64,000 nt of DNA from Actinacidiphila bryophytorum (GTDB lineage: Bacteria > Actinomycetota > Actinomycetes > Streptomycetales > Streptomycetaceae). Location of the stretch: the NCBI RefSeq assembly GCF_016916835.1, contig NZ_JAFFIX010000001.1:124001-188000 (forward strand), written 5' to 3'. The notes below the pieces were generated by a model. That model ran no database searches and had not been told where the DNA came from. It saw nothing but the letters and a program-made list of their open reading frames with translations. Positions 1 through 64,000 of the stretch are shown one piece after another; position 1 is the stretch's first letter, and every line of letters starts with the position of its first letter. The translations under genes were made by a program, and so were the position numbers.

Positions 1-1
1 G

Positions 2-235
2 CCCGTCGACCACCTGCTCACCGACCTGCTGCTGCGTGCCGCTGGTGGCGCCGACCCCGCCCTCGCCGGTGTCGCCCGCCTCTCCCTCAACATCGCCCCC
101 GCCCGCCCCTGGCCCGCCGCCACGGAGCGCCGCCGCCTCCTCACCGCGTACGCGCCCCGCTGGTACCCGCGCTTCCTGCTGTACGAGCGCCGGCTCGACC
201 TGCCGCGGGTCGCCGCGGCCGCGCTGCGGGGGTGA
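2..235 (+). CDS. C-terminal fragment, DUF2156/lysylphosphatidylglycerol-synthase-like
   Basis: Only the last 77 codons are present, entering from the left edge and ending at TGA 233-235. The visible tail contains YAPRWYPRFLLYERRLDLPR followed by a short alanine-rich end. An aromatic/Arg-rich 'K/YxPRWxPRYLxYE...LPRV' ending is what I recall from the C-terminal GNAT-like domain (DUF2156) of bacterial phosphatidylglycerol lysyltransferases, which modify membrane lipids. The reading frame keeps high G/C third positions to its stop, so it is a genuine gene end. The family assignment rests on a short stretch and is tentative; the N-terminal part outside the window would settle it. Confidence 0.5.
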   Translation, partial: PVDHLLTDLLLRAAGGADPALAGVARLSLNIAPARPWPAATERRRLLTAYAPRWYPRFLLYERRLDLPRVAAAALRG

Positions 236-522
236 GGCTGGGGGGCTGGTGCGCTCCGGCGCTTGGCTGCTGGTGCGCTGCGCGCTTGGCTGCCGGGTGC
301 CGGGGTGCCGCGCTTGGCTGCTGCGGTGCCTGATTGCTTGGGCTGCTGCGGTGCTGCGGTGCTGCGGTGCTGCGGTGCTGCGGTGCGCGGTGCTGCGCTG
401 CCGTGCCTGGCTGCTGCGGTGCCTGACTGCTTGGGTGCTGCCGCGGTGCCGTGCATGGCTGCAGTGGTGGGGTGCCGTGTTTGGCTGTTGCGGTGCGCGG
501 TGCGCGGGGTGCTGTGTGCGCC
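236..522. repeat. Low-complexity intergenic tract with 8-bp tandem repeats
   Basis: This 290-bp gap between a + strand gene end and the end of the convergent peptidase gene is built almost wholly of short variants of GCTGCGGT and GGTGCCG. Positions 345-384 hold five perfect head-to-tail copies of GCTGCGGT. A longer imperfect unit is present twice, at about 317-346 and 409-438, both reading GGCTGCTGCGGTGCCTGA at their start. Open frames across it encode only Cys/Ala/Leu/Arg-rich repeats and are not credible genes. No clean terminator hairpin is seen. Confidence 0.85.
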
Positions 523-1992
523 TCAGCACACCGCCTTCGTGGGGGGCATCGCTCCGTCGATCAGGTACGCCTCCACCGACTTCACCACGCATGGGTTGTG
601 CGCGAAGTACGCCCCGTGGCCCTCGCCCCGGTACGTCAGCACCCGGCTGCCGTTGCCGAGCGCCGCGGCCATGTGCGCCGCCCCCGGGTACGGTGTCGCC
701 GGGTCCGCCGTCGTACTGACCAGCAGCGCCTCCGGCGCCGTCGGTGCCGCCACCCGGCGCGACGCCGCGTCTCCCGGCGGCCACCCCGAGCACGACAGCA
801 GCGTCGCCTCGATCGACGAGCCGAACACCGGGGACGCCGCCGCGAAACGCGCGTCCAGCGCGTGCACGCCCGCCGCGGTGTGCCGTTCCGGGGTGTCCCG
901 GCAGTCGATCGCCAGCTTCGACATCTCGTAGTTGTCCGGCGTCGACCACGAAGGGCCGCGGGCGGGGCCCGAGGCCACGCCCAGTTGCCCCGGGTAGGCC
1001 AGCTGCATCATCAGCTCGCCGTCACCGTCGCGCAGCGCACTCAGCGCCTCCCGGAGGAAGGGCCAGTTGTCCTTGGAGTACAGCGCGTTCTGCACGCCCT
1101 GCAGGTAGCCGGCCCGGTCCAGTTGCCCCGACACCGTCGCCAGCCCGCCAGCGTCCAGGCCGCGGCCGGTCGCCCCGATCCCCGCCACCACCTGCGCCGC
1201 CGTCCGGCCGGGCACCGGGCAGCCGCGGGCCGCGCAGTCCGCGGCGAAGTCGTTCAGCGCGTGCTGGAAGGCTGCCGCCTGGGCCAGCGCGGTCTGCGTG
1301 TCGTCCAGCGTCGGGTCCGGTACGCCGTCCAGCACGACGCGGCCCGTGTGCTGCGGGAACTCGTGCGCATAGACCGAGCCGAGGCGGCCGCCGTAGGAGA
1401 AGCCCAGGTACGCCAGGCGGTCGTCGCCCAGCGCCGACCTCACCACGTCCAGGTCCCTTGCGGCATTCGGGGTGCCCACCCAGGGCAGCAGGGCGCCGGA
1501 GTGCTCGCGGCACGCCTGCGCCACCTGGCGCGCTTGCGCCACCGGGTCCGTGGCGGTCACGTCCGAGAGGTCGCCGCAGTCGACGGGGGTGCTGCGGCCG
1601 GTGCCGCGGGGGTCGAAGCCGATGAGGTCGTAGCTGCGGTTGAGCCGGGACAGCTCGCCGGCCGCGGTGCGTTGCGCCAGTTCGGCGATGCCGGGGATGC
1701 CGGGGCCGCCGAAGTTCACCACGAGCGAGCCGAGGCGCGGGCCTGGGCCCGTCGCCGGTATCCGGCTGACCGCCAGGTCCAGGTCGCCGTGCCGCGGCTC
1801 GGCGTAGTCGTGCGGCACGGTGAGCGTGCCGCACTCCATCGACGCCGGCCCCTGCACACCCGAGCACCCGGTCCAGTCGATGCTCTGCCCGTACGGATCG
1901 GCGGCGGCCGACCCCGTGGCGTGCGGCGGAGCGGCCAACGCGGTGCCTGCGAGCACCGCCACAACGGCGGCAGCGGTTCTCATCCGGGCCAT
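523..1992 (-). CDS. Secreted S33-family alpha/beta-hydrolase (tripeptidyl-aminopeptidase-like)
   Basis: A 489-aa exported hydrolase. An N-terminal signal peptide (basic MARMR, then an alanine/valine-rich core to about residue 30) precedes the alpha/beta-hydrolase fold. The oxyanion segment VVNFGGPG lies near residue 92, the nucleophile elbow GFSYGG places the catalytic Ser at about 199, an acid candidate lies in TTADPATPYPG, and the catalytic His is in GEGHGAY near the C terminus. This order and the NFGGPG loop are typical of Streptomyces tripeptidyl aminopeptidases and related S33 exopeptidases, which trim N-terminal peptides outside the cell. Six or more cysteines suggest disulfides. The start could also be the ATG at 1983, three codons in; a weak AAGGG lies upstream of both. 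The much longer open frame continuing upstream to 3069 is not used. Confidence 0.85.
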   Translation of the reverse strand: MARMRTAAAVVAVLAGTALAAPPHATGSAAADPYGQSIDWTGCSGVQGPASMECGTLTVPHDYAEPRHGDLDLAVSRIPATGPGPRLGSLVVNFGGPGIPGIAELAQRTAAGELSRLNRSYDLIGFDPRGTGRSTPVDCGDLSDVTATDPVAQARQVAQACREHSGALLPWVGTPNAARDLDVVRSALGDDRLAYLGFSYGGRLGSVYAHEFPQHTGRVVLDGVPDPTLDDTQTALAQAAAFQHALNDFAADCAARGCPVPGRTAAQVVAGIGATGRGLDAGGLATVSGQLDRAGYLQGVQNALYSKDNWPFLREALSALRDGDGELMMQLAYPGQLGVASGPARGPSWSTPDNYEMSKLAIDCRDTPERHTAAGVHALDARFAAASPVFGSSIEATLLSCSGWPPGDAASRRVAAPTAPEALLVSTTADPATPYPGAAHMAAALGNGSRVLTYRGEGHGAYFAHNPCVVKSVEAYLIDGAMPPTKAVC

Positions 1993-2422
1993 GCCCTTAA
2001 CGTAAGCGCGCTTCCCCCGGTGCGCCTGCCGTGCGTCTGTGGGGTCGGTGCCGCTTCGGGGGTATCTCCCCGGCCTGCGCGCCTTACCTCTTCCCGAACG
2101 AGGCGGCGGGAGTCGCGCGCATGCCTGCGGGGACACCCGAATCGTCCCCTCGGCCCGGTTTGGCGGCTTGCGGTGAGCTGTCAGTCCTGCGCAGGCATCC
2201 TCGTCGTCGCGTAGGCCGTGTCGGCGGCTTGCGGTTGTCGTCTGCGGGGTGGGCTTTGGTACGTCCTCGGCTGCGGTAACCGCTGGCGGTTCGCCGGGGG
2301 GTATCGGCGCGCAGCCGCCGATGGCGGGGCACCGGCCACGGGGAGGCCTGCACACGACATCGCATCTGCACGGGTCTGGGGGCACCCCCACGCGGAGCTG
2401 TGGGGGAGGGTGGGGAAACGAA
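1993..2422. other. Intergenic region, no gene seen
   Basis: This 430-bp gap separates the start of the secreted peptidase gene from the end of the regulator gene (both on the minus strand). It must carry the peptidase promoter, but I see no convincing -35/-10 pair. The only recognisable structure is the dispersed GGGGG-hairpin element at 2377-2410, listed separately. Open frames here have no plausible start signals or protein-like composition. Confidence 0.5.
2377..2410. repeat. Dispersed intergenic GGGGG/CCCCC element, copy 1
   Basis: The element reads TGGGGGCACCCCCA (2377-2390), then CGCGGAGCT, then GTGGGGGAGG. The first half is a self-complementary GGGGG/CCCCC hairpin. A second copy with the same architecture lies at 5481-5513, with TGGGGGTACCCCCA, GGCGAAGCT and CTGGGGGCGG. 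Similar elements are scattered through Streptomyces intergenic DNA as far as I recall. No function is assigned. Confidence 0.6.
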
Positions 2423-2442
2423 CCCGCGCCGGCAGGCGCGGG
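2423..2442 (-). terminator. Hairpin terminator after the HTH regulator gene
   Basis: A perfect 8-bp stem CCCGCGCC/GGCGCGGG with loop GGCA begins about 9 nt beyond the regulator's TGA (2451-2453) on the minus strand. There is no T-run, which is usual for actinomycete terminators. Confidence 0.6.
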
Positions 2443-2450
2443 GGCGGGGG

Positions 2451-3689
2451 TCAGAGGGTGGTGAGCATCGTGTGGACGCGGGTGGAGCGGAGGGTGGGGA
2501 GGAGGCGGCGGGCGGAGCCCGCCACGGTGGCCGCCTCGGCGCGGGAGCCGGCCCGGTGCAGGTTGATGGCCAGCTCGGCCTGGTAGAGCGCGAGGTTGCG
2601 CACGAAGTGCGGGTCCTGCAGGCGCACCGCGTGCCGGGCGGCCCCGGCAGCCCTGGCCGGTCGGCCCAAGGCCGACCAGGCCTGCGCTTCGAGCCCCGCC
2701 AGCTCCGCTTCGCCGAAGAAGCTCATCCACCCGGGATCGGCGTCCCGGGCACCCTGCCCGAAGAGCGTGTGCGCCCGTGCAAGAGCGAGTTCGCAGCGCC
2801 GCCGCTCGCCGAGCCCGGCGAGCCCCCCGGCTTCCCGCAGCGCGAGCAGCGAGAGCAGCCGCGCGGACCCGAGGTCGCGGGCGAGGACCTGCGCGGCCTG
2901 GGCGGCGCGCACCGCTTCGCGGTGCCGCCCGGCGTCGCGGGCGAGGAAGGAGGTGTTGCAGAAGGCGTGCACTTCGAGTGCGGGGTCCCCGGCCATGCGG
3001 GCGGTGGCGAGCGCTTCTGCGTAGTGGGAGCGGGCTTCGGGCAGCCGCCCGGAGTCGTGGGCGAGCCATCCGACGGAGATGGCGAGTTCCCCGGCCCCGG
3101 AGGCCAGCCCGGCTCCGGTCGCGGAGCTGTGGCTGGTGTCGTCGAGGAGCCGGTAGGCGCCGCGGAGGGCGCCTGCGGCCTGGGTGTAGAGGCCGTCGCC
3201 GCCGTGCCGGTCGTCGTGCAGCCGGATCTGCCGTACCGCGTCGTGCACGGCGGCGACCTCCGCGGCGCCGGCCCTGGCGGGCGCCTCGGCGCGCTGCTGC
3301 GGCAGGAGTGCGGTGGCGAAGGCGGCCGGGCCGCCGGTCATGAACGCGCGACGCTGCACGTCGCTCTCCTCGTACGTCGGTTCGAGCGGGGCGGCAGGCG
3401 GTGCGGTGGTGCGCCGGCCGCGCACCGCCTGCCGGGGTGCGAAGCCGAGGTCCGCGGGGGTGAGCCCGGGGAACATGTGGCGGAAGACCCGCTCGTAGGC
3501 GTAGTTGGGGCAGCGGATCTCACCGGATTCGAGCCGTCCGACGTAGCGGGCGTCGCAGCTGACCTGTTCGCCGATCTCGCGGGCGGCCCTCCGTACGGCC
3601 GCGGCGAACTCGGCCGGCGAGCGGTCGCCGCGCAGCCGCCGGATCGCGGTGTTGGCGGGCGGGGCTGTGGAGGCAGGGGACGGCAGCAT
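2451..3689 (-). CDS. XRE-type helix-turn-helix regulator with TPR-like C-terminal region
   Basis: A 412-aa cytoplasmic transcriptional regulator. The N-terminal 25-90 region looks like a Cro/C1-type HTH, with a VSCDARYVGRLESGEIRCP recognition segment. The rest is alanine-rich helical repeats resembling tetratricopeptide repeats (for example LPEARSHYAEALATARMAGD and the blocks that follow). This layout is common in Streptomyces regulators that sense a peptide or protein partner. The ATG at 3689 is preferred because GGGAG lies about 6 nt upstream; the open frame extends to 3746 without a better signal. It is divergent from the small gene at 3917, with 227 bp between them, and may control it. 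The target is unknown. Confidence 0.8.
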   Translation of the reverse strand: MLPSPASTAPPANTAIRRLRGDRSPAEFAAAVRRAAREIGEQVSCDARYVGRLESGEIRCPNYAYERVFRHMFPGLTPADLGFAPRQAVRGRRTTAPPAAPLEPTYEESDVQRRAFMTGGPAAFATALLPQQRAEAPARAGAAEVAAVHDAVRQIRLHDDRHGGDGLYTQAAGALRGAYRLLDDTSHSSATGAGLASGAGELAISVGWLAHDSGRLPEARSHYAEALATARMAGDPALEVHAFCNTSFLARDAGRHREAVRAAQAAQVLARDLGSARLLSLLALREAGGLAGLGERRRCELALARAHTLFGQGARDADPGWMSFFGEAELAGLEAQAWSALGRPARAAGAARHAVRLQDPHFVRNLALYQAELAINLHRAGSRAEAATVAGSARRLLPTLRSTRVHTMLTTL

Positions 3690-3916
3690 GGCGACTCCCA
3701 CGACGGTCGGTACCGCTCGGCGGCGGGACGAACGTACCGGCCGCAAGGAAGCTCCATATGCCGAATTTGGCTACAAACCGGATATCTCACGCACTATCCG
3801 CCATGAAACGCCACCCCTTACGGCGTGAAACGCACGTAGCCGTTGACGCCGTCCCGCGTTGTACCGGTGTGGCACAAGCACAGCGTGCGCCGATCCCATC
3901 GTGAGGAGCGTTTGCC

Positions 3917-4330
3917 TTGTTGGACACCAGCGGTACGCATACGTCGGGTCCGAGCCGGGAGTGCAGCGAACTGCCGCCACCGTGCGATCTGGTGACCGTG
4001 CCGACCCGGCAGGGTCTCGAAGCGGTCGACCTGCTGCGGCACGGCAGCGGGGTCGGCCCGGTGCTGCACGACAACACCGGCGCCAGCCTGGGCTTCCTCG
4101 TACCGCCCGGCACCGCCGACTGCTGGGACGTGCCCGGCAGCTCCTGTACCAGCACCGACGGCCGCGGCCTGGTCCTGGACGGTGCGCCGCCGGTCGCCGA
4201 CACCGGGTGGCTGGTGCCGCCGCACACCGACACCGAGGTGACCGACCCCGCGGTGCTGCGGGCGGCACTCGGCCAGGCCGCCCGCACCATCGAACTGGTC
4301 GACGGCTACCAGGGCCTGCGCGCGGTCTAG
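3917..4330 (+). CDS. Small conserved protein of unknown function
   Basis: A 137-aa soluble protein without a signal peptide or membrane segment. It starts at TTG 3917, supported by GAGGAG at 3903-3908. The sequence has a Pro/Gly-rich middle (FLVPPGTADCWDVPGSSC) and an acidic helical C terminus. I recall similar short proteins in Streptomyces that resemble the C-terminal part of bifunctional DNA primase/polymerase-like proteins, but no catalytic motif is visible and I do not assign a function. It is divergent from the HTH regulator and lies 24 bp upstream of the methyltransferase-like gene, so it may be co-transcribed with it. Confidence 0.7.
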   Translation: MLDTSGTHTSGPSRECSELPPPCDLVTVPTRQGLEAVDLLRHGSGVGPVLHDNTGASLGFLVPPGTADCWDVPGSSCTSTDGRGLVLDGAPPVADTGWLVPPHTDTEVTDPAVLRAALGQAARTIELVDGYQGLRAV

Positions 4331-4354
4331 CCGCTCTGCCCCGATAATCGGCGC

Positions 4355-5224
4355 ATGGCAGGCAAGAGACAGCGCGGCGGCCGCGCCCGCACACCCGACG
4401 CGGTCACCGCGCAGGTCGCGGGCGGCGCCGCGGCCCTCGTACCCGACCGGGAGCGCCCCAAGGCCTGGGCGCTGGTCGTCGAGGGCGCCCCGCAGTCCCA
4501 TGTCGACCTGGCAGAGCCCGACCACCTCGGCTTCTCCTACCAGCGCAGGCTGGGCCACGTCATCGACCTGGTCGCGCCGCCCGGCATGCCGCTGCGGGTC
4601 CTGCACCTCGGCGGCGGCGCGCTGACCCTGGCCCGCTACACCGCCTACACCCGGCCCCGCTCCACCCAGCAGGTCATCGAACTCGACTCCGCCCTGGTCG
4701 ACCTGGTCAGGACCCACCTGCCCTGGGACCGCGGCTGGCGCATCAAGGTACGCAGCGGCGACGCGCGCGCCGGGCTCGCGAAACTCCCCGACGGCTGGGC
4801 CGACCTGGTGATCGCCGACGTCTTCGGGGGTGCCCGCACCCCCGCGCACCTGACCAGTGCGGAGTTCCTCACGGACGTGCGCAGGGTGCTGAGGCCCGGC
4901 GGCGACTACGCCGCCAACCTCACCGACGGGGGTGCGCTCACCTTCCTGCGCGCGCAGGTCGCGACGGTACGGGCCGCGTTCGCGGAGGTGTGCCTGGCCG
5001 CGGATCCCGCGGTGCTGCGGGGGAAGCGGTTCGGCAACGCCGTGCTGTGGGCTGCCGACCACGACCTGCCCGTCGCCGATCTCACCCGGCGGGTGGCGAC
5101 CGACCCCCACCCTGGTCGCGTGGACCATGGCCACGCGCTCTCCTCCTTCGCCGCGGGCGCCCCCGTCACCACCGACGCGACGGCGACCCCGTCCCCGCCT
5201 CCACCCCCTCACGCCTTCGGCTGA
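4355..5224 (+). CDS. Spermidine-synthase-like Rossmann methyltransferase-fold protein
   Basis: A 289-aa protein with the class-I methyltransferase/spermidine-synthase fold. The glycine-rich nucleotide loop reads VLHLGGGALTLARY (about residues 78-91), followed by an acidic strand end VIELDSALVDLVR, then SGDARAGL and the strand WADLVIADVFGGARTPAHL. This is the arrangement of polyamine aminopropyltransferases and the many actinobacterial homologues that lack polyamine-specific residues. The N terminus is basic (MAGKRQRGGRAR) and the last 30 residues are Pro/Thr-rich and probably disordered. The start ATG follows a short 24-bp gap after the previous gene. Real polyamine activity is uncertain; a SAM-dependent methyltransferase is the alternative. 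Confidence 0.75.
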   Translation: MAGKRQRGGRARTPDAVTAQVAGGAAALVPDRERPKAWALVVEGAPQSHVDLAEPDHLGFSYQRRLGHVIDLVAPPGMPLRVLHLGGGALTLARYTAYTRPRSTQQVIELDSALVDLVRTHLPWDRGWRIKVRSGDARAGLAKLPDGWADLVIADVFGGARTPAHLTSAEFLTDVRRVLRPGGDYAANLTDGGALTFLRAQVATVRAAFAEVCLAADPAVLRGKRFGNAVLWAADHDLPVADLTRRVATDPHPGRVDHGHALSSFAAGAPVTTDATATPSPPPPPHAFG

Positions 5225-5598
5225 CCGCGCCCCCGCCTCCGGCGAGAGGTGACTGCCACCTGCGGTGAGCGTTCGCCTTCCGGCCGGTGGTGGGCTGGTC
5301 GCGCAGTTCCCCGCGCCCCTGAAAACGCTCACCCTCCGCCCCAAGGGCGAGGCCCCTGGCCGGGGCCATTGCTGAGCGGATGAGGACGCAGGCCAAAGGG
5401 GCGCGGGGAACTGCGCGCCCAGCCTGAACGGCCGGGAAGCAAGCAACGCCACAGCAAGTGGCAATCACCTCAGGAGGCGCTGGGGGTACCCCCAGGCGAA
5501 GCTCTGGGGGCGGACCTGCGCGCCCAGCCACGAGGGCGGGAAAGGCGAGCGCCCACCGCAAGGGGCAATCACCTGGTACCCCCCCCGGCGCCGCAGGG
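5225..5598. repeat. Repeat-rich intergenic patch with inverted and direct repeats
   Basis: No gene is seen in these 374 bp, but three repeat structures are. (1) GCGCAGTTCCCCGCGCCCCT at 5301-5320 recurs as a perfect 20-bp inverted copy at 5397-5416. (2) A roughly 60-bp unit beginning CTGCGCGCCCAGCC and ending GCAATCACCT occurs as direct copies at 5411-5470 and 5516-5574, with a diverged middle. (3) A second copy of the dispersed GGGGG element lies at 5481-5513. The 'GCGCAGTTCCCCGCGCCCC' motif is, to my knowledge, a very common intergenic sequence in Streptomyces. The patch lies between the convergent ends of the genes at 4355 and 5599. Confidence 0.8.
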
Positions 5599-6066
5599 CT
5601 ATTCCTCGTAGGTCTGGACGGACGGCGCGTGTCCGTTCCATGTGGAGATCACCGTCGAGGCCGACCCGCCGGAGGCGGAGGTGAAGGTGACCCGGAGCCA
5701 CCCCTGCTCCGGCCACACCTGCATCTTCCAGCCGGAGTTGGGGACCGCGGAGACGAGCGTGGCCGCGGTCGGGCCGAGGGCGAGGACGACGCGGCCGCCG
5801 CGGAGGGTGTAGCCGTGCACCGTGGAGGACGGGTGCGGGCGGGGGGTGGGGGAGGAGCGGGCGGGGGCGCGGTGCGCCGGGGTGGGGGCCGGGGGGCGCG
5901 AGGTGGGTGCGCCCACCGCGGGCGCGGTGACGGGTAGCGCGTGCGGCGGGTCGTACGCGGTGCCGCGCAGCACACTGTGGACGCCGAACCAGGACAGCGT
6001 CGCCGCCGCCGCGGTGGTCAGCGCCCAGGCGCAGATGTGGAGCAGCCCTCGGTGCACAACGGCCAT
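5599..6066 (-). CDS. Small membrane-anchored or secreted protein of unknown function
   Basis: A 155-aa protein with one N-terminal hydrophobic segment (about residues 8-30, LLHICAWALTTAAAATLSWF). It is followed by a long Pro/Ala/Thr-rich spacer and a C-terminal beta-rich globular part (GGRVVLALGPTAATLVSAVP onward) ending in acidic residues. The likely topology is a short cytoplasmic N terminus, one membrane anchor and an extracellular domain. It is divergent from the response regulator at 6110, with 43 bp between the starts. No Shine-Dalgarno is obvious before the ATG. The position next to a sensor kinase suggests a possible accessory role, but the sequence itself gives no function. Confidence 0.65.
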   Translation of the reverse strand: MAVVHRGLLHICAWALTTAAAATLSWFGVHSVLRGTAYDPPHALPVTAPAVGAPTSRPPAPTPAHRAPARSSPTPRPHPSSTVHGYTLRGGRVVLALGPTAATLVSAVPNSGWKMQVWPEQGWLRVTFTSASGGSASTVISTWNGHAPSVQTYEE

Positions 6067-6109
6067 AGTGCCGCACCACGCGGCGGCGTAACGCGCTAGG
6101 TTGCCGCGC

Positions 6110-6799
6110 ATGGCAAGTGTGCTCGTGGTCGAGGACGACCAGTTCGTGCGCTCGGCCCTGATCCGGCACCTGACGGACGCCTCGCACACGGTGCGCAGCG
6201 TGGGCACGGCGCTGGAGGCGCTGCGGGAGGTCGCGCAGGTCGGGTTCGACGTGGTGATCCTGGATCTCGGGCTGCCCGACCTGGACGGTTCCGAGGCGTT
6301 GAAGATGCTGCGCGGGCTCAGCGACGTACCGGTGATCGTGGCGACCGCGCGGGACGACGAGGCGGAGATCGTCCGGCTGCTGAACGCGGGCGCTGACGAC
6401 TACCTGGTGAAACCGTTCTCCGTCGAGCACCTGTCGGCCCGGCTGGCGGCCGTTCTGCGGCGGTCCCGCAGCCGGTCGGCGGCGTCGTCGGTGGACGCGG
6501 TGATCGCGGTGGGCGGGCTGACCATCGATGTGCGGCGCCGCCTGGCGGTGCTGGACGGGGTGGCGCTGGACCTGACGCGGCGGGAGTTCGACCTGCTGAG
6601 TTTCCTGGCGGCGCGGCCGGGTGTGGTGGTGGCGCGGCGCGAGCTGCTGGCGGAGGTGTGGCAGCAGTCGTACGGGGACGACCAGACGATCGACGTGCAT
6701 CTGTCGTGGCTGCGCAGGAAGTTGGGGGAGACGGCGGCCAGGCCGCGGTATCTGCACACGTTGCGCGGGGTGGGGGTCAAGCTGGAGCCGCCGGTATGA
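6110..6799 (+). CDS. OmpR/PhoB-family response regulator
   Basis: A 229-aa DNA-binding response regulator. The receiver domain (1-115) has the acidic pair in VLVVEDDQF, the phospho-acceptor Asp at about 52 in VILDLGLPDLDG, the switch Thr in VIVATA and the Lys in DDYLVKPF. The C-terminal winged helix (about 130-225) contains LTRREFDLLSFLAARPG and TIDVHLSWLRRKLG. I use the ATG at 6110, three codons inside a possible TTG start. TAGGTT at 6096-6101 is a plausible -10 box placing transcription close to the ATG, so the mRNA may be leaderless. Its stop overlaps the kinase start (ATGA). Confidence 0.9.
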   Translation: MASVLVVEDDQFVRSALIRHLTDASHTVRSVGTALEALREVAQVGFDVVILDLGLPDLDGSEALKMLRGLSDVPVIVATARDDEAEIVRLLNAGADDYLVKPFSVEHLSARLAAVLRRSRSRSAASSVDAVIAVGGLTIDVRRRLAVLDGVALDLTRREFDLLSFLAARPGVVVARRELLAEVWQQSYGDDQTIDVHLSWLRRKLGETAARPRYLHTLRGVGVKLEPPV

Positions 6800-8163
6800 G
6801 GTGGTCCCTGATCCGGGTCTCGCTCGCGGTGACGGCGATGGTGGTGATCGCCTTCGCGGTGCCGCTGGGCCTGGTGGTCAGGGAGCTGGCCAGGGACCGT
6901 GCGCTGACGAACGCCGAGCGGCAGGCCGCGGCGATCGCCCCGGCGCTGGCGATCACCACGGACCGCGGGCAGTTGGAGGGGGCGGTGGCCACGACGCAGG
7001 CGGGGGCGCTGAAAAGGATCGCGTTGCGCATCCCGGCGACGCCGGGCCGTGCGGAGGTGCGGATCGGGCAGCCGCATGCGGACGCGGCGGCGCTGGCGGC
7101 GGCGTCGGCCGACGGGGAGGCGGCGACGGTGCGGGTCGCGGGCGGCTATGCGCTGCTGCGGCCGACCGCGGTGGGGGCCGGGACGATCGCGGTCGTCGAG
7201 GTGTTCGTGCCGGACGGCGATGTCACGCGGGGGGTGGCGACCGCGTGGCTGGTGCTGGCGGGGGTGGGGCTCGGGCTGATCGTGGGGTCGGTCGCGGTGG
7301 CCGACCGGCTGGGCAGCCGTATGGTGCGGCCCGCGGTGCAACTGGCGGGGGCGGCGCACCGGTTGGGTGAGGGGGACCTGGGGGTGCGGGTGCCGGAGGC
7401 GGGGCCTGACGAACTGCGGTCCGCGGCGGCCGCCTTCAACGCCATGGCCGACCAGGTGGTGCAGCTGCTGGCGGCGGAGCGGGAGTTGGCGGCGGACCTG
7501 TCGCACCGGCTGCGTACCCCGCTGACCGTGCTGCGGCTGAACACCGCCTCGCTGGGCGAGGGTCCGGCCGCCGACCAGACCAGGGCGGCGGTCGCCCAGC
7601 TGGAGCGGGAGGTCGACCAGATCATCAGGGCCGCGCGGGAGCAGCGCGTACCGGCGACGGCGGCCGGGTGCGACGCGGCGGAGGTGATCAGGGAGCGGAT
7701 GGCGTTCTGGTCGGCGCTGGCGGAGGACGAGTCCCGCGAGGTGCGCACGGCGGGCGCGGACCGGCCGGTACGGGTGCCGGTCGCGCGCGGTGAACTGGTC
7801 GCGGCGCTGGACGCGATGCTCGGGAACGTCTTCCGGCACACCCCCGAAGGCACCGCCTTCGCGGTGGACGTGCACCGCGCGGACGACGCGGTCATCGTGC
7901 TGGTCTCGGACGCGGGGCCGGGTGTCGCGGACCCGGCGGCGGCGGTGCGCAGAGGGCACGGCGACGGCGGGCAGGGGTCGACGGGGCTCGGCCTGGACAT
8001 CGTGCGCAGGGTCGCGGAGTCCACGGGCGGCGACATGCGGGTGGGCCGCAGTGTGCTGGGCGGTGCGGAGATACGGCTGTGGCTCGCGCTGGGCGGCGCC
8101 CCCGCCCCGGTGGCGGCGGGCCACAAGCGGCGCGGCAGGGCGGCGGGCCGCGGCCACCTGTGA
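6796..8163 (+). CDS. Two-component sensor histidine kinase (HAMP, HisKA, HATPase)
   Basis: A 455-aa membrane kinase coupled to the response regulator by a 4-bp ATGA overlap. Transmembrane helix 1 spans about 8-28, an extracellular sensor loop of about 120 residues follows, and transmembrane helix 2 spans about 149-170. A HAMP linker comes next, then the phospho-accepting His at about 237 in LAADLSHRLRTPLTVLR. The ATPase domain shows a degenerate N box (LDAMLGNVFRHT), the G1 box VSDAGPGV and the G2 box STGLGLDIVRRV. The stimulus is unknown. The genes on either side (a membrane-anchored protein and a chitinase) are possible targets but no regulatory site was identified. Confidence 0.9.
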   Translation: MRWSLIRVSLAVTAMVVIAFAVPLGLVVRELARDRALTNAERQAAAIAPALAITTDRGQLEGAVATTQAGALKRIALRIPATPGRAEVRIGQPHADAAALAAASADGEAATVRVAGGYALLRPTAVGAGTIAVVEVFVPDGDVTRGVATAWLVLAGVGLGLIVGSVAVADRLGSRMVRPAVQLAGAAHRLGEGDLGVRVPEAGPDELRSAAAAFNAMADQVVQLLAAERELAADLSHRLRTPLTVLRLNTASLGEGPAADQTRAAVAQLEREVDQIIRAAREQRVPATAAGCDAAEVIRERMAFWSALAEDESREVRTAGADRPVRVPVARGELVAALDAMLGNVFRHTPEGTAFAVDVHRADDAVIVLVSDAGPGVADPAAAVRRGHGDGGQGSTGLGLDIVRRVAESTGGDMRVGRSVLGGAEIRLWLALGGAPAPVAAGHKRRGRAAGRGHL

Positions 8164-8333
8164 GGGCCGCCCGCGCACAGCCCGGTGCGCGGGCCATCTT
8201 TAACGGGTCCCTTGCCGTTGCTTAAGCGCGCCATAAGAAGCCGCCCCGGCGCCCTGAACAGGGCTTTCGTCCGACCGCCGGCGGTTAGCGTGCAGCGCGT
8301 CACCACCTCCCCCAACACCGAGGCAGGCAGCAC

Positions 8334-9779
8334 ATGGCACGCACGCACCGCCGCCGTCCCAGCCGCAAAGTCCAGTTGACCGTCGCCGTCGCCGTCGCGG
8401 CGGCACTCGCGGGCGGCGGTTTCGCCCTCGCGGGTTCCGCGAGCGCGGCCACTGTCGGGGCCGCGTACTCCAAGACAAGTGACTGGGGCAGCGGTTACAC
8501 CGGGCAGTACGTGATCAGCAACGGCACGGGCAGCACGCTCGACGGCTGGACGCTGACCTTCCAGCTGCCCGCGGGCACCACGATCAGCTCGCTGTGGAAC
8601 GGCACCTTCACGGTGTCGGGGCAGACCGTCACGGTGAAGCCGGAGAGCTGGAACTCCTCGATAGCCCCCGGCGGCATAGTCCAGGTCGGCTTCGTCGCGG
8701 GCGCCGGCGGGACCGCGGGCGACCCGACCGGCTGCCTGATCAACGACAGCAAGTGCTCGGTGGACAGCGGCCCGACCGCGACGCCGACCGGCCACCCCAC
8801 GGCCACGCCCACCGCGACCCCCACCGCGACGCCGACACCGACCGCCACCCCGACCGCGACCACCGACCCGGGCAGCGGCTCCGCCACAGGCGGCGGCTTC
8901 TCGCCCTACGTCGACACCTCGCTCTACCCGGCCTACGACCTGGTCGGCGCTGCCAAGGCCGGCGTCAAGCAGTTCAACCTGGCCTTCGTCGTCTCCGGCG
9001 GCGGCTGCGTCCCCAAGTGGGGCGGCGTCTCGGACCTGGGCAGCGACGCGGTGGCCGCCCAGATCGGCGCCCTGCGCGCGGCCGGCGGCGACGTCCGGGT
9101 CTCCTTCGGCGGCGCCAACGGTACGGAGCTGGCCGCGGCCTGCTCGTCTGCGGGCGACCTGGCCGCCGCGTACGGCAAGGTGATCGACCAGTTCGGCCTG
9201 ACCAAGGTGGACTTCGACGTCGAGGGCGGCGCGCTGCCCGACACCGCCGCCAACACCCGCCGCGCCCAGGCGATCGCGCAGCTCCAGCGCGCCCACAGCG
9301 GCCTTGAGGTCTCCTACACGCTGCCCGCGATGCCGACCGGGCTGACCCAGGACGGCATCGACCTGCTGTCGAACGCGAAATCCAACGGCGTGGACGTGCA
9401 CGCGGTCAACATCATGGCGATGGACTACGGGGCGTCCTTCTCCGGCGACATGGGCCAGTACGCGATCGACGGTGCCACCGCGACCCAGGCGCAGGTCAAG
9501 AGCGTGCTCGGGCTCTCGGACGCCGCCGCGTGGCACAAGGTCGCGGTCACCCCGATGATCGGCGTCAACGACGTCAGCTCCGAGGTGTTCACCGTCGCCG
9601 ACGCCTCGCAGCTGGCGGCCTTCGCCAAGACCAAGGGCCTGGCCTGGCTGTCGATGTGGTCGGCGACCCGCGACAGGAGTTGCGCGGGCGGCGCCCAGAG
9701 CTGGGCGGACGCGAGCTGCAGCTCGATCACCCAGAGCGCGGGCGCCTTCGCCCAGGCCTTCGCCGGCTACACCGGCTGA
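8334..9779 (+). CDS. Secreted GH18 chitinase-like hydrolase with CBM2
   Basis: A 481-aa exported enzyme. It has a signal peptide (1-38, ending ASA), a CBM2-type cellulose/chitin-binding module (about 40-140, with SDWGSGYTGQYVISN and GWTLTFQLP), and a TATPT-repeat linker (148-178). The GH18 TIM barrel follows (about 188-478). The GH18 signature appears as KVDFDVEGG, giving the DxDxE catalytic set with the acid Glu at about 297; the first Asp of the usual DGxDxDxE is replaced by the preceding TK. Other barrel strands include VSFGGANG, VSYTLPAMP and HAVNIMAMDYG. Chitin is the likely substrate. A spaced AGG-type ribosome site precedes ATG 8334. A strong terminator follows. Confidence 0.85.
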   Translation: MARTHRRRPSRKVQLTVAVAVAAALAGGGFALAGSASAATVGAAYSKTSDWGSGYTGQYVISNGTGSTLDGWTLTFQLPAGTTISSLWNGTFTVSGQTVTVKPESWNSSIAPGGIVQVGFVAGAGGTAGDPTGCLINDSKCSVDSGPTATPTGHPTATPTATPTATPTPTATPTATTDPGSGSATGGGFSPYVDTSLYPAYDLVGAAKAGVKQFNLAFVVSGGGCVPKWGGVSDLGSDAVAAQIGALRAAGGDVRVSFGGANGTELAAACSSAGDLAAAYGKVIDQFGLTKVDFDVEGGALPDTAANTRRAQAIAQLQRAHSGLEVSYTLPAMPTGLTQDGIDLLSNAKSNGVDVHAVNIMAMDYGASFSGDMGQYAIDGATATQAQVKSVLGLSDAAAWHKVAVTPMIGVNDVSSEVFTVADASQLAAFAKTKGLAWLSMWSATRDRSCAGGAQSWADASCSSITQSAGAFAQAFAGYTG

Positions 9780-9826
9780 TCCCCCCGGGGCACGGTCCTC
9801 TCCCACCCCCACGGGGGAGGAACGTC

Positions 9827-9870
9827 AAGGAGCGGTACGGCAGCACCCTCGAACTGCCGTACCGCTCCTT
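9827..9870. terminator. Strong bidirectional terminator between chitinase and bglC
   Basis: A perfect 17-bp stem AAGGAGCGGTACGGCAG (9827-9843) pairs with 9854-9870 around a 10-nt loop. It is followed by T residues on the plus strand and preceded by sequence suitable for the minus strand. It sits between the convergent stops at 9779 and 9884, so it can serve both genes. Confidence 0.9.
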
Positions 9871-9883
9871 TTTCTCCGTCCCT

Positions 9884-11365
<1,482 letters not shown>

Positions 11366-11550
11366 AACGGGGGACTCCAGGGGAATCAGGGGGTAGTCGG
11401 GGGAGAAGGGGGCTCCCTTATCAGGCGGTCTTCCTGTTCACTCGCTGCGCGGACGGCTTCGTTCCTCAGCCGCCCACTTCGCGAGCTCAGGCGTCAGCCC
11501 GCTCCGCTGACCCGCGCGGCACAGGGGTTGCGGCCCCGCGGGCAGGGAGT

Positions 11551-12468
11551 TCAGCTCTTGACGGCACCCGCGGTGATACCGCCGACGATGTGCTTGCCGA
11601 GGAAGGCGAAGACCAGCAGCAGCGGCAGCGTCGCGACCAGCGCGGCGGTGACGACCGCGGCATGGTCGATGGTGTGGTTGCCGGCCCCGACGCCCGCCAG
11701 GGCGACCTGGACGGTCGGGTTCTGCTGGTTCAGGGCGATCAGCGGCCAGAAGAAGTCGTTCCAGGCCTGCACGAACACCAGCATTCCCAGCACGGCCATC
11801 GCGGGCCTGGCGATCGGGAAGACCACGTGCCACAGGATGCGCAGGCTGTGCGCCCCGTCCACCCGCGCGGCCTCGATCAGCTCGATGGGCAGCGCCTCGG
11901 AGAGGAACTGCCGCATGAAGAACACACCGAAGGCGGCGACCAGTGAGGGCAGGATGACGGCCTGCAGGTGGCCGAACCAGCCGACCTTGGTGATGATCTG
12001 GTAGAGCGGGATCACGCTGAGCTGCGGCGGGATCGTCATGGTGGCGACGACGATCATCAGCAGCGCGTTGCGCCCGCGGAAGCGCAGCTTGGCGAAGGCG
12101 AAGCCGGCCAGGGTGGCGAACAGCACGGTGCTGATGGCGACGCAGCCGGCCACCACGGTGGAGTTGATCAGGGCCGTGGTCATGTCGACCTCGTCCCACA
12201 CCACCTTGATGTTCTCCACCAGGTGGCTGCCGGGCAGCAGGGGGGTCGGCGGCTGGGTGATGTCGGTGTCGGTGTGCGAGGCGGCGACGACCGTCCAGTA
12301 GAGCGGGAAGAGCGAGATCGCCGCGGCGATGATCAGCAGGATGTACGCGATGGGTCCCGCGTGCTGCTGCTTGCCCGCGCCGCCTGCCTTCACGCGCCGG
12401 CGGCGGGCCGGCGCAGCCGAGGAGTGCCGCGGTCCCGCGGTCTTGGCGGCCTGAGTGAGTTGCGCCAT
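11551..12468 (-). CDS. cebG: Cello-oligosaccharide ABC transporter permease
   Basis: A 305-aa inner-membrane permease of the MalG type. Six hydrophobic segments are visible, beginning with IAYILLIIAAAISLFPLYW after a basic N-terminal tail. The EAA loop that docks the ATPase reads EAARVDGAHSLRILWHVVFP. Together with the partner permease 2 bp away and the lipoprotein upstream, it forms an importer for cellobiose and cellotriose. As in other Ceb-type loci no ATPase gene is present here; in Streptomyces the shared MsiK protein does this, and I infer the same. An ATG start lies immediately after the cebF stop, suggesting translational coupling. Confidence 0.9.
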   Translation of the reverse strand: MAQLTQAAKTAGPRHSSAAPARRRRVKAGGAGKQQHAGPIAYILLIIAAAISLFPLYWTVVAASHTDTDITQPPTPLLPGSHLVENIKVVWDEVDMTTALINSTVVAGCVAISTVLFATLAGFAFAKLRFRGRNALLMIVVATMTIPPQLSVIPLYQIITKVGWFGHLQAVILPSLVAAFGVFFMRQFLSEALPIELIEAARVDGAHSLRILWHVVFPIARPAMAVLGMLVFVQAWNDFFWPLIALNQQNPTVQVALAGVGAGNHTIDHAAVVTAALVATLPLLLVFAFLGKHIVGGITAGAVKS

Positions 12469-12470
12469 GG

Positions 12471-13472
12471 TCAGGCCCCCAGCTTCCGTCGGTTGGAGCG
12501 TGCGATCAGCAGGTTGACGGCGCCGATGAGCAGCAGGATGAGCAGCATCACCCAGGCCACGGCGGAGGCCTGGCCGAGTTCGCCGACGTTCCAGCCCTTG
12601 TCGTACATGTAGAGGCTGAGCGTCTGGTACTGGTGGTCGGTGCCGCCCGTGACGCCGACGCCGCCGCCGAACATCAGCGGCTCACCGAACAGCTGGGTCG
12701 CGCCGATCGTGGACACGATGATCGTGAACAGGATCGTCGGCCGGATCGACGGGATGGTGACGTTGACGAACTGCCGCCAGCGCGAGGCGCCGTCCAGCGC
12801 CGCGGCCTCGTAGAGGTCGGCCGGCACGGCCTGCATCGCGGCCAGGTAGATCAGCGCGTTGTAGCCGGTCCAGCGCCAGGTCACGATGGTCGAGATGGCT
12901 ATCTGCGCGGGCCACTTGGACGATTCCCAGTCGACGTGGCCGAACCCGAGGTGGCCGAACAGCTGGTTGATCATCCCGTAGTCGGGGTTGAACATCTGGA
13001 TGAAGACCAGGGTGGCGGCGGCCACCGAGGTCGCGTACGGCGCCAGCACCGCGACCCGGAAGAAGCCCCGGCCGCGCAGCTTGTAGTTGAGCAGGTGTGC
13101 GAGGCCCAGCGCCATCAGCAACTGCGGCACCGTGGAGAGCACGCCGAGCGTGAAGGTGTTGCGCAGCGCCTTCCAGAAGAACTCGTTGTCCCACAGGCCG
13201 GTGTAGTTGTCGAAGCCGACCCACTTGGCGTGGGAGCCCAGCTCGACCTGGTGCAGCGACAGCCACCCGGTGTAGATCAGCGGGAAGAGGCCGAAGGCGG
13301 CGAAGAGGATGAAGAAGGGCGCGACGTAGGCGTACGGGGAGGCCTTGGTGTCGAACCGGTAGAGCCGGGTGCGCCAGCCGGGAGGGCGGCTGCCGCGCTG
13401 GTCGGACGTGCTGGGGGCGGGCCGGGACGACGGCGGGCTGCCGTCGGACGTCGCCCTGACGGAGGTGGCCAC
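12471..13472 (-). CDS. cebF: Cello-oligosaccharide ABC transporter permease
   Basis: A 333-aa MalF-type inner-membrane permease. About 40 basic/Pro-rich residues precede the first hydrophobic segment (APFFILFAAFGLFPLIYTGW). Further segments and the EAA loop EAAALDGASRWRQFVNVTIP follow. It starts at GTG 13470-13472, with GGAAGGA about 8 nt upstream on the minus strand. It pairs with CebG, whose start lies 2 bp beyond its stop. A strong hairpin lies between it and cebE upstream, so expression may be lower than that of the binding protein. Confidence 0.9.
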   Translation of the reverse strand: MATSVRATSDGSPPSSRPAPSTSDQRGSRPPGWRTRLYRFDTKASPYAYVAPFFILFAAFGLFPLIYTGWLSLHQVELGSHAKWVGFDNYTGLWDNEFFWKALRNTFTLGVLSTVPQLLMALGLAHLLNYKLRGRGFFRVAVLAPYATSVAAATLVFIQMFNPDYGMINQLFGHLGFGHVDWESSKWPAQIAISTIVTWRWTGYNALIYLAAMQAVPADLYEAAALDGASRWRQFVNVTIPSIRPTILFTIIVSTIGATQLFGEPLMFGGGVGVTGGTDHQYQTLSLYMYDKGWNVGELGQASAVAWVMLLILLLIGAVNLLIARSNRRKLGA

Positions 13473-13590
13473 GAGTGGCGTCCTTCCCGTAGGGGTGCGG
13501 GCGGTGGACCGGGGGAGGGGGGGAGGGTTGGTTCACAAGTTGTAGGGGCCTGGGTCCGGTGCGTTCACTTCTCGCAGCGGACCCTGAAAC

Positions 13591-13628
13591 GGGCCGCCCG
13601 GCAGGTGGGAGACACTGCCGGGCGGCCC
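13591..13628 (-). terminator. Intra-operon hairpin between cebE and cebF
   Basis: A perfect 14-bp GC-rich stem (GGGCCGCCCGGCAG pairing with 13615-13628) with a 10-nt loop begins 10 nt after the cebE stop and 119 bp before the cebF start. No T-run follows. It could be a partial terminator or an mRNA 3'-end stabiliser that keeps binding-protein mRNA above permease mRNA, as is common for importer operons. Confidence 0.75.
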
Positions 13629-13638
13629 CGCCTGGGTA

Positions 13639-14994
13639 CTACTCGACGACGGTGTCCTTGATCTGCTTCACCGCGTTCGACCACGCCTTGTCCTTCGACG
13701 TGCCGCGCTTCTCCATGTCGAGGATGCCGTTCTTGGTGATGATGTCCTTCACGTTGCCGTCCCACGGGCCGATGGGCGCCGGGGTGATGTTCTTGGCGGC
13801 GGTCGCGAAGATCTTGCCCATCGGGGTGTCAGGGAAGTACGGGTTGACCAGGTTCTGCACGGCCGGGTCGTCCAGGGCCTTGGTCGAGGACGGGATGTTC
13901 CCGAACTTCTGGAAGACCTTGATCTCCTGGGCCGCCGAGGTCAGCCACTGGGCCAGCTCGGTGGCCTCCTTGACGTGCTTGCCGGACTTCGGCACGGCCA
14001 GGAACGAACCGCCCCAGTTGCCGACCTGCGGGGGCGCCGCGACGTCCCACTTGCCCTTGCCCGCGTCACCGGAGTTGGTGGCCACCAGGCCGACCATCCA
14101 GCTCGGGCAGGTGACGGTGGCGAACTTGTTGGTCTTGAACGCCGCCGCCCACGCGTTGGCCGGGTCCAGCTGCTGGTAGCCGGCCGTCAGGCCCTCCTGC
14201 ACGGCCTCGGTGGCGATGTTCCACGCCGTCTGCACGCCCGCGCTGGTGTCGTAGATCAGCTTGCCGCTCGCGTCCGAGTACTGCGTCGGCTGGCTGGCGA
14301 GCACCGCGTTGAACAGACCGCTGCCGGAGTCGGAGAACTTCATGCCCTTGGGCGCGGTCTTGCTGGCCGCGAACTGCTTGCCCAGGTCGATGAACTTCTG
14401 CCAGTCGCCGTTCCAGTTGGCCGCGAGGGTGTCGCGGTCGGTCGGCAGGCCGGCCTTCTGGAAGGCGTCCTTGTTGTAGCAGATCGCGGTCGGACCCGCG
14501 TCCGTGCCCACACCGATGACCTTGCCGTCGGAGGTGGTGGCCTGCTTCTCCTTGTACGGCAGCCAGTCGTCGGCGTTGAAGCCGGCGACCGTCTTGAAGT
14601 CCACGAACTTCGACGCGAGGTTCGGCTGGATGGCCAGGCCGATGTAGCCCACCTCGATGGCCTGGATGTCGTCCAGACCGCTGTTCTGCGTCAGGTGGAG
14701 CTTCAGCGAGTTCCAGTACTGCTGGCCGTCGGAGACGGCGTCCTCAACGATCGTGATGTTGGGGTGCAGCTTGTGGTACTCGGCGTAGAGGGCTGCGCCC
14801 GTCTTGTCGTCGTAGCCGAACGAGCCGAAGTCGCCGACGTGCAGGGTGATCTTCTCGGTGGACGACGAGCCGCTGGAGGTGCTCTTCGGGTCGTCCTTCT
14901 TGTCGCTGCTGCAGCCGGTGATCAGGGTCGCGCAGGCTGCGAGACCCGCGACCGCGATGACGGCGGCCTTGCGGGTTCTGCCGGAAGTGCGCAT
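13639..14994 (-). CDS. cebE: Cello-oligosaccharide-binding lipoprotein of the ABC importer
   Basis: A 451-aa extracellular solute-binding protein (family 1). The N terminus MRTSGRTRKAAVIAVAGLAA is a signal peptide and the lipobox LITGC gives the lipid-modified Cys. It is followed by a Ser/Lys/Asp-rich linker, then the binding domain (ITLHVGDFGSFGYDDKTGA). Further motifs include VDFKTVAGFNADDWLPYKEK and a C-terminal SKDKAWSNAVKQI. ATG 14994 is chosen for the AAGGAG about 7 nt upstream; the open frame runs upstream without further support. Two CebR-type boxes lie between this gene and divergent cebR. The protein captures cellobiose and cellotriose for CebFG. Confidence 0.92.
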   Translation of the reverse strand: MRTSGRTRKAAVIAVAGLAACATLITGCSSDKKDDPKSTSSGSSSTEKITLHVGDFGSFGYDDKTGAALYAEYHKLHPNITIVEDAVSDGQQYWNSLKLHLTQNSGLDDIQAIEVGYIGLAIQPNLASKFVDFKTVAGFNADDWLPYKEKQATTSDGKVIGVGTDAGPTAICYNKDAFQKAGLPTDRDTLAANWNGDWQKFIDLGKQFAASKTAPKGMKFSDSGSGLFNAVLASQPTQYSDASGKLIYDTSAGVQTAWNIATEAVQEGLTAGYQQLDPANAWAAAFKTNKFATVTCPSWMVGLVATNSGDAGKGKWDVAAPPQVGNWGGSFLAVPKSGKHVKEATELAQWLTSAAQEIKVFQKFGNIPSSTKALDDPAVQNLVNPYFPDTPMGKIFATAAKNITPAPIGPWDGNVKDIITKNGILDMEKRGTSKDKAWSNAVKQIKDTVVE

Positions 14995-15070
14995 TCCACT
15001 CTCCTTGTCAGGGTGGGTCAGCGTGCGGGTGGTGCGTGGGTCCCCGGGGGCGTACGAACGGATGGCGCTG

Positions 15071-15084
15071 TGGGAGCGCTCCCA
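15071..15084. promoter_or_regulatory. CebR operator, perfect palindrome, upstream of cebE
   Basis: TGGGAGCGCTCCCA, identical to the CebR/CelR consensus known from Streptomyces and Thermobifida. It lies 77 bp upstream of the cebE start in the cebE-cebR intergenic region. Confidence 0.92.
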
Positions 15085-15218
15085 CGTAGGCTTTCCGGAA
15101 CATTCACGCCTAGGAGGGGTCAGTGTCAAGATGTGAAGTCCATTTCGTTGCCGGAACGTGTCCGGAGCTGACTCTTGATTACTTCTTGAACGGAAGCTCC
15201 TGCCTGGGGCTTGTAGTG

Positions 15219-15232
15219 TGGGAGCGCTCTCA
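15219..15232. promoter_or_regulatory. CebR-type operator, one mismatch, upstream of cebR
   Basis: TGGGAGCGCTCTCA lies 65 bp upstream of the cebR start and differs from the palindrome at one base. With the perfect site at 15071 it brackets the divergent promoters, which suggests autoregulation of cebR in addition to control of cebEFG. Confidence 0.75.
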
Positions 15233-15296
15233 AGAACCGCTCCTGCTGGGAAGGACCGGGCGCTAAGGTGGCGCGAAATGAGTACTGGAGGCGGCA

Positions 15297-16337
15297 GTGG
15301 CCATGAACGGGCGGCACAGCGGACGTCCCACCCTTGAGGAGGTGGCGCTGCGCGCCGGAGTCGGGCGGGGAACGGTCTCCCGGGTGATCAACGGATCACC
15401 CCGGGTGAGCGACCGTGCGAAGGCCGCCGTCGAGGCCGCCATCGCCGAACTGGGGTACGTCCCCAACCGGGCGGCCCGGGCGCTCGCGGGCAACCGCACG
15501 GACGCCATCGCGCTGGTCATCCCGGAACCGGAGACCCGGCTGTTCGCCGAGCCGTACTTCTCCGACATCATCCGCGGCATCGGCGCGGAGCTGGCAGACA
15601 CCGACATGCAGCTGCTGCTCACGCTGATCCGCACCCCCAAGGAGCGGGCGCGCTTCGCGCAGTACCTGGCCGCCCACCGGGTCGACGGGGTGCTGCTGGT
15701 GTCGGTGCACGAGGACGACCCGCTGCCGGACCTGCTGGAGCAGCTGGAGATGCCGGCGGTGCTCAACGGCCGGCGCAGCGACCTGGAGTCGGTCTCCTAC
15801 GTCGACGCCGACAACGTCGGCGGGGCGCGGGCCGCGGTCGCGCATCTGATCGCCCGCGGGCGGCGCCAGGTCGCCACCATCACCGGGCCGCCCGACATGT
15901 ACGTGGCGCGCAGCCGGCTCGACGGCTACCGGCAGGCCGTGGAGGCCGCCGCGGGCGGCCTGGACGCCGGCTTCGACACCGCGCTGGTGGCCCGCGGCGA
16001 CTTCACCGAGGAGGGCGGCAGGCGGGCCATGCGCGAGCTGCTGGTGCGCCGCCCGGGCATCGACGCGGTCTTCGCCGCCTCCGACGTGATGGCCGCGGGC
16101 GCCAGGGCGGTGCTGCGCGAGAGCGGCCGCCGGGTGCCCGACGACGTCGCGCTGGTCGGCTTCGAGGACTCGGCCATCGCCCGGCACATGGACCCGGCGC
16201 TGACCAGCGTGCGGCAGCCCACCGAGGAGATGGGCCGCACCATGGCCCGCGTGCTGCTGGAGGAGATCGCGGAACGCGAGTCGGTGCGCCGCCACGTGGT
16301 GCTGGCGACGGAACTGGTCCAGCGGGACTCGGTCTAG
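15297..16337 (+). CDS. cebR: LacI-family cellulose-utilisation repressor
   Basis: A 346-aa LacI/GalR repressor. The N-terminal HTH reads PTLEEVALRAGVGRGTVSRV with the hinge helix VPNRAARALAGNRT. The periplasmic-binding-like sugar domain follows (IALVIPEPETRLFAEPYFSD, then the C-terminal VPDDVALVGFEDSAIARHM). It binds TGGGAGCGCTCCCA boxes and is released by cello-oligosaccharides, as established for Streptomyces CebR. GTG 15297 follows GGAGG by 5 nt; the ATG at 15303 is an alternative. It is divergent from cebE with two boxes between, and further boxes lie at the cellulase genes downstream, so it probably governs the whole island. Confidence 0.93.
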   Translation: MAMNGRHSGRPTLEEVALRAGVGRGTVSRVINGSPRVSDRAKAAVEAAIAELGYVPNRAARALAGNRTDAIALVIPEPETRLFAEPYFSDIIRGIGAELADTDMQLLLTLIRTPKERARFAQYLAAHRVDGVLLVSVHEDDPLPDLLEQLEMPAVLNGRRSDLESVSYVDADNVGGARAAVAHLIARGRRQVATITGPPDMYVARSRLDGYRQAVEAAAGGLDAGFDTALVARGDFTEEGGRRAMRELLVRRPGIDAVFAASDVMAAGARAVLRESGRRVPDDVALVGFEDSAIARHMDPALTSVRQPTEEMGRTMARVLLEEIAERESVRRHVVLATELVQRDSV

Positions 16338-16388
16338 GGCCGGTCTGGCCGCGCCGCGCCCGGAGCCGGATGCGGTCGCGCCGCCCGC

Positions 16389-16402
16389 TGGGAGCGCTCC
16401 CG
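16389..16402. promoter_or_regulatory. CebR-type box downstream of cebR
   Basis: TGGGAGCGCTCCCG has a single end mismatch. It lies 51 bp past the cebR stop and 72 bp before the small gene at 16474, so it may regulate that gene. Confidence 0.7.
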
Positions 16403-16473
16403 TGCCCGGCGGGCGGACGTCCGAACGCCCGCGCCCGGGGAACCGGGGTGCGGGCGCCGGGCGTTGCAGGGGC

Positions 16474-16734
16474 ATGCGGAACTCCCGGACCGGCCTGCTG
16501 ACATACGCCGCCGTCGTCATCGCCTCCCCCGTCCTGCTGGTCGCCGGCGAGCCCCTCGCACAGGCCGCTCTGCGCCGCGCACGCGCCCGGGCGACCCCGA
16601 TGCCCGGCGGGGGCTTCGTCACCCGCCACAGCGGCCCTCGCGGCCTCCTGGACGCCCATACGTTCTTCTTCAACCCCCTCGCCATCGCCCTGACCGCCCC
16701 CAGCCGCTGGGTCGGCGACCGGCTGCGCCGCTGA
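16474..16734 (+). CDS. Small hydrophobic-N-terminus protein, unknown
   Basis: An 86-aa protein. A basic start (MRNSRTG) is followed by a hydrophobic segment LLTYAAVVIASPVLLVAGE, suggesting one membrane anchor or signal sequence, then a basic region and a second mildly hydrophobic stretch (FFFNPLAIALTAPSRWV). ATG 16474 is preceded by AGGGG. It could also begin at ATG 16402, but the added residues are Gly/Arg/Pro-rich. I do not recognise it. A CebR-type box 72 bp upstream makes co-regulation with the cellulose genes possible. Confidence 0.5.
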   Translation: MRNSRTGLLTYAAVVIASPVLLVAGEPLAQAALRRARARATPMPGGGFVTRHSGPRGLLDAHTFFFNPLAIALTAPSRWVGDRLRR

Positions 16735-16777
16735 GGCCGCCGCCGGGAGCCGGGGAGGGCGTGGGGAGGGCCGCCGG

Positions 16778-16846
16778 AAAAGCACACCGCCGGGGGCGGG
16801 AGCCGGTGCGCGTGGGGCGCGTACCGGGTCCGCCTCCGGCGGTGCT
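16778..16846 (-). terminator. Hairpin terminator after the GH64-like glucanase gene
   Basis: On the minus strand, arms 16830-16846 and 16781-16799 pair over the ACCGCCGG core, with one small bulge and one mismatch. The stem is followed by four T residues (AAAA at 16778-16781 on the plus strand). It lies about 50 bp beyond the glucanase stop. Confidence 0.6.
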
Positions 16847-16895
16847 GTGGGGGGATGTGGGGGGATTCCGGGGAAGCTCGGGGAAGCGCCGGCGC

Positions 16896-18710
16896 TCAGA
16901 AGCCGACGGCGACCTCCATCCACTGGGGGTTCTGCTGCGAGGCGTAGGCGGCCTGGCCGGCGACGTCGTCGTACGGGAAGCCGTAGGCGAGGTGGTTGAT
17001 GCCGTGGTCGTGCCAGTACTTGGCGTACCAGTTGGCCGGGTCGCCGCCGTAGAACTTGCTCGGGTCCTGCTGCTGGTCGGTGGGCAGGGTCGCGGTGTGC
17101 CGGTTGAGCGCCGCGCACTCGGCGGCGTCGGCGGCCAAGGAGCCGGCGCAGCCGAAGATGTTCGAGGTGGGCTCGTTCACGCCGACCGACTGGGCGTATG
17201 CCGTGTAGTAGTCGGCGTTGACGCCGCCCGCACGGAAGCTCGGGTCGCTGCCCGGGGCGATGATCCGGTAGGGCGCCTGGGTCTGCGCGAGCACCTTGAA
17301 CTGCTGCGGCACCGCGTTCTGGAAGGACTGGAAGACCTGGTCGCGGCTCATCGTGAACAGGTCCTGGCTGTCACCGAGCTGGATGTCCTCACCGCTGTGC
17401 GAGTGCAGCCGGATCGCCAGCGGCAGCGCCCAGGCGTCCACCCGGGTGGTGTTGCCGTTGAAGACGGTCGCGCCGATGGTGAACTCGATGAAGTCGTTGT
17501 ACTGGCTGTTGGGCGAGCCGACGTAGAAGTACATGCGGCCCGAGGAGTTGGCCGGCATGTCGAAGTACGGCTGCTCGGCGATGGAGTGCACCTGGCCGTT
17601 GAAGCTCCAGTAGACCTGGCTGTCCGGGTAGGCGCCGTTGGTCCTGTTGAGGATCTTCAGCTCCATCACGTTGTGCGCGGCCGGGATGTCGTCGGTGGTG
17701 CCCCAGAAGGAGTCGGGCGGGTTGGTGGTGCCGCCGGTCGTCCCGCCCGTGGTGGTGCCGCCGCCGGCGGTGTGCACCTGGAACTCCCACAGCGAGTCGC
17801 CGTAGGCGGTCGCGCGGGCGGTGGCGTAGACGCGGATGTAGCGGCCGGTGCCGTTCACGTCCAGGTTCTGTACGCCGCCGGTGCCGGTGGTGGTGGAGTA
17901 GACGGTGGTCCAGGTGCCGCCCGGGTTGTCGGTGACCTGGATCTGGAAGGCGGTCGCGTAGGCGGCCTCCCAGTTCAGGCCGACGCCGCAGACCTGCTGC
18001 GAGGAGCCGAGGTCGACCTGCAGCCACTGCGGGTCGCCGAAGGCGCTGGACCAGCGGGTGCCGGTGTTGCCGTCGACGGCGGCGGATGCGGGGGTGCCGG
18101 CGTTCTCGGTGGACGAGGCGGTGGCCGTCTTGCCCTGTGCGGTGTTCGCGGTGCCGCACGCGGCGGGGGAGGTCGAGCCGCCGGCGCCGTAGACCTGGAA
18201 CTCCCACAGCGAGTAGCCCCACTGGGTGGCCCGTACCGTCCCGTTGACCCGCACGTAGCGGCCGGAACCGTTTACGGCCAGGTTCTGCACGCCGCCGGTG
18301 CCGGTGGTCGTGGAGTAGACGGTGGACCAGGTGGTGCCGTTGTCCGAGGTCTGGATCGTGAAGGCCTTGGCGTAGGCCGTCTCCCAGTTGAGCGTCACCT
18401 GGCTGATGGCCTGGCTGCTGCCGAGGTCGACCTGGATCCACTGGGGGTCGGCGGCGGCGCTGGACCAGCGGGTGCCGGTGTTGCCGTCGACGGCCGCGGA
18501 TGCGGGGGTTCCGGCGTTCTCGGTGGAGGACGCGGTGGCCGGCTTGCCCTGCGAGAGCAGGGTGCCCGCGGCGCGCGCCGGGGACTGCGAGGTCACCACG
18601 AGGACGAGCCCCGCGAGCAGGGCGAGCAATGCGGTTAGGACCAGATACGGCTGGCGTCCGCGGTGGCGCCCTGGCCGTCGGCGCACCAGCAGGGAAGTGC
18701 TGCCTGACAT
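16896..18710 (-). CDS. Secreted GH64/thaumatin-like beta-1,3-glucanase with two CBM32 modules
   Basis: A 604-aa exported enzyme. The signal peptide with core YLVLTALLALLAGLVLVV ends near AAG at about residue 49. Two tandem F5/8-type-C (CBM32) modules follow (about 50-177 and 186-315), each starting with ASSTENAGTPASAAVDGNTG and ending in WEFQV. A Thr/Gly linker leads to the catalytic part (about 335-604). That part resembles GH64 laminaripentaose-producing or thaumatin-like beta-1,3-glucanases: DIPAAHNVMELKILNR, YFDMPANSSGRMYFYVGSP, and TTRVDAWALPLAIRLHSHSG. Family assignment is from memory of these motifs. GAGGAG precedes ATG 18710 by 6 nt. A LacI-type box lies 52 bp upstream. Confidence 0.75.
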   Translation of the reverse strand: MSGSTSLLVRRRPGRHRGRQPYLVLTALLALLAGLVLVVTSQSPARAAGTLLSQGKPATASSTENAGTPASAAVDGNTGTRWSSAAADPQWIQVDLGSSQAISQVTLNWETAYAKAFTIQTSDNGTTWSTVYSTTTGTGGVQNLAVNGSGRYVRVNGTVRATQWGYSLWEFQVYGAGGSTSPAACGTANTAQGKTATASSTENAGTPASAAVDGNTGTRWSSAFGDPQWLQVDLGSSQQVCGVGLNWEAAYATAFQIQVTDNPGGTWTTVYSTTTGTGGVQNLDVNGTGRYIRVYATARATAYGDSLWEFQVHTAGGGTTTGGTTGGTTNPPDSFWGTTDDIPAAHNVMELKILNRTNGAYPDSQVYWSFNGQVHSIAEQPYFDMPANSSGRMYFYVGSPNSQYNDFIEFTIGATVFNGNTTRVDAWALPLAIRLHSHSGEDIQLGDSQDLFTMSRDQVFQSFQNAVPQQFKVLAQTQAPYRIIAPGSDPSFRAGGVNADYYTAYAQSVGVNEPTSNIFGCAGSLAADAAECAALNRHTATLPTDQQQDPSKFYGGDPANWYAKYWHDHGINHLAYGFPYDDVAGQAAYASQQNPQWMEVAVGF

Positions 18711-18761
18711 GTGTTCTCCTCAACCGGGTGGGGGTCCGTGACGGAGGCCGCCAGAGCGCGG

Positions 18762-18775
18762 TGAGAGCGCTCTCT
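18762..18775. promoter_or_regulatory. LacI/CebR-like box upstream of the GH64-like gene
   Basis: TGAGAGCGCTCTCT contains the AGAGCGCTCT palindromic core and differs from the CebR consensus at three positions. It may be a weak CebR site or the site of a related LacI repressor that responds to beta-1,3-glucan sugars. Confidence 0.65.
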
Positions 18776-18926
18776 TGGCGAGGTGATGTTTACAAGGCGC
18801 GTACTTCCGCGTCAATAAGTTGTTCAATAATGGCCAGTTGAGACTTCGAGCGACTACGAGACTCGAACGGACCTGCACCCGCCCGCCGTGCGCTCAGCCC
18901 CTGCTCAGACGCCAGATCACGAAGGA

Positions 18927-18967
18927 GGGGCGGGCCCGTGCACGCCATCCATGCACGGGACCGCCCC
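18927..18967 (-). terminator. Hairpin after the GH5 cellulase gene
   Basis: A 16-bp stem (18927-18942 with 18952-18967, one mismatch) and a 9-nt loop lie 22 bp beyond the GH5 stop on the minus strand. No T-run follows. Confidence 0.7.
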
Positions 18968-18988
18968 CGTTCTCGGGGTGCCGCCGGG

Positions 18989-20533
18989 TCAGCCAAGCGA
19001 CGCCAGGTGGTTCTTCAGGCCGAGGCCGTAGTTCGTCGCGGTGCCGTCGTAGGAGGAGATCAGCGAAGGCCCGGAGGAGCAGTCCCAGGTGTTCCAGGTC
19101 CACCCCAGGTAGGACAGCTGGTGGCTGTCCAGCCAGCTCATGAAGCTGTCGGTGAAGGAGTGGGCGCAGGTGTTCTCGCCGATCTCACCGGCCACCAGCG
19201 GCACCTTCGCCGCGACCGGCGCCAGCTGGGAGTCCCAGCAGGAGCTGTTGGCGCATGAGTTGAAGTTGTATACGTGAACGGCCGCCGCCAGGTTGCCCGT
19301 CGGGTCGGTCGGCTCGTGCGCCGGCCACCCGGTCAGGTCGTTGGAGTAGGCCAGGCCGCCCATCAGGACGACGTTCTGCGCACCGGTTCCGCGCACCGCG
19401 TCCAGCATGTCCTGCATACCCGCCACCTGGTAGCCGATGCCCGGGCAGGTGCCGCCGTCCCGCCAGCAGGACCAGGCCTGGTCGCTGGTGGAGGTGGCGC
19501 GGTCCGGGTACGGCTCGTTGAACAGGTCGAAGACGATCGAGGTGTTCGACTTGAAGGTGTTCGCCACGCTGGTCCAGAACGGGATCGCGTACTGCGCGTC
19601 CGGCATCGGCTTCTGGCAGGTCGCGTTGACGTCCGTGCAGCCCGCGGAGTTGCCGGTGTAGGTGCCGTGCGACCAGTGCAGTTCGACGATCGGCGTGATG
19701 CCGTGCGCGACCAGCCGGTCGACCCAGCCGGTGATCGCCGCGATGTAGTTGGCCCCGCCGTCGGCGGAGGGAACGTAGCTCAGGCCTTCCCAGCAGTCCT
19801 CGTTGAGCGGGACGCGGACCGCGGTGACGCCCTTCCAGCTCTTGATCGCGTCGATGGCCGCGTCGTCGACCGGGCCGTCGAAGATCCCCTTGCCCTGCGC
19901 GCAGGCGAACTCCGTGCCCGAACGGTTCACACCGTGCAGGACCACCTGCTTGCCGGTGGAGTCGACCAGCTTGTTTCCGGCCACGTGCAGCTTGGGCGGC
20001 GCGGAGTCGCCGGTGGGCGGCGTGGTCGGCGGCGTCGTCGGCGGGACGGTCGGCGTCGGTGTGGTGGGCGGGGTCACCGGGGTGCTCGGCGGAGTCTCGG
20101 TCGGCTCGCCGACCTGCGCGCAGGCGGCGCCGTTGAGGGTGAAGCCGATCGGGATCGCGTTCTTGCCCGACCAGCTGCCGAGGAAGCCGGCGCTGACGGT
20201 GCCGCCGGTCGCGATGGCCCCGTTGTACGACATCGAGGTGGCGTGCACGGTCGTACCCGACTGCGCCCAGGTGGCGTTCCAGCCCTGGGTGACCTTCTGG
20301 CCGTTGGCGAAACTGAAGCTCAGGTCCCAACTGGTCGTCGGTGCACCGGTGTTGGTGATGACAACGTTGCCCTGAAAGCCCGCGTCCCACTGGTTGGTGA
20401 CGGTGTAGAGGACCGAGCAGGTCGGCGCGGCCCCGGCCGCGGCGCTGCTCAGCGCGGGGAGCAGCGCCGCGGCAGCGGCCGCCGTGGTGACGGCGGCGAT
20501 GGTGACCGCCACGGTGCGCGTGGGTCGTCGCAT
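18989..20533 (-). CDS. Secreted GH5 endoglucanase with N-terminal CBM2
   Basis: A 514-aa exported cellulase. It has a signal peptide (1-about 36), a CBM2 (about 38-138, CSVLYTVTNQWDAGFQGNV), a Pro/Thr linker (PTTPTPTVPPTTPPTTPPT) and a GH5 barrel (about 180-514). The acid/base Glu is in FDLFNEPYP and the nucleophile is probably the Glu in LVAGEIGE. Upstream motifs KQVVLHGVNRSGTEFAC and AVRVPLNEDCW fit GH5. It cuts internal beta-1,4 bonds of cellulose outside the cell. ATG 20533 follows GAGGAG by 7 nt. It is divergent from the GH48 gene, and two CebR-type boxes in the 294-bp gap suggest joint derepression by cello-oligosaccharides. Confidence 0.93.
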   Translation of the reverse strand: MRRPTRTVAVTIAAVTTAAAAAALLPALSSAAAGAAPTCSVLYTVTNQWDAGFQGNVVITNTGAPTTSWDLSFSFANGQKVTQGWNATWAQSGTTVHATSMSYNGAIATGGTVSAGFLGSWSGKNAIPIGFTLNGAACAQVGEPTETPPSTPVTPPTTPTPTVPPTTPPTTPPTGDSAPPKLHVAGNKLVDSTGKQVVLHGVNRSGTEFACAQGKGIFDGPVDDAAIDAIKSWKGVTAVRVPLNEDCWEGLSYVPSADGGANYIAAITGWVDRLVAHGITPIVELHWSHGTYTGNSAGCTDVNATCQKPMPDAQYAIPFWTSVANTFKSNTSIVFDLFNEPYPDRATSTSDQAWSCWRDGGTCPGIGYQVAGMQDMLDAVRGTGAQNVVLMGGLAYSNDLTGWPAHEPTDPTGNLAAAVHVYNFNSCANSSCWDSQLAPVAAKVPLVAGEIGENTCAHSFTDSFMSWLDSHQLSYLGWTWNTWDCSSGPSLISSYDGTATNYGLGLKNHLASLG

Positions 20534-20585
20534 GTGCGACTCCTCGTGTGGTGGGGGGATCGAGAAATCGAGTGAACGAGAAGAG

Positions 20586-20599
20586 TGGACGCGCTCCCA
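20586..20599. promoter_or_regulatory. CebR-type box upstream of the GH5 gene
   Basis: TGGACGCGCTCCCA, two mismatches to the palindrome, lies 53 bp upstream of the GH5 start on the minus strand. Confidence 0.65.
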
Positions 20600-20722
20600 C
20601 TGGTCCGCCGCAGACCTTAGCGCCAAGTCCGGTCCGACGGTAGAGGGGCTGTCGCGCCCGCGGGCGGGCTCCATCGACTTCTGCAGACGAGGCCCCGTCA
20701 GCAGGCGGTTCTGATTCACCTC

Positions 20723-20765
20723 TTGACAGTTCTTCGTCAACGCCTTGATGGTGGGAGCGCTCCCA
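20723..20765 (+). promoter_or_regulatory. GH48 promoter with overlapping perfect CebR operator
   Basis: A -35 box TTGACA at 20723-20728 and a weak -10-like TGATGG at 20746-20751 (17-bp spacer) are followed directly by TGGGAGCGCTCCCA at 20752-20765. The operator sits at the expected transcription start, so bound CebR would block initiation. The GH48 start is 63 bp downstream. Confidence 0.8.
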
Positions 20766-20827
20766 CTGGTTCACAGCTGAATCGCAGGACCCATCCCCCC
20801 ACAAGAACCGCGAGGAGGACCTCTCGC

Positions 20828-23758
20828 ATGCCCAGAGGAAGACCGTTCGCAAAGCGGACCAGGCGACTGCTGACGGCGCTGGCCGCCGCACTCGCGCTGC
20901 CGCTCGGCCTGACCGTGGCCACCGGCGGCGGCGTCGCGCACGCGGCCGGACTGCAGTGCAGCGTCGACTACTCGACCAATGACTGGGGTTCCGGTTTCAC
21001 CGCGAACGCCAAGATCACCAACCTCGGCACGGCCGCGATCGACGGCTGGACGCTGACGTACTCCTACACCGGCAACCAGACGCTGCAGAGCGGCTGGAAC
21101 GGCACCTGGTCGCAGTCGGGCAAGGCCGTCACTGTCAAGTCGTTGGACTGGAACAAGACAATCGCGCCCAACGCGAACGTCACGTCGAGTGCCAACTTCA
21201 ACTACAGCGGCACCAACACCGCACCGACCAGTTTCAGCGTGAACGGCACGGTCTGCGGGGGTGCCCACCAGCCTCCGCTGCCGGTGCTCACCAGCCCGTC
21301 GGCGGGTGCGACCTTCAGCGCGGGCGCCACCATCCCGCTGGCCGCGACCGCGGTCGCCGCGGACTCGGCGACCATCACCAAGGTGGAGTTCTACAGCGAC
21401 ACCACGCTGCTGGCCACCGACACCACCTCGCCGTACTCCTTCGACTGGAGCGCGGTCCCGGCGGGTGACTACTCGGTCTACGCCAAGGCGTACGACAGCC
21501 TCGGCGCGTCCGCAGAGTCCACCCCGGTGGGCGTGCACGTCGCGACCGGCCCGGCGATCGTCGCCTCGCCGACCACCGTGTCCGTGCAGCAGGGCAAGAC
21601 CGGCACCTTCGGTGTGAAGCTCTCCAGCGCTCCGTCGTCGAACGTGACGGTCGCCGTGGCGCGCACCGCGGGCAACACCTCGCTGAGCGTGCAGTCCGGT
21701 TCGAGCCTGACCTTCACCCCGTCGAACTGGTCGACCGCGCAGACCGTGACGGTCGCCGCGGCGTCCACCGGCTCGGGCTCCGCGACCTTCTCGGCCACCG
21801 CGACCGGCTACAGCACCGCGGCTGTCACGGTGAACGAGATCAGCGCGACCGGCGGCGACTACGCGGCCCGGTTCCTGTCGCTGTACGGGAAGATCACCGA
21901 CCCGTCCAGCGGCTACTTCTCGCCCGAGGGCATCCCGTACCACTCGGTCGAGACGCTGATCGTCGAGGCGCCGGACTACGGTCACGAGACCACGTCCGAG
22001 GCGTACTCGTACATGATCTGGCTGCAGGCCATGTACGGCCAGGTCAGCGGCGACTGGAGCAAGTTCAACGCGTCGTGGGCGACCATGGAGAAGTACATGA
22101 TCCCCACGCACGCCGACCAGCCGACGAACAGCTTCTACAACCCCAGTTCGCCGGCCACCTACGCCCCCGAGCACCCGCTGCCCTCCGACTACCCGTCGCA
22201 GCTCGACAGCAGTGTGAAGTCCGGCGTGGACCCGATCGCGGGCGAGCTGAAGTCGGCCTACGGCACGGACGACATCTACGGCATGCACTGGCTCGAAGAC
22301 GTGGACAACATCTACGGCTACGGTGACACGCCCGGTGGCGGCTGCGAGCTCGGCCCGACGGCCGACGGCCCCTCGTACATCAACACCTTCCAGCGCGGTG
22401 AGCAGGAGTCGGTGTGGGAGACCGTGCCGCAGCCGACCTGCGACGCGTTCAAGTACGGCGGCAAGAACGGCTACCTGGACCTGTTCACGGGTGACTCCGC
22501 CTACTCGCAGCAGTGGAAGTACACCGACGCCCCCGACGCCGACGCCCGCGCGATCCAGGCCGCCTACTGGGCCGACCAGTGGGCCACCGCACAGGGCAAG
22601 AAGTCGGACGTCGCGGCGACCGTCGCCAAGGCCGGCAAGATGGGCGACTACCTGCGGTACTCGTTCTTCGACAAGTACTTCAAGAAGATCGGCAACTGCA
22701 CCAGCCCGACCGCGTGCCCGGCCGGCACCGGCAAGGACAGCGAGCACTACCTGCTGTCCTGGTACTACGCCTGGGGCGGCTCGTCCGGCTCCGGCGGCGG
22801 CTGGGCCTGGCGTATCGGTGACGGCGCCTCGCACTTCGGCTACCAGAACCCGCTGGCGGCCTACGCGCTGACCACCGACACGGCCATGGCGCCCAAGTCG
22901 GCGACCGGCAAGCAGGACTGGACCACCAGCCTCGGCCGGCAGCTGGAGTTCTACCAGTGGCTGCAGTCCTCCGAGGGCGCCATCGCCGGTGGTGCCACCA
23001 ACAGCTGGGGCGGCGCCTACGGCCAGCCCCCGGCCGGCACGCCCACCTTCTACGGGATGGCGTACGACTGGGAGCCCGTCTACCACGACCCGCCGTCGAA
23101 CCAGTGGTTCGGCATGCAGGCCTGGTCGATGGAGCGCGTCGCGGAGTACTACCAGCAGACCGGTGACGCCAAGGCCAAGGCCATCCTCGACAAGTGGGTC
23201 GCCTGGGCGATCTCCGAGACCACCATCAACGCGGACGGCACCTTCAAGATCCCGTCCGACCTCCAGTGGACCGGTGCGCCGGCCACCTGGAACCCGACCA
23301 GCCCGGCCCAGAACACCGGGCTGCACGTGACGGTCTCGGCCTACGGCAACGACCTGGGTGTCGCGGCGGCCTACGCCAAGACGCTGTCCTACTACGCCGC
23401 CAAGTCCGGCAACACGGCGGCGAAGACCACCGCCAAGGCGCTGCTCGACGGCATGTGGGGCAACTACCAGGACCCGCTGGGCATCGCCACCCCGGAGACC
23501 AGGACCGACTTCAACCGGTTCGACGACCCGGTGTACGTGCCGTCCACATTCTCCGGCACGATGCCCAACGGCGACAAGATCAACTCCAGCTCGACCTTCA
23601 TCGAGCTGCGGTCCTTCTACAAGAACGACCCCAACTGGTCCAAGGTGCAGGCCTACCTCGACGGTGGGAACGCGCCGAGCTTCACCTACCACCGCTTCTG
23701 GGCGCAGGCCGACATCGCGATGGCGATGGGAGCCTACGGTCTGCTCTTCGGCGAGTGA
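20828..23758 (+). CDS. Secreted GH48 exoglucanase (cellobiohydrolase) with CBM2
   Basis: A 976-aa exported enzyme. It has a signal peptide (1-about 39), a CBM2 (about 40-140, CSVDYSTNDWGSGFTANAKI), an Ig-like domain (about 148-240, VEFYSDTTLLATDTTSPYSF) and a second beta domain (about 242-335). The GH48 catalytic module follows (about 340-976). The GH48 block GIPYHSVETLIVEAPDYGHE carries the conserved catalytic-region acidic residues, and LEDVDNIYGYGD and GMAYDWEPVYHDPPSN are also characteristic. GH48 enzymes are the main processive cellobiose-releasing cellulases of cellulolytic bacteria. ATG 20828 follows GAGGAGG by 9 nt; an upstream in-frame ATG at 20723 lies inside the promoter and is rejected. 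The CebR operator and TTGACA box upstream explain its likely control. Confidence 0.95.
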   Translation: MPRGRPFAKRTRRLLTALAAALALPLGLTVATGGGVAHAAGLQCSVDYSTNDWGSGFTANAKITNLGTAAIDGWTLTYSYTGNQTLQSGWNGTWSQSGKAVTVKSLDWNKTIAPNANVTSSANFNYSGTNTAPTSFSVNGTVCGGAHQPPLPVLTSPSAGATFSAGATIPLAATAVAADSATITKVEFYSDTTLLATDTTSPYSFDWSAVPAGDYSVYAKAYDSLGASAESTPVGVHVATGPAIVASPTTVSVQQGKTGTFGVKLSSAPSSNVTVAVARTAGNTSLSVQSGSSLTFTPSNWSTAQTVTVAAASTGSGSATFSATATGYSTAAVTVNEISATGGDYAARFLSLYGKITDPSSGYFSPEGIPYHSVETLIVEAPDYGHETTSEAYSYMIWLQAMYGQVSGDWSKFNASWATMEKYMIPTHADQPTNSFYNPSSPATYAPEHPLPSDYPSQLDSSVKSGVDPIAGELKSAYGTDDIYGMHWLEDVDNIYGYGDTPGGGCELGPTADGPSYINTFQRGEQESVWETVPQPTCDAFKYGGKNGYLDLFTGDSAYSQQWKYTDAPDADARAIQAAYWADQWATAQGKKSDVAATVAKAGKMGDYLRYSFFDKYFKKIGNCTSPTACPAGTGKDSEHYLLSWYYAWGGSSGSGGGWAWRIGDGASHFGYQNPLAAYALTTDTAMAPKSATGKQDWTTSLGRQLEFYQWLQSSEGAIAGGATNSWGGAYGQPPAGTPTFYGMAYDWEPVYHDPPSNQWFGMQAWSMERVAEYYQQTGDAKAKAILDKWVAWAISETTINADGTFKIPSDLQWTGAPATWNPTSPAQNTGLHVTVSAYGNDLGVAAAYAKTLSYYAAKSGNTAAKTTAKALLDGMWGNYQDPLGIATPETRTDFNRFDDPVYVPSTFSGTMPNGDKINSSSTFIELRSFYKNDPNWSKVQAYLDGGNAPSFTYHRFWAQADIAMAMGAYGLLFGE

Positions 23759-23854
23759 TGAGGTGATCCGCACCACCGGCGGGAGCCGGGGCGGGGGATG
23801 ACCCGGGTTTCCTGACAGTCACCCGGCCCGCCCCGTGCCCCCGCCGGACCCGGG

Positions 23855-23900
23855 CCGCGGCCCCGCACCCTCCAGGCACTCGGAGGGCGCGGGGCCGCGG
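23855..23900 (+). terminator. Strong terminator after the GH48 gene
   Basis: A 19-bp stem with one mismatch (23855-23873 with 23882-23900) and an 8-nt loop lies between the convergent GH48 and hemC stops. It can serve both strands. Confidence 0.8.
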
Positions 23901-23954
23901 TATGCGTGCTGCGGGCCTGCCTTTACGCAGGCCGTCCGCCTCTTCGCGCTGGCC

Positions 23955-24926
23955 TCAGTGGGGGATGGCCTCGATGATCTCCGCCGCGCCCTGCCGCAGC
24001 AGTTCCGCGCAGGCGCGTGCGCCCAGCGCCGCCGGGTCCTCGCCGGGCTCCCCGCGAAGGCGGGCCTCCACGAAGGCCGAGCCGTCGGGCGTGAAGACCA
24101 TGCCGCGAAGAGACAGCAGCCCGTCCTGCCCGGTCGCGCAGTAGCCCGCGACAGGGCTGTTGCAGTGGCCGCGCAGGCCCTCCAGCATCGCCCGCTCGGC
24201 CGTCACCTCGGCCATCGTCCGCTCGTGGTTGAGCCGCCCCAGCAGCTCCGCCACCGGCCCGTCGTCCTCGCGGCACTCCAGGGCCAGCACCCCGGCGCCG
24301 ACGGCCGGCAGCAGCTCGTCCACCGAGAAGACCTGGCGGCCCCGGTGCGAGAGCCCGAGCCGTTCGAGCCCCGAGGCGGCCAGGACCGCCGCGTCCGCCG
24401 CGGTGTCGCTCTCCCGGGTGCCGTCGAGCTTGTCGATCCGGGTGCCGACCGCGCCGCGGACCCGTACCACCGCCAGGTCCGGCCGCACCCGCTGCAGCTG
24501 CGCCCTGCGCCGTACGGCCGAGGTGGCCACGGCTGCGCCCACCGGGAGGTCGTCGAGGGTCTGCAGGTCCGAGCCCTGCGGGAAGACCAGGACGTCCCGC
24601 ACGTCGTCCCTGGCCAGGACCGCGGCGAAGACCAGCCCCTGCGGCAGGGGAATGTCCCCCGGCACGTCCTTCATGCAGTGCACCGCCATGTCCACGGAGC
24701 CGCCCTGGACCATGGCGTCGATCTGCTTGACGAACAGTCCCTTGCCGCCGACCTGCGCGAGGTCCCCGTGCCACCGGTCGGCCTGCGTGGTGACCGGCAC
24801 CAACTCCACCCGTATCCCCGGCTGCTCCTTGCGCAGCAGCCCGGCCACCATGGTGGCCTGCGCCATCGCCATCGGGGAGCTGCGGGTGCCGATCCGCAGG
24901 GTCCGGTCGGCCGGGAAGTCGCTCAT
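23955..24926 (-). CDS. hemC: Porphobilinogen deaminase (hydroxymethylbilane synthase)
   Basis: A 323-aa cytoplasmic enzyme that joins four porphobilinogens to make hydroxymethylbilane for heme, siroheme and corrin synthesis. The catalytic Asp region reads AVHCMKDVPGD (usual HSMKDVP, so Ser is replaced by Cys). The substrate-binding Arg pair is in TSAVRRRAQL, and the cofactor Cys is in GHCNSPVAGYC. The usual RGNVxTR segment is RGAVGTR here, keeping both Arg but changing Asn. No other hem genes are nearby: it stands alone between the cellulase genes and tRNA-His, so it may be a second copy beside the one expected in the main hem cluster. Length is normal. Activity is likely but substrate-loop changes leave some doubt. 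Confidence 0.88.
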   Translation of the reverse strand: MSDFPADRTLRIGTRSSPMAMAQATMVAGLLRKEQPGIRVELVPVTTQADRWHGDLAQVGGKGLFVKQIDAMVQGGSVDMAVHCMKDVPGDIPLPQGLVFAAVLARDDVRDVLVFPQGSDLQTLDDLPVGAAVATSAVRRRAQLQRVRPDLAVVRVRGAVGTRIDKLDGTRESDTAADAAVLAASGLERLGLSHRGRQVFSVDELLPAVGAGVLALECREDDGPVAELLGRLNHERTMAEVTAERAMLEGLRGHCNSPVAGYCATGQDGLLSLRGMVFTPDGSAFVEARLRGEPGEDPAALGARACAELLRQGAAEIIEAIPH

Positions 24927-24951
24927 CTGCCAGCAGTCCTCTCGTCACAGC

Positions 24952-24989
24952 GAAAAGGCCCCGCCCCTGGTTTCCCGGGGGCGGGGCCT
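24952..24989 (-). terminator. Rho-independent terminator after tRNA-His
   Basis: On the minus strand, the perfect 12-bp stem AGGCCCCGCCCC/GGGGCGGGGCCT with a 10-nt loop is followed by TTTT (AAAA at 24952-24955 on the plus strand). It begins 11 nt beyond the tRNA 3' end. Confidence 0.88.
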
Positions 24990-24999
24990 CTTCCACGAG

Positions 25000-25073
25000 G
25001 GTGAGTGACGGGACTCGAACCCGCGGCATCCTGGACCACAACCAGGTGCTCTACCAGCTGAGCTACACCCACC
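25000..25073 (-). tRNA. tRNA-His (anticodon GTG)
   Basis: On the minus strand a 7-bp acceptor stem GTGGGTG/CACTCAC is preceded by the extra G at -1 that marks tRNA-His. The D-arm starts AGCTCAGCTGGTAGAG, the anticodon stem CCTGG/CCAGG holds loop TTGTGGT with anticodon GTG, and the T-arm contains GGGTTCGAGTCCC. CCA is not encoded. It lies between orn and hemC on the same strand. Confidence 0.96.
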
Positions 25074-25162
25074 ATGAGCGGCGCTTTCCCGGCTGATCAT
25101 GCTGCTGGGGTGGCGCCGCCTCGAAAAGTGTACAGGGTGGCGGGGGGTGGTCGCGCCCTCGA

Positions 25163-25759
25163 TTACCGCACGACGTGGCGGGCCGCGATCGTGCGGGCCG
25201 TGTCCGTGTCGGGGCCGGGCTGCGGCACGAAGACCGCCTCCCGGTAGTAGCGCAGCTCGGCGATCGACTCGCGGATGTCGGCCAGCGCCCGGTGGTTGCC
25301 GTTCTTCTCCGGGCTGTTGAAGTAGGCCCGCGGATACCAGCGGCGGGCCAGCTCCTTGACCGAGGAGACGTCCACGATCCGGTAGTGCAGGTGCTGCTCC
25401 AGGGTCGGCATGTCGCGGGCCAGGAAGCCGCGGTCGGTGGACACCGAGTTGCCGCACAGCGGCGCCTTGCGCGGCTCGGCGACCTGGCCGCGTACGTAGT
25501 CGAGCACGATCTGCTCGGCCTCGGCGAGCGCCACCCCGCCGGCCAGCTCCTCCAGCAGGCCGGACGCGGTGTGCATCGCGCGGACCACGTCCGGCATGGT
25601 GTCGAGCGCCTCGGCGGGCGGGCGGATCACGATGTCCACCCCGTCGCCGAGCACGTTCAGCTCGGAGTCGGTGACCAGGGCCGCCACCTCGATCAGCGCG
25701 TCGTGCGCCAGCGACAGGCCCGTCATCTCACAGTCGATCCACACCATCCGGTCGTTCAT
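25163..25759 (-). CDS. orn: Oligoribonuclease
   Basis: A 198-aa DEDDh-type 3'-5' exoribonuclease that degrades 2-5-nt RNAs to mononucleotides and, in bacteria, clears pGpG from c-di-GMP turnover. The first metal-binding motif is WIDCEMTGL, the second Asp lies in [10 protein letters not shown], and the final motif is NHRALADI with the catalytic His. The typical C-terminal YYRE segment is present. It starts at ATG 25759, 5 bp after the adpA stop, in the adpA-orn order known in Streptomyces; the two are probably co-transcribed. Length is normal for the family. Confidence 0.96.
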
Positions 25760-25764
25760 GTGTC

Positions 25765-27084
25765 TCACCCTACGGGGCGATCGCGCGGGCCCGGCAGTGC
25801 GGCGCCCAGACCGCGCCCCGCACGCAGCCTGCTGCGCCCCTGGGCGTCCGCGTCGCCGCCCCTGCCGGGCTGCTCGGGCACCCGGGAGGCGAAGGCGTCG
25901 CCGTCGGGCTTGCCGGGCGCCGTCAGGATCTGCGAGACCGGCCCGTGCGCGGTGACCGGCACCCCCGTGGTGCGGCGCAGCGCCGCCAGGTCGGCAGGCG
26001 CCGGCGGCCGCTCCTGCTCGTCCTGCGGCCTGCGGGCGCGGTAGGCCGCCCGGTAGGACGCGGGGGAGGAGCCGAGCTGCCGCCGGAAGTGGCCGCGCAG
26101 CGCCACCGGGGAGCGGAAGCCGCAGCGGCCCGCGACCTCGTCCACCGAGTAGTCCGACGTCTCCAGCAGCCGCTGTGCCTGCAGCACCCGCTGGGTGATC
26201 AGCCACTGCAGCGGTGCGCTGCCGGTCAGCGACCTGAAGCGGCGGTCGAAGGTCCGCCGGCTCATGTACGCGCGCGCGGCCAGCGCCTCGACGTCGAACT
26301 GCTCGTGCAGGTGCTCCAGCGCCCAGGCGACGACCTCGGCCAGCGGGTCGGCGCCGATCTCCTCGGGTAAAGACCTGTCCAGGTGCCGCTGCCCGGTCTG
26401 CCAGTCGGCCCGCCGCGGCGGTACGACCAGCCGCCGGGCCAGCGCGGCCGCGGCCTCGCCGCCGTGGTCGGTGCGCACCACATGCAGGCACAGGTCGATT
26501 CCGGCCGCGGTGCCGGCCGACGTCAGGACGTCGCCGTCGTCCACGAACAGCTCCCTGGGGTCCACGTGGACCGACGGGTAGCGCTTGGCGAGGGTGGGCG
26601 CGTACATCCAGTGCGTGGTGGCCGGCCTGCCGTCCAGCAGGCCTGCCGCCGCCAGCACGAAGGCGCCGGTGCACAGGCCGATGATCCTGGCGCCCTCCTC
26701 GTGCGCCCTGCGGATCGACTCCAGGGCCTCGGGCGGCGGCGCCTGGGAGATCGAGCGCCAGGTCGGCACGACCACCGTGCCGGCCCGGGAGAGCGCCTCC
26801 AGGCCGTAGGGGGCGGTCAGTTCGAGGCCGCCGGTGGTGCGCAGCGGCCCGTCCTCGCCGGCGCAGACCAGCAGCCGGTAGCGGGGGACTCCCGCGTCCT
26901 GGCGGTCTATGCCGAAGACGGACAGCGGTATGGAGCTCTCGAAGATCGGGCCACCGCTGAAGAGCAGCACGGCCACCACTTCGGGCCGCCGGCGCGCGGA
27001 GAGCTTACGGATGGCGCGAGGTGATGCCGATGCTGCTTGCGACGGGCTCTCCGTCGCCGTACCGGAACCGGACTCCTGGCTCAT
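25765..27084 (-). CDS. adpA: AraC-family developmental regulator AdpA (TTA-containing)
   Basis: A 439-aa regulator of morphological differentiation and secondary metabolism. The N-terminal DJ-1/PfpI-like dimerisation domain (about 38-210) includes [20 protein letters not shown] and the [11 protein letters not shown] elbow. The C-terminal AraC double HTH (about 245-345) includes [19 protein letters not shown] and [20 protein letters not shown]. Codon 239, between the domains, is a TTA leucine codon (26368-26370), as in known adpA genes, making translation dependent on the bldA tRNA. ATG 27084 matches the expected N terminus; in-frame sequence continues to 27333 without a better start. The tail after about 345 is long and probably disordered. 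Confidence 0.96.
26368..26370 (-). promoter_or_regulatory. TTA codon in adpA (bldA control point)
   Basis: The minus-strand codon TTA encodes Leu239 in the interdomain segment DRSLPEE. Leu-TTA is read by the bldA tRNA, which in Streptomyces matures late, so full-length AdpA appears only when charged bldA tRNA is available. Confidence 0.9.
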
Positions 27085-27856
27085 GGAGCTCAAGCCCCCC
27101 TCGAATCGACGCGTCGTCACCTCGGTCCTGCACGTTTCCCCCGCGAGGCCACCCATGATCAAATCTACTGCGTCAGGTGGGGCGTCAGTGACACCTTTGG
27201 CACCTGACGCTAAGTCGACAAGACAACGTGGCGTAAAGCATTCGATCACGAAGCGTTTCACTCGTGGCGCCCGGAGGGAAGTACGCCTCCCGTCACTTCG
27301 GCCACGCAGTGCGTCATCCGCGACACGCCGCATCGTAGAACCGCAGGTGGCAGAGGTGTTAGCGGGCGGGAATCCGAACGGGGGCGCAGGGCCGAGAAGT
27401 TGGCCGAAAAACGCCGTTCAGGAGCTGGATGCGCGTAAAAGGCGCCGGGGGGTGCGCCGGGCGTCCGTACGGTGGTCGCACAATCGTGCGGCCGAAGGGT
27501 TCATTCCGGTGGATATCCCGTGGTCGCAGTGGGTATGAGCCGGTTGCGGCGCGCGGCCGCCCGCGGGTGACTCCGATGCGCCCCCGGGATGCTCCGGTGC
27601 GCCGCGGCGTGCAGCCGGTTGGCGGGATGGCGTTGCGCTCTCGCCGCCGCTCCGGCATTCTCCTGGGAACTCCGGGTACGCGGCCTGTGAAGCGACCGCC
27701 GGATCTGTGCAGGCGGACGTGGCAGCCGTACTCTGGAGGGAGTGGGACGGGAAGTGGCGAACTGGCCCAAAACGGCCGATCCGGCGTCCCGCCCCGCACG
27801 CACCGTCCTGTCCGCTGCTCGGCGCGTCAGCGCCGCCCTCGCCGAGAATCCGCATC
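27085..27856. other. Long adpA upstream region
   Basis: No gene is credible in these 772 bp; short frames on both strands are Arg/Gly/Pro-rich. The stretch at about 27155-27270 is noticeably richer in A/T than the surroundings and probably contains the adpA promoter and 5' leader. A 9-bp inverted repeat GCGTCAGGT (27170-27178) / ACCTGACGC (27202-27210) lies 86-126 bp upstream of the adpA start and is a candidate regulator site or leader hairpin. I looked for the AdpA consensus TGGCSNGWWY and found only imperfect matches. Confidence 0.55.
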
Positions 27857-28378
27857 ATGGCCGGTCATGACTTCCCCGAGCCCGCCGATCGCAGGCCGCT
27901 CGCCGAATCGGCGGCTCTGCCCGAGCAGGCCCCAGCCCTGAGCCACGCGTGTGACCCGGCGTTCCGGCACGGCGTGGTGGTGGGCTTCGACGGTTCCGTT
28001 TCCAGCGAGCGCGCGCTCTCGTACGCCATCGGCATGGCCCGCAGGACGCGTTCCGCGCTGATCATCGTGCATGTCGCCAACCGGCTGCCGGCCACCGTGT
28101 GGGCGGGCTGCGAACCGCCGGTCTTCGTCGACGTCCCCGACCACCGCACCGAGGTGCTGGGCCTCGAACTGGCCTGCGCCGACCACCTCGCCGAGATCTC
28201 CTGGGTGCTGGTCGAGCGCGGCGGCGACATCTGCCACGAGCTGGAGGAGGTCGGCCGGGAGTACGAGGCCGACGCCATCGTCGTCGGCGGCACGCACGGG
28301 CTCGCGGGCCGGATCTTCGGCTCGGTCGCCGGGCGGCTGGCCCGGCGGGCGCAGCGGCCCGTGGTGGTCATCCCGTAG
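27857..28378 (+). CDS. Universal stress protein (UspA family)
   Basis: A 173-aa soluble protein with a single USP domain starting at about residue 35 (VVVGFDGSVSSERALSYAIG). It ends with the ATP-binding signature GGTHGLAGRIFGSVAGRLAR followed by PVVVIP, i.e. the G-x2-G-x9-G-S pattern of ATP-binding members. Such proteins help cells survive starvation and other stresses. ATG 27857 is used; the open frame extends upstream only as Arg/Pro-rich sequence. It runs away from adpA and converges with glmS across a strong terminator. Confidence 0.88.
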   Translation: MAGHDFPEPADRRPLAESAALPEQAPALSHACDPAFRHGVVVGFDGSVSSERALSYAIGMARRTRSALIIVHVANRLPATVWAGCEPPVFVDVPDHRTEVLGLELACADHLAEISWVLVERGGDICHELEEVGREYEADAIVVGGTHGLAGRIFGSVAGRLARRAQRPVVVIP

Positions 28379-28403
28379 CGGGCCGTTTCTTCTTCGGAAA
28401 GTG

Positions 28404-28441
28404 AAGGGTGGGGGCCGGTCCTGAGACCGGCCCCCACCCTT
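28404..28441. terminator. Bidirectional terminator between usp and glmS
   Basis: A perfect 17-bp stem AAGGGTGGGGGCCGGTC (28404-28420) pairs with 28425-28441 over a CTGA loop, between convergent stops. Confidence 0.9.
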
Positions 28442-28478
28442 CGGTGCGGCTGCTCGTCCTCGGCTGCGCCGAGGTGCC

Positions 28479-30293
28479 CTACTCGACCGTGACGGACTTC
28501 GCCAGGTTGCGCGGCTTGTCGATGTCGCGGCCCAGGGCGAGGGCGGTGTGGTAGGCGAAGAGCTGCAGCGGGATGCCCATCAGGATCGGGTCCAGCTCGT
28601 CCTCGTTCTTCGGCACCACGATGGTGTGGTCGGCCTTCTCCTGCTCCTGGTGCGCCACCGCCAGGATCCGGCCGCTGCGGGCCTTGATCTCCTCCAGGGC
28701 GGCGCGGTTCTTCTCCAGCAGGTCGTCGTCCGGCACGATCGCCACCGTCGGCATCGACGGGTCGATCAGCGCCAGCGGCCCGTGCTTGAGCTCGGAGGCC
28801 GGGTAGGCCTCGGCGTGGATGTAGCTGACCTCCTTGAGCTTCAGCGACGCCTCGCGGGCCACCGGGTAGCCGCGCACCCGGCCGATGAAGAGCATCGAGC
28901 GGGCGTCGGCGTACGCCTTCGCCAGCTGCTTGATCTCCGGCTCGGTCTTGAGGATCTCCTCGATCTGGGCCGGCAGCTTGCGCAGCCCCTCGATGATCCG
29001 CTTGCCGTCGGTGACCGACAGGTCACGCACCCGGCCCAGGTGCAGCGCCAGCAGCGCGAAGGCGACCACGGTGTTGGTGAAGCACTTGGTGGACACCACG
29101 CACACTTCGGGGCCCGCGTGCACATAGGTGCCGCCGTCGGCCTCGCGGGCGATGGCGGAGCCCACGACGTTGACCACGCCCAGCACCCTGGCGCCCTTGC
29201 GCTTCAGCTCCTGGACGGCCGCCAGCACGTCGTAGGTCTCGCCGGACTGGGACACGGCCACGTAGAGGGTGTCCGGGTCGACCACGGGGTTGCGGTAGCG
29301 GAACTCGGACGCGGGCTCCGCGTCCGCGGGGATACGCGCCAGCTCCTCGATCAGGCCCGCGCCGATCTGGCCCGCGTGGTAGCTGGTGCCGCAGCCCAGG
29401 ATCTTGATCCGCCGCACGCTGCGCGCCTCGCGCGCGTCCAGGTTCAGCCCGCCCAGGTGCACGGTCGCGAAGCGGTCGTCGATCCGCCCGCGCAGCACCC
29501 GGTCCACGGCCTCGGCCTGCTCGAAGACCTCCTTGTGCATGTACGTGTCGTGGCCGCCCATGTCGTACGACTCGGCCTCCCACTCCACCGTGGTCGGCGT
29601 CGCCGTGGTCTGCGAGCCCTCGGTGGTGTACGTGCGGAAGTCGTCGGCCTTGAGGGTGGCCATCTCGCCGTCCCCGAGGGTCACCACCTGCCGGGTGTGG
29701 GCGACCAGCGCGGCCACGTCCGAGGCGACGAACATCTCCTTCTCGCCGATGCCCAGCACCACCGGGGAGCCGTTGCGGGCGACGACGATCCGGCCGGGGA
29801 AGTCCTGGTGCAGCACCGCGATGCCGTAGGTGCCCTCGACCGACCGCAGCGCCTCGCTGACCTTCTTCTCCAGCGTCTCGGCGGCGGACCTGGCGATCAG
29901 GTGGGCCAGCACCTCGGTGTCGGTCTCCGAGGCGAAGACGACGCCCTCGGCGGACAGCCGGATACGCAGCTCGGAGGCGTTGTCGATGATGCCGTTGTGG
30001 ACGACGGCGACCTTCTCGTCCGCGTCCAGGTGCGGGTGCGCGTTGAGGTCGCTGGGCGCGCCGTGGGTGGCCCAGCGGGTGTGGGCGATGCCGGTGGTGC
30101 CGGCGAAGCGCTTGGGGATACGCGACTCCAGCTCGCGCACCCGGCCCTTGGCCTTGACCGTACGCAGCTCGCCCGACTTGCCGGTGATGACGACGCCGGC
30201 CGAGTCGTAACCGCGGTACTCCAGTCGCTGCAGCCCTTCGAGCAGCAGCGGCGCCACGTCACGCTTGCCGATGTATCCGACGATTCCGCACAT
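28479..30293 (-). CDS. glmS: Glutamine-fructose-6-phosphate aminotransferase (isomerising)
   Basis: A 604-aa cytoplasmic enzyme making glucosamine-6-phosphate, the first step to UDP-GlcNAc for cell wall. The glutaminase domain (1-about 235) begins MCGIVGYIG, with Cys2 as the nucleophile, and contains LEYRGYDSAG and HTRWATHGAPSDLNAHPH. The two SIS isomerase domains (about 280-604) include GCGTSYHAGQIGAGLIEE, SQSGET and the C-terminal LAKSVTVE. Length is normal. ATG 30293 is the natural start given the Cys2 requirement. It is 97 bp downstream of a small conserved gene and close in time to hexosamine and chitin genes in this window, but no shared regulatory site was found. Confidence 0.97.
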   Translation of the reverse strand: MCGIVGYIGKRDVAPLLLEGLQRLEYRGYDSAGVVITGKSGELRTVKAKGRVRELESRIPKRFAGTTGIAHTRWATHGAPSDLNAHPHLDADEKVAVVHNGIIDNASELRIRLSAEGVVFASETDTEVLAHLIARSAAETLEKKVSEALRSVEGTYGIAVLHQDFPGRIVVARNGSPVVLGIGEKEMFVASDVAALVAHTRQVVTLGDGEMATLKADDFRTYTTEGSQTTATPTTVEWEAESYDMGGHDTYMHKEVFEQAEAVDRVLRGRIDDRFATVHLGGLNLDAREARSVRRIKILGCGTSYHAGQIGAGLIEELARIPADAEPASEFRYRNPVVDPDTLYVAVSQSGETYDVLAAVQELKRKGARVLGVVNVVGSAIAREADGGTYVHAGPEVCVVSTKCFTNTVVAFALLALHLGRVRDLSVTDGKRIIEGLRKLPAQIEEILKTEPEIKQLAKAYADARSMLFIGRVRGYPVAREASLKLKEVSYIHAEAYPASELKHGPLALIDPSMPTVAIVPDDDLLEKNRAALEEIKARSGRILAVAHQEQEKADHTIVVPKNEDELDPILMGIPLQLFAYHTALALGRDIDKPRNLAKSVTVE

Positions 30294-30390
30294 GTGCCGT
30301 CCGTCCCTCTCCGTCGTCCTCTGGCGGCCCGTAGGCCGGGTGTGCCCTGTCCTGCTGTCCTGTCCTGCTGCCCTGCGGCTCTTGTGCTCC

Positions 30391-30747
30391 TCAGCCGTAG
30401 ACGATGCGGCGCAGCTGCCGCTGGGAGAGCGCGGCGGGGGCGACCGCCCGGTGCGGCAGCTCCTCGCCGATCCGCTCGAAGATCTCCGCGTTGACCAGGC
30501 CCTTCGCCTGGAGCTCGCGGTGTCTGCGGCGGACGTACTCCTCGGTCGTCTCGTCGAAGTACGCCAGGACGTCCAGCACCACCCGGGATGCCTCGCCGCG
30601 GTGCAGCGGCGTGGTGCGCACCAGGTGGTCGATCAGGTCTTCGTAGGAGGTCCGGCGTTCGAGCACCCGTTGATACTGGTGTGATGATCTTCGGTTTGCA
30701 AGAATCCTGCCCGATTCCGGGCAGGACGACAGGTCAAGAACGGCCAA
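30391..30747 (-). CDS. Small conserved actinobacterial protein upstream of glmS
   Basis: A 118-aa (or 91-aa) soluble protein. The body (SYEDLIDHLVRTTPLHRGEA, LDVLAYFDETTEEYVRRRHR, LSQRQLRRIVYG) is charged and helical, and I recall similar proteins encoded next to glmS in Streptomyces, with no known function. The start is unsettled. TTG 30747 gives the longer form but would place a perfect 8-bp hairpin (30706-30713 with 30718-30725) and a TTGACC -35-like sequence inside the coding region. GTG 30666 gives the shorter form, beginning VLERRTSY, with those elements upstream as promoter or leader. Neither start has a good ribosome site. Confidence 0.65.
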   Translation of the reverse strand: MAVLDLSSCPESGRILANRRSSHQYQRVLERRTSYEDLIDHLVRTTPLHRGEASRVVLDVLAYFDETTEEYVRRRHRELQAKGLVNAEIFERIGEELPHRAVAPAALSQRQLRRIVYG

Positions 30748-30876
30748 AGGGGTGACGCCCCGCTCGCGGCGCTGGGCGCTGCGGGCGGGGCGTCGGGCGG
30801 TTCGGGTACGGCGGTGGGGGTGCCGGCCTGGGGTGGGCGGGGCCGGCCGGGGTGGGCCGGGGTGGGCCGGGAGCGG

Positions 30877-32043
30877 TCAGCCGGTGAGCCCCAGCTCGCG
30901 GGCGATGAGCATCCGCTGCACCTCGCTCGTGCCCTCGCCGATCTCCAGGATCTTCGCGTCGCGCCACATCCGGGCCACCGGATACTCGTTCATGAAGCCG
31001 TAGCCGCCGTGGATCTGGGTGGCCTCGCGGGCGTTGGTCACCGCGATCTCCGAGGAGTACAGCTTCGCCACCGCCGCCTCCTTCTTGAACGGCTCCCCGT
31101 GCACCAGCCGGGAGGCGGCGTCCCGCCAGGTCAGCCGGGAGGTGTGCGCCCGCATCTCCATGTCGGCCAGCTTGAACTGGATCGCCTGGTTCGCGCCGAT
31201 CGGCCGCCCGAAGGCCTCCCGGCTCCTGGCGTACTCCAGCGACTCGTCAACGCAGCCCTGCGCGAGACCGGTGGCCAGCGCCGCGATGGCGATGCGCCCC
31301 TCGTCCAGGATGCGCAGGAACTGCGCATAGCCGCGGCCCATCTCGCCCAGCAGGTTCGCCGCGGGCACCCGGCAGTCGGTGAAGGACAGCTCCCGGGTGT
31401 CCGAGGCGTTCCACCCGACCTTGCTGTACTTCTTCGACACGGTGAAGCCGGGGGTGCCCGACGGCACCATGATCGACGAGATCAGCGGGCGCCCGTCGTC
31501 GGTGCGGCCGGTCACCGCCGTCACCGTGACCAGGCCGGTGATGTCGGTGCCCGAGTTGGTGATGAAGCTCTTGGTCCCGTTGATCACCCACTGGCCCGCG
31601 GCCTCGTCCAGCCTGGCCGTGGTGCGGGTGCCGCCCGCGTCGGAACCGCAGTCCGGCTCGGTCAGCCCGAAAGCGCCCAGCATCTCGCCCGAGCACAGGC
31701 GCGGCAGCCACTCCCGCTTCTGCTCCTCGGTGCCGAACCTGAACACCGGCATCGCGCCCAGTGACACCCCCGCCTCCAGGGTGATCGCCACCGAGGAGTC
31801 CACCCGGGCCAGCTCCTCCAGGGCGATGCACAGCGCGAAGTAGTCGCCGCCCATCCCGCCGTACTCCTCGGGGAAGGGCAGCCCGAACAGGCCCATCCGC
31901 CCCATCTCCCGCACGATCTCGTACGGGAACTCCTCCTGCTCGTAGAACCCGCCGATCTTCGGCGCGATCACATCCCGGGCGAACTCCGCCACGGTGGCGC
32001 GCAGCGCCTCGTACTCCTCGGACAGACGGTGGTCGATCGGCAT
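30877..32043 (-). CDS. Acyl-CoA dehydrogenase (leucine/branched-chain catabolism)
   Basis: A 388-aa FAD enzyme, last gene of the carboxylase operon. The signature AFGLTEPDCGSDAGGT and the C-terminal QIHGGYGFMNEYPVARMWRD are complete. The catalytic base is the expected Glu in EIGEGTSEVQR. It oxidises a short or branched acyl-CoA to the enoyl-CoA; with methylcrotonyl-CoA carboxylase and HMG-CoA lyase next to it, isovaleryl-CoA is the likeliest substrate, though 2-methyl-branched acyl-CoAs are possible. A similar dehydrogenase ends the equivalent S. coelicolor operon as I recall. ATG 32043 lies 2 bp after the HMG-CoA lyase stop, so translation is probably coupled. Confidence 0.9.
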   Translation of the reverse strand: MPIDHRLSEEYEALRATVAEFARDVIAPKIGGFYEQEEFPYEIVREMGRMGLFGLPFPEEYGGMGGDYFALCIALEELARVDSSVAITLEAGVSLGAMPVFRFGTEEQKREWLPRLCSGEMLGAFGLTEPDCGSDAGGTRTTARLDEAAGQWVINGTKSFITNSGTDITGLVTVTAVTGRTDDGRPLISSIMVPSGTPGFTVSKKYSKVGWNASDTRELSFTDCRVPAANLLGEMGRGYAQFLRILDEGRIAIAALATGLAQGCVDESLEYARSREAFGRPIGANQAIQFKLADMEMRAHTSRLTWRDAASRLVHGEPFKKEAAVAKLYSSEIAVTNAREATQIHGGYGFMNEYPVARMWRDAKILEIGEGTSEVQRMLIARELGLTG

Positions 32044-32045
32044 GG

Positions 32046-33125
32046 CTACTGCTCCCGGTGGGTGAGGGCGCGGACGGTACGGGACGGGCTGGGCCGCCCC
32101 AACTGCTCCGCCATCCAGACGCTTGTGGCGCTGAGGCGGTGGAGGTCGACCCCGGTGTCGATGCCGAGGCCGCTGAGCATCCACACCAGGTCCTCGGTCG
32201 CGAGGTTCCCGGTGGCGCTCTTGGCATACGGGCAGCCGCCGAGCCCGCCGGCCGAGGCGTCCACGACGGTCACACCGCGCTGGAGCGCGGCCAGCGTGTT
32301 GGACAGCGCCTGCCCGTAGGTGTCGTGGAAGTGCACGGCCAGGTGCTCCACCGCGATGCCGCCGCCGGCCGCGGCATCGGCCGGGCCGCCGGTCAGCTCG
32401 TCCAGCAGCGCCGTGACCTGCCCGGGCGTCGCCACCCCGATGGTGTCGCCCAGGCTCAGCTCGGTGCAGCCCATCGCGTACAGGCGGCGGGCGACCGCCG
32501 CGACCTGCCCGATCGGCACCGGCCCCTCCCAGGGGTCGCCGAAGCACATCGACAGATAGCCGCGGACCGTCGCTCCTGCCGCCCTGGCCCGCGCCACCAC
32601 CGGCTCGAACATCGCCAGCGACTCGTCCACCGTCCGGTTCAAATTCGCCCGCGCGAAGGACTCGGTGGCGCTGCCGAAGACCGCGATCTCCCGCACCCCC
32701 AGCTCCAGCGCCCGGTCCAGGCCCCGCTCGTTGGGCACCAGCACCGGCAGCCGTACGGCGGCGCCTCCTGCCCCCTCGCCGATGCCGGCGAGGTCGGCGA
32801 GCAGCGGCATCAGCTCGGCGGCGTCCGCGAGTTGGGGCACCCACTCGGGGTGCACGAAGCTGGTCGCCTCGATCGTCGTCAGCCCCGCGTCGGCCAGCCG
32901 GTGCACGAACTCCGCCTTCACCGCGGTCGGCACGGTCTGCTTCTCGTTCTGCAGCCCGTCGCGCGCGCCCACCTCGTGGATACGCACCCGCCGCGGCAGC
33001 CCGTCCGCCGGCACGGCCGCGGGCAGACCCAGGCCGAGCACCTCGGGCACGTCGGTGCCGCCGGCTGTCCCGGCCGAGGCGGCGGTCGCGGCCCCGGTCT
33101 GCGCCCCGGTCCGTGCCGCGGTCAT
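32046..33125 (-). CDS. Hydroxymethylglutaryl-CoA lyase
   Basis: A 359-aa enzyme that splits HMG-CoA into acetoacetate and acetyl-CoA, the last step of leucine breakdown. The HMGL-like TIM barrel begins after about 45 low-complexity residues with VRIHEVGARDGLQNEKQTVP, containing the catalytic Arg-Asp. It contains TSFVHPEWVPQLADA, the metal-binding HFHDTYGQ, and the signature GGLGGCPYAKSATGNLATED with the active-site Cys. Its ATG overlaps the stop of the biotin carboxylase gene by 4 bp (ATGA), and its stop lies 2 bp before the dehydrogenase. All members of the leucine pathway after transamination are therefore contiguous. Confidence 0.95.
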   Translation of the reverse strand: MTAARTGAQTGAATAASAGTAGGTDVPEVLGLGLPAAVPADGLPRRVRIHEVGARDGLQNEKQTVPTAVKAEFVHRLADAGLTTIEATSFVHPEWVPQLADAAELMPLLADLAGIGEGAGGAAVRLPVLVPNERGLDRALELGVREIAVFGSATESFARANLNRTVDESLAMFEPVVARARAAGATVRGYLSMCFGDPWEGPVPIGQVAAVARRLYAMGCTELSLGDTIGVATPGQVTALLDELTGGPADAAAGGGIAVEHLAVHFHDTYGQALSNTLAALQRGVTVVDASAGGLGGCPYAKSATGNLATEDLVWMLSGLGIDTGVDLHRLSATSVWMAEQLGRPSPSRTVRALTHREQ

Positions 33126-35182
33126 GACGCCTCCCCGGGGGTGCCGCCCGCCGGGTCCTGCATGGCCGCGCCGGGCGGGTCCGCGGGGGTGACCACGGCC
33201 AGCACCTGGTCCATCGCCACCGTCGACCCCGCGCTGACGTCGATCTCGGTCACCGTCCCGTCGTGCGGTGCGGTGATCACGTGCTCCATCTTCATCGCCT
33301 CCACCACCAGCAGGCTCTGCCCGGCCGTCACGTCGTCGCCCTTGGCGACCTTCACCACCGTGACCGTGCCCGGCATCGGCGCGGTCAGGGCGCCGCCGCC
33401 CGCGCCCAGCGCCGCACCCCGCAGGGCCGCGGCCACCGGGTCGTGGGGCTGCACCCACCAGCTCTCGCCGTCCCGGCCCAGCCACTGGCCGGCCCGGAAG
33501 AAGGTGTGCACCAGGTCACCGGTGTGCAGCTGCGCCCGCGGCCCGTCCAGGGTGATCCGGGCGGCTATGGCGGGGGCGTCGCCGATCCGCACCTGGCCCT
33601 GTCTGACCCGCACCGCGACCGGCTCGTGGCCCGGCACCCGCAGGTGGTGCACCGTCCAGGCCGCCTCGCCGCCGAGCCGCCAGCCGCTGGGCACCGAGAA
33701 GGGGTCGGTCCAGCCGCCTGCCCCGGGAGCCGGGGCCAGCGCCTCCTGCCGCAGCAGCGCAGCGGCCGCGTAGACCTCGTCGGGCACGCCGTCCGGCAGC
33801 AGCGCGGCGGCCTCCCGCTCGATCAGCCCGGTGTCCAGCTCGCCCGCCTCGACCGCCGGGTGCTCCAGCAGCCTGCGCAGGAAGGCCGTGTTGGTGTCGA
33901 GCCCCAGCACCACCGTTCCGGCCAGCGCGGCCCGCAGCCGCCGCAGCGCCGTCGCCCGGTCCGGCCCGTGGGCGATGACCTTGGCCAGCATCGGGTCGTA
34001 GGCGATGCCGACGTCGGTGCCTTCCCGCAGCCCCGAGTCGACCCGCACCCCCGGCCGCCCCGCCGGCTCGTGCAGCGCCAGCACCGGCCCCGCCGAGGGC
34101 AGGAAGTCCACCCGCCCGTCGGCCGCCCTGGCGGTCTCCGCGCAGATCCGCGCCTCCACGGCGTGCCCGTTCAGCCGCACGTCCTGCTGGCCGAAGTCCA
34201 GCCGCTCGCCGGCCGCCACCCGCAGCTGCCAGGCCACCAGGTCGAGTCCGGTGACCAGTTCGGTGACCGGGTGCTCGACCTGCAGCCGGGTGTTCATCTC
34301 CATGAAGAAGTACGCCGACGGGTCCGCCCCCGGCACGATGAACTCGACCGTCCCCGCCCCGGTGTAGCCGCAGGACCTGGCCGCCTGGACCGCCGCCTCG
34401 CCCATGGCCGCCCTGGTCGCCGGGTCGAGCAGCACCGAGGGCGCCTCCTCGATCAGCTTCTGGTGCCGCCGCTGCAGGGAGCACTCCCGCTCGCCCAGGT
34501 GCACCACCTGGCCGTGGGCGTCGGCCAGCACCTGGATCTCGATGTGCCGCGGCCGGTCGATCCACCGCTCGACCAGCAGTGTGTCGTCGCCGAAGGACCC
34601 CAGGGCCTCGCGCCGGGCCGCGGCGATCTCCTCGGGCAGCGCCGCCGGGTCCCGCACCAGCCGCATGCCCTTGCCGCCGCCGCCTGCCGACGGCTTGAGC
34701 AGCACCGGCAGCCCGATCTCCCGGGCGGCCTCGGCCAGTTCGGCGTCGGACAGCCCGCTGCCGCTGGAGCCGGGCACCACCGGCACACCCGCGGCCCGCA
34801 CGGTCTGCTTGGCCCGGATCTTGTCGCCCATCAGCTCGATCGCGGCGGCCGGCGGCCCGACGAACACCAGTCCCGCCTCGGAGCAGGCCCTGGCGAAGCC
34901 GGCGTTCTCGGCCAGGAAACCGTAGCCCGGGTGGACCGCTCCCGCGCCGGCCGCCACGGCGGCCCGCACCAGGTCGGCGGCCGACAGATAGCTTCCGACC
35001 CGCACCGCGGTGTCGGCCTCCCGTACGTGCCGCGCGCCGGCGTCGGCCTCGGTGAAGGCGGCGGCCGAGCGCACGCCCAGCTCGCGCAGGGTGCGGATGA
35101 TCCGGACGGCGATCTCGCCGCGGTTGGCGACCAGGACGGTGCCGAAGGGGGCGGCCCCCGTGGTGGGTGTACTGCTGGTCAT
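33122..35182 (-). CDS. Biotin carboxylase/biotin carrier subunit of methylcrotonyl-CoA carboxylase
   Basis: A 686-aa alpha subunit. The biotin carboxylase domain (about 12-460) begins TVLVANRGEIAVRIIRTLRE and contains the ATP-grasp glycine loop KPSAGGGGKGMR and EMNTRLQVEHPVTELVTGLD. A middle BT-like region is followed by the C-terminal biotinyl domain with VEAMKMEHVI, the Lys being biotinylated. With the beta subunit 8 bp upstream it carboxylates 3-methylcrotonyl-CoA; the operon partners HMG-CoA lyase and acyl-CoA dehydrogenase support this over propionyl- or acetyl-CoA. ATG 35182 begins MTSSTPTTG. The stop overlaps the next start by 4 bp. Confidence 0.93.
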   Translation of the reverse strand: MTSSTPTTGAAPFGTVLVANRGEIAVRIIRTLRELGVRSAAAFTEADAGARHVREADTAVRVGSYLSAADLVRAAVAAGAGAVHPGYGFLAENAGFARACSEAGLVFVGPPAAAIELMGDKIRAKQTVRAAGVPVVPGSSGSGLSDAELAEAAREIGLPVLLKPSAGGGGKGMRLVRDPAALPEEIAAARREALGSFGDDTLLVERWIDRPRHIEIQVLADAHGQVVHLGERECSLQRRHQKLIEEAPSVLLDPATRAAMGEAAVQAARSCGYTGAGTVEFIVPGADPSAYFFMEMNTRLQVEHPVTELVTGLDLVAWQLRVAAGERLDFGQQDVRLNGHAVEARICAETARAADGRVDFLPSAGPVLALHEPAGRPGVRVDSGLREGTDVGIAYDPMLAKVIAHGPDRATALRRLRAALAGTVVLGLDTNTAFLRRLLEHPAVEAGELDTGLIEREAAALLPDGVPDEVYAAAALLRQEALAPAPGAGGWTDPFSVPSGWRLGGEAAWTVHHLRVPGHEPVAVRVRQGQVRIGDAPAIAARITLDGPRAQLHTGDLVHTFFRAGQWLGRDGESWWVQPHDPVAAALRGAALGAGGGALTAPMPGTVTVVKVAKGDDVTAGQSLLVVEAMKMEHVITAPHDGTVTEIDVSAGSTVAMDQVLAVVTPADPPGAAMQDPAGGTPGEAS

Positions 35183-35190
35183 CACGGCCC

Positions 35191-36819
35191 TCACATCCGG
35201 AAGACGCCGTAGCCGGGCGCGGCGGGATCGGCGGTGGGCAGCGGCGCGTTGGCGCAGGCGGTGAGCGCCAGGCCCAGCACGGTGCGGGTCTCCAGCGGGT
35301 CGATCACCCCGTCGTCCCACAGCCTGGCGGTGGCGTAGTAGGCGTTGCCCTGGGTCTCGTACTGCTCGCGGACCGGCTGTTTGAAGGCCTCCTCGGCCTC
35401 CTCGCTCCACTTCTCGCCGGCCGCCGCGAGCTGGTCGCGCTTGACGGTGGCCAGCACCGAGGCGGCCTGCTCGCCGCCCATCACCGAGATCTTGGCGTTG
35501 GGCCACATCCACAGGAAGCGCGGGCTGTAGGCCCGGCCGCACATCGAGTAGTTGCCGGCCCCGTAGGACCCGCCGATCACCACGGTGAGCTTGGGCACCC
35601 GGGCGCAGGCCACCGCGGTGACCATCTTGGCGCCGTGCTTGGCGATGCCGCCCGCCTCGTACTGCCGGCCGACCATGAATCCCGAGATGTTCTGCAGGAA
35701 CAGCAGCGGGATGCCGCGCTGGTCGCACAGCTCGATGAAGTGCGCGCCCTTGAGGGCCGATTCCGCGAAGAGGATGCCGTTGTTCGCCACGATCCCCACC
35801 GGGTGGCCCTGCAGGTGGGCGAACCCGGTCACCAGCGTCGTGCCGTACTCCGCCTTGAACTCCGCGAAGCGGCTGCCGTCGACCAGCCGGGCGATGACCT
35901 CGCGCACGTCGTAGGGGGTGCGGGAGTCCACCGGCACCGCCCCGTAAAGACCCGCGGGGTCGACCGCCGGCTCCTCGGCCGGCTGCAGCGTCCAGGGCGG
36001 GGCGCCGCGGGCGGGCAGGGTCGCCACGATGTCCCGGACGATGCTCAGGGCGTGCGCGTCGTCCTCGGCGAGGTGGTCGGTGACGCCGGAGATCCTGGAG
36101 TGCACCTCGCCGCCGCCCAGCTCCTCCGCGGTGACGACCTCGCCGGTGGCGGCCTTCACCAGCGGCGGGCCGCCGAGGAAGATCGTGCCCTGGTTGCGCA
36201 CGATGACCGCTTCGTCGCTCATCGCCGGGACGTAGGCGCCGCCCGCGGTGCAGGAGCCGAGCACCGCGGCGATCTGCGGGATGCCGCGGGCCGACATGGT
36301 GGCCTGGTTGTAGAAGATCCGCCCGAAGTGGTCGCGGTCGGGGAAGACCTCGTCCTGCCGGGGGAGGAAGGCGCCGCCGGAGTCGACGAGGTAGACGCAC
36401 GGCAGCCGGTTGTCGAGGGCCACCTCCTGGGCACGCAGGTGCTTCTTCACCGTGATCGGGTAGTAGGTGCCGCCCTTGACGGTGGCGTCGTTGGCGACCA
36501 CGACGACCTCCCGCCCGGCGACCCGGCCGATCCCGGCGATCACCCCCGCGGCCGGCGCCTGCCCGTCGTACATCCCGTCGGCGGCCAGCGGTGCCAGTTC
36601 GAGGAAGGGGGAGCCGGGGTCGAGCAGCCCGTCCACCCGGTCCCTGGGCAGCAGCTTCCCGCGTGCGGTGTGGCGGGCTCTGGCCTTCTCACCGCCGCCG
36701 AGGCGTGCGGCCGCCAGCTTGTCGCGCAGTTCGGCGCTGAGCGCGGTGTGTGCCTGCGCGTTGACACGAAACGCCTCCGACGCCGGGTCCGCGGCGCTGG
36801 ACAGGGCGGGTGCTGCCAT
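35191..36819 (-). CDS. Carboxyltransferase beta subunit of methylcrotonyl-CoA carboxylase
   Basis: A 542-aa carboxyltransferase with the two crotonase-like halves. The N-terminal half has [36 protein letters not shown] and [15 protein letters not shown]. The C-terminal half has [25 protein letters not shown] and [20 protein letters not shown] then [16 protein letters not shown]. These last motifs are the methylcrotonyl-CoA form rather than the propionyl-CoA form. It is the first gene of the minus-strand leucine-catabolic operon. ATG 36819 lies 31 bp downstream of the large inverted repeat, and 97 bp from the divergent TetR start. Confidence 0.94.
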
Positions 36820-36850
36820 GGTTCGGCCCCCCGGTGGTGCGAGTGAGGAT

Positions 36851-36894
36851 GTTAGCGAGCGTTAACTGATGACACTACGTTAACGCTCGCTAAC
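36851..36894. promoter_or_regulatory. TetR operator: 16-bp perfect inverted repeat
   Basis: GTTAGCGAGCGTTAAC (36851-36866) and GTTAACGCTCGCTAAC (36879-36894) are perfect inverted copies separated by 12 bp. Each arm is itself partly palindromic around TTAnCGAGCGnTAA, so two regulator dimers could bind. The site lies between the divergent carboxylase operon and the TetR gene and overlaps their promoters, so repression of both is expected. Confidence 0.9.
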
Positions 36895-36916
36895 CGGATT
36901 GTCTAGACTTGATCTC

Positions 36917-37528
36917 ATGAACTCGACGAACACGGCGGTCAGCCGGCGCGACCAGATCCTCAGGGAGGCCGCCCGGCTGTTCGCCGAGCGCGGTTTCCAC
37001 GGTGTGGGGGTCGACGAGATAGGCGCCGCGGTCGGCATCAGCGGCCCGGGGCTCTACCGGCACTTCGCGGGCAAGGACGCCATGCTCGCCGAGCTGCTGG
37101 TGGGGATCAGCGGCCGGCTGCTGACCGCGGGCAAGCGGCGGGTGGCGGAGGCGTCCGGCCCCGAGGCGGCGCTCGACGCGCTGATCCGCGGCCACATCGA
37201 CTTCGCGATCGACGACCGGCCGCTGATCACCCTGCACGACCGCGAGCTGGACCGGCTGCGCGAGTCCGATCGCAAGCTGGTCCGCCAGCTGCAGCGGCAG
37301 TACGTGGAGGAGTGGGTGGCCGTGGTCGGCCGGGTCCACCCCGGCGCCACCGAGCGCGAGGTGCGGGCCGCTGTCCACGGCGTCTTCGGCCTGCTCAACT
37401 CGACCCCGCACCTGGGCGCCCAGTCCAGCCTGCCCGGCCGCGCGGAGATGTCGGAGCTGCTGCGCCGCCTGGCCCTCGGCGCCCTGGGCGCCCTGGACAG
37501 CGCGGCGGACTGGCGGGTAACTTACTGA
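36917..37528 (+). CDS. TetR-family regulator of the acyl-CoA catabolism operon
   Basis: A 203-aa repressor. The N-terminal HTH includes RRDQILREAARLFAERGFHG and GISGPGLYRHFAGKDAMLAE. The remainder is an all-helical ligand domain typical of acyl-CoA-responsive TetR proteins in actinobacteria. ATG 36917 is used; TAGACT at 36904-36909 would place transcription at the start codon, giving a leaderless mRNA. The divergent carboxylase operon, the large operator between, and the acyl-CoA dehydrogenase directly downstream suggest that it senses an intermediate such as an acyl-CoA and derepresses the pathway. The ligand is inferred, not visible. Confidence 0.9.
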   Translation: MNSTNTAVSRRDQILREAARLFAERGFHGVGVDEIGAAVGISGPGLYRHFAGKDAMLAELLVGISGRLLTAGKRRVAEASGPEAALDALIRGHIDFAIDDRPLITLHDRELDRLRESDRKLVRQLQRQYVEEWVAVVGRVHPGATEREVRAAVHGVFGLLNSTPHLGAQSSLPGRAEMSELLRRLALGALGALDSAADWRVTY

Positions 37529-37546
37529 GCGCTTGCTTACCAGCAG
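37517..37546. promoter_or_regulatory. Possible degenerate second TetR operator
   Basis: GTAACTTACTGAGCGCTTGC followed by TTACC overlaps the end of the TetR gene and the gap before the dehydrogenase at 37588. It shares the spaced TTA...GAGCG...TTA pattern with the operator at 36851 and is weakly palindromic. It could extend repression to the downstream genes. The match is loose. Confidence 0.35.
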
Positions 37547-37587
37547 GGAGCAGCGGTCAGTCACCACTCGCCGACGGGAGGCGCGCT

Positions 37588-38745
37588 GTGCGTCGTACGG
37601 TGTTCAACGAGGACCACGAGGCATTCCGCGAGACGATACGCGCCTTCATCGAGGCCGAGGTCGTCCCCGTCTACGACGAGTGGCTGGCGGCAGGCCAGGT
37701 GCCGCGCGACTTCTACCACAAGCTCGGCGAGCTGGGCGTCTTCGGCATCGAAGTGCCCGAGGAGTACGGCGGCGCCGGCGAGGAGAGCTTCAAGTTCCAG
37801 GCCGTCCTCAGTGAGGAGTGCGCCCGCGCCGGGGTCACCTTCGGCGGCAGCAGCGTGCACGCCGGACTGTGCCTGCCGTATGTGATGGCCTACGCCACCG
37901 ACGAGCAGAAGAAGCGCTGGCTGCCCGGGTTCGCCAGCGGCGAGACCATGTTCGCGATCGCCATGACCGAACCCGGCACGGGCTCCGACCTGGCCGGCAT
38001 GAAGACCACCGCCAAGCTCTCCGCCGACGGCACCCACTACGTGCTCAACGGCGCCAAGACCTTCATCACCGGCGGCGTCCACGCCGACCGCGTCATCGTG
38101 TGCGCCCGCACCGCGCCGGCCACGCCCGAGGACCGCAGGGCGGGCATCTCGCTCTTCGTCGTCGACACCGCGTCCGAGGGCTACGCGATCGGCCGCAAGC
38201 TGGACAAGCTCGGCCTGAAGGCGTCCGACACCGCCGAGCTGTCCTTCTCCGACGTGAAGGTGCCGCTGGAGGACCTCCTCGGCGAGGAGGGCAAGGGCTT
38301 CTCCTACCTCGGCCAGAACCTCCCCCAGGAGCGGCTGGCCATCGCGGTCAGCGCCTATGCGCAGGCCGCGGCCGCGATCCGGTTCGCGCAGGAGTACGTG
38401 CAGGAGCGCACCGTCTTCGGCCAGACCGTCGCGTCCTTCCAGAACACCAAGTTCGAACTGGCCGCCTGCAAGGCCGAGGTCGACGCCGCCCAGGCCGTTG
38501 TGGACCGGGCGCTGGAGGCCCACGACCTGCGCGAGCTGACCGCCGCCGACGCCGCGTCCGCGAAGCTGTTCTGCACCGAGGTCGCCGCCCGGGTGATCGA
38601 CCGCTGCCTGCAGCTGCACGGCGGATACGGTTACATGAACGAGTACCCGATCGCGCGCCTGTACGCCGACAACCGCGTCAACCGCATCTACGGCGGCACC
38701 AGCGAGGTCATGAAGTCGATCATCGCCAAGTCGATGGGCCTGTGA
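37588..38745 (+). CDS. Acyl-CoA dehydrogenase, long-chain/isovaleryl-type active site
   Basis: A 385-aa FAD acyl-CoA dehydrogenase (GMTEP-type block AIAMTEPGTGSDLAGMKT; C-terminal QLHGGYGYMNEYPIARLYAD). The usual catalytic Glu position in the xEGT segment is replaced (RIYGGTSEVMK). The Glu in NLPQERLAIA lies where long-chain and isovaleryl-type dehydrogenases carry their base, so that residue probably does the chemistry. The start is GTG 37588, supported by GGGAGG about 7 nt upstream. It lies 59 bp after the TetR gene and overlaps the thioesterase start by 4 bp, forming a short operon that likely shares the acyl-CoA signal. Confidence 0.9.
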   Translation: MRRTVFNEDHEAFRETIRAFIEAEVVPVYDEWLAAGQVPRDFYHKLGELGVFGIEVPEEYGGAGEESFKFQAVLSEECARAGVTFGGSSVHAGLCLPYVMAYATDEQKKRWLPGFASGETMFAIAMTEPGTGSDLAGMKTTAKLSADGTHYVLNGAKTFITGGVHADRVIVCARTAPATPEDRRAGISLFVVDTASEGYAIGRKLDKLGLKASDTAELSFSDVKVPLEDLLGEEGKGFSYLGQNLPQERLAIAVSAYAQAAAAIRFAQEYVQERTVFGQTVASFQNTKFELAACKAEVDAAQAVVDRALEAHDLRELTAADAASAKLFCTEVAARVIDRCLQLHGGYGYMNEYPIARLYADNRVNRIYGGTSEVMKSIIAKSMGL

Positions 38746-39626
38746 GCGAACTGAACGAGCCCCTTGAAGCCCTGCTCGCCCTGCTCGACCTGGAGCGGAT
38801 CGAGCAGGACATCTTCCGCGGGATCAGCCGCACGGCGGTCGTCCCGCGGGTGTTCGGCGGCCAGGTGGCCGCACAGGCGCTGGTCGCGGCCGGCCGCACC
38901 GTGCCCGCCGACCGCGGCGCGCACTCGCTGCACGCGTACTTCCTGCGCCCCGGCGACCCCGGCGCGCCGATCGTCTACCAGGTCGACCGGATCCGCGACG
39001 GCCGCTCCTTCACCACCCGGCGGGTCGTCGCGATCCAGCACGGCCAGCCGATCTTCCACCTCTCGGCGTCCTTCCAGACCGCCGAGGAGGGCCTTGAGCA
39101 CCAGGAGCCGATGCCGCAGGCGCCCGACCCGGAGACCCTGCCGGAGGCCGCGGAGCTGCTGCCCGTCCACGCCGACAAGTTCCCCGACCCCCGCGTGATC
39201 GACCGGCTGCTCGAAGCCCGCGCCGCCGTCGACCTGCGCTACGTCGAGGACCCGCCGTTCCTGACCGCGGGCACCGCGCGCGAGCCCCGCTCGCAGGTCT
39301 GGTTCCGCACCCGCGGCAAGCTCGCCGACGACCCGCTGCTGCACGTGTGCCTGGCCACGTACGTCTCCGACATGACGCTGCTGGACTCGGTGCTGCTCGC
39401 CCACGGCCGCGGCGGCTGGGCGGTCGGCGACGTGGTCGGCGCCAGCCTGGACCACGCCATGTGGTTCCACCGGCCCTTCCGCGCCGACGAGTGGCTGCTG
39501 TACGACCAGCAGAGCCCGTCCGCGTCCGGCGGCCGGGGCCTGGGCACCGCCCGCATCTACACCCAGGACGGCCGGCTGGCCGTCTCGGTGATCCAGGAGG
39601 GCCTGGTCCGCATCCCGCGCACCTGA
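38742..39626 (+). CDS. Acyl-CoA thioesterase II (TesB-type)
   Basis: A 294-aa double hot-dog thioesterase that hydrolyses acyl-CoA to free acid and CoA. The N-terminal hot-dog has RVFGGQVAAQALVAAGRTVP and HSLHAYFLRPGD. The C-terminal hot-dog has LATYVSDMTLLDSVLLAHG with the catalytic Asp, ASLDHAMWFHRPFRADEWLL, and the terminal ARIYTQDGRLAVSVIQEGLV. The start GTG overlaps the dehydrogenase TGA (GTGA), so it is translationally coupled. Its role could be to relieve CoA sequestration during acyl-CoA catabolism. Length matches E. coli TesB closely. Confidence 0.94.
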   Translation: MSELNEPLEALLALLDLERIEQDIFRGISRTAVVPRVFGGQVAAQALVAAGRTVPADRGAHSLHAYFLRPGDPGAPIVYQVDRIRDGRSFTTRRVVAIQHGQPIFHLSASFQTAEEGLEHQEPMPQAPDPETLPEAAELLPVHADKFPDPRVIDRLLEARAAVDLRYVEDPPFLTAGTAREPRSQVWFRTRGKLADDPLLHVCLATYVSDMTLLDSVLLAHGRGGWAVGDVVGASLDHAMWFHRPFRADEWLLYDQQSPSASGGRGLGTARIYTQDGRLAVSVIQEGLVRIPRT

Positions 39627-39796
39627 CGGGCGGGTGCCGCCGGGACGACCCGGCCGTGGCACGTCTCCAGGTTCGGCGGCGCGACCCCGCCACCGATCGG
39701 GCCGGGACCGGACCGTCAGGGCGGGGAAGGCTGCGTCCCTGACGCCCGCCCGCGCACCTGAGGGGCAGGCGCACCGCGGGGACGACGCGGGGCCGT
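39615..39796. repeat. Imperfect direct repeat around the thioesterase stop
   Basis: CCGCGCACCTGACGGGCGGG with its continuation to 39657 covers the thioesterase stop codon. It recurs as a diverged direct copy at about 39750-39796 (CCGCGCACCTGAGGGGCAGG and onward through GGGACGACG and GGCCGTG). The second copy is non-coding and lies just before the convergent kinase gene's end. This suggests a small local duplication. Confidence 0.55.
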
Positions 39797-39839
39797 GCTC
39801 CAGGACGGGCAGGCTGCGGCATGGCGCCCGGAATCGCGT

Positions 39840-41018
39840 TCAGGCCGCCTCGGTCGCCGGGGTGACCGGCAGGGTGGCACGGACCAGGAAGCCGCCGGAG
39901 GCGGCAGGCAGCGCGTCGAAGTCGCCGCCGAGCTGCACCGCCCGCTCGCGCAGGCCCGCCAGGCCGTGGCCGCCGGACGGCAGCGCGGCGGGGGCGGCCT
40001 GCGAACCCGGGCCGTTGCGCACCTCGACCAGCAGGACGCCGCCGGCCCGCCGGACCAGCACCCGGGTCCGCGCGCCAGGCGCGTGCTTGCGCACATTGGT
40101 GAGCGCTTCCTGCACGATGCGGTAGGCCGCGTGCTGCACCTCGGCGGGCGGCGCGTCTCCCGCCTGCCCGTCGGCCAGCCCGGCCAGCTCACCGCGTGTC
40201 TGCGGCCCCGCCGCGGCCACCAGCGCCGGAATTCCGGCGAGCCCGGGACCGGCGGCCAGCTCCTGCCCCGAGGTCACCGACAGCCGCAGCAGGCCGACCA
40301 TGCGGCGCAGCTCGTCCAGCGCGTCCCGGCTCAGCTCGCGCACCGCCCCGGCCGCGGCCCGCGCCCGCGGGCCCTCGGCCGTCACCTCCAGCGCGCCGGA
40401 CTGCACGGCGATCAGGCTGAGGTGGTGCGCGACCGTGTCGTGCATCTCGCGGGCCAGCCTGGTCCGCTCCCGTACGACCGCCTGGTCGGCCGCCAGTGCG
40501 TGCTCCCGCTCCCTGCTGGCCGCCAGTTCGTCCAGCCGCCCGCCCAGCTCGCGCCGGGAGGCGGCCAGCAGCCCCAGCGCGGTCGGTGCGACCGCGAGCA
40601 GCGCGGACAGCATCACCGCCAGGATCGTGTCGGACAGGGTCCAGGAGACGGGGTCGCGGAAGGGCCAGGGGACGAAGTTCACCACCGCGGCGACCAGCGC
40701 GCAGCCGCCGGTCAGCGCCGCCCGCGCGGTCACCCGCCAGGAGGCGGGCCACCGCGTATGCGCCGGGGAACGGCCCGTGCGTCCCGCGGCGATCTCGTAG
40801 AGCGCGCCCATCGGCGAGAACCAGATGTAGCCGAGCGCCAGGGCGGGCAGCGTGGCGGCGAAGGCCGCGAGCGGGAAGCGGTGCCGGACCGGGAGCGCGG
40901 CCGTGCCCAGGCAGGCGAAGCCGAGGGCCACCGGGCCGCCGAAGGAGCGGGTGGCCCACACCTCGGTCGCGGACAGGGCGAGCAGCGCGGCGTCGGGGGC
41001 CGTGGAGCGGAGCTTCAC
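39840..41018 (-). CDS. NarL/DesK-type sensor histidine kinase
   Basis: A 392-aa membrane kinase. Four or more hydrophobic helices occupy about 1-165 with almost no extracellular loops (GYIWFSPMGALYEI, ILAVMLSALLAVAPTALGLL). The HisKA_3 segment ERTRLAREMHDTVAHHLSLI carries the phospho-accepting His and is followed by a coiled helix. The HATPase domain has the N box AYRIVQEALTNVRKHA and the G box GGHGLAGLRERA; it lacks a long C-terminal extension. The GTG start overlaps the response regulator stop by 4 bp. The signal is unknown; a membrane-embedded sensor suggests detection of envelope or membrane state. Confidence 0.9.
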   Translation of the reverse strand: MKLRSTAPDAALLALSATEVWATRSFGGPVALGFACLGTAALPVRHRFPLAAFAATLPALALGYIWFSPMGALYEIAAGRTGRSPAHTRWPASWRVTARAALTGGCALVAAVVNFVPWPFRDPVSWTLSDTILAVMLSALLAVAPTALGLLAASRRELGGRLDELAASREREHALAADQAVVRERTRLAREMHDTVAHHLSLIAVQSGALEVTAEGPRARAAAGAVRELSRDALDELRRMVGLLRLSVTSGQELAAGPGLAGIPALVAAAGPQTRGELAGLADGQAGDAPPAEVQHAAYRIVQEALTNVRKHAPGARTRVLVRRAGGVLLVEVRNGPGSQAAPAALPSGGHGLAGLRERAVQLGGDFDALPAASGGFLVRATLPVTPATEAA

Positions 41019-41698
41019 GGGCGCTCCGGCAGCCGGGCCAGACCCGTCTGGTGGGCGACGACGGCGGCGGCCACCCGGTTGGGGGCGCCGAGTTTGCGCA
41101 GCACGGAGCGGACGTGGTCCTTCACCGTGCCCACGGATATCCGCAGCTCGTCGGCTATGGCGGCGTTGGGCTCGCCCGCGGCGAGCAGCCGCAGGACCGA
41201 GCGCTCGCGGTCGGTGAGCGTGGCTATGGCGGCGTCCCGCGCACCGGTCACCGCATCCGGCGCGGCATCGGCAGGCCCCTCGCCCAGGTAGCCGTCGACC
41301 ACCGCACGGCCGACCGTCGGAGTGAAGACCGTGCCGCCGGCCGCCAGGATGCGCACGGCGTCGATCAGCGTGCCGACCGCCGTGTCCTTGAGCAGGAAAC
41401 CGCTCGCCCCCGCCGCCATCGCGGCCCGCAGATGCGCACTGGTGTCGAACGCCGTGAGCATGGCGACCGCCGGCGGGTCCTGGAGCGCCCGCAGCGCCCG
41501 CAGCACGCTCAGCCCGTCGTCAGGCCCCGGCATCACCGCGTCGAGCAGCACCAGGTCCGGGCGGGCCGCGGAGACCGCTGCCAGTGCCTGGTGGCCGTCA
41601 CAGTCCGCGACGACCCGGATGTCGCCCGAGGATTCGAGGATGCTCCGCAGGGCGGCCCTGACCAGCGCTTCGTCGTCGACGATCGCTACCTGGACCAC
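41015..41698 (-). CDS. NarL/LuxR-type response regulator
   Basis: A 227-aa regulator. The receiver domain starts [20 protein letters not shown], with the phospho-acceptor Asp in [14 protein letters not shown] and the conserved Lys in GFLLKDT. The LuxR HTH (about 160-220) contains [20 protein letters not shown] and [23 protein letters not shown] 41698 is chosen for the AGGGG about 4-8 nt upstream; an earlier GTG at 41728 adds ten residues but has no ribosome site. It is the first gene of the pair and is translationally coupled to the kinase. Its targets are not evident from neighbouring genes. Confidence 0.9.
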
Positions 41699-41783
41699 AG
41701 TGCCCCTGCCTTCCTCGGCTTCCTTCACTGATCGTAACGAGGGATCGGGGACACGTCAGGTCCGCGCGGACCCGCGGGGGACC

Positions 41784-42587
41784 TCAGGCGGGCAGCGGCA
41801 GGCCCGCGGCGGCCAGCAGATACGCCGTCATCGGCGCGTAGTGGTGCGGCGGCACATTGTCGTCGAGGGGCACCGTCACCAGGAGGCTGCCCTCGGCCTC
41901 GCCGACGAAGAGCGCCGGGTCGTTGCAGTCGGCGAAGCCGACCGTGTCGATGCCGCGGCCGCCCGCGCAGCCCGCCCAGCCGTGGTCGGCGACCACCAGG
42001 TCCGGCGGCGCCTGGCCGTCCCGCTCCAGCGCGGCAAGGATCTCCCGCATCGGGTCCGGCGAGTGGGTGTGCACCAGGCCGCCCGCCCGGTGCAGCATGG
42101 AGACCGCCCCAAGGTGGCGGATCTCGCCGCCGTCGGCGTAGAGGTGTTCGGCCGGTGTGATCAGGGTGCAGCCCGCCGCCCGCAGCGCGGCGGCCAGCGC
42201 ATGGTGCACGGCGTACAGCCCGGCGGGGTGCCCGGTCGCCAGCAGCACCCGGGAGCGGTTCTCCACCGCCTTGTGCAGCACGACGGCCATCCGGTCCAGC
42301 GCGTCGACCGTCAGTTCGGGGTCGATCGTGTCCTGCCCGCTGCGATGCCCCGCGTCCGGCACCACACCGCAGCGCTCGGCCATCAGCTCCAGCACGTCCG
42401 CCCGGTCGGTCCAGCGGCTGCCCAGGTCGAGCCCGAACCAGTAGTAGCGGTTGCCCTCCGCCAGCTCGCGATAGTGGTCGAGGTTGTTCTCCCGGCTGGT
42501 GGCGACGTCCCCGGCGATCCGGGTGCGTATCAGGTGGGAGACGAGGGCGCGGCGAGTGGGCGCGGCAGCGGCGGCATCCTTGGGCAT
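41784..42587 (-). CDS. Conserved phosphatase-like protein of actinomycetes
   Basis: A 267-aa soluble protein. It contains [20 protein letters not shown], a [20 protein letters not shown] segment, [15 protein letters not shown], and [20 protein letters not shown] followed by [10 protein letters not shown]. Similar Streptomyces proteins are annotated as 'phosphatase' from what I recall, and the clustered His/Asp residues could bind metal, but I cannot identify a proven catalytic motif. ATG 42587 has only a weak ribosome site. It is divergent from agmatinase with a 207-bp gap, an arrangement I believe is conserved, hinting at a link to polyamine or guanidino compound metabolism. Function uncertain. 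Confidence 0.7.
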
Positions 42588-42794
42588 GGGGACATTGTCC
42601 CGCCCCGGCACGCCCACGTGCGACGTCCCGCGGATCGACGCCGAGGCGTAATAGACACCGCCGATGCGCGGAAACGTACATTTCGGGGACTTCCGGCGGC
42701 GGCGTACGGTCGGCCGGAGCCGCACCGCACCCCGGTGAGCCAGGCACGAGCCACGCACAAGCCACGCATCAAGCCACCACGAAAGGCAGCCACC

Positions 42795-43754
42795 ATGAGC
42801 AGCGCAGAGCCGCGCGGCCCCGTCGACTCCTCGCGCATCCCGCGCTACGCAGGCCCCGCGACCTTCGCCCGCCTGCCGCGCCTGGACGAGGTCGGCGCCG
42901 CCGACGTCGCGGTGGTGGGCGTCCCCTTCGACAGCGGGGTCTCCTACCGGCCGGGCGCCCGCTTCGGGGGCAACGCGATCCGCGAGGCCTCCCGGCTGCT
43001 GCGGCCGTACAACCCGGCGCAGGACGCGTCGCCCTTCGCGCTGGCCCAGGTCGCCGACGCCGGCGACATCGCGGTCAACCCGTTCGACATCGGCGAGGCG
43101 GTGGAGACGATCCAGGGCGCGGCCGACGACCTGCTCGGCACCGGCGCCCGGCTGATGACGCTCGGCGGCGACCACACCATCGCGCTGCCGCTGCTGCGGG
43201 CCGTCGCCCGCAGGCACGGCCCGGTGGCGCTGCTGCACTTCGACGCCCACCTGGACACCTGGGACACCTACTTCGGCGCTGCCTACACCCACGGCACGCC
43301 CTTCCGGCGGGCCGTCGAGGAGGGCATCCTCGACACGTCGGCGCTCAGCCACGTCGGCACCCGCGGCCCGTTGTACGGGCGCCAGGACCTCGACGACGAC
43401 GAGCGGATGGGCTTCGGCATCGTCACCTCAGCCGACGTCATGCGGCGCGGGGTGGACGAGGTCGTCCAGCAGCTCCAGGAGCGCATCGGCGACCGGCCGC
43501 TGTACGTCTCGGTCGACATCGACGTCCTCGACCCCGCCCACGCGCCCGGCACCGGCACCCCGGAGGCGGGCGGCCTCACCTCGCGCGAGCTGCTGGAGAT
43601 CCTGCGCGGCCTGGCCGGCTGCCGGCTGGTCTCCGCCGACGTGGTCGAGGTCGCACCGGCCTACGACCACGCCGAGATCACCTCGGTCGCGGCCTCGCAC
43701 ACCGCCTACGAGCTGACCACGATCATGTCCCGGCAGATCGCCGCCGCCCGCTGA
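42795..43754 (+). CDS. speB: Agmatinase (ureohydrolase family)
   Basis: A 319-aa Mn-dependent hydrolase of the arginase/agmatinase family that splits a guanidino compound, probably agmatine, to putrescine and urea. Metal-binding motifs are complete: [25 protein letters not shown] and [21 protein letters not shown], the last being the family signature. The N-terminal part has the usual [20 protein letters not shown] 42795 follows GAAAGG. Substrate assignment within the family is uncertain because guanidinobutyrase and guanidinopropionase look alike. A strong inverted repeat follows the gene. Confidence 0.9.
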
Positions 43755-43820
43755 CACCGCCGCCGGATCGGGCGCCGGCATCCGTCGGCGCCCGCCGGCA
43801 CCGAATCACCCGAAGGGATT

Positions 43821-43856
43821 ACGACCAATGTCGCACTCGTGTGCGACCTTGGTCGT
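43821..43856. promoter_or_regulatory. 16-bp inverted repeat between agmatinase and the ABC exporter
   Basis: ACGACCAATGTCGCAC (43821-43836) pairs with GTGCGACCTTGGTCGT (43841-43856), one mismatch, loop TCGT, followed by the T-rich GGTTTGTTG. It may be the agmatinase terminator. It ends only 12 nt before the AGGAGG of the exporter gene, so it could instead be an operator or a leader hairpin controlling the exporter. Confidence 0.65.
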
Positions 43857-43880
43857 TGGTTTGTTGCAGGAGGATGAATC

Positions 43881-46800
43881 GTGCGGCCGGGCGCGTTGCA
43901 GCGTCCGAGCGGGACAGCACCAGGTTCCGGGCAGCGAACGCAGCGAGCACACAGTGACGGACGACCGACGATGGGGTGGGAGGACCGCGTGACGACGGCG
44001 AAGCCGGTGACGGCGGCGAGGGACGGCGGCCAGGAGCAGGGGTGGCTCCGACGGCTGACGGCGTACTGCTGGCGGTACAGAAGCGCCGTGCTGCTCTCGC
44101 TGGGCGCCTCGCTGGCCGGCATGGCGGTCACCGCACTGGTGCCGCTGGTCCCCAAGCTGATCATCGACGACGTGATCGTCAAGCACGACAAGCCGCTCGC
44201 CCCCTGGGCCGTCGCGCTGATCATCGCCGCGGTCGTGGTCTACGCGCTCACGTACATGCGCCGCTACTACGGCGGCCGACTCGCCCTCGACGTGCAGCAC
44301 GACCTGCGCCAGGAGATGTTCCGCACGATCATGCGGCTCGACGGCCGCCGCCAGGACGAGCTGAGCACCGGGCAGGTCGTCGGCCGCGCCACCAGCGACC
44401 TGCAGCTGATCCAGGGGCTGCTGTTCATGCTGCCCATGGTCATCGGCAACCTGCTGCTGTTCGTGCTCTCGCTCGTGGTCATGCTGGTGCTCTCGCCGCT
44501 GCTCACCCTCGTCGCCCTGGCCGTGGCGCCGGCCCTGTGGTTCATCGCCGACCGCTCCCGCAAACGGCTCTTCCCCGCCACCTGGTACGCCCAGGGGCAG
44601 GCCGCCGCCGTCGCCGGGATCGTCGACGGCTCGGTCACCGGCGTCCGGGTCGTCAAGGGCTTCGGCCAGGAGCAGCAGGAGATGGGCAAGCTGGCCGCGG
44701 TCAGCCGCCGGCTCTTCGCCGGGCGGCTGCGCACGGTCCGGCTCAGCGCCCGCTACACCCCCGCCCTCCAGGCGGTGCCCTCGCTCGGGCAGATCGGGAT
44801 GCTGGCGCTCGGCGGCTGGATGGCGGCCCGCGGGCAGATCACGCTGGGCACCTTCGTCGCCTTCTCCACCTACCTGGCCCAGCTGACAGGCCCGGTGCGG
44901 ATGCTCACCATCGTGCTGACCGTCGGCCAGCAGGCCAGGGCCGGCGTGGAGCGGGTCTTCGAGCTGATCGACACCGAGCCGACGCTGGAGGAGGGCAGCA
45001 AGGAGCTGCCCGCGGACGCCCCCGCCACCGTCGAGTTCGACCACGTCACCTTCGGCTACAGCAAGGACCGCCCGGTCCTCGACGGCTTCGACCTGTCCCT
45101 CGCCCCCGGCGAGACGGTCGCCGTCGTCGGCGCCTCGGGCTCGGGCAAGTCCACCGTCTCGCTGCTGCTGCCCCGGCTCTACGACGTCACCGAGGGCGCC
45201 GTCCTGGTCGGAGGCACCGACGTCAGGGAGCTGACCTTCGACTCGCTGCGGTCGGTCATCGGCATGGTCCCCGAGGACAGCTTCCTGTTCTCCGACACCG
45301 TCCGCGCCAACATCGCCTACGGCCACCCGGACGCGACCGAGGAGCAGATCCTCGCCGCCACCCGCGCCGCCCAGGCGCACGACTTCATCACCGAGCTGCC
45401 GGACGGCTACGACACGGTGGTCGGCGAGCAGGGCCTCACCCTGTCCGGCGGCCAGCGGCAGCGCGTCGCACTGGCCCGCGCGATACTCACCGACCCCCGG
45501 CTGCTGCTGCTCGACGACGCCACCTCGGCGGTCGACGCCCGGGTCGAGGCGGAGATCTTCGACGCGCTGCGCGAGGTCATGCGCGGCCGTACGACGCTGC
45601 TGATCGCCCACCGCCGCTCCACCCTGGCGCTCGCCGACCGCATCGCGGTCCTCGACGCGGGGCGGCTGTCCGACATCGGCACCCACGAGGAGCTGCAGGA
45701 GCGCAGCGCCCTCTACCGCGCCCTGCTGACCGACCCGGACGCGCTGGGCGCCGACGTGGTCGAGATCGACCCGGCCGGGGCACTCGCCCGCGCCGCGGAG
45801 CCGTCAGCGGCCGACGCGGAGACGGCGGAGGGCGACGTCACCCCCGAGCTGTGGCCGGCCGACCGCCGTCCCGCGGACGACGAAGGGGCCGGCGCCCCGC
45901 CGTCGGGCGCCGCCGCGCAGCCTCGCCCGGTGGCCGGACCCGGCGCGATGGCCGGCGCCCTGGCGGGCATGCCCGCCACCCCGGAGCTGCTCGCCAAGGT
46001 CGCCGCCCTGCCGCCGGCCGACGACACCCCGCGGGTCGACGAGGAGCAGGCCGCGCAGGCCGACCACGGCTTCGGCCTGCGCAGCCTGCTGCGCGGCTTC
46101 CGCACCCCGCTGCTGCTGAGCCTGCTGCTGGTCGCGGTCGACGCGCTCGCCGGGCTGCTGCTGCCGGTGCTCATCCGGCACGGCATCGACGCCGGTGTCC
46201 GGCGCCAGGCGCTCGGCGCAGTCTGGGTGGCGTCCCTGCTGGGCCTCGGCCTGGTGCTGGCCCAGTGGGCGGCGGAATGGGGCTCGACCCTGCTCACCGG
46301 GCGCACCGGCGAACGGGTCCTCTACACGCTGCGGGTCAAGATCTTCGCGCATCTGCACCGGCTCGGCCTTGACTACTACGAGCGCGAGCTGACCGGCCGC
46401 ATCATGACCCGCATGACCACCGACGTGGACGCGCTGTCCACGTTCCTGCAGACCGGCCTGGTCACCGCCCTGGTCAGCGTGCTCACCTTCGGCGGCATCC
46501 TGGTGGCGCTGCTGGCCATCGACGTCGAACTGGCCCTGCTGGTCTTCGCCACCCTGCCGATCCTGGTGGTGGGCACCTGGGTCTTCCGCCGCAAGTCGGT
46601 GCAGGCCTACGAGCTGGCCAGGGAGAAGGTCGCGGTCGTCAACGCCGACCTGCAGGAGCACGTCGCCGGGCTGCGCGTCGTCCAGGCGTTCCGCGGCCAG
46701 CGGCGCGGCGCCGAGCGCTTCGCGCAGCGCAGCGACGAATACCGCAGGGCGCGGGTGCGCGGGCAGTTCCTGATCTCGGTGTACTTCCCGTTCGTGCAGC

Positions 46801-47807
46801 TGCTCTCCAGCGTCGCCGCCGCCCTGGTGCTGATCGTCGGCGCGCACCGGGTGAGCGCGGGCACCCTGACGGCCGGCGCGCTGGTGGCGTATCTGCTCTA
46901 CATCGACCTGTTCTTCTCGCCCGTGCAGCAGCTCTCGCAGGTCTTCGACGGCTACCAGCAGGCGTCGGTCTCGCTCGGCCGGATCCGCGAGCTGCTGCGG
47001 GAGCCGACCACCACCCCGGCGGCCGCGGAACCCCGCGAGGTCGGCCCGCTGCGCGGCGAGATCACCTTCCGCGACCTGCACTTCCGCTACGGCGGGCCGC
47101 AGGCGGACAACCCCGAGGCGCTGAGCGGGATCTCGCTGCGGATCCCCGCAGGCCAGACGGTGGCCTTCGTCGGCGAGACCGGCGCGGGCAAGTCCACGCT
47201 GGTGAAGATGGTCGCGCGGTTCTACGACCCGACCGACGGTGCGGTGCTGGTCGACGGCGACGACATCCGCGAACTCGACCTGACCGGCTACCGGCAGCGG
47301 CTCGGCGTCGTCCCGCAGGAGCCGTACCTCTTCCCCGGCACCGTGCGCGACGCCATCGCCTACGGCAGGTCGGACGCGACCGACGCCGAGGTGGAGGCCG
47401 CCGCCCGGGCGGTGGGCGCGCATGCGATGATCGCCACCCTCGACGGCGGCTACCTGCACCAGGTCGCCGAGCGCGGCAGGAATCTGTCGGCAGGACAGCG
47501 GCAGCTGATCGCGCTGGCCCGCGCCGAACTGGTCGACCCCGCGATCCTGCTGCTGGACGAGGCGACGGCCGCGCTGGACCTGGCGACCGAGGGGCTGGTC
47601 AACCAGGCCGCCGACCGGCTCGCGACCCGCCGCACGACCCTGGTGGTCGCCCACCGGCTGAGCACCGCCGCACGCGCCGACCGGGTCGTGGTCCTCGACC
47701 ACGGCAAGGTCGTCGAGGACGGCACGCACGAGGCGCTGCTGGCCCGCGGCGGGCGGTACGCCGAGCTGTGGCGCACCTTCACCGGCGAGGTGCGGGCGGC
47801 CGCCTGA
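43881..47807 (+). CDS. Fused heterodimer-type ABC exporter (TMD-NBD-TMD-NBD)
   Basis: A single polypeptide of up to 1308 aa holding two ABC exporter halves. Half 1: membrane domain about 55-340, then NBD with GASGSGKST, LSGGQRQR and Walker B LLLLDDATSAVD (catalytic Glu replaced by Asp). Half 2: membrane domain about 740-1030, NBD with GETGAGKST, LSAGQRQL and ILLLDEATAALD (catalytic Glu kept). A Pro/Ala/Glu-rich linker of about 100 residues joins them. This is the residue pattern of asymmetric exporters such as TM287/288, fused here into one chain. Substrate unknown; drug or lipid export likely. GTG 43881 has AGGAGG 7 nt upstream; ATG 43971 and GTG 43989 (GGGAGG 5 nt upstream) are alternatives and would remove a poorly structured N terminus. 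Confidence 0.9.
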   Translation: MRPGALQRPSGTAPGSGQRTQRAHSDGRPTMGWEDRVTTAKPVTAARDGGQEQGWLRRLTAYCWRYRSAVLLSLGASLAGMAVTALVPLVPKLIIDDVIVKHDKPLAPWAVALIIAAVVVYALTYMRRYYGGRLALDVQHDLRQEMFRTIMRLDGRRQDELSTGQVVGRATSDLQLIQGLLFMLPMVIGNLLLFVLSLVVMLVLSPLLTLVALAVAPALWFIADRSRKRLFPATWYAQGQAAAVAGIVDGSVTGVRVVKGFGQEQQEMGKLAAVSRRLFAGRLRTVRLSARYTPALQAVPSLGQIGMLALGGWMAARGQITLGTFVAFSTYLAQLTGPVRMLTIVLTVGQQARAGVERVFELIDTEPTLEEGSKELPADAPATVEFDHVTFGYSKDRPVLDGFDLSLAPGETVAVVGASGSGKSTVSLLLPRLYDVTEGAVLVGGTDVRELTFDSLRSVIGMVPEDSFLFSDTVRANIAYGHPDATEEQILAATRAAQAHDFITELPDGYDTVVGEQGLTLSGGQRQRVALARAILTDPRLLLLDDATSAVDARVEAEIFDALREVMRGRTTLLIAHRRSTLALADRIAVLDAGRLSDIGTHEELQERSALYRALLTDPDALGADVVEIDPAGALARAAEPSAADAETAEGDVTPELWPADRRPADDEGAGAPPSGAAAQPRPVAGPGAMAGALAGMPATPELLAKVAALPPADDTPRVDEEQAAQADHGFGLRSLLRGFRTPLLLSLLLVAVDALAGLLLPVLIRHGIDAGVRRQALGAVWVASLLGLGLVLAQWAAEWGSTLLTGRTGERVLYTLRVKIFAHLHRLGLDYYERELTGRIMTRMTTDVDALSTFLQTGLVTALVSVLTFGGILVALLAIDVELALLVFATLPILVVGTWVFRRKSVQAYELAREKVAVVNADLQEHVAGLRVVQAFRGQRRGAERFAQRSDEYRRARVRGQFLISVYFPFVQLLSSVAAALVLIVGAHRVSAGTLTAGALVAYLLYIDLFFSPVQQLSQVFDGYQQASVSLGRIRELLREPTTTPAAAEPREVGPLRGEITFRDLHFRYGGPQADNPEALSGISLRIPAGQTVAFVGETGAGKSTLVKMVARFYDPTDGAVLVDGDDIRELDLTGYRQRLGVVPQEPYLFPGTVRDAIAYGRSDATDAEVEAAARAVGAHAMIATLDGGYLHQVAERGRNLSAGQRQLIALARAELVDPAILLLDEATAALDLATEGLVNQAADRLATRRTTLVVAHRLSTAARADRVVVLDHGKVVEDGTHEALLARGGRYAELWRTFTGEVRAAA

Positions 47808-47836
47808 CCAGCCGTCCGCCCGCATCTGCCGCCCTG

Positions 47837-49663
47837 TCAGTAGTCGAGGCCGTAGCCGATCGGGTAGAGCGGTGTCGCCGGGTCGTCGGCCCGCGGCACC
47901 GCGACCGGCAGCCGGCCGGCCGGTCGCGCCTTGCCGGCGATGACCCGGGCGACGGCGCGCATCGAGACGTCGGTCCAGCCGTAGGTGGCGAGCGAGGCGG
48001 ACACCTGCGGCAGGTAGGCGATGTCGTAGGGGTTGCGGATCGCGACCGTGACCACCGGGACCGATGTCGCGGCCAGTGCGGTGACCAGGGCGATCTGCGA
48101 GGGCGAGGCGGACGTCACGTTGTAGGTGCAGACGACCACCGCGTCCTTGCCCGCGGCTGCCGCCACCGCCTGGGCGATCACCGCCTGCGACGGCGCGGTG
48201 CCGGTGGACAGCGCCGTTGCGGGGTGGCCGAGGTCGGTGAGGGCCTTGGCCAGCACACCGGTGGGCGGGCCGCCGGTGCCCGAGGGCGCCGCCGGGTCGG
48301 CGCCGACCACCAGCAGGTTGCGGTGCGAGCGGCGGGGCAGCGGCAGCGTCCCGCCGTCGTCGGCCAGCAGGGTGATGCCGCGTTCGGTGATCCGGTCGGC
48401 GGTCGCCAGATGCGAGCGTGTGCCGACCACCCGGTCGACCCCGGCGTGGGTGACGAACGGGTTGCGGAAGAGGCCTTTGCGGAACTTCAGTGCGAGGATG
48501 CGCTCCAGCGACACCTCGATCCGCTCCTCGGTCAGCTCGCCCGAGGCCACGGCGTCCATGACGCCCTGGTAGGCGACGGGCAGCAGCGGCGGGTTGAGCA
48601 ACTGGTCGACGCCCGCCTTGAGCGCGAGCACCGGGACCCGGTCGTCGCCGTACTTCTCCCGCACCCCCGCCATGTCGAGCGCGTCGGTGACCACGACGCC
48701 GTCGTAGCCGAGCTGTTCGCGCAGCACCCCGGTGAGGATGGGGTACGACAGCGTCGCGGGGTCGCCCGAGTCGTCCAGGGCGGGCACCAGGAGGTGCGCG
48801 GTCATGATCGAGTCGATGCCGGCCGCGATCGCCGCGCGGAAGGGCGGGGCGTCGATGGTCTGCCACTGCTCCAGCGAGTGGGTGATGACCGGCAGTGAGA
48901 AGTGGCTGTCGGTGCCGGTGTCGCCGTGCCCGGGGAAGTGCTTGGCAGTCGAGGCGATGCCGGCGCTCTGGTAGCCCTTGACCTGGGCGGCGGCCAGCGC
49001 GGCGACCGCGGTGGGGTCGGCGCCGAAGGAGCGCACCCCGATCACGGGGTTGGCCGGGTTGATGTTGACGTCGGAGACGGGGGAGTAGTTCTGGTTGACG
49101 CCCATGGCGGCCAGCTCGGTGCCGATCACCCGGGCGGCGGTGCGCGCGTCCGAGGTGCTGCCGTCGGCGCCGAGAGCCATGCCGCCGCCGAAGAGCGTGC
49201 CGGGCGCGCCGATCCTGGCGACGGCGCCCTGCTCCTGGTCGGTGGAGATCAGCAGCGGTACGGGGGTGCCGTGCGAGAGCGCGGCGCGCTGGATGCCGTT
49301 GGACAGGTCGGCGATCTGGTGCGGGTTCTGCGTGTTGTGCGCCCACGCGAAGTAGATGATGCCGCCGACGTGGTAGGTGGCGAGCAGCTCCGCGGCGTTC
49401 GCGACGCCGATCTCGGCCTGGTTGGCGGCCACGTCCGCGGGGTCGGGGTCGGTGGCCGAGGCCCCGTAGATCCGCATGACGAAGAGCTGGCCGACCTTCT
49501 CCTCCAGGCTCATCCGCTGGATGATCGCGCGGATTCTTCGGCGGTCCGCGCTGCTCAGGGCGGACCCGGAGCCGGCGGCGACGGCGGGCGCCGCGCCGGC
49601 CACGGCGACGGAACCGGCGGCGGCTGCGGTGATGACACTGCGGCGGGACGGGTGGTGGTGCAA
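47837..49663 (-). CDS. Tat-exported GH3 beta-N-acetylhexosaminidase (NagZ-like)
   Basis: A 608-aa exported glycosidase. The N terminus SRRSVITAAAAGSVAVAG is a twin-arginine signal peptide. The GH3 barrel starts at about 50 (IQRMSLEEKVGQLFVMRIYG) and carries KHFPGHGDTGTDSH, the loop with the His/Asp acid-base pair of NagZ-type enzymes. The nucleophile Asp is in GVVVTDALDMAGV. A C-terminal alpha/beta GH3 domain (about 400-608) follows. It removes terminal GlcNAc from chito-oligosaccharides or muropeptides outside the cell. TTG 49663 is chosen for AAGGAG 6 nt upstream and places the Arg pair near the start; an upstream GTG 49723 would bury the Tat signal. It converges with the exporter gene. Confidence 0.9.
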   Translation of the reverse strand: MHHHPSRRSVITAAAAGSVAVAGAAPAVAAGSGSALSSADRRRIRAIIQRMSLEEKVGQLFVMRIYGASATDPDPADVAANQAEIGVANAAELLATYHVGGIIYFAWAHNTQNPHQIADLSNGIQRAALSHGTPVPLLISTDQEQGAVARIGAPGTLFGGGMALGADGSTSDARTAARVIGTELAAMGVNQNYSPVSDVNINPANPVIGVRSFGADPTAVAALAAAQVKGYQSAGIASTAKHFPGHGDTGTDSHFSLPVITHSLEQWQTIDAPPFRAAIAAGIDSIMTAHLLVPALDDSGDPATLSYPILTGVLREQLGYDGVVVTDALDMAGVREKYGDDRVPVLALKAGVDQLLNPPLLPVAYQGVMDAVASGELTEERIEVSLERILALKFRKGLFRNPFVTHAGVDRVVGTRSHLATADRITERGITLLADDGGTLPLPRRSHRNLLVVGADPAAPSGTGGPPTGVLAKALTDLGHPATALSTGTAPSQAVIAQAVAAAAGKDAVVVCTYNVTSASPSQIALVTALAATSVPVVTVAIRNPYDIAYLPQVSASLATYGWTDVSMRAVARVIAGKARPAGRLPVAVPRADDPATPLYPIGYGLDY

Positions 49664-49832
49664 GACGGACTCCTTCTGGACGGAGGAGAGTGCACACGAT
49701 GAAAGTAATTTCCAGATGTACACGGATAGCGTGGAAGTTTTCGCCAGTCAATGGCCTGGGCGAACCCTTCGCACGAGCCGCCCTGCGGTATCTGTCCTTC
49801 CGCCCGGCCGCCGCTCGGCAGCCGACCGCCCG

Positions 49833-50357
49833 TCAGCCGAAGACGGGCTGCGCCGGCATGCGCTCCTTCGCCACCCGGAAGACCACCGAGACCCGGAAGG
49901 CCATCACGCACTCCGGGGGCGGCTTCGGCTGGCTGACCTGCAACGCGACCCGGTCGCCCGACACGGTGAGCGCCGCGGAGGTGGCCGCGCTGCACCCGGT
50001 CGTCGCCGTCCAGCCGACCAGCACCTGCCGCGTGAAGTCGGTGGCCCGCCCCGCCGCCGCGATCTGCGCCTGCGCCTGCGGGTCGCGCGCCGCGAACCGC
50101 GCGGCGTACCGGTCGGCCTCGGCCCGGTCGTGCAGCACCTGCTGATCGTCCGTCGGACCCTTCGGTGTGGTGGAGAAGTACACCACCCGGTCACCCGCGG
50201 CCCCGCCGCCTGTGCCCGCCGTGCCCGGCCCGGAGCCCGGCGACCCGTCCGGCCCGCCCGTTCCCGACTGGCCCGCGCACCCGGCACCCAGCCCCCCGAG
50301 CGCCGCGGCCAGCGCCGTCCCCGCGACCGCCCTGCCCACCGCCGTCATCCGTCCCAT
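49833..50357 (-). CDS. Small secreted lipoprotein, unknown
   Basis: A 174-aa protein with signal peptide (VGRAVAGTALAAALGGL) and lipobox LGAGC, so it is lipid-anchored outside the membrane. A Gly/Ser/Thr-rich spacer leads to a globular part (RVVYFSTTPKGPTDDQQVLH then FTRQVLVGWTATTGCSAATS). The latter pattern, with a single Cys and a beta-rich end VVFRVAKERM, suggests a protease-inhibitor-like or binding domain but I do not recognise a family. ATG 50357 and ATG 50348 are both possible. It stands alone between the hexosaminidase and the LysR gene, all on the minus strand. Confidence 0.75.
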   Translation of the reverse strand: MGRMTAVGRAVAGTALAAALGGLGAGCAGQSGTGGPDGSPGSGPGTAGTGGGAAGDRVVYFSTTPKGPTDDQQVLHDRAEADRYAARFAARDPQAQAQIAAAGRATDFTRQVLVGWTATTGCSAATSAALTVSGDRVALQVSQPKPPPECVMAFRVSVVFRVAKERMPAQPVFG

Positions 50358-50441
50358 GCCCCTGGGACGGACGTCAGCCCGCTCCGGTTCCGTACGCCCG
50401 CACGGCGGCACCCGTCCGGGTCGACCCGCCCCCACACCCCG

Positions 50442-51344
50442 TCAGCCGTCCGCCGGCCAGTGCGCCCGCAGCGTGTCCACCGCCACCCCGATCGACGGCC
50501 TGCGGGAGGCACCCGCCCGCCACAGCGCGTACAGCCGCCGCACCGGCGCCGGTTCCAGCCGCAGCACCCGCACCCCCGCGGGTATCTCCCCGCGGCCGAG
50601 CCTGGGCACCAGCGCGATCCCGAGGCCGGCCTCCACCAGCGCCACCTGGGTGCGGTACTCACCCACCTGATACGCCATGTCGGGCTCGGTCCCCGCCTCC
50701 CGCAGCGTCCTGACCAGCCAGTCGTGGCAGACCGAACCCGGCGGCTGGCAGATCCACCGCTCCCGCGCCACGTCGGAGCGCAGCAGCCCCTCCCGGTCCG
50801 CCAGCCGGTGCCCGGCCGGCACCAGTACGTCGCACCGGTCGTCGCCGACGACCGCCCGCTCCACGCCCTCGGGCGCCGGAAGCGGGGCGATGTCCCAGTC
50901 GTGCGCCACCGCCAGATCCACCACACCGCGGGCCACCAGGTCGACCGACAGATGCGCGTCCACCTCGACGAGCCGCAGGTCGAGCGACGGGTGCTTGGCC
51001 GCCAGCTCCGCCAGGACCGGCGGCAGCAGCCCGCAGGCCGCCGTCGGGAACGCCGCCACCGTCAGCCGCCCCGACGGCCTGCCGCGCTGCTCCTCCAGCG
51101 CCACCTCCGCCCGCTCCACGATCGACAGCAACTGCTCCGCCGTGGTGACCAGCAGATGCGCGGCGTCGGTGAGCGCCACCCCGCGGCCCTGCCGCTCCAG
51201 CAGCACCGTGTGCGTCTCCCGCTCCAGCTTGGAGATCTGCTGCGACACCGCAGAGGGCGTGTAGCCGAGCGCGGTGGCCGCAGCGCCGATCGAGCCATGG
51301 GTGTGCACCGCGTGCAGCGCCTTCAGGCGCCCCAGATCGAGCAT
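50442..51344 (-). CDS. LysR-family transcriptional regulator
   Basis: A 300-aa regulator. The N-terminal winged HTH is clear (LGRLKALHAVHTHGSIGAAA, then YTPSAVSQQISKLERE). The linker helix and the periplasmic-binding-like effector domain follow (GRLTVAAFPTAACGLLPPVL, then IALVPRLGRGEIPAGV). Such proteins usually control a neighbouring or divergent gene and respond to a small molecule. The nearest gene on its upstream side is the TIM-barrel epimerase at 51493, on the same strand with a 148-bp gap. No typical T-N11-A site was singled out. Effector and target are unknown. Confidence 0.9.
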   Translation of the reverse strand: MLDLGRLKALHAVHTHGSIGAAATALGYTPSAVSQQISKLERETHTVLLERQGRGVALTDAAHLLVTTAEQLLSIVERAEVALEEQRGRPSGRLTVAAFPTAACGLLPPVLAELAAKHPSLDLRLVEVDAHLSVDLVARGVVDLAVAHDWDIAPLPAPEGVERAVVGDDRCDVLVPAGHRLADREGLLRSDVARERWICQPPGSVCHDWLVRTLREAGTEPDMAYQVGEYRTQVALVEAGLGIALVPRLGRGEIPAGVRVLRLEPAPVRRLYALWRAGASRRPSIGVAVDTLRAHWPADG

Positions 51345-51492
51345 CCGCCCCTCCTCCTCGCTCTCCTCGCCCCCGGCAGGCCTGTATGACCGCGGCCGCC
51401 CCTGACCCGCGCCGGCCCGGACGACCGCCGCTCGGCCCCCGCGCCGGGTCAGGTCGGCCCGGGTAGAGCCGACCTGGCCAGGTCGGCCTCCC

Positions 51493-52290
51493 TCAGGCCG
51501 ACTCCGTCAGCAGCCGCGTCAGGTGGTCCCGTGCCGGCCCCAACAGCGCCGGCAGCTCCGCGGCCTGCGGATACCACCGCTTCTCGTACTCCCAGCACAG
51601 CCAGCCGTCCCACTCGGCCCGGCTGAGCACCTCGACGGTCTCCGCCAGCGGCAGCACTCCCGCCCCCAGCGGCAGCGGCGTCGTGTCGGCGGCCGAGGCG
51701 ATGTCCTTGACCTGGACGTAGCCGAGATAGGGCGCCAGCGCCGGGAAGGTCGCCGACGGCTGCTCGCCGGCCAGCCAGGTGTGCATGACATCCCACAGCC
51801 CGCCCGCGGCGACATGCCCCACCCGCCCGAGCACCCGCGCCACGTCCGCGCCGCCGCGGTGCGAGTCGTGGGTCTCCAGCAGCACCCGCACCCCCAGGTC
51901 CTCGGCCGCCGGCGCAGCGGCGGCGAGCCGCCGCGCGGCCAGCCCGTCGGCCTCCTCCCGGCCGAGCCCGGCGCCCCCGGGGAAGACCCGCACGAACGGC
52001 GCCCCCAGGTCATGGGCGAGCTGCACCGCCGCGCCGATCTCGTCCAGCACCGGCCCGTCGTCACCTGCGGCGGCGACCTTGGCGTAGCCGGCGACCGTCA
52101 GGATCTCGACCCCCGCCTTGTGGAACCCCGCCGCCACATCGGCGCGTTCGTCGGCGGACAGCCCGGTGTGCACCGGGCCTTCCGGGCTCGCGCGCAGCTC
52201 GACGCCGTGGAAGCCGTTGTCCGCCGCGAGCCGGGCCACCTGCTCGACGGGCAGTTCGGGAACACCGAGGGTGGAGAAGGCGAGTCTCAT
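51493..52290 (-). CDS. Sugar phosphate isomerase/epimerase-like TIM-barrel protein
   Basis: A 265-aa protein of the xylose-isomerase-like/AP endonuclease-2 barrel family. It begins MRLAFSTLGVPELPVEQVAR and carries GFHGVELRASPEGPVH, a metal-ligand Glu in VRVLLETHDSHRGG, an Asp/His pair in GGLWDVMHTWLAGEQP, and the final Glu in GWLCWEYEKRW. Members isomerise or epimerise sugars or inosose-type compounds. No transport or kinase gene accompanies it to reveal the substrate. ATG 52290 is the clear start. It lies upstream of the LysR gene on the same strand and may be co-transcribed with it. Confidence 0.85.
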   Translation of the reverse strand: MRLAFSTLGVPELPVEQVARLAADNGFHGVELRASPEGPVHTGLSADERADVAAGFHKAGVEILTVAGYAKVAAAGDDGPVLDEIGAAVQLAHDLGAPFVRVFPGGAGLGREEADGLAARRLAAAAPAAEDLGVRVLLETHDSHRGGADVARVLGRVGHVAAGGLWDVMHTWLAGEQPSATFPALAPYLGYVQVKDIASAADTTPLPLGAGVLPLAETVEVLSRAEWDGWLCWEYEKRWYPQAAELPALLGPARDHLTRLLTESA

Positions 52291-52380
52291 TCGCCGGACA
52301 CTAGGCACCCGATCCGACCAGGTCAACCGCGATCCGCCCGGTGCCGCGCCTCGTGCACGCCCCGCCGGCAGGGCTGCCGG

Positions 52381-53304
52381 CTACAGCGCCAGCCGCCAGT
52401 CCTGCCCCACCAGGTCCTTGCCGAAGCTGTGGTGCGGGCGGCTTTCCACCAGCTCGAATCCGGCCCGCTGGTAGATCGACCGGGCGCCGGCGAGGACGTC
52501 GTTCGTCCACAGCACGAGATCGCTGTAGTCCGCCGATCGGGCGAAGGATATGACCGTCTCGACCAGTTGCCTGCCTATGCCGTGCCCCCGTGCGGCCGGG
52601 TCGACCAGCAGCAGCCGCAGCCGCGCGGTGCCGGGTGCCTCGTCGCGCACGCAGAAGACGCAGCCAGCCCTGAGCCCGTCCAACTCCGCTATCCACACGG
52701 CCTCCCGCTCCGGGTCGTGCTCGGCGGCGAAATCGGCGACGATCCGGGCGACCAGCGCCTCGTATTCCTCGTTCCACCCGAACTCCTCGGCGTAGACCGC
52801 CGCGTTGCGCTCCACGACCCACCCCAGATCGCCCGGGCGCGGCCCCCGCAGGGTGACCTCGCCGGCGGCAGGGTGGACCGGCCGCCCGTCGCGCAGTATG
52901 TCCTGCACGGTCCGCATGGCGGCGGTCAGCCGCGGCCGGTCGCCCGGCGCTATCCGGCCCACGAGCGAACCCACGGCCTCCTGCGACCGCTCCTCGAGCA
53001 GGCCCGCGGCCTCCCGCCCGCGTGTGGTCAGCTCTATCCGCTGCCGCCGTGCGTCTTCCTCCGAGGGCCGCCGCGTCACCAGTTGCTTCTGCTCGAACCC
53101 GGCGAGCATCCGGCTGAGGTGGCCCGCGTCGATCGACAGCGCCGCCCGCAGGTCGGCCGCGTCGGTGCGGCGGCTGTGCGCGAGCTCGTACAGCACCCGC
53201 GCCTCGGTGAGCGTGAAAGGCGTGTGCAGGTGGCGGCTGTAGTCGAGCGCCCCGATGAGGTTGGTGTAGAAGCGGTTGAACTCGCGGATCTCCCTGACGG
53301 CCAT
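52381..53304 (-). CDS. MarR-type HTH fused to GNAT acetyltransferase
   Basis: A 307-aa bifunctional protein. Residues 1-140 form a MarR winged HTH (FTLTEARVLYELAHSRRTDA, then LSIDAGHLSRMLAGFEQKQL). Residues about 150-305 form a GNAT domain (GDLGWVVERNAAVYAEEFGW, then LLLVDPAARGHGIGRQLVET with the RGHGIG acetyl-CoA loop). This fusion is widespread and may link acetyl-CoA-dependent modification with gene control; substrates are unknown. ATG 53304 is used. It faces the GNAT-TetR pair at 53555 across a 250-bp gap that contains a perfect operator. Confidence 0.9.
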   Translation of the reverse strand: MAVREIREFNRFYTNLIGALDYSRHLHTPFTLTEARVLYELAHSRRTDAADLRAALSIDAGHLSRMLAGFEQKQLVTRRPSEEDARRQRIELTTRGREAAGLLEERSQEAVGSLVGRIAPGDRPRLTAAMRTVQDILRDGRPVHPAAGEVTLRGPRPGDLGWVVERNAAVYAEEFGWNEEYEALVARIVADFAAEHDPEREAVWIAELDGLRAGCVFCVRDEAPGTARLRLLLVDPAARGHGIGRQLVETVISFARSADYSDLVLWTNDVLAGARSIYQRAGFELVESRPHHSFGKDLVGQDWRLAL

Positions 53305-53503
53305 GGTCCGCCCCCCGTTCTGCCGTTCGTCGAATCTTTGCCTGAGTCAAAGGTAGGCCGACGGCGGCGCCGGAGGGAAGGGGGATTCTCCGGCCTGTGG
53401 ATAACTTTTCCGCCCACCGTGGGCGTGCGGTTGATCGGGACCGGTGGTGGGCGCGTGGCGAGGAGAGGGCCACGGCATGGCGTTCTCCGGCGCTGCGTTG
53501 TAC

Positions 53504-53530
53504 CGTTCGGTACAGTTGCTGTACCGAACG
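53504..53530. promoter_or_regulatory. TetR-type operator, 12-bp perfect inverted repeat
   Basis: CGTTCGGTACAG and CTGTACCGAACG are perfect inverted copies with a TTG spacer; GTACCG motifs extend the symmetry on the left. It lies 24 bp upstream of the GNAT gene at 53555. The TetR gene coupled to that GNAT gene is the most likely owner; the divergent MarR-GNAT start is 200 bp away. Confidence 0.82.
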
Positions 53531-53554
53531 TTCCATTGATGCCGAGGAGCAGCC

Positions 53555-54094
53555 ATGACGTCCACCCCCTCATCCCCTGCCGGCGGCGGCTCCGGGCGTG
53601 GCGGCGAGCAGCAGGACGTACTCGTCGAGCTGTACGCCGGGCCTCGCGGGGACCTGCGGGACCTGTTCGAGCTGGCCGAGGACTCGGCGGTGCAGCTGGA
53701 CGCCTACCTGGACGAGGGTCGGGTCCTGGTGGCGGCCGTGCCGGGCGTCCGGGCGGCGGGGCACCTGCAGCTGGTGGACGCAGACGGTGCCGGCACTTTC
53801 GAGCTGAAGAACATGGCCGTACGCGAGGATCTGCAGGGCCGCGGTATCGGCCGGCGGCTCGTCGAGGCGGCCGTGGAACTGCTCACCGGCGAAGCCGCCA
53901 CGATGCTGCTCGTGGCGACGGCCGCGGCTGATATCGGGAACCTGCGCTTCTACCAGCGGATGGGTTTCCGGATGCGCTCGGTCGAGCGCGACGCCTTCAC
54001 CCCGGCCACCGGTTATCCCGACCCCGTCGTGATCGACGGCATCGTGTTGCGGGACCGGGTCTGGCTCGACCGGCCCGTCGGGAGCGCGGAGTGA
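53555..54094 (+). CDS. GNAT-family N-acetyltransferase
   Basis: A 179-aa acetyltransferase. After a Ser/Gly-rich N terminus the GNAT fold begins near residue 25, with the beta4/alpha3 block LKNMAVREDLQGRGIGRRLV containing the Q/RxxGxG acetyl-CoA loop and FYQRMGFRM near the C terminus. The substrate may be a small amine or an antibiotic. ATG 53555 follows GAGGAG. Its TGA overlaps the GTG start of the TetR gene (GTGA), so the two form an operon probably autoregulated through the operator just upstream. Confidence 0.88.
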   Translation: MTSTPSSPAGGGSGRGGEQQDVLVELYAGPRGDLRDLFELAEDSAVQLDAYLDEGRVLVAAVPGVRAAGHLQLVDADGAGTFELKNMAVREDLQGRGIGRRLVEAAVELLTGEAATMLLVATAAADIGNLRFYQRMGFRMRSVERDAFTPATGYPDPVVIDGIVLRDRVWLDRPVGSAE

Positions 54095-54840
54095 CGGGCC
54101 GGCCCTCGCCGCCCGGCGGTGCGGCGGCAAAGGAAGCCGCCGGCGCGGCAATGGAGGCCGCCGACGCGGCGCAGGAGGCCGTAGCGGGACCGGCGTACCA
54201 TCGCGCCATGAAGTCGGTCCCCGCCACCGATCGCGGACGTGCGTCGCTGGAGCGCATTCTGGACACGGCCTGCGAGTTGTTCTACGTGCAGGGCGTAAGG
54301 GCCACGGGGCTCGACCAGATCGCCAAGGCGTCCAAGACCGGCAAGGGCCAGATCTACCACTTCTTCACGGGGAAGACCGATCTGGTCCTCGCCGTCGTCG
54401 AGCGCCAGACCGAGCACGTGCTGACCGCCCAGCAGCCGTATCTGTCCGCGATGTCGACGGCGGGTGACCTCCTGGGCTGGGCGGACTTCCTGGTCCGGTC
54501 CCACGGTGCCGACGACGCCCCGATCCGCTGCCCGCTCGGTGCGCTCGCGGCCGAACTGACCGAGGACGAACCGGCGCTGCGGTCTGCCCTGGCGAACGCG
54601 TTCAGCCGATGGCGCGACGCCATCGCCCAAGGACTGGCCGGTCTGGCCCGCGGCGGAGTTCTCCCCGCCGACTCGGACGTGACAGCTCACGCCGAACTGC
54701 TCCTGGGCGCATATCAGGGCGGTGTGCTGCTCTCCCGGGTCCAGGGCAACACCGAACCCCTGCGCCTGCTGCTGCAGGGCGCAATTTCGCAGGTGCTCGA
54801 CCGGAAGGAAGAGCACGGGCTGTCACCCGGACTCGCCTGA
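54091..54840 (+). CDS. TetR-family transcriptional regulator
   Basis: A 249-aa (or 210-aa) repressor. The HTH reads RILDTACELFYVQGVRATGL and ASKTGKGQIYHFFTGKTDLV, followed by a helical ligand domain of the YcdC/TetR_C type with a Cys in APIRCPLGALAAELTED. GTG 54091 overlaps the GNAT stop and gives an Ala/Glu-rich 39-residue extension; ATG 54208 gives a conventional-length protein but has no ribosome site. It probably binds the CGTTCGGTACAG repeat upstream of the GNAT gene and controls its own operon. Inducer unknown. Confidence 0.88.
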   Translation: MTGRPSPPGGAAAKEAAGAAMEAADAAQEAVAGPAYHRAMKSVPATDRGRASLERILDTACELFYVQGVRATGLDQIAKASKTGKGQIYHFFTGKTDLVLAVVERQTEHVLTAQQPYLSAMSTAGDLLGWADFLVRSHGADDAPIRCPLGALAAELTEDEPALRSALANAFSRWRDAIAQGLAGLARGGVLPADSDVTAHAELLLGAYQGGVLLSRVQGNTEPLRLLLQGAISQVLDRKEEHGLSPGLA

Positions 54841-54890
54841 CGCGTTCCCCGGCCTCCCGTTTCCGCACGGCAGACGGACCACGACGGACG

Positions 54891-54925
54891 CGGGCCACCC
54901 GCCGGCCATGCCGGCGGGTGGCCCG
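54891..54925. terminator. Bidirectional terminator after the TetR gene
   Basis: A perfect 15-bp stem CGGGCCACCCGCCGG/CCGGCGGGTGGCCCG with loop CCATG lies between the convergent stops at 54840 and 54942. Confidence 0.88.
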
Positions 54926-54941
54926 TCTCGCTGGGGCGGTG

Positions 54942-55991
54942 TCAGCTGGTGAAGACGCCCAGTTGCCGGCCGGGGAGGGTGGTCCAGGCGGTGGAGGGCG
55001 GGGTCGGGACGACCGCGTCGATGGTGCCCCCGACCCTGTCGGGAACACTGTTCCGCAGGACGCTGCCCGCCGAGTTCGTGCCGATCATCTGGACAGCCCC
55101 GCTGCTGCCGGCCTCGTTGCCGACGGCGATGTGGCGGATGCCGGCCGGGACCTGGCCCCAGTGGGTGAAGTCGGCGTCCGAGAAGGTGTCGGTCAGCTTC
55201 ATCGCCTCGAACAGCTGGAAGCTGTCGGTCAGGCCGGCGAGGAAGAGCGCCCTGCCCGTGGCCGGGGCGGTGGTGACCGAGATCTCCCGCAGGTGCGCGG
55301 GAGCGTGGTTGACCGGCGCCCACTCGCTCCAAGTGCCCGCCGTCGAGGGGTCCGTGGCGTTGGGCTTCAGCTGCTGGCGCTGGAAGAGCACACCGCCGAT
55401 GCCGAGTCCGAACAGCTCGATGCGGCCCAGGCTGTTCGTGGCGGCCGCGACCTGGCTGATCCAGCCGTTCGTCAGCGCCGCCCAGGGGGTCCAGGTGTCG
55501 ACTGCCGGCTTGGGGTTGGCCGGAGTCGGGAAGGTGTCGCTGCTGAGGACCTGGGTGCGGGTGAAGACCTGGCCGGAGGCGTTGGAGGCGAACACCTGCA
55601 GCGCGCCGTTCTGGTTGCGGGCGACGGACACGCTGACGAAGGCGGAGCTGTCGAACTTCGCCCACGGCGAGAAGCTGGAGTCGGCGCCCGCGACGATCTG
55701 GAACCGGTGCCACAACTGGCCGATACGGTCGATGGCGAAGACCTCGACCCGCCCGTCGACGTTCACCCCGGTCGCCATCGACCTGAACTCGTGCAGCGTG
55801 TCGAAGCCCGTGAACGGGACGAAGACCGCATTGCCCGGATGCGCGGCCTCAGGGTTCAGATGCGCGCGGAAGGCGTCGCCCGGCCCGTTCGTCCCGACCA
55901 CGCCCAGCGGCGCGCCCGCCTGGTTGGCGGCGGTCTCGGCGGTCAGCGCCACCGGTGCGCCCTGCAGGGGTTCGGCGTGTAGACGCCGCAC
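54942..55991 (-). CDS. C-terminal beta-propeller part of a secreted protein (frameshifted)
   Basis: A 349-aa open frame without its own signal peptide or ribosome site; GTG 55991 lies 48 nt inside the preceding ORF. It consists of about five blade-like repeats, each with a G-x-x-x-V/L-F segment, then G-x-V/L-x-x-R and a closing W-x-x-W (for example VEVFAIDRIGQLWHRFQIV ending FSPWAKF; then WTPWAAL, WSEWAPV, THWGQV and AWTTL). This resembles PLL-type or tectonin-like lectin propellers. The upstream ORF in another frame supplies a signal peptide and a helical region, so the two ORFs are probably one gene broken by a single-base shift near 55955-55965. It could still be translated by re-initiation. 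Confidence 0.7.
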   Translation of the reverse strand: MRRLHAEPLQGAPVALTAETAANQAGAPLGVVGTNGPGDAFRAHLNPEAAHPGNAVFVPFTGFDTLHEFRSMATGVNVDGRVEVFAIDRIGQLWHRFQIVAGADSSFSPWAKFDSSAFVSVSVARNQNGALQVFASNASGQVFTRTQVLSSDTFPTPANPKPAVDTWTPWAALTNGWISQVAAATNSLGRIELFGLGIGGVLFQRQQLKPNATDPSTAGTWSEWAPVNHAPAHLREISVTTAPATGRALFLAGLTDSFQLFEAMKLTDTFSDADFTHWGQVPAGIRHIAVGNEAGSSGAVQMIGTNSAGSVLRNSVPDRVGGTIDAVVPTPPSTAWTTLPGRQLGVFTS

Positions 55992-56623
55992 GTGGGCGTG
56001 AGCCGCTGCACGATCTTCTGGTTCGCCGCGATGATGTCCGCGCGCAGGGTGGTGGTGGACTGGCCGGCCTTCGCGGAGGCCGTCAGGGCGATCGGGCCGA
56101 TGATGTTCAGGTCGAAGGCGAGTTCGTCCACGGACGCCGGCGACGACACGTTGTTGATCTGGGCCTTGGCCACCTCGACGACATCGACGGCGTCACGTAC
56201 GAACGCCTTCAGGGCGTCGCCGTCGCCGAGGGTGTCGAAGCTCTCGAACTGCTCGATGACGGTGCCTGCGTGGCCGGTCGTCTCGGCTGCGGCGTCGGCG
56301 TCGACCTGGTTCTTGATGTCCGTGGACGACGCCTGGATCAGCGCCTGGATCTGCTGGATCAGGGCGGGGTCGTGCGCGCTGAACACGTACTTGTCGGCCA
56401 GGCCGTAGGCCGTCTGGGCGTAGCTGACGAACGGGATGATCTTGCCCAGGACGCCGAGCACCGGCCCGGCCGGGGTGTCCGCCCGGGCCGGCTGCGCGGA
56501 GGGCAGCGACGCCATCGTCATCGCGGCCGTCGCGGCCAGGGCCACTGCCGTGGCCCGGGCCTTGAAGCCCCGTGGCGGAGCCCGCAAGGACCCTCCGGGC
56601 GGCAACTCGATACCTGCACTCAT
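55943..56623 (-). CDS. N-terminal part of the secreted propeller protein
   Basis: A 226-aa ORF with a long signal peptide (basic region to about 23, then ATAVALAATAAMTMASLPSA ending near ARA). A helical domain (residues about 55-215) follows, including KIIPFVSYAQTAYGLADKYV, DPALIQQIQALIQASSTDI and STTTLRADIIAANQKIVQRL, then CGVYTPNPC. It ends abruptly as RAHRWR, where the overlapping frame continues with LQGAPVALTAETAANQAGAP. ATG 56623 follows GAGGAG by 6 nt. The helical domain plus propeller resembles secreted toxins or lectins of Streptomyces in layout, but I do not recognise it. Confidence 0.7.
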   Translation of the reverse strand: MSAGIELPPGGSLRAPPRGFKARATAVALAATAAMTMASLPSAQPARADTPAGPVLGVLGKIIPFVSYAQTAYGLADKYVFSAHDPALIQQIQALIQASSTDIKNQVDADAAAETTGHAGTVIEQFESFDTLGDGDALKAFVRDAVDVVEVAKAQINNVSSPASVDELAFDLNIIGPIALTASAKAGQSTTTLRADIIAANQKIVQRLTPTCGVYTPNPCRAHRWR

Positions 56624-56709
56624 GCTTCTCCTCGCGCACCACATATGTCAAAGCTCATGATTTCGGACAAGATCCACGAAATCTGCTGTCCACAGGTGAT
56701 ACGTGCCGG

Positions 56710-56752
56710 GGTTACGCCCCGACGGCTCTCTGGGCGCCGTCGGGGCGTAACC
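56710..56752 (-). terminator. Strong hairpin after the dockerin-loop protein gene
   Basis: A perfect 17-bp stem GGTTACGCCCCGACGGC/GCCGTCGGGGCGTAACC with a 9-nt loop lies 35 bp beyond the stop at 56787 on the minus strand and 87 bp before the next start. Confidence 0.85.
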
Positions 56753-56786
56753 TGGGTGTTCGCGCAGGTCGGAAGGGTGCGGAGGA

Positions 56787-57485
56787 TCAGGCGACAGGGG
56801 CGCCGTCGATGTGGAAGGGAACCTGCACCACGTCCGACGCGATGCCGAGGCGCTGGAGGTCGGCGGCGTTGACCACGCCGTCGTGGTTCGCGTCGGGAAC
56901 GACACCCGGAGCGTCGTCGTAGACACCGTCGTGGTCGAGGTCGTCGACGACCGCCACCGTGAGGACGCTGTCGGTGTCCGTGCCCGCGATGGGGTTGCCC
57001 ACGATCCAGGTGTCCGAGATCCGGGTCTCGTGCGCCGTGCGGTGCGTCACCCCGGTCAGGTTGAAGAGGTTGGCGAGGTTGGTGCCCGGGCCGGCGAAGG
57101 GGGCCTGGGAGGTGACCGTGGAGTCCAGCACCACCAGACCGGGGAGCGACTCGTCCTGGCCGGGTGAGAAAAGGCCGGGGAATGGCGCCGTGTTGTTGTG
57201 CGCTCCGGGACCGGTGAGCTGAGGGGCGGTGAAGCCCGTCCGGTGTATCGCCTTGTCGTGGAAGACCAGCTCCAGGTCGACGAACCATCCCTTGCCCTCG
57301 GCACCGGTGTTGTCGCGCCGCTCGGGCGACAGCACATGGACGGTGACCGGCTGGGAGCGGTGGCCGCGGTCGGCGGGAGAGGAGGCGTTCGCGCTGGGCA
57401 GGGCCGTGACCGTGAAGGCGGCGGCCGCAGCGAGGGCACCTCCGGCGAGCAGCCAGCGCTTGGTGGTTTTCCTGGCCTGATGCAT
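56787..57485 (-). CDS. Secreted protein with a dockerin-like calcium loop
   Basis: A 232-aa exported protein. A signal peptide (KRWLLAGGALAAAAAFTVTA, ending NAS) leads to a beta-rich domain of about 150 residues (VTVHVLSPERRDNTGAEGKG, GWFVDLELVFHDKAIHRTGF), unknown to me. Two EF-hand-like loops follow: DLDHDGVYDDAPG and DANHDGVVNAADLQRLG. The second matches a type-I dockerin repeat (D-x-N-x-D-G-x-x-N-x-x-D), but only one full repeat is present. The protein probably binds calcium extracellularly. ATG 57485 follows GAAGGAG by 8 nt. It is upstream of the propeller gene on the same strand but separated by a strong terminator. Confidence 0.75.
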   Translation of the reverse strand: MHQARKTTKRWLLAGGALAAAAAFTVTALPSANASSPADRGHRSQPVTVHVLSPERRDNTGAEGKGWFVDLELVFHDKAIHRTGFTAPQLTGPGAHNNTAPFPGLFSPGQDESLPGLVVLDSTVTSQAPFAGPGTNLANLFNLTGVTHRTAHETRISDTWIVGNPIAGTDTDSVLTVAVVDDLDHDGVYDDAPGVVPDANHDGVVNAADLQRLGIASDVVQVPFHIDGAPVA

Positions 57486-57870
57486 CGAGTACTCCTTCGT
57501 CCTTCGCAGATGCGCCCGCCCACCGGTACGAGGGGAGGGCGCGGACCGTTCGACGTTTCAGGAGTGCCGGTGGAAAGGCATGAGTGGGGCGGTGTGGTCT
57601 CGACAGGGGATGTGATGAACCACACCGCCTTGCCCGCGTGTTCCTCCGCTGGCAGGAACAGTGTGCGGCCGCGACGGCGCCGGTTTCGCGAGTAATGGGT
57701 ACTCAATAAGGCTGCGCTCCGCAGCAACCCGTCCATCGTCGTCAACGCCTCATGAACCGGCCGCACCGCCGCAGGCGTAACCTGTCCGGCTATCTTCCTT
57801 TACCGAGATCAACCACGCCGGCCAGCGGCTGCTGGTCCACGGCGGGAAACGATCGTGAAGGACGCCTCTC
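57486..57870. other. Divergent intergenic region with an inverted repeat
   Basis: No gene is seen in these 385 bp between the divergent starts at 57485 and 57871. An 11-bp perfect inverted repeat, GGCGGTGTGGT (57588-57598) and ACCACACCGCC (57619-57629), with a 20-bp spacer lies about 100 bp upstream of the dockerin-loop gene and could be an operator or a leader hairpin. No firm -35/-10 pair was recognised. Confidence 0.5.
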
Positions 57871-58716
57871 ATGAACGACAGCCGGACCTCCCTCTTCTGC
57901 GACCTCGACCTGGCCGCCCGGATCGAACGCGCGGAATCACAGTTCATGGCGGAGTGCACTCGCGCCGTCGGCGGCCGCACCGGCGGAAACAGTTTCTCCA
58001 TCCCCCTCGCCGGTGGTGTCGCCTCCTTCGCCGAGGCCGACTCGCCGTACAACAAGGTCGCCGGTCTCGGCTTCGACGGAGTGCCCACCGCCGCCGAGCT
58101 GGACGAGGTGGAGCGGGCCTACGCCGCCTGCGGCGCACCCGTCCAGGTCGAGCTGTCGAACCTCGCCGACCCGGAGACCCTGGACGTCCTCACCGGCCGG
58201 GGCTACCGCCTGGTGTCCTTCGAGAACGTCCTCGGCAGGGCGCTGGCCGGGGGTGTCGAGCCGGCGGTGCCGCTCGGGATGGAGGTCCGGCGAACCCGTG
58301 AGGAGGAGTTCGAGGACTGGCTGGACGTGGTGGTGCGGGCCACGCTGCACCCCGACACCCAGGGGGTTCCCTGGTACGAGGACTTCCCGCGGCACATTCT
58401 GGAGAACGCGGAGCGGGACGGCGCGGCAGCCGGTGTCGTCCACTACAGCGCACTGCGCGACGGGGTCATCCTCGGCGGCGGCGGGCTGCGGGTCGCGGAC
58501 GGCATCGCGCAGATGGCGGGGGCGGGGACCGCGCCCGAACACCGGCGGCAGGGCGTCCAGACCGCGCTGACCACGGCCCGGCTCGCCGACGCCGCGGCGG
58601 CAGGGTGCGACATCGCCGTCGTGACCACGCAGCCGGGCTCCAAGTCCCAGGAGAACGTGCAGCGCCAGGGCTTCGGTGTGCTCTACACCCGCGCGGTCCT
58701 GGCCAAGCAGCCCTGA
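57871..58716 (+). CDS. GNAT-family acetyltransferase
   Basis: A 281-aa protein with a degenerate N-terminal half (residues 1-about 130, GGVASFAEADSPYNKVAGLG) and a C-terminal GNAT domain (about 138-280). The acetyl-CoA loop is in GAGTAPEHRRQGVQTALTTA and the last helix region is QENVQRQGFGVLYTRAV. Such two-part GNAT proteins are common in actinobacteria; substrates are unknown. ATG 57871 is used. It converges closely with the ABC-F gene, with only 14 bp between stops. Confidence 0.85.
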   Translation: MNDSRTSLFCDLDLAARIERAESQFMAECTRAVGGRTGGNSFSIPLAGGVASFAEADSPYNKVAGLGFDGVPTAAELDEVERAYAACGAPVQVELSNLADPETLDVLTGRGYRLVSFENVLGRALAGGVEPAVPLGMEVRRTREEEFEDWLDVVVRATLHPDTQGVPWYEDFPRHILENAERDGAAAGVVHYSALRDGVILGGGGLRVADGIAQMAGAGTAPEHRRQGVQTALTTARLADAAAAGCDIAVVTTQPGSKSQENVQRQGFGVLYTRAVLAKQP

Positions 58717-58730
58717 CGCCGGCCGCGCGG

Positions 58731-60353
58731 TCAGCGCGGCCGGTCCACCCTGCGCTCGTCCCAGACGGGCTCGCTGGTCTCCCTGACCGTGCCGTCCGAT
58801 CCGAACACGAGATAGCGGTCGAAGCTCCTGGCGAACCAGCGGTCGTGCGTGACAGCGACGACCGTTCCCTCGTAGGCCTCCAACCCCTCCTGCAGCGCCT
58901 CGGCGGAGTCCAGGTCCAGGTTGTCCGTGGGCTCGTCGAGCAGCAGGGCCGTCGCACCCGACAGCTCCAGGAGCAGGATCTGGAAGCGGGCCTGCTGGCC
59001 GCCGGAGAGCCGGTCGAACGGCTGGTCACCCTGGCCGTCCAGTTCGTACCGGCGCAGGACCGACATGGCCCCGCCCCGGTCCTTGGCGTACTCCGACCAC
59101 AGAACGTCCACCAGGGCGCGGCCCTGCAGTTCCGAGTGGTCGTGGGTCTGGGCGAAGCGGCCGGGCACGACGCGAGCCCCCAACTTCCAGTGACCGGTGT
59201 GCGTTACGCCCGTGTCGCCGGTCAGCAGCCGCAGGAAGTGCGACTTCCCCGACCCGTTCGACCCCAGGACGGCAACGCGCTCACCGTAGAAGACCTCCAG
59301 CGAGAACGGCTTCATCAAGCCGGTCAGTTCCAGATCCTCGCAGGTCACAGCTCGTACGCCGGTCCGCCCACCGCGCAGCCGCATCCGGATGTCCTGCTCG
59401 CGCGGGGGCTCAGGCGGCGGGCCGGCCTCCTCGAACTTGCGCAGCCGCGTCTGCATCGCCCGATACCGCGACGCCATGGCGGGACTGATGGCCGCCTGCT
59501 GCCGCAGCCTGGCCACCAGTGCCCTGAGCCGTTCGTGCTCCTCGTCCCAGCGCCGTTTCAGCTCCTCGAAGCGGGAGAACCGCTCCCGTCGCGCACCGTG
59601 GAACGTCGCGAAGCCCCCGCCGTGCACCCATGCCGTCGAGCCGGCGGGACCCGGCTCGACGGCGACGATCCGCTGGGCGGTCCTGGCGAGCAACTCCCGG
59701 TCGTGTGACACGAAGAGCACGGTCTTACGCGTCTGCTGTATGCGCTCCTCCAGCCACCGCTTGCCGGGGACGTCCAGGTAGTTGTCCGGCTCGTCGAGGA
59801 GCAGGACCTCGTCGGGACCGCGCAGCAGTGCTTCGAGGACCAGGCGCTTTTGTTCACCGCCGCTGAGTGTGTCCACCGCACGCAGACGCGCCGAGTCGTA
59901 GGGCACACCCAACGCCTCCATCGTGCACATGTCCCAGACGGTCTCGGCCTCGTAGCCCTGCACCTCGGCCCAGTCGCTGAGCGCCTGCGCGTACCGCATC
60001 TGCGCCTTGGCGTCGTCGACCGTCATGATGAGGTGCTCGGCTTCGTCGACAGCCCTCGCCGCCTCCTGGATCCGCGCAGGTGCCACCGAGACCAGCAGAT
60101 CGCGGACCGTTCGGCCGTCACGCACCGAACCGATGAACTGCGGCATCACACCGAGCCCTCCGCTGACCGTGACCGTGCCGGCGTGCGGCCGGAGTTCGCC
60201 GGAGATCATCCGCAGCAGCGTCGTCTTGCCCGCGCCGTTGGCACCGACAAGGGCGGACACGGCACCCTCTCCCACACGGAAGGAGATATCCCCGAACAAG
60301 GGCCTTCCGTCGGGCAGGTAGTACTCCAGGTGTGCGACCTCGACATGTCCCAT
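58731..60353 (-). CDS. ABC-F protein, antibiotic-resistance (ribosome protection) type
   Basis: A 540-aa soluble protein with two ABC ATPase domains and no membrane segments. NBD1: GANGAGKTT, LSGGEQKRLVL, VLLLDEPDNYLDV. NBD2: GSNGSGKSH, LSGGQQARFQIL, ALLLDEPTDNLDL. A charged helical linker of about 80 residues (SRFEELKRRWDEEHERLRAL) corresponds to the interdomain arm that reaches into the ribosome. The closest remembered relatives are Streptomyces self-resistance factors of the OleB/VarM type. ATG 60353 is used; an in-frame TTG at 60419 (GGGAAG upstream) would add 22 residues. No biosynthetic genes adjoin it, so the antibiotic is unknown. Confidence 0.88.
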   Translation of the reverse strand: MGHVEVAHLEYYLPDGRPLFGDISFRVGEGAVSALVGANGAGKTTLLRMISGELRPHAGTVTVSGGLGVMPQFIGSVRDGRTVRDLLVSVAPARIQEAARAVDEAEHLIMTVDDAKAQMRYAQALSDWAEVQGYEAETVWDMCTMEALGVPYDSARLRAVDTLSGGEQKRLVLEALLRGPDEVLLLDEPDNYLDVPGKRWLEERIQQTRKTVLFVSHDRELLARTAQRIVAVEPGPAGSTAWVHGGGFATFHGARRERFSRFEELKRRWDEEHERLRALVARLRQQAAISPAMASRYRAMQTRLRKFEEAGPPPEPPREQDIRMRLRGGRTGVRAVTCEDLELTGLMKPFSLEVFYGERVAVLGSNGSGKSHFLRLLTGDTGVTHTGHWKLGARVVPGRFAQTHDHSELQGRALVDVLWSEYAKDRGGAMSVLRRYELDGQGDQPFDRLSGGQQARFQILLLELSGATALLLDEPTDNLDLDSAEALQEGLEAYEGTVVAVTHDRWFARSFDRYLVFGSDGTVRETSEPVWDERRVDRPR

Positions 60354-60452
60354 GACCAGAATCCTCGGATCGAGAACGGCGAAACGCAAACCTTTTCTCC
60401 GGTATCGGATGAGTAGCAATTACTCTTCCCGGCGCGGCTGCTCACTTTTCCG

Positions 60453-61904
60453 TCAGCGAGCGGTGTGCGGGGCCAGAACCGTAAGGTTTCCGTAGGGTTT
60501 CAGTGCCTGCGCGGTGTCCCCCTTCGCGTTTCCGAGAACGTGGTCGAGGAAAGCGAGGGTGGCCCCGGCGGTGGTGTGCAGGCTTCCCGTCCGGCCGAGT
60601 CCGCCCACGATCGGGGAGTACGGCGGCAGGTACAGGGGCGCGTCGGTGAAGGTCAGATGGGACGAGCCCGGTATGACGAGGCGGTAGCCGGTCGTGGTGC
60701 TGAGCCCGAGCACTTCGGTGATACGGGAGTGGTAGTCGGCGGTGCTGCCGCCGATGGTGTGGATGAGCGCGAGGGCGGGCTGGTGGTAGGGGGCCGGCGC
60801 CGGGTCGTGCGGGTAGCCGTCCAGATCGATCACGGCGGCAAACCGGGGATCCTGCCGGGCCGCCTGCAGGGCCGCGCTGCCACCGTAGGAGTGGCCGGTG
60901 ACCGCGGCGCGGGTGACGTCCAGGCGTCCCGCGAGCGGTCCGGGGACCTGGCCTCGCGTCATCTTGCCCAACTCCGTGAGGACGAAACTGAGGTCGGCGG
61001 CCCTGATCGCCGTCGCTGCGGCGGCCGCCTTCGCGCCTTCGGCGGCATCGCTCGTCGAGGCGAGCTTGGATCGGACGACCCGCCCGTCGTCGAGCAGCAC
61101 GGCCGTGGAGTCGTAGGGATGGTCGAGACCGGCGACGACGTAGCCGTGGCTGGCGAGTTCCTCCGCCCAGGCGGTGTTCTGGGTGCGGACCCCGCCGGCG
61201 CCCGGGGAGAACAGCACGACGGGAAAATGCTGGTGGCCGGGAACCGGCGGGACGTCGAGGTAGGCGCGGCTCCGCGCCTGCGGCAGTCCGTCCAGCACGA
61301 ATCCGGGAACGCCGACGGAGCCGGCCAGGGCGTCGGAGACGGTCCGCGACTCGGCTCGCGTGCGTCCCAGATACGGAGCGCGCCGTGCGTGCGGGGTGTT
61401 CCGCGCGGCGGGGTACCAGAGTTGGACCACCACGACGCGATGGTCGCGGGGATCTGCCGTGGCGGTTTCCGGGCGGGACATGTCGGTCCACTGCACGACC
61501 GTGGTGCCGACCGGGTAGCGGCCCGACGGGGCGGGGAAGTCGGGCCTGGGCAGTGCCCAGGCCGCGGCGGGACCCGCCGCTATCAGGCCCAGGCACACGG
61601 CCGATCCCGGAAGGGCGACCCACCAGCGGGCACGGCGGGCCTGCCGGCCGCTGCGCCTGGGCAGCAGCGGAGCGACCGCGAACGGCAGCGCGAGGAGTCC
61701 CCCTGCCAGGACCGGCACCGACTGCCAGCGCATGCCGGCCACGCACAGCACCGCCGAGGGGAGAACGACAAGAGCGGCCCCGGAGAACGCCATCGGCCGG
61801 CGGGCGGCCGCAGGGAACCAGCGAGCCAGCGCCAGGACCGCGGCCCCGCACACGAGAAGAATTTCCAAGAAGGACATCTGGAGTCCCGGGAGAATGTCAG
61901 TCAC
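60453..61904 (-). CDS. Membrane-anchored alpha/beta hydrolase (PAF-acetylhydrolase-like)
   Basis: A 483-aa protein. Three or four hydrophobic segments occupy about 10-125 (SFLEILLVCGAAVLALARWF, FSGAALVVLPSAVLCVAGM, ALPGSAVCLGLIAAGPAAAW). The extracellular hydrolase domain (about 130-480) has an oxyanion segment VVLFSPGAGGVRTQN, nucleophile elbow AAVTGHSYGGSAALQAA, acid AVIDLDGYP and the His in PGSSHLTFTDAP. This matches the PAF-acetylhydrolase/dienelactone-like group, suggesting ester or lipid hydrolysis. GTG 61904 has GAGGAG about 10 nt upstream; ATG 61877 is an alternative. It lies downstream of the ECF-Rieske pair on the same strand. Confidence 0.82.
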   Translation of the reverse strand: MTDILPGLQMSFLEILLVCGAAVLALARWFPAAARRPMAFSGAALVVLPSAVLCVAGMRWQSVPVLAGGLLALPFAVAPLLPRRSGRQARRARWWVALPGSAVCLGLIAAGPAAAWALPRPDFPAPSGRYPVGTTVVQWTDMSRPETATADPRDHRVVVVQLWYPAARNTPHARRAPYLGRTRAESRTVSDALAGSVGVPGFVLDGLPQARSRAYLDVPPVPGHQHFPVVLFSPGAGGVRTQNTAWAEELASHGYVVAGLDHPYDSTAVLLDDGRVVRSKLASTSDAAEGAKAAAAATAIRAADLSFVLTELGKMTRGQVPGPLAGRLDVTRAAVTGHSYGGSAALQAARQDPRFAAVIDLDGYPHDPAPAPYHQPALALIHTIGGSTADYHSRITEVLGLSTTTGYRLVIPGSSHLTFTDAPLYLPPYSPIVGGLGRTGSLHTTAGATLAFLDHVLGNAKGDTAQALKPYGNLTVLAPHTAR

Positions 61905-62060
61905 AAGGGAAATGCTCCTCGAAATGATGGCCCCCGGTCGTCAGTCCCCGGGATCTTTCGTCCTGCGACTGGGGTATGACAAAGGTCAACTCCCCGCCAA
62001 CTCGGGGCGGATACGCAGGCGTATCACCGTCCCTCGGGATGTCCGCCGCTGCGGAATCTG

Positions 62061-62786
62061 TCATGCCTCCGCGGGAGAATGCGGCCCGGGGGCGTAGACC
62101 TCGATGTCGCCGAGGCGTTCCCGTACGGGAATGCGGGGGAGGGGCGGCAGTGAACCCGGTGTGCGGTAGCCGGAGGCGGGCTGCGGGGCGCCGGCCAAGG
62201 TGAAGGCGGCCCCGTGGCAGGGGCAGACGAGCATGCTGCGTGCGGCGTCGAGGCCGAGCCTGCAGGCCTGGTGGGTACACGTCGCGGACACCGCGCGCAG
62301 ACGTCCCGAGGACCGGTGGAGGTAGCCCGCCATCGACCCGAGGTCGAAGTCCATGACCGCGCCCTCGGCAAGCTGCGCACTGGTGGCAACCTTGTGCCAC
62401 GTCCCGTGGACCGGCCGGACCTCCTCCTCGGGCTCTTCGGGCGCCCCCTGCCCCCCGCCGGTGCGGGTCCTGCGGAAGAGCAGCGGTTCGGTGACCAGGC
62501 CCGTACTGAAGGCGGCAGCACCGATGAGCCCCGCACGTACGAAACGGCGGCGGCGTGCCGACACCGCCGCAGCCGGCTGCGGGATGAGCACCCGGGACTG
62601 CTCGGCGGCGAGCCGCTTGCGCAGGCAGCTGACGAACGCTTCGGTCGGCCGGGCGTGGTCGGCGCGGAAGGCCGCCAGTTCGATGGCCGTGCTGATCTGC
62701 GCGACGTCCTCGTCGGACGCGGCGAACGGCTTCGGGCGCTTCCCGTCGGACAAGCGGGTCAGGTAGCGGTCCAGGGCGCTCGTCAT
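62061..62786 (-). CDS. Membrane Rieske [2Fe-2S] protein coupled to the ECF sigma gene
   Basis: A 241-aa protein. An N-terminal cytoplasmic domain (1-about 75) resembles anti-sigma N-terminal helices in composition. It is followed by ARRRRFVRAGLIGAAAF (a Tat-like Arg motif) and a membrane segment to about 104, then a Pro/Glu linker and a Rieske domain. Rieske cluster ligands are complete: Cys170 and His172 in CTHQAC, Cys188 and His191 in CPCHGAAF, with Cys175 and Cys190 available for the disulfide. The ATG overlaps the sigma factor stop by 4 bp (ATGA). The layout N-domain, membrane anchor, exported redox domain is what an anti-sigma redox sensor would need, although no direct evidence of sigma binding is visible. 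Confidence 0.85.
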   Translation of the reverse strand: MTSALDRYLTRLSDGKRPKPFAASDEDVAQISTAIELAAFRADHARPTEAFVSCLRKRLAAEQSRVLIPQPAAAVSARRRRFVRAGLIGAAAFSTGLVTEPLLFRRTRTGGGQGAPEEPEEEVRPVHGTWHKVATSAQLAEGAVMDFDLGSMAGYLHRSSGRLRAVSATCTHQACRLGLDAARSMLVCPCHGAAFTLAGAPQPASGYRTPGSLPPLPRIPVRERLGDIEVYAPGPHSPAEA

Positions 62787-63433
62787 CTCGGCCCCCCCTG
62801 CCCGGCGTACACATCCATCCCGGCCGCCTTCCGTATGGCGCGGTGCTGCAGGACCTTGGCGTTGGCGACGCTGATGTCCATCTCGGCGGCTGCCTCGCGG
62901 ATGCTGTAGCCGAGCATGAAACGCAGCACGAGGATGCGCCGGTGGCGTTCCGAGAGCCCCGCCAGGATGTGCGTGGCGTGCTCGCCTGCGCGGCTGGCCG
63001 GCTGCGCGGCCGGCGGCTGGGCGTACTCGTCCAGGTCCGCCGCGTCGACGTCGATGACGGTGACCTGCCGGCCCAGGGTGCGCTGCCAGTGACCGGCCAG
63101 CACCGTGCGGGCGGTGGCCAGGAGGTAGGCACGGACCTCGCCGACGGTGGCCGTGGTCCGCAACGACTTCAAGGCGGTCACGAACACCTGGGAGGTCAGG
63201 TCCTCGGCGTCCGGCCGGTTGCCGACCTTGCCGTACATCAGCCGGTGGATCCTGGCCACGTTGTCCTCGTAGATGGCCTCCCAGCCGGGGTACACCGCGG
63301 TCGGCAACTGCACGGGCTGGGTACCGGTGCCGTCCTTCCCCGCGGCCTGCACCGGTACCCCTCCCTCCTCCGGGCGGACCTGGTCCACAGGTCCATCCGG
63401 AAACTCCTCGCTTCTCAGCCGCAGCCTTCGCAT
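62783..63433 (-). CDS. ECF-type RNA polymerase sigma factor
   Basis: A 216-aa sigma factor with a poorly conserved 50-residue N terminus. Region 2 (about 48-115) includes RIHRLMYGKVGNRPDAEDLT and SQVFVTALKSL. Region 4 (about 158-210) includes GLSERHRRILVLRFMLGYSI and AEMDISVANAKVLQHRAIRK. It would direct RNA polymerase to a specific regulon, probably including its own operon. ATG 63433 has only a weak ribosome site. The Rieske gene is translationally coupled downstream, the position usually held by an anti-sigma factor. Confidence 0.9.
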   Translation of the reverse strand: MRRLRLRSEEFPDGPVDQVRPEEGGVPVQAAGKDGTGTQPVQLPTAVYPGWEAIYEDNVARIHRLMYGKVGNRPDAEDLTSQVFVTALKSLRTTATVGEVRAYLLATARTVLAGHWQRTLGRQVTVIDVDAADLDEYAQPPAAQPASRAGEHATHILAGLSERHRRILVLRFMLGYSIREAAAEMDISVANAKVLQHRAIRKAAGMDVYAGQGGPR

Positions 63434-63811
63434 CCAGGAACCGCCTCGCGTGTTTCTCGTGGGCCGTCGCACCCTGCCTCGCCCAGCCCGCGCGCGAGAC
63501 GGCGGGAGAGCCGGTGGGACCAGCGGGCCTCGGCCGAACGAGCCGGGCCGGTCACCTGTGAGATAGGCGAGGGGGTTACACGCGGGCATCGGCACGCCGA
63601 CCCGTCCGGGTAACTAGCCCTGCCATCGATTGTCGGCACCCGGGGCGGCCGCGGCGTGAGCAAAAAGTACTCATGCCGCCGGGCACGGCCGCCAGGACGG
63701 GGGCGCCGTGCTGCGGCGATCAGGACGTACTCGAACCCGCCACCGGCCGAGCGCTGTAACCCAGCGCCCTATTCCCAGGGCAGGACCACAGCTTCAGAAC
63801 GGACCGAGCAG
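63434..63811. other. Intergenic region upstream of the ECF gene, with a large hairpin
   Basis: These 378 bp separate the divergent starts of the sigma factor and the last gene. An imperfect hairpin at 63644-63693 has an outer GGCGGCCG/CGGCCGCC stem and an inner CGGCGTGAG/CTCATGCCG stem around an A-rich loop (CAAAAAGTA). No gene is seen; the sigma promoter is not identified. Confidence 0.5.
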
Positions 63812-64000
63812 ATGAGAGTCAGAAAGCGAGCCGCCGGATTGGCGGCGGCAGCAGCCCTCCTGGCCACTGTCGGCCTGGGCGCCTCCTCGGGCACGGCGCA
63901 CGCCGACGGGCTCTTCCTCCTCAAGGGATGGGGGACCGGCCAGTGCCTGTCCACCAACCGCACCACGCACAGCGTGATCGTGGACAGCTGCTCCAAGGCG
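63812..64000 (+). CDS. N-terminal part of a secreted protein, possible ricin-type lectin fold
   Basis: The first 63 codons of a gene running off the right edge. A basic start (MRVRKRAAG) and an alanine/leucine core form a signal peptide ending at ...SGTAHA-DG. The mature part GLFLLKGWGTGQCLSTNRTT then VIVDSCSKA has two Cys and a Q-C-L pattern typical of the first repeat of ricin-B-type (R-type) lectin domains. The family call is tentative because only about 30 mature residues are visible. The ribosome site is weak. Confidence 0.6.
   Translation, partial: MRVRKRAAGLAAAAALLATVGLGASSGTAHADGLFLLKGWGTGQCLSTNRTTHSVIVDSCSKA

Follow-up and report, generated by a model that had tools for sequence, protein, structure and literature searches.

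A candidate Rieske-type transmembrane regulator of an ECF sigma factor, with a predicted cupredoxin/phosphoesterase regulon

An ECF sigma factor gene and the gene for a Rieske protein with a predicted membrane anchor overlap in a 64,000-nucleotide stretch of the Actinacidiphila bryophytorum genome (the window), and comparison of related loci supports the coupling of these two genes as conserved across several actinobacterial families. Comparative promoter evidence likewise supports a tie between the sigma factor and two sets of genes, its own operon and an operon for redox proteins. The best explanation, and on balance a probable one, is that the Rieske protein is a transmembrane (anti-)sigma regulator of its neighbour with an autoregulated cupredoxin/phosphoesterase regulon.

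The sigma-Rieske gene pair and its relatives

At the window locus both genes are read from the minus strand and their frames overlap by the four bases ATGA, just as the earlier note had reported (Table 1); alternative GTG codons are possible 5' of the ATG from which the sigma frame is counted. The sigma protein matches Sigma70_r2 and Sigma70_r4 above the Pfam cut-offs and carries regions 2 and 4 only, with no region 3 domain, which is the make-up of an ECF sigma factor. Its closest solved structure is BldN (6dxo_A, E 2e-10), and it scores 74.3 bits with the BldN-family model TIGR02952, whose curated cut-off is 206; by sequence it is a relative of the BldN family that stands outside its membership. 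Residues 129-201 of the partner protein match Pfam Rieske (PF00355) with 45 bits against a cut-off of 20.3. The cytochrome bc1 Rieske subunit QcrA was considered as its identity and rejected, the model NF050121 giving 17.6 bits against a cut-off of 275, and the gene context also speaking against it. Elsewhere, a contig scan that used the single protein as query hit Rieske domains and nothing more. Downstream of the Rieske gene, on the same strand (60453-61904), is a gene for a PAF-acetylhydrolase/PETase-like hydrolase with an N-terminal membrane region, which does not keep company with the sigma-Rieske module at other loci.

Table 1. Features of the sigma-Rieske locus and motif matches in the window (positions in the window)
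Feature	Position	Strand	Remarks
Rieske protein gene	62061-62786	-	241 aa; Pfam Rieske, AlphaFold model, fold search, family alignments
Rieske [2Fe-2S] domain, predicted exported	62082-62414	-	residues 125-235; C170 H172 C188 H191; disulfide C175-C190
Twin-arginine motif RRRRF and membrane anchor/signal segment	62487-62552	-	residues about 79-100; putative topology
Conserved N-terminal domain	62589-62786	-	residues 1-66; three predicted helices; presumed cytoplasmic, sigma-binding
ECF sigma factor gene	62783-63433	-	216 aa from ATG 63433; Sigma70_r2/r4 (Pfam)
Promoter motif GTAACCCCCTCGCCTATC	63562-63579	-	upstream of sigma-Rieske
Same motif as sigma-Rieske	63756-63773	+	56 nt upstream of secreted ricin-B-lectin-domain gene, ATG about 63812
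Same motif as sigma-Rieske	57777-57794	+	94 nt upstream of GNAT acetyltransferase gene 57871-58716
Motif, GTATC variant	56698-56715	-	upstream of putative secreted protein gene 55943-56644 (-)

How widely is this pair kept? Among 150 related genomes searched with the protein, only one other member of the window's family has a full-length relative; many members of a second family in the same order have one, and so do members of two more families. Profile searches were run on 395 genomes from the class and 296 from the phylum, and afterwards on 198 from a Mycobacterium-like genus (that of G108) and 35 from the family of G142; in these last two sets, 78 of the 198 and 14 of the 35 genomes have a match. 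The genomes with relatives are Streptomyces-, Catenulispora-, Mycobacterium- and Frankia-like, and the neighbourhood counts rest on the DNA around 80 loci. At 75 of these 80 the Rieske gene is immediately preceded by the sigma gene, and the frames of all but one of the pairs (74/75) are placed as for the ATGA overlap. Because the sigma gene is directly upstream at so many loci, nearly always with the same four-base overlap, the linkage is not chance, and a gene coupled to a sigma gene and conserved in relatives is what is looked for in a transmembrane anti-sigma factor. Of the five exceptions, one is the second paralogue of A. bryophytorum itself, two lie at the edges of contigs, one is a remnant, and the last is a match that is partial and broken. 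The earlier note had proposed just such a comparison of adjacency across actinobacterial genomes, and the pairing came through it; the pattern said there to tell against a regulatory pair, with Rieske genes regularly found among respiratory genes and away from the sigma gene, was not observed among the relatives.

In the window's own family the module is rare (two of about 90 genomes searched). The second Rieske paralogue of A. bryophytorum (contig C1; L067:4230-4940, minus strand) shares 44-48% identity and has the same N-terminal domain. It has no adjoining sigma gene, sits among large LuxR-type regulators, and has the promoter motif described below 148 nt upstream. Elsewhere, the sigma gene of G663 (L122) is followed by a tandem pair of Rieske genes from this family, and in the Mycobacterium-like genome G912 the Rieske gene (L197) is a C-terminal remnant with no sigma gene found alongside; there the module appears to be decaying.

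Architecture of the Rieske protein

Sequence and model agree on the three parts that the earlier note had described, an N-terminal domain followed by a Tat-like arginine motif with an anchor and then a cluster domain, with the topology as a prediction. An RRxxx motif of the twin-arginine kind is present in nearly all relatives. The segment after RRRRF in the window protein is weakly hydrophobic (the highest Kyte-Doolittle mean over 19 residues is 1.39, at residue 86), which would be typical of Rieske/Tat anchors rather than of a strong transmembrane helix. Residues 76-113 are of low model confidence and probably disordered.

The Rieske domain, which from its family would face the outside, is modelled for the greater part at a pLDDT above 90, and its closest folds are 8hn2 and PetC3 (5cxm). 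All four [2Fe-2S] ligands that had been picked out from the sequence (C170, H172, C188 and H191) are invariant in a 37-row alignment, as are the disulfide cysteines C175 and C190, and ligands and disulfide cysteines together are kept at 79 of the 80 loci; the protein has the CxHxxC and CxCH motifs, with both disulfide cysteines, of a bc-type Rieske protein. In respiratory Rieske clusters the potential is raised by Ser and Tyr hydrogen-bond donors, as seen in bc1 Rieske mutants. Where a high-potential protein would have both donors, in CPCHGSxY, the window protein has CPCHGAAF, and across the family the Ser is mostly T or A and the Tyr F (CPCHGAAF, CPCHSTSF and similar). Since these donors are mostly replaced, the cluster would have an intermediate midpoint potential, below that of the respiratory Rieske proteins.

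Residues 1 to about 66 are predicted to form three helices, with pLDDT of about 64-88 in blocks of ten residues. The mean fraction of the commonest residue is 0.67 in this N-terminal domain, 0.68 in the Rieske domain and about 0.30 in both linkers; judged by the alignment, the one domain is constrained as much as the other. A profile of the N-terminal domain run against 297 genomes found these Rieske proteins only, plus one marginal match in G151. Profile and sequence searches found no relative in Pfam or among PDB sequences, and Foldseek with the domain alone gave no match below E 3, a weak test for 66 helical residues. Nor did profiles and Foldseek match it to the known anti-sigma domain classes I, II and III, again a weak test for a short helical domain, and HX3CX2C, the motif of the zinc anti-sigma factors (ZAS), is absent from it. 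In mirror-tree comparisons the sigma factor correlates with the N-terminal domain at r 0.88 and with the Rieske domain at r 0.90, and so shows no preference for the former. From its conservation this would look like a dedicated partner-binding domain, with the sigma factor as the partner that I infer.

The cupredoxin-phosphoesterase operon and a shared promoter motif

Cupredoxin and metallophosphoesterase genes both belong to the module at 61 of the 75 loci, at 25 of them divergent from sigma-Rieske and at 36 downstream in the same direction. The cupredoxin is lipoprotein-like and of the plastocyanin/azurin family; the metallophosphoesterase is calcineurin-like and predicted to be Tat-exported. 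That no electron-transfer genes adjoin the pair, as the earlier note had stated, is right for the window copy, which is flanked by neither a cupredoxin nor a phosphoesterase gene, but fails for the relatives, 63 of 75 of which have the cupredoxin gene within the module, and for the rest of the same genome, where an unlinked cupredoxin lies behind the same promoter motif. The view drawn from it, that context gives an electron-transport role no support, has to be given up: the cupredoxin is part of the module, and context therefore gives no ground for dismissing electron transfer as the function of the Rieske protein.

In A. bryophytorum the unlinked cupredoxin-phosphoesterase operon is at C4:162-164 kb, and its phosphoesterase has 80% identity. 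The phosphoesterase gene likewise lies outside the immediate module in five more genomes that carry the sigma-Rieske pair, and the pairing itself persists where the cupredoxin/phosphoesterase genes are elsewhere (A. bryophytorum, G142, G186, G427 and G663). The phosphoesterase is present in one of 30 genomes without the pair. A comparison of the families common to at least two neighbours showed neither a cytochrome b nor an oxidase family within the 25 commonest of 103. G402 has a small ORF (L224, about 1500-2100) that encodes a Rieske domain but lacks the N-terminal one; the same motif stands before it, and the phosphoesterase gene follows just downstream. At two Catenulispora-like loci (L058:4979-6934 and L059:8094-10136) the module adjoins a gene in which sigma-70 region 2 is fused to a glycosyl-hydrolase catalytic core.

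In the DNA that precedes the sigma genes one element alone is strongly conserved, TGTAACCC-N6-CTATCT, and a weaker GTG comes after it. This motif precedes 72 of the 75 sigma genes; if its spacing may vary by one or two bases, every cupredoxin gene of the loci (63/63) has it in the 420 bp upstream. The 788 kb of loci contain 150 matches, against 14 for the reversed pattern; the strict motif has 10 matches in the 8-Mb genome of A. bryophytorum (reversed control 0), and the window has four where 0.01 are expected. The matches in the whole genome stand before sigma-Rieske, the second Rieske gene, the unlinked cupredoxin-phosphoesterase operon, two large LuxR/AAA-type regulators (C1:200993 and C1:202698), an MpaB/Lcp-type oxygenase (C7:116786), the ricin-B-lectin and the GNAT genes; two have no assigned gene. 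The ricin-B-lectin-domain gene (from about 63812 in the window, plus strand; L129:1751-2293) diverges from the sigma gene, and its secreted product is predicted to be a regulon member. An enlarged regulon that includes regulators and an oxygenase is thus predicted for this organism.

In other genomes the motif matches chiefly the module's own genes. For G142 and for two Mycobacterium-like genomes the control gives as many matches as the motif does, so that the motif alone is no genome-wide predictor there. It is present at the unlinked operons of A. bryophytorum, G186 and G402; it was not found at the cupredoxin-phosphoesterase operon of G001, whose genome has no sigma-Rieske pair, and this motif pattern has no match at the unlinked operon of G142. 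At divergent Mycobacterium-like loci (L062, L098, L159 and others) a gene for a small secreted protein (74 aa in L062) just downstream of the Rieske gene has its own copy of the motif right before it.

BldN promoters read CGTAAC-N16-CGTTGA, with GTAAC as the -35 core (PMC2375139). The GTAAC half of the motif is the same as this core, and in many members NNNTGA follows at 16-17 bases; the simplest reading is therefore that the BldN-like sigma recognises the motif. CTATC is possible as a -10 element, and GTAAC-N16/17-NNNTGA is the better fit to BldN spacing. Since the conserved CTATC then sits in the would-be spacer, a second DNA-binding factor is possible. On these patterns it is very likely that the sigma factor controls this set of promoters.

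A possible mechanism, its rivals and known systems

How might the pair work? The sigma factor and its transmembrane regulator would be a translationally coupled pair, in which the N-terminal domain of about 66 residues stays cytoplasmic and holds the ECF sigma. I regard this binding as likely, and the net effect of the Rieske protein on the sigma factor as probably inhibitory. The Tat-type segment would anchor the protein, with the folded, cluster-loaded Rieske domain outside, as its family suggests. A change in the [2Fe-2S] cluster (reduction, oxidation or loss) would alter or destabilise the Rieske protein and free the sigma, and the state of the cluster may well be the signal; oxygen, which the earlier note had offered as one, gains no specific support. 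The change might come about by electron exchange with the cupredoxin, whose role as redox partner of the Rieske protein I put forward only tentatively. Once freed, the sigma would act at the TGTAACCC-N6-CTATCT promoters to switch on both its own operon and that of the cupredoxin and metallophosphoesterase, a step for which the comparative evidence is strong, and in A. bryophytorum the predicted regulon would add the second Rieske protein, LuxR-type regulators, the MpaB/Lcp-like oxygenase, the lectin and the acetyltransferase. A bolder version seems rather doubtful: an electron relay between the exported Rieske domain and a cupredoxin made by the regulon itself, widespread in actinobacteria, that serves as a transmembrane signal and gates an ECF sigma by way of a sigma-binding domain of a new class, with feedback through its own electron acceptor. 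The conserved linkage and the promoter logic were computed; binding, the direction of its effect and redox signalling I infer. The N-terminal domain without detectable relation to known anti-sigma domains, the mirror-tree that does not discriminate, the second paralogue without a sigma gene and the weakly hydrophobic anchor all count against the regulator explanation, as does the conserved CTATC with its hint of a second DNA-binding factor.

The redox-sensing sigma/anti-sigma pair of the earlier note is favoured by the coupling, by the constraint on the N-terminal domain and by promoter ties to a redox-protein operon, and it has one main rival, which I judge unlikely: that the Rieske protein is an extracytoplasmic electron-transfer component, passing electrons to the cupredoxin and perhaps serving the phosphoesterase, and merely co-expressed with a sigma factor that governs all of these genes and has another anti-sigma or none. 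Rieske proteins classically have small copper proteins as redox partners, and a cupredoxin is in the module; the second Rieske gene of A. bryophytorum without a sigma gene and the small Rieske-domain ORF of G402 behind the same promoter fit this rival too. However, the Rieske gene keeps to the sigma gene even when the cupredoxin genes are elsewhere, electron transfer has no need of a conserved extra N-terminal domain, and cytochrome b and oxidase families are absent from the commonest neighbours.

Regulated proteolysis is the common mode among membrane anti-sigma factors. The protein could thus be a transmembrane anti-sigma factor released in that way and not by redox, its Rieske domain being mainly structural or binding a ligand or partner, and the long low-confidence stretch modelled between anchor and Rieske domain would suit this; but with the cluster ligands and both disulfide cysteines kept by 79 of 80 members, and a redox protein encoded in the module, it is quite unlikely. 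FecR is a regulator that its sigma needs for full activity. RskA is described as a dual-function membrane regulator of the ECF sigma SigK (PMC7509140), so there are models for a Rieske protein that is a positive or dual regulator needed for full sigma activity. No feature of the present pair points specifically to activation, however, and I consider this improbable.

For the preferred reading, a Rieske-type transmembrane regulator, there are several partial parallels. RskA, FecR and RseA each have a cytoplasmic N-terminal sigma-binding part, a single anchor and an exported sensor, and their genes adjoin the sigma gene. The window protein would have the same layout, whereas their sensor domains differ from a Rieske domain and it has no recognisable class I anti-sigma domain. 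It resembles PetC3, a cyanobacterial plasma-membrane Rieske protein (5cxm; Z 12.2, rmsd 2.5 Å over 95 residues), and other bc/b6f-type Rieske proteins in the fold of its Rieske domain, its cluster ligands and its disulfide cysteines; to my knowledge, these have no such N-terminal domain and no sigma gene. RsbN, the membrane anti-sigma factor of Streptomyces BldN, defines class III (PMC8103513). The likeness to BldN-RsbN lies in the closest solved sigma structure, in the -35 GTAAC and in a membrane-anchored partner encoded with the sigma; the differences are a sigma factor well below the BldN-family cut-off (74 bits against 206), an exported Rieske domain on the partner and an extra conserved CTATC in the spacer, and no sequence match was found between the N-terminal domain and RsbN. 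According to PMC3427169 (with its ref. 21), RsmA of sigmaM (S. coelicolor) and RshA of SigH (M. tuberculosis) are reported [2Fe-2S] anti-sigma factors, with sigma binding by RsmA reported as cluster-dependent. An anti-sigma role with a [2Fe-2S] cluster, reported for these, is proposed for the window protein; their cluster is within a cytoplasmic sigma-binding protein (HATPase-like or ZAS), whereas here a Rieske fold with two His ligands would carry it on the outer side of the membrane.

In the open literature searched I found no Rieske-type anti-sigma factor with a cupredoxin/phosphoesterase regulon, and the 2021 ECF reclassification could already list a Rieske gene beside sigma factors of this group. 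Transmembrane anti-sigma factors are common, and sensing of the outside is known for damage, ligands and proteases. The present pair points to an apparently undescribed mode of extracytoplasmic redox sensing, with a predicted core regulon that is small and sharply defined, consisting of its own promoter and the cupredoxin-phosphoesterase operon, and that is found in many actinobacterial genomes. If this is true, Rieske proteins would be extended from electron carriers to signal receptors, as exported sensors.
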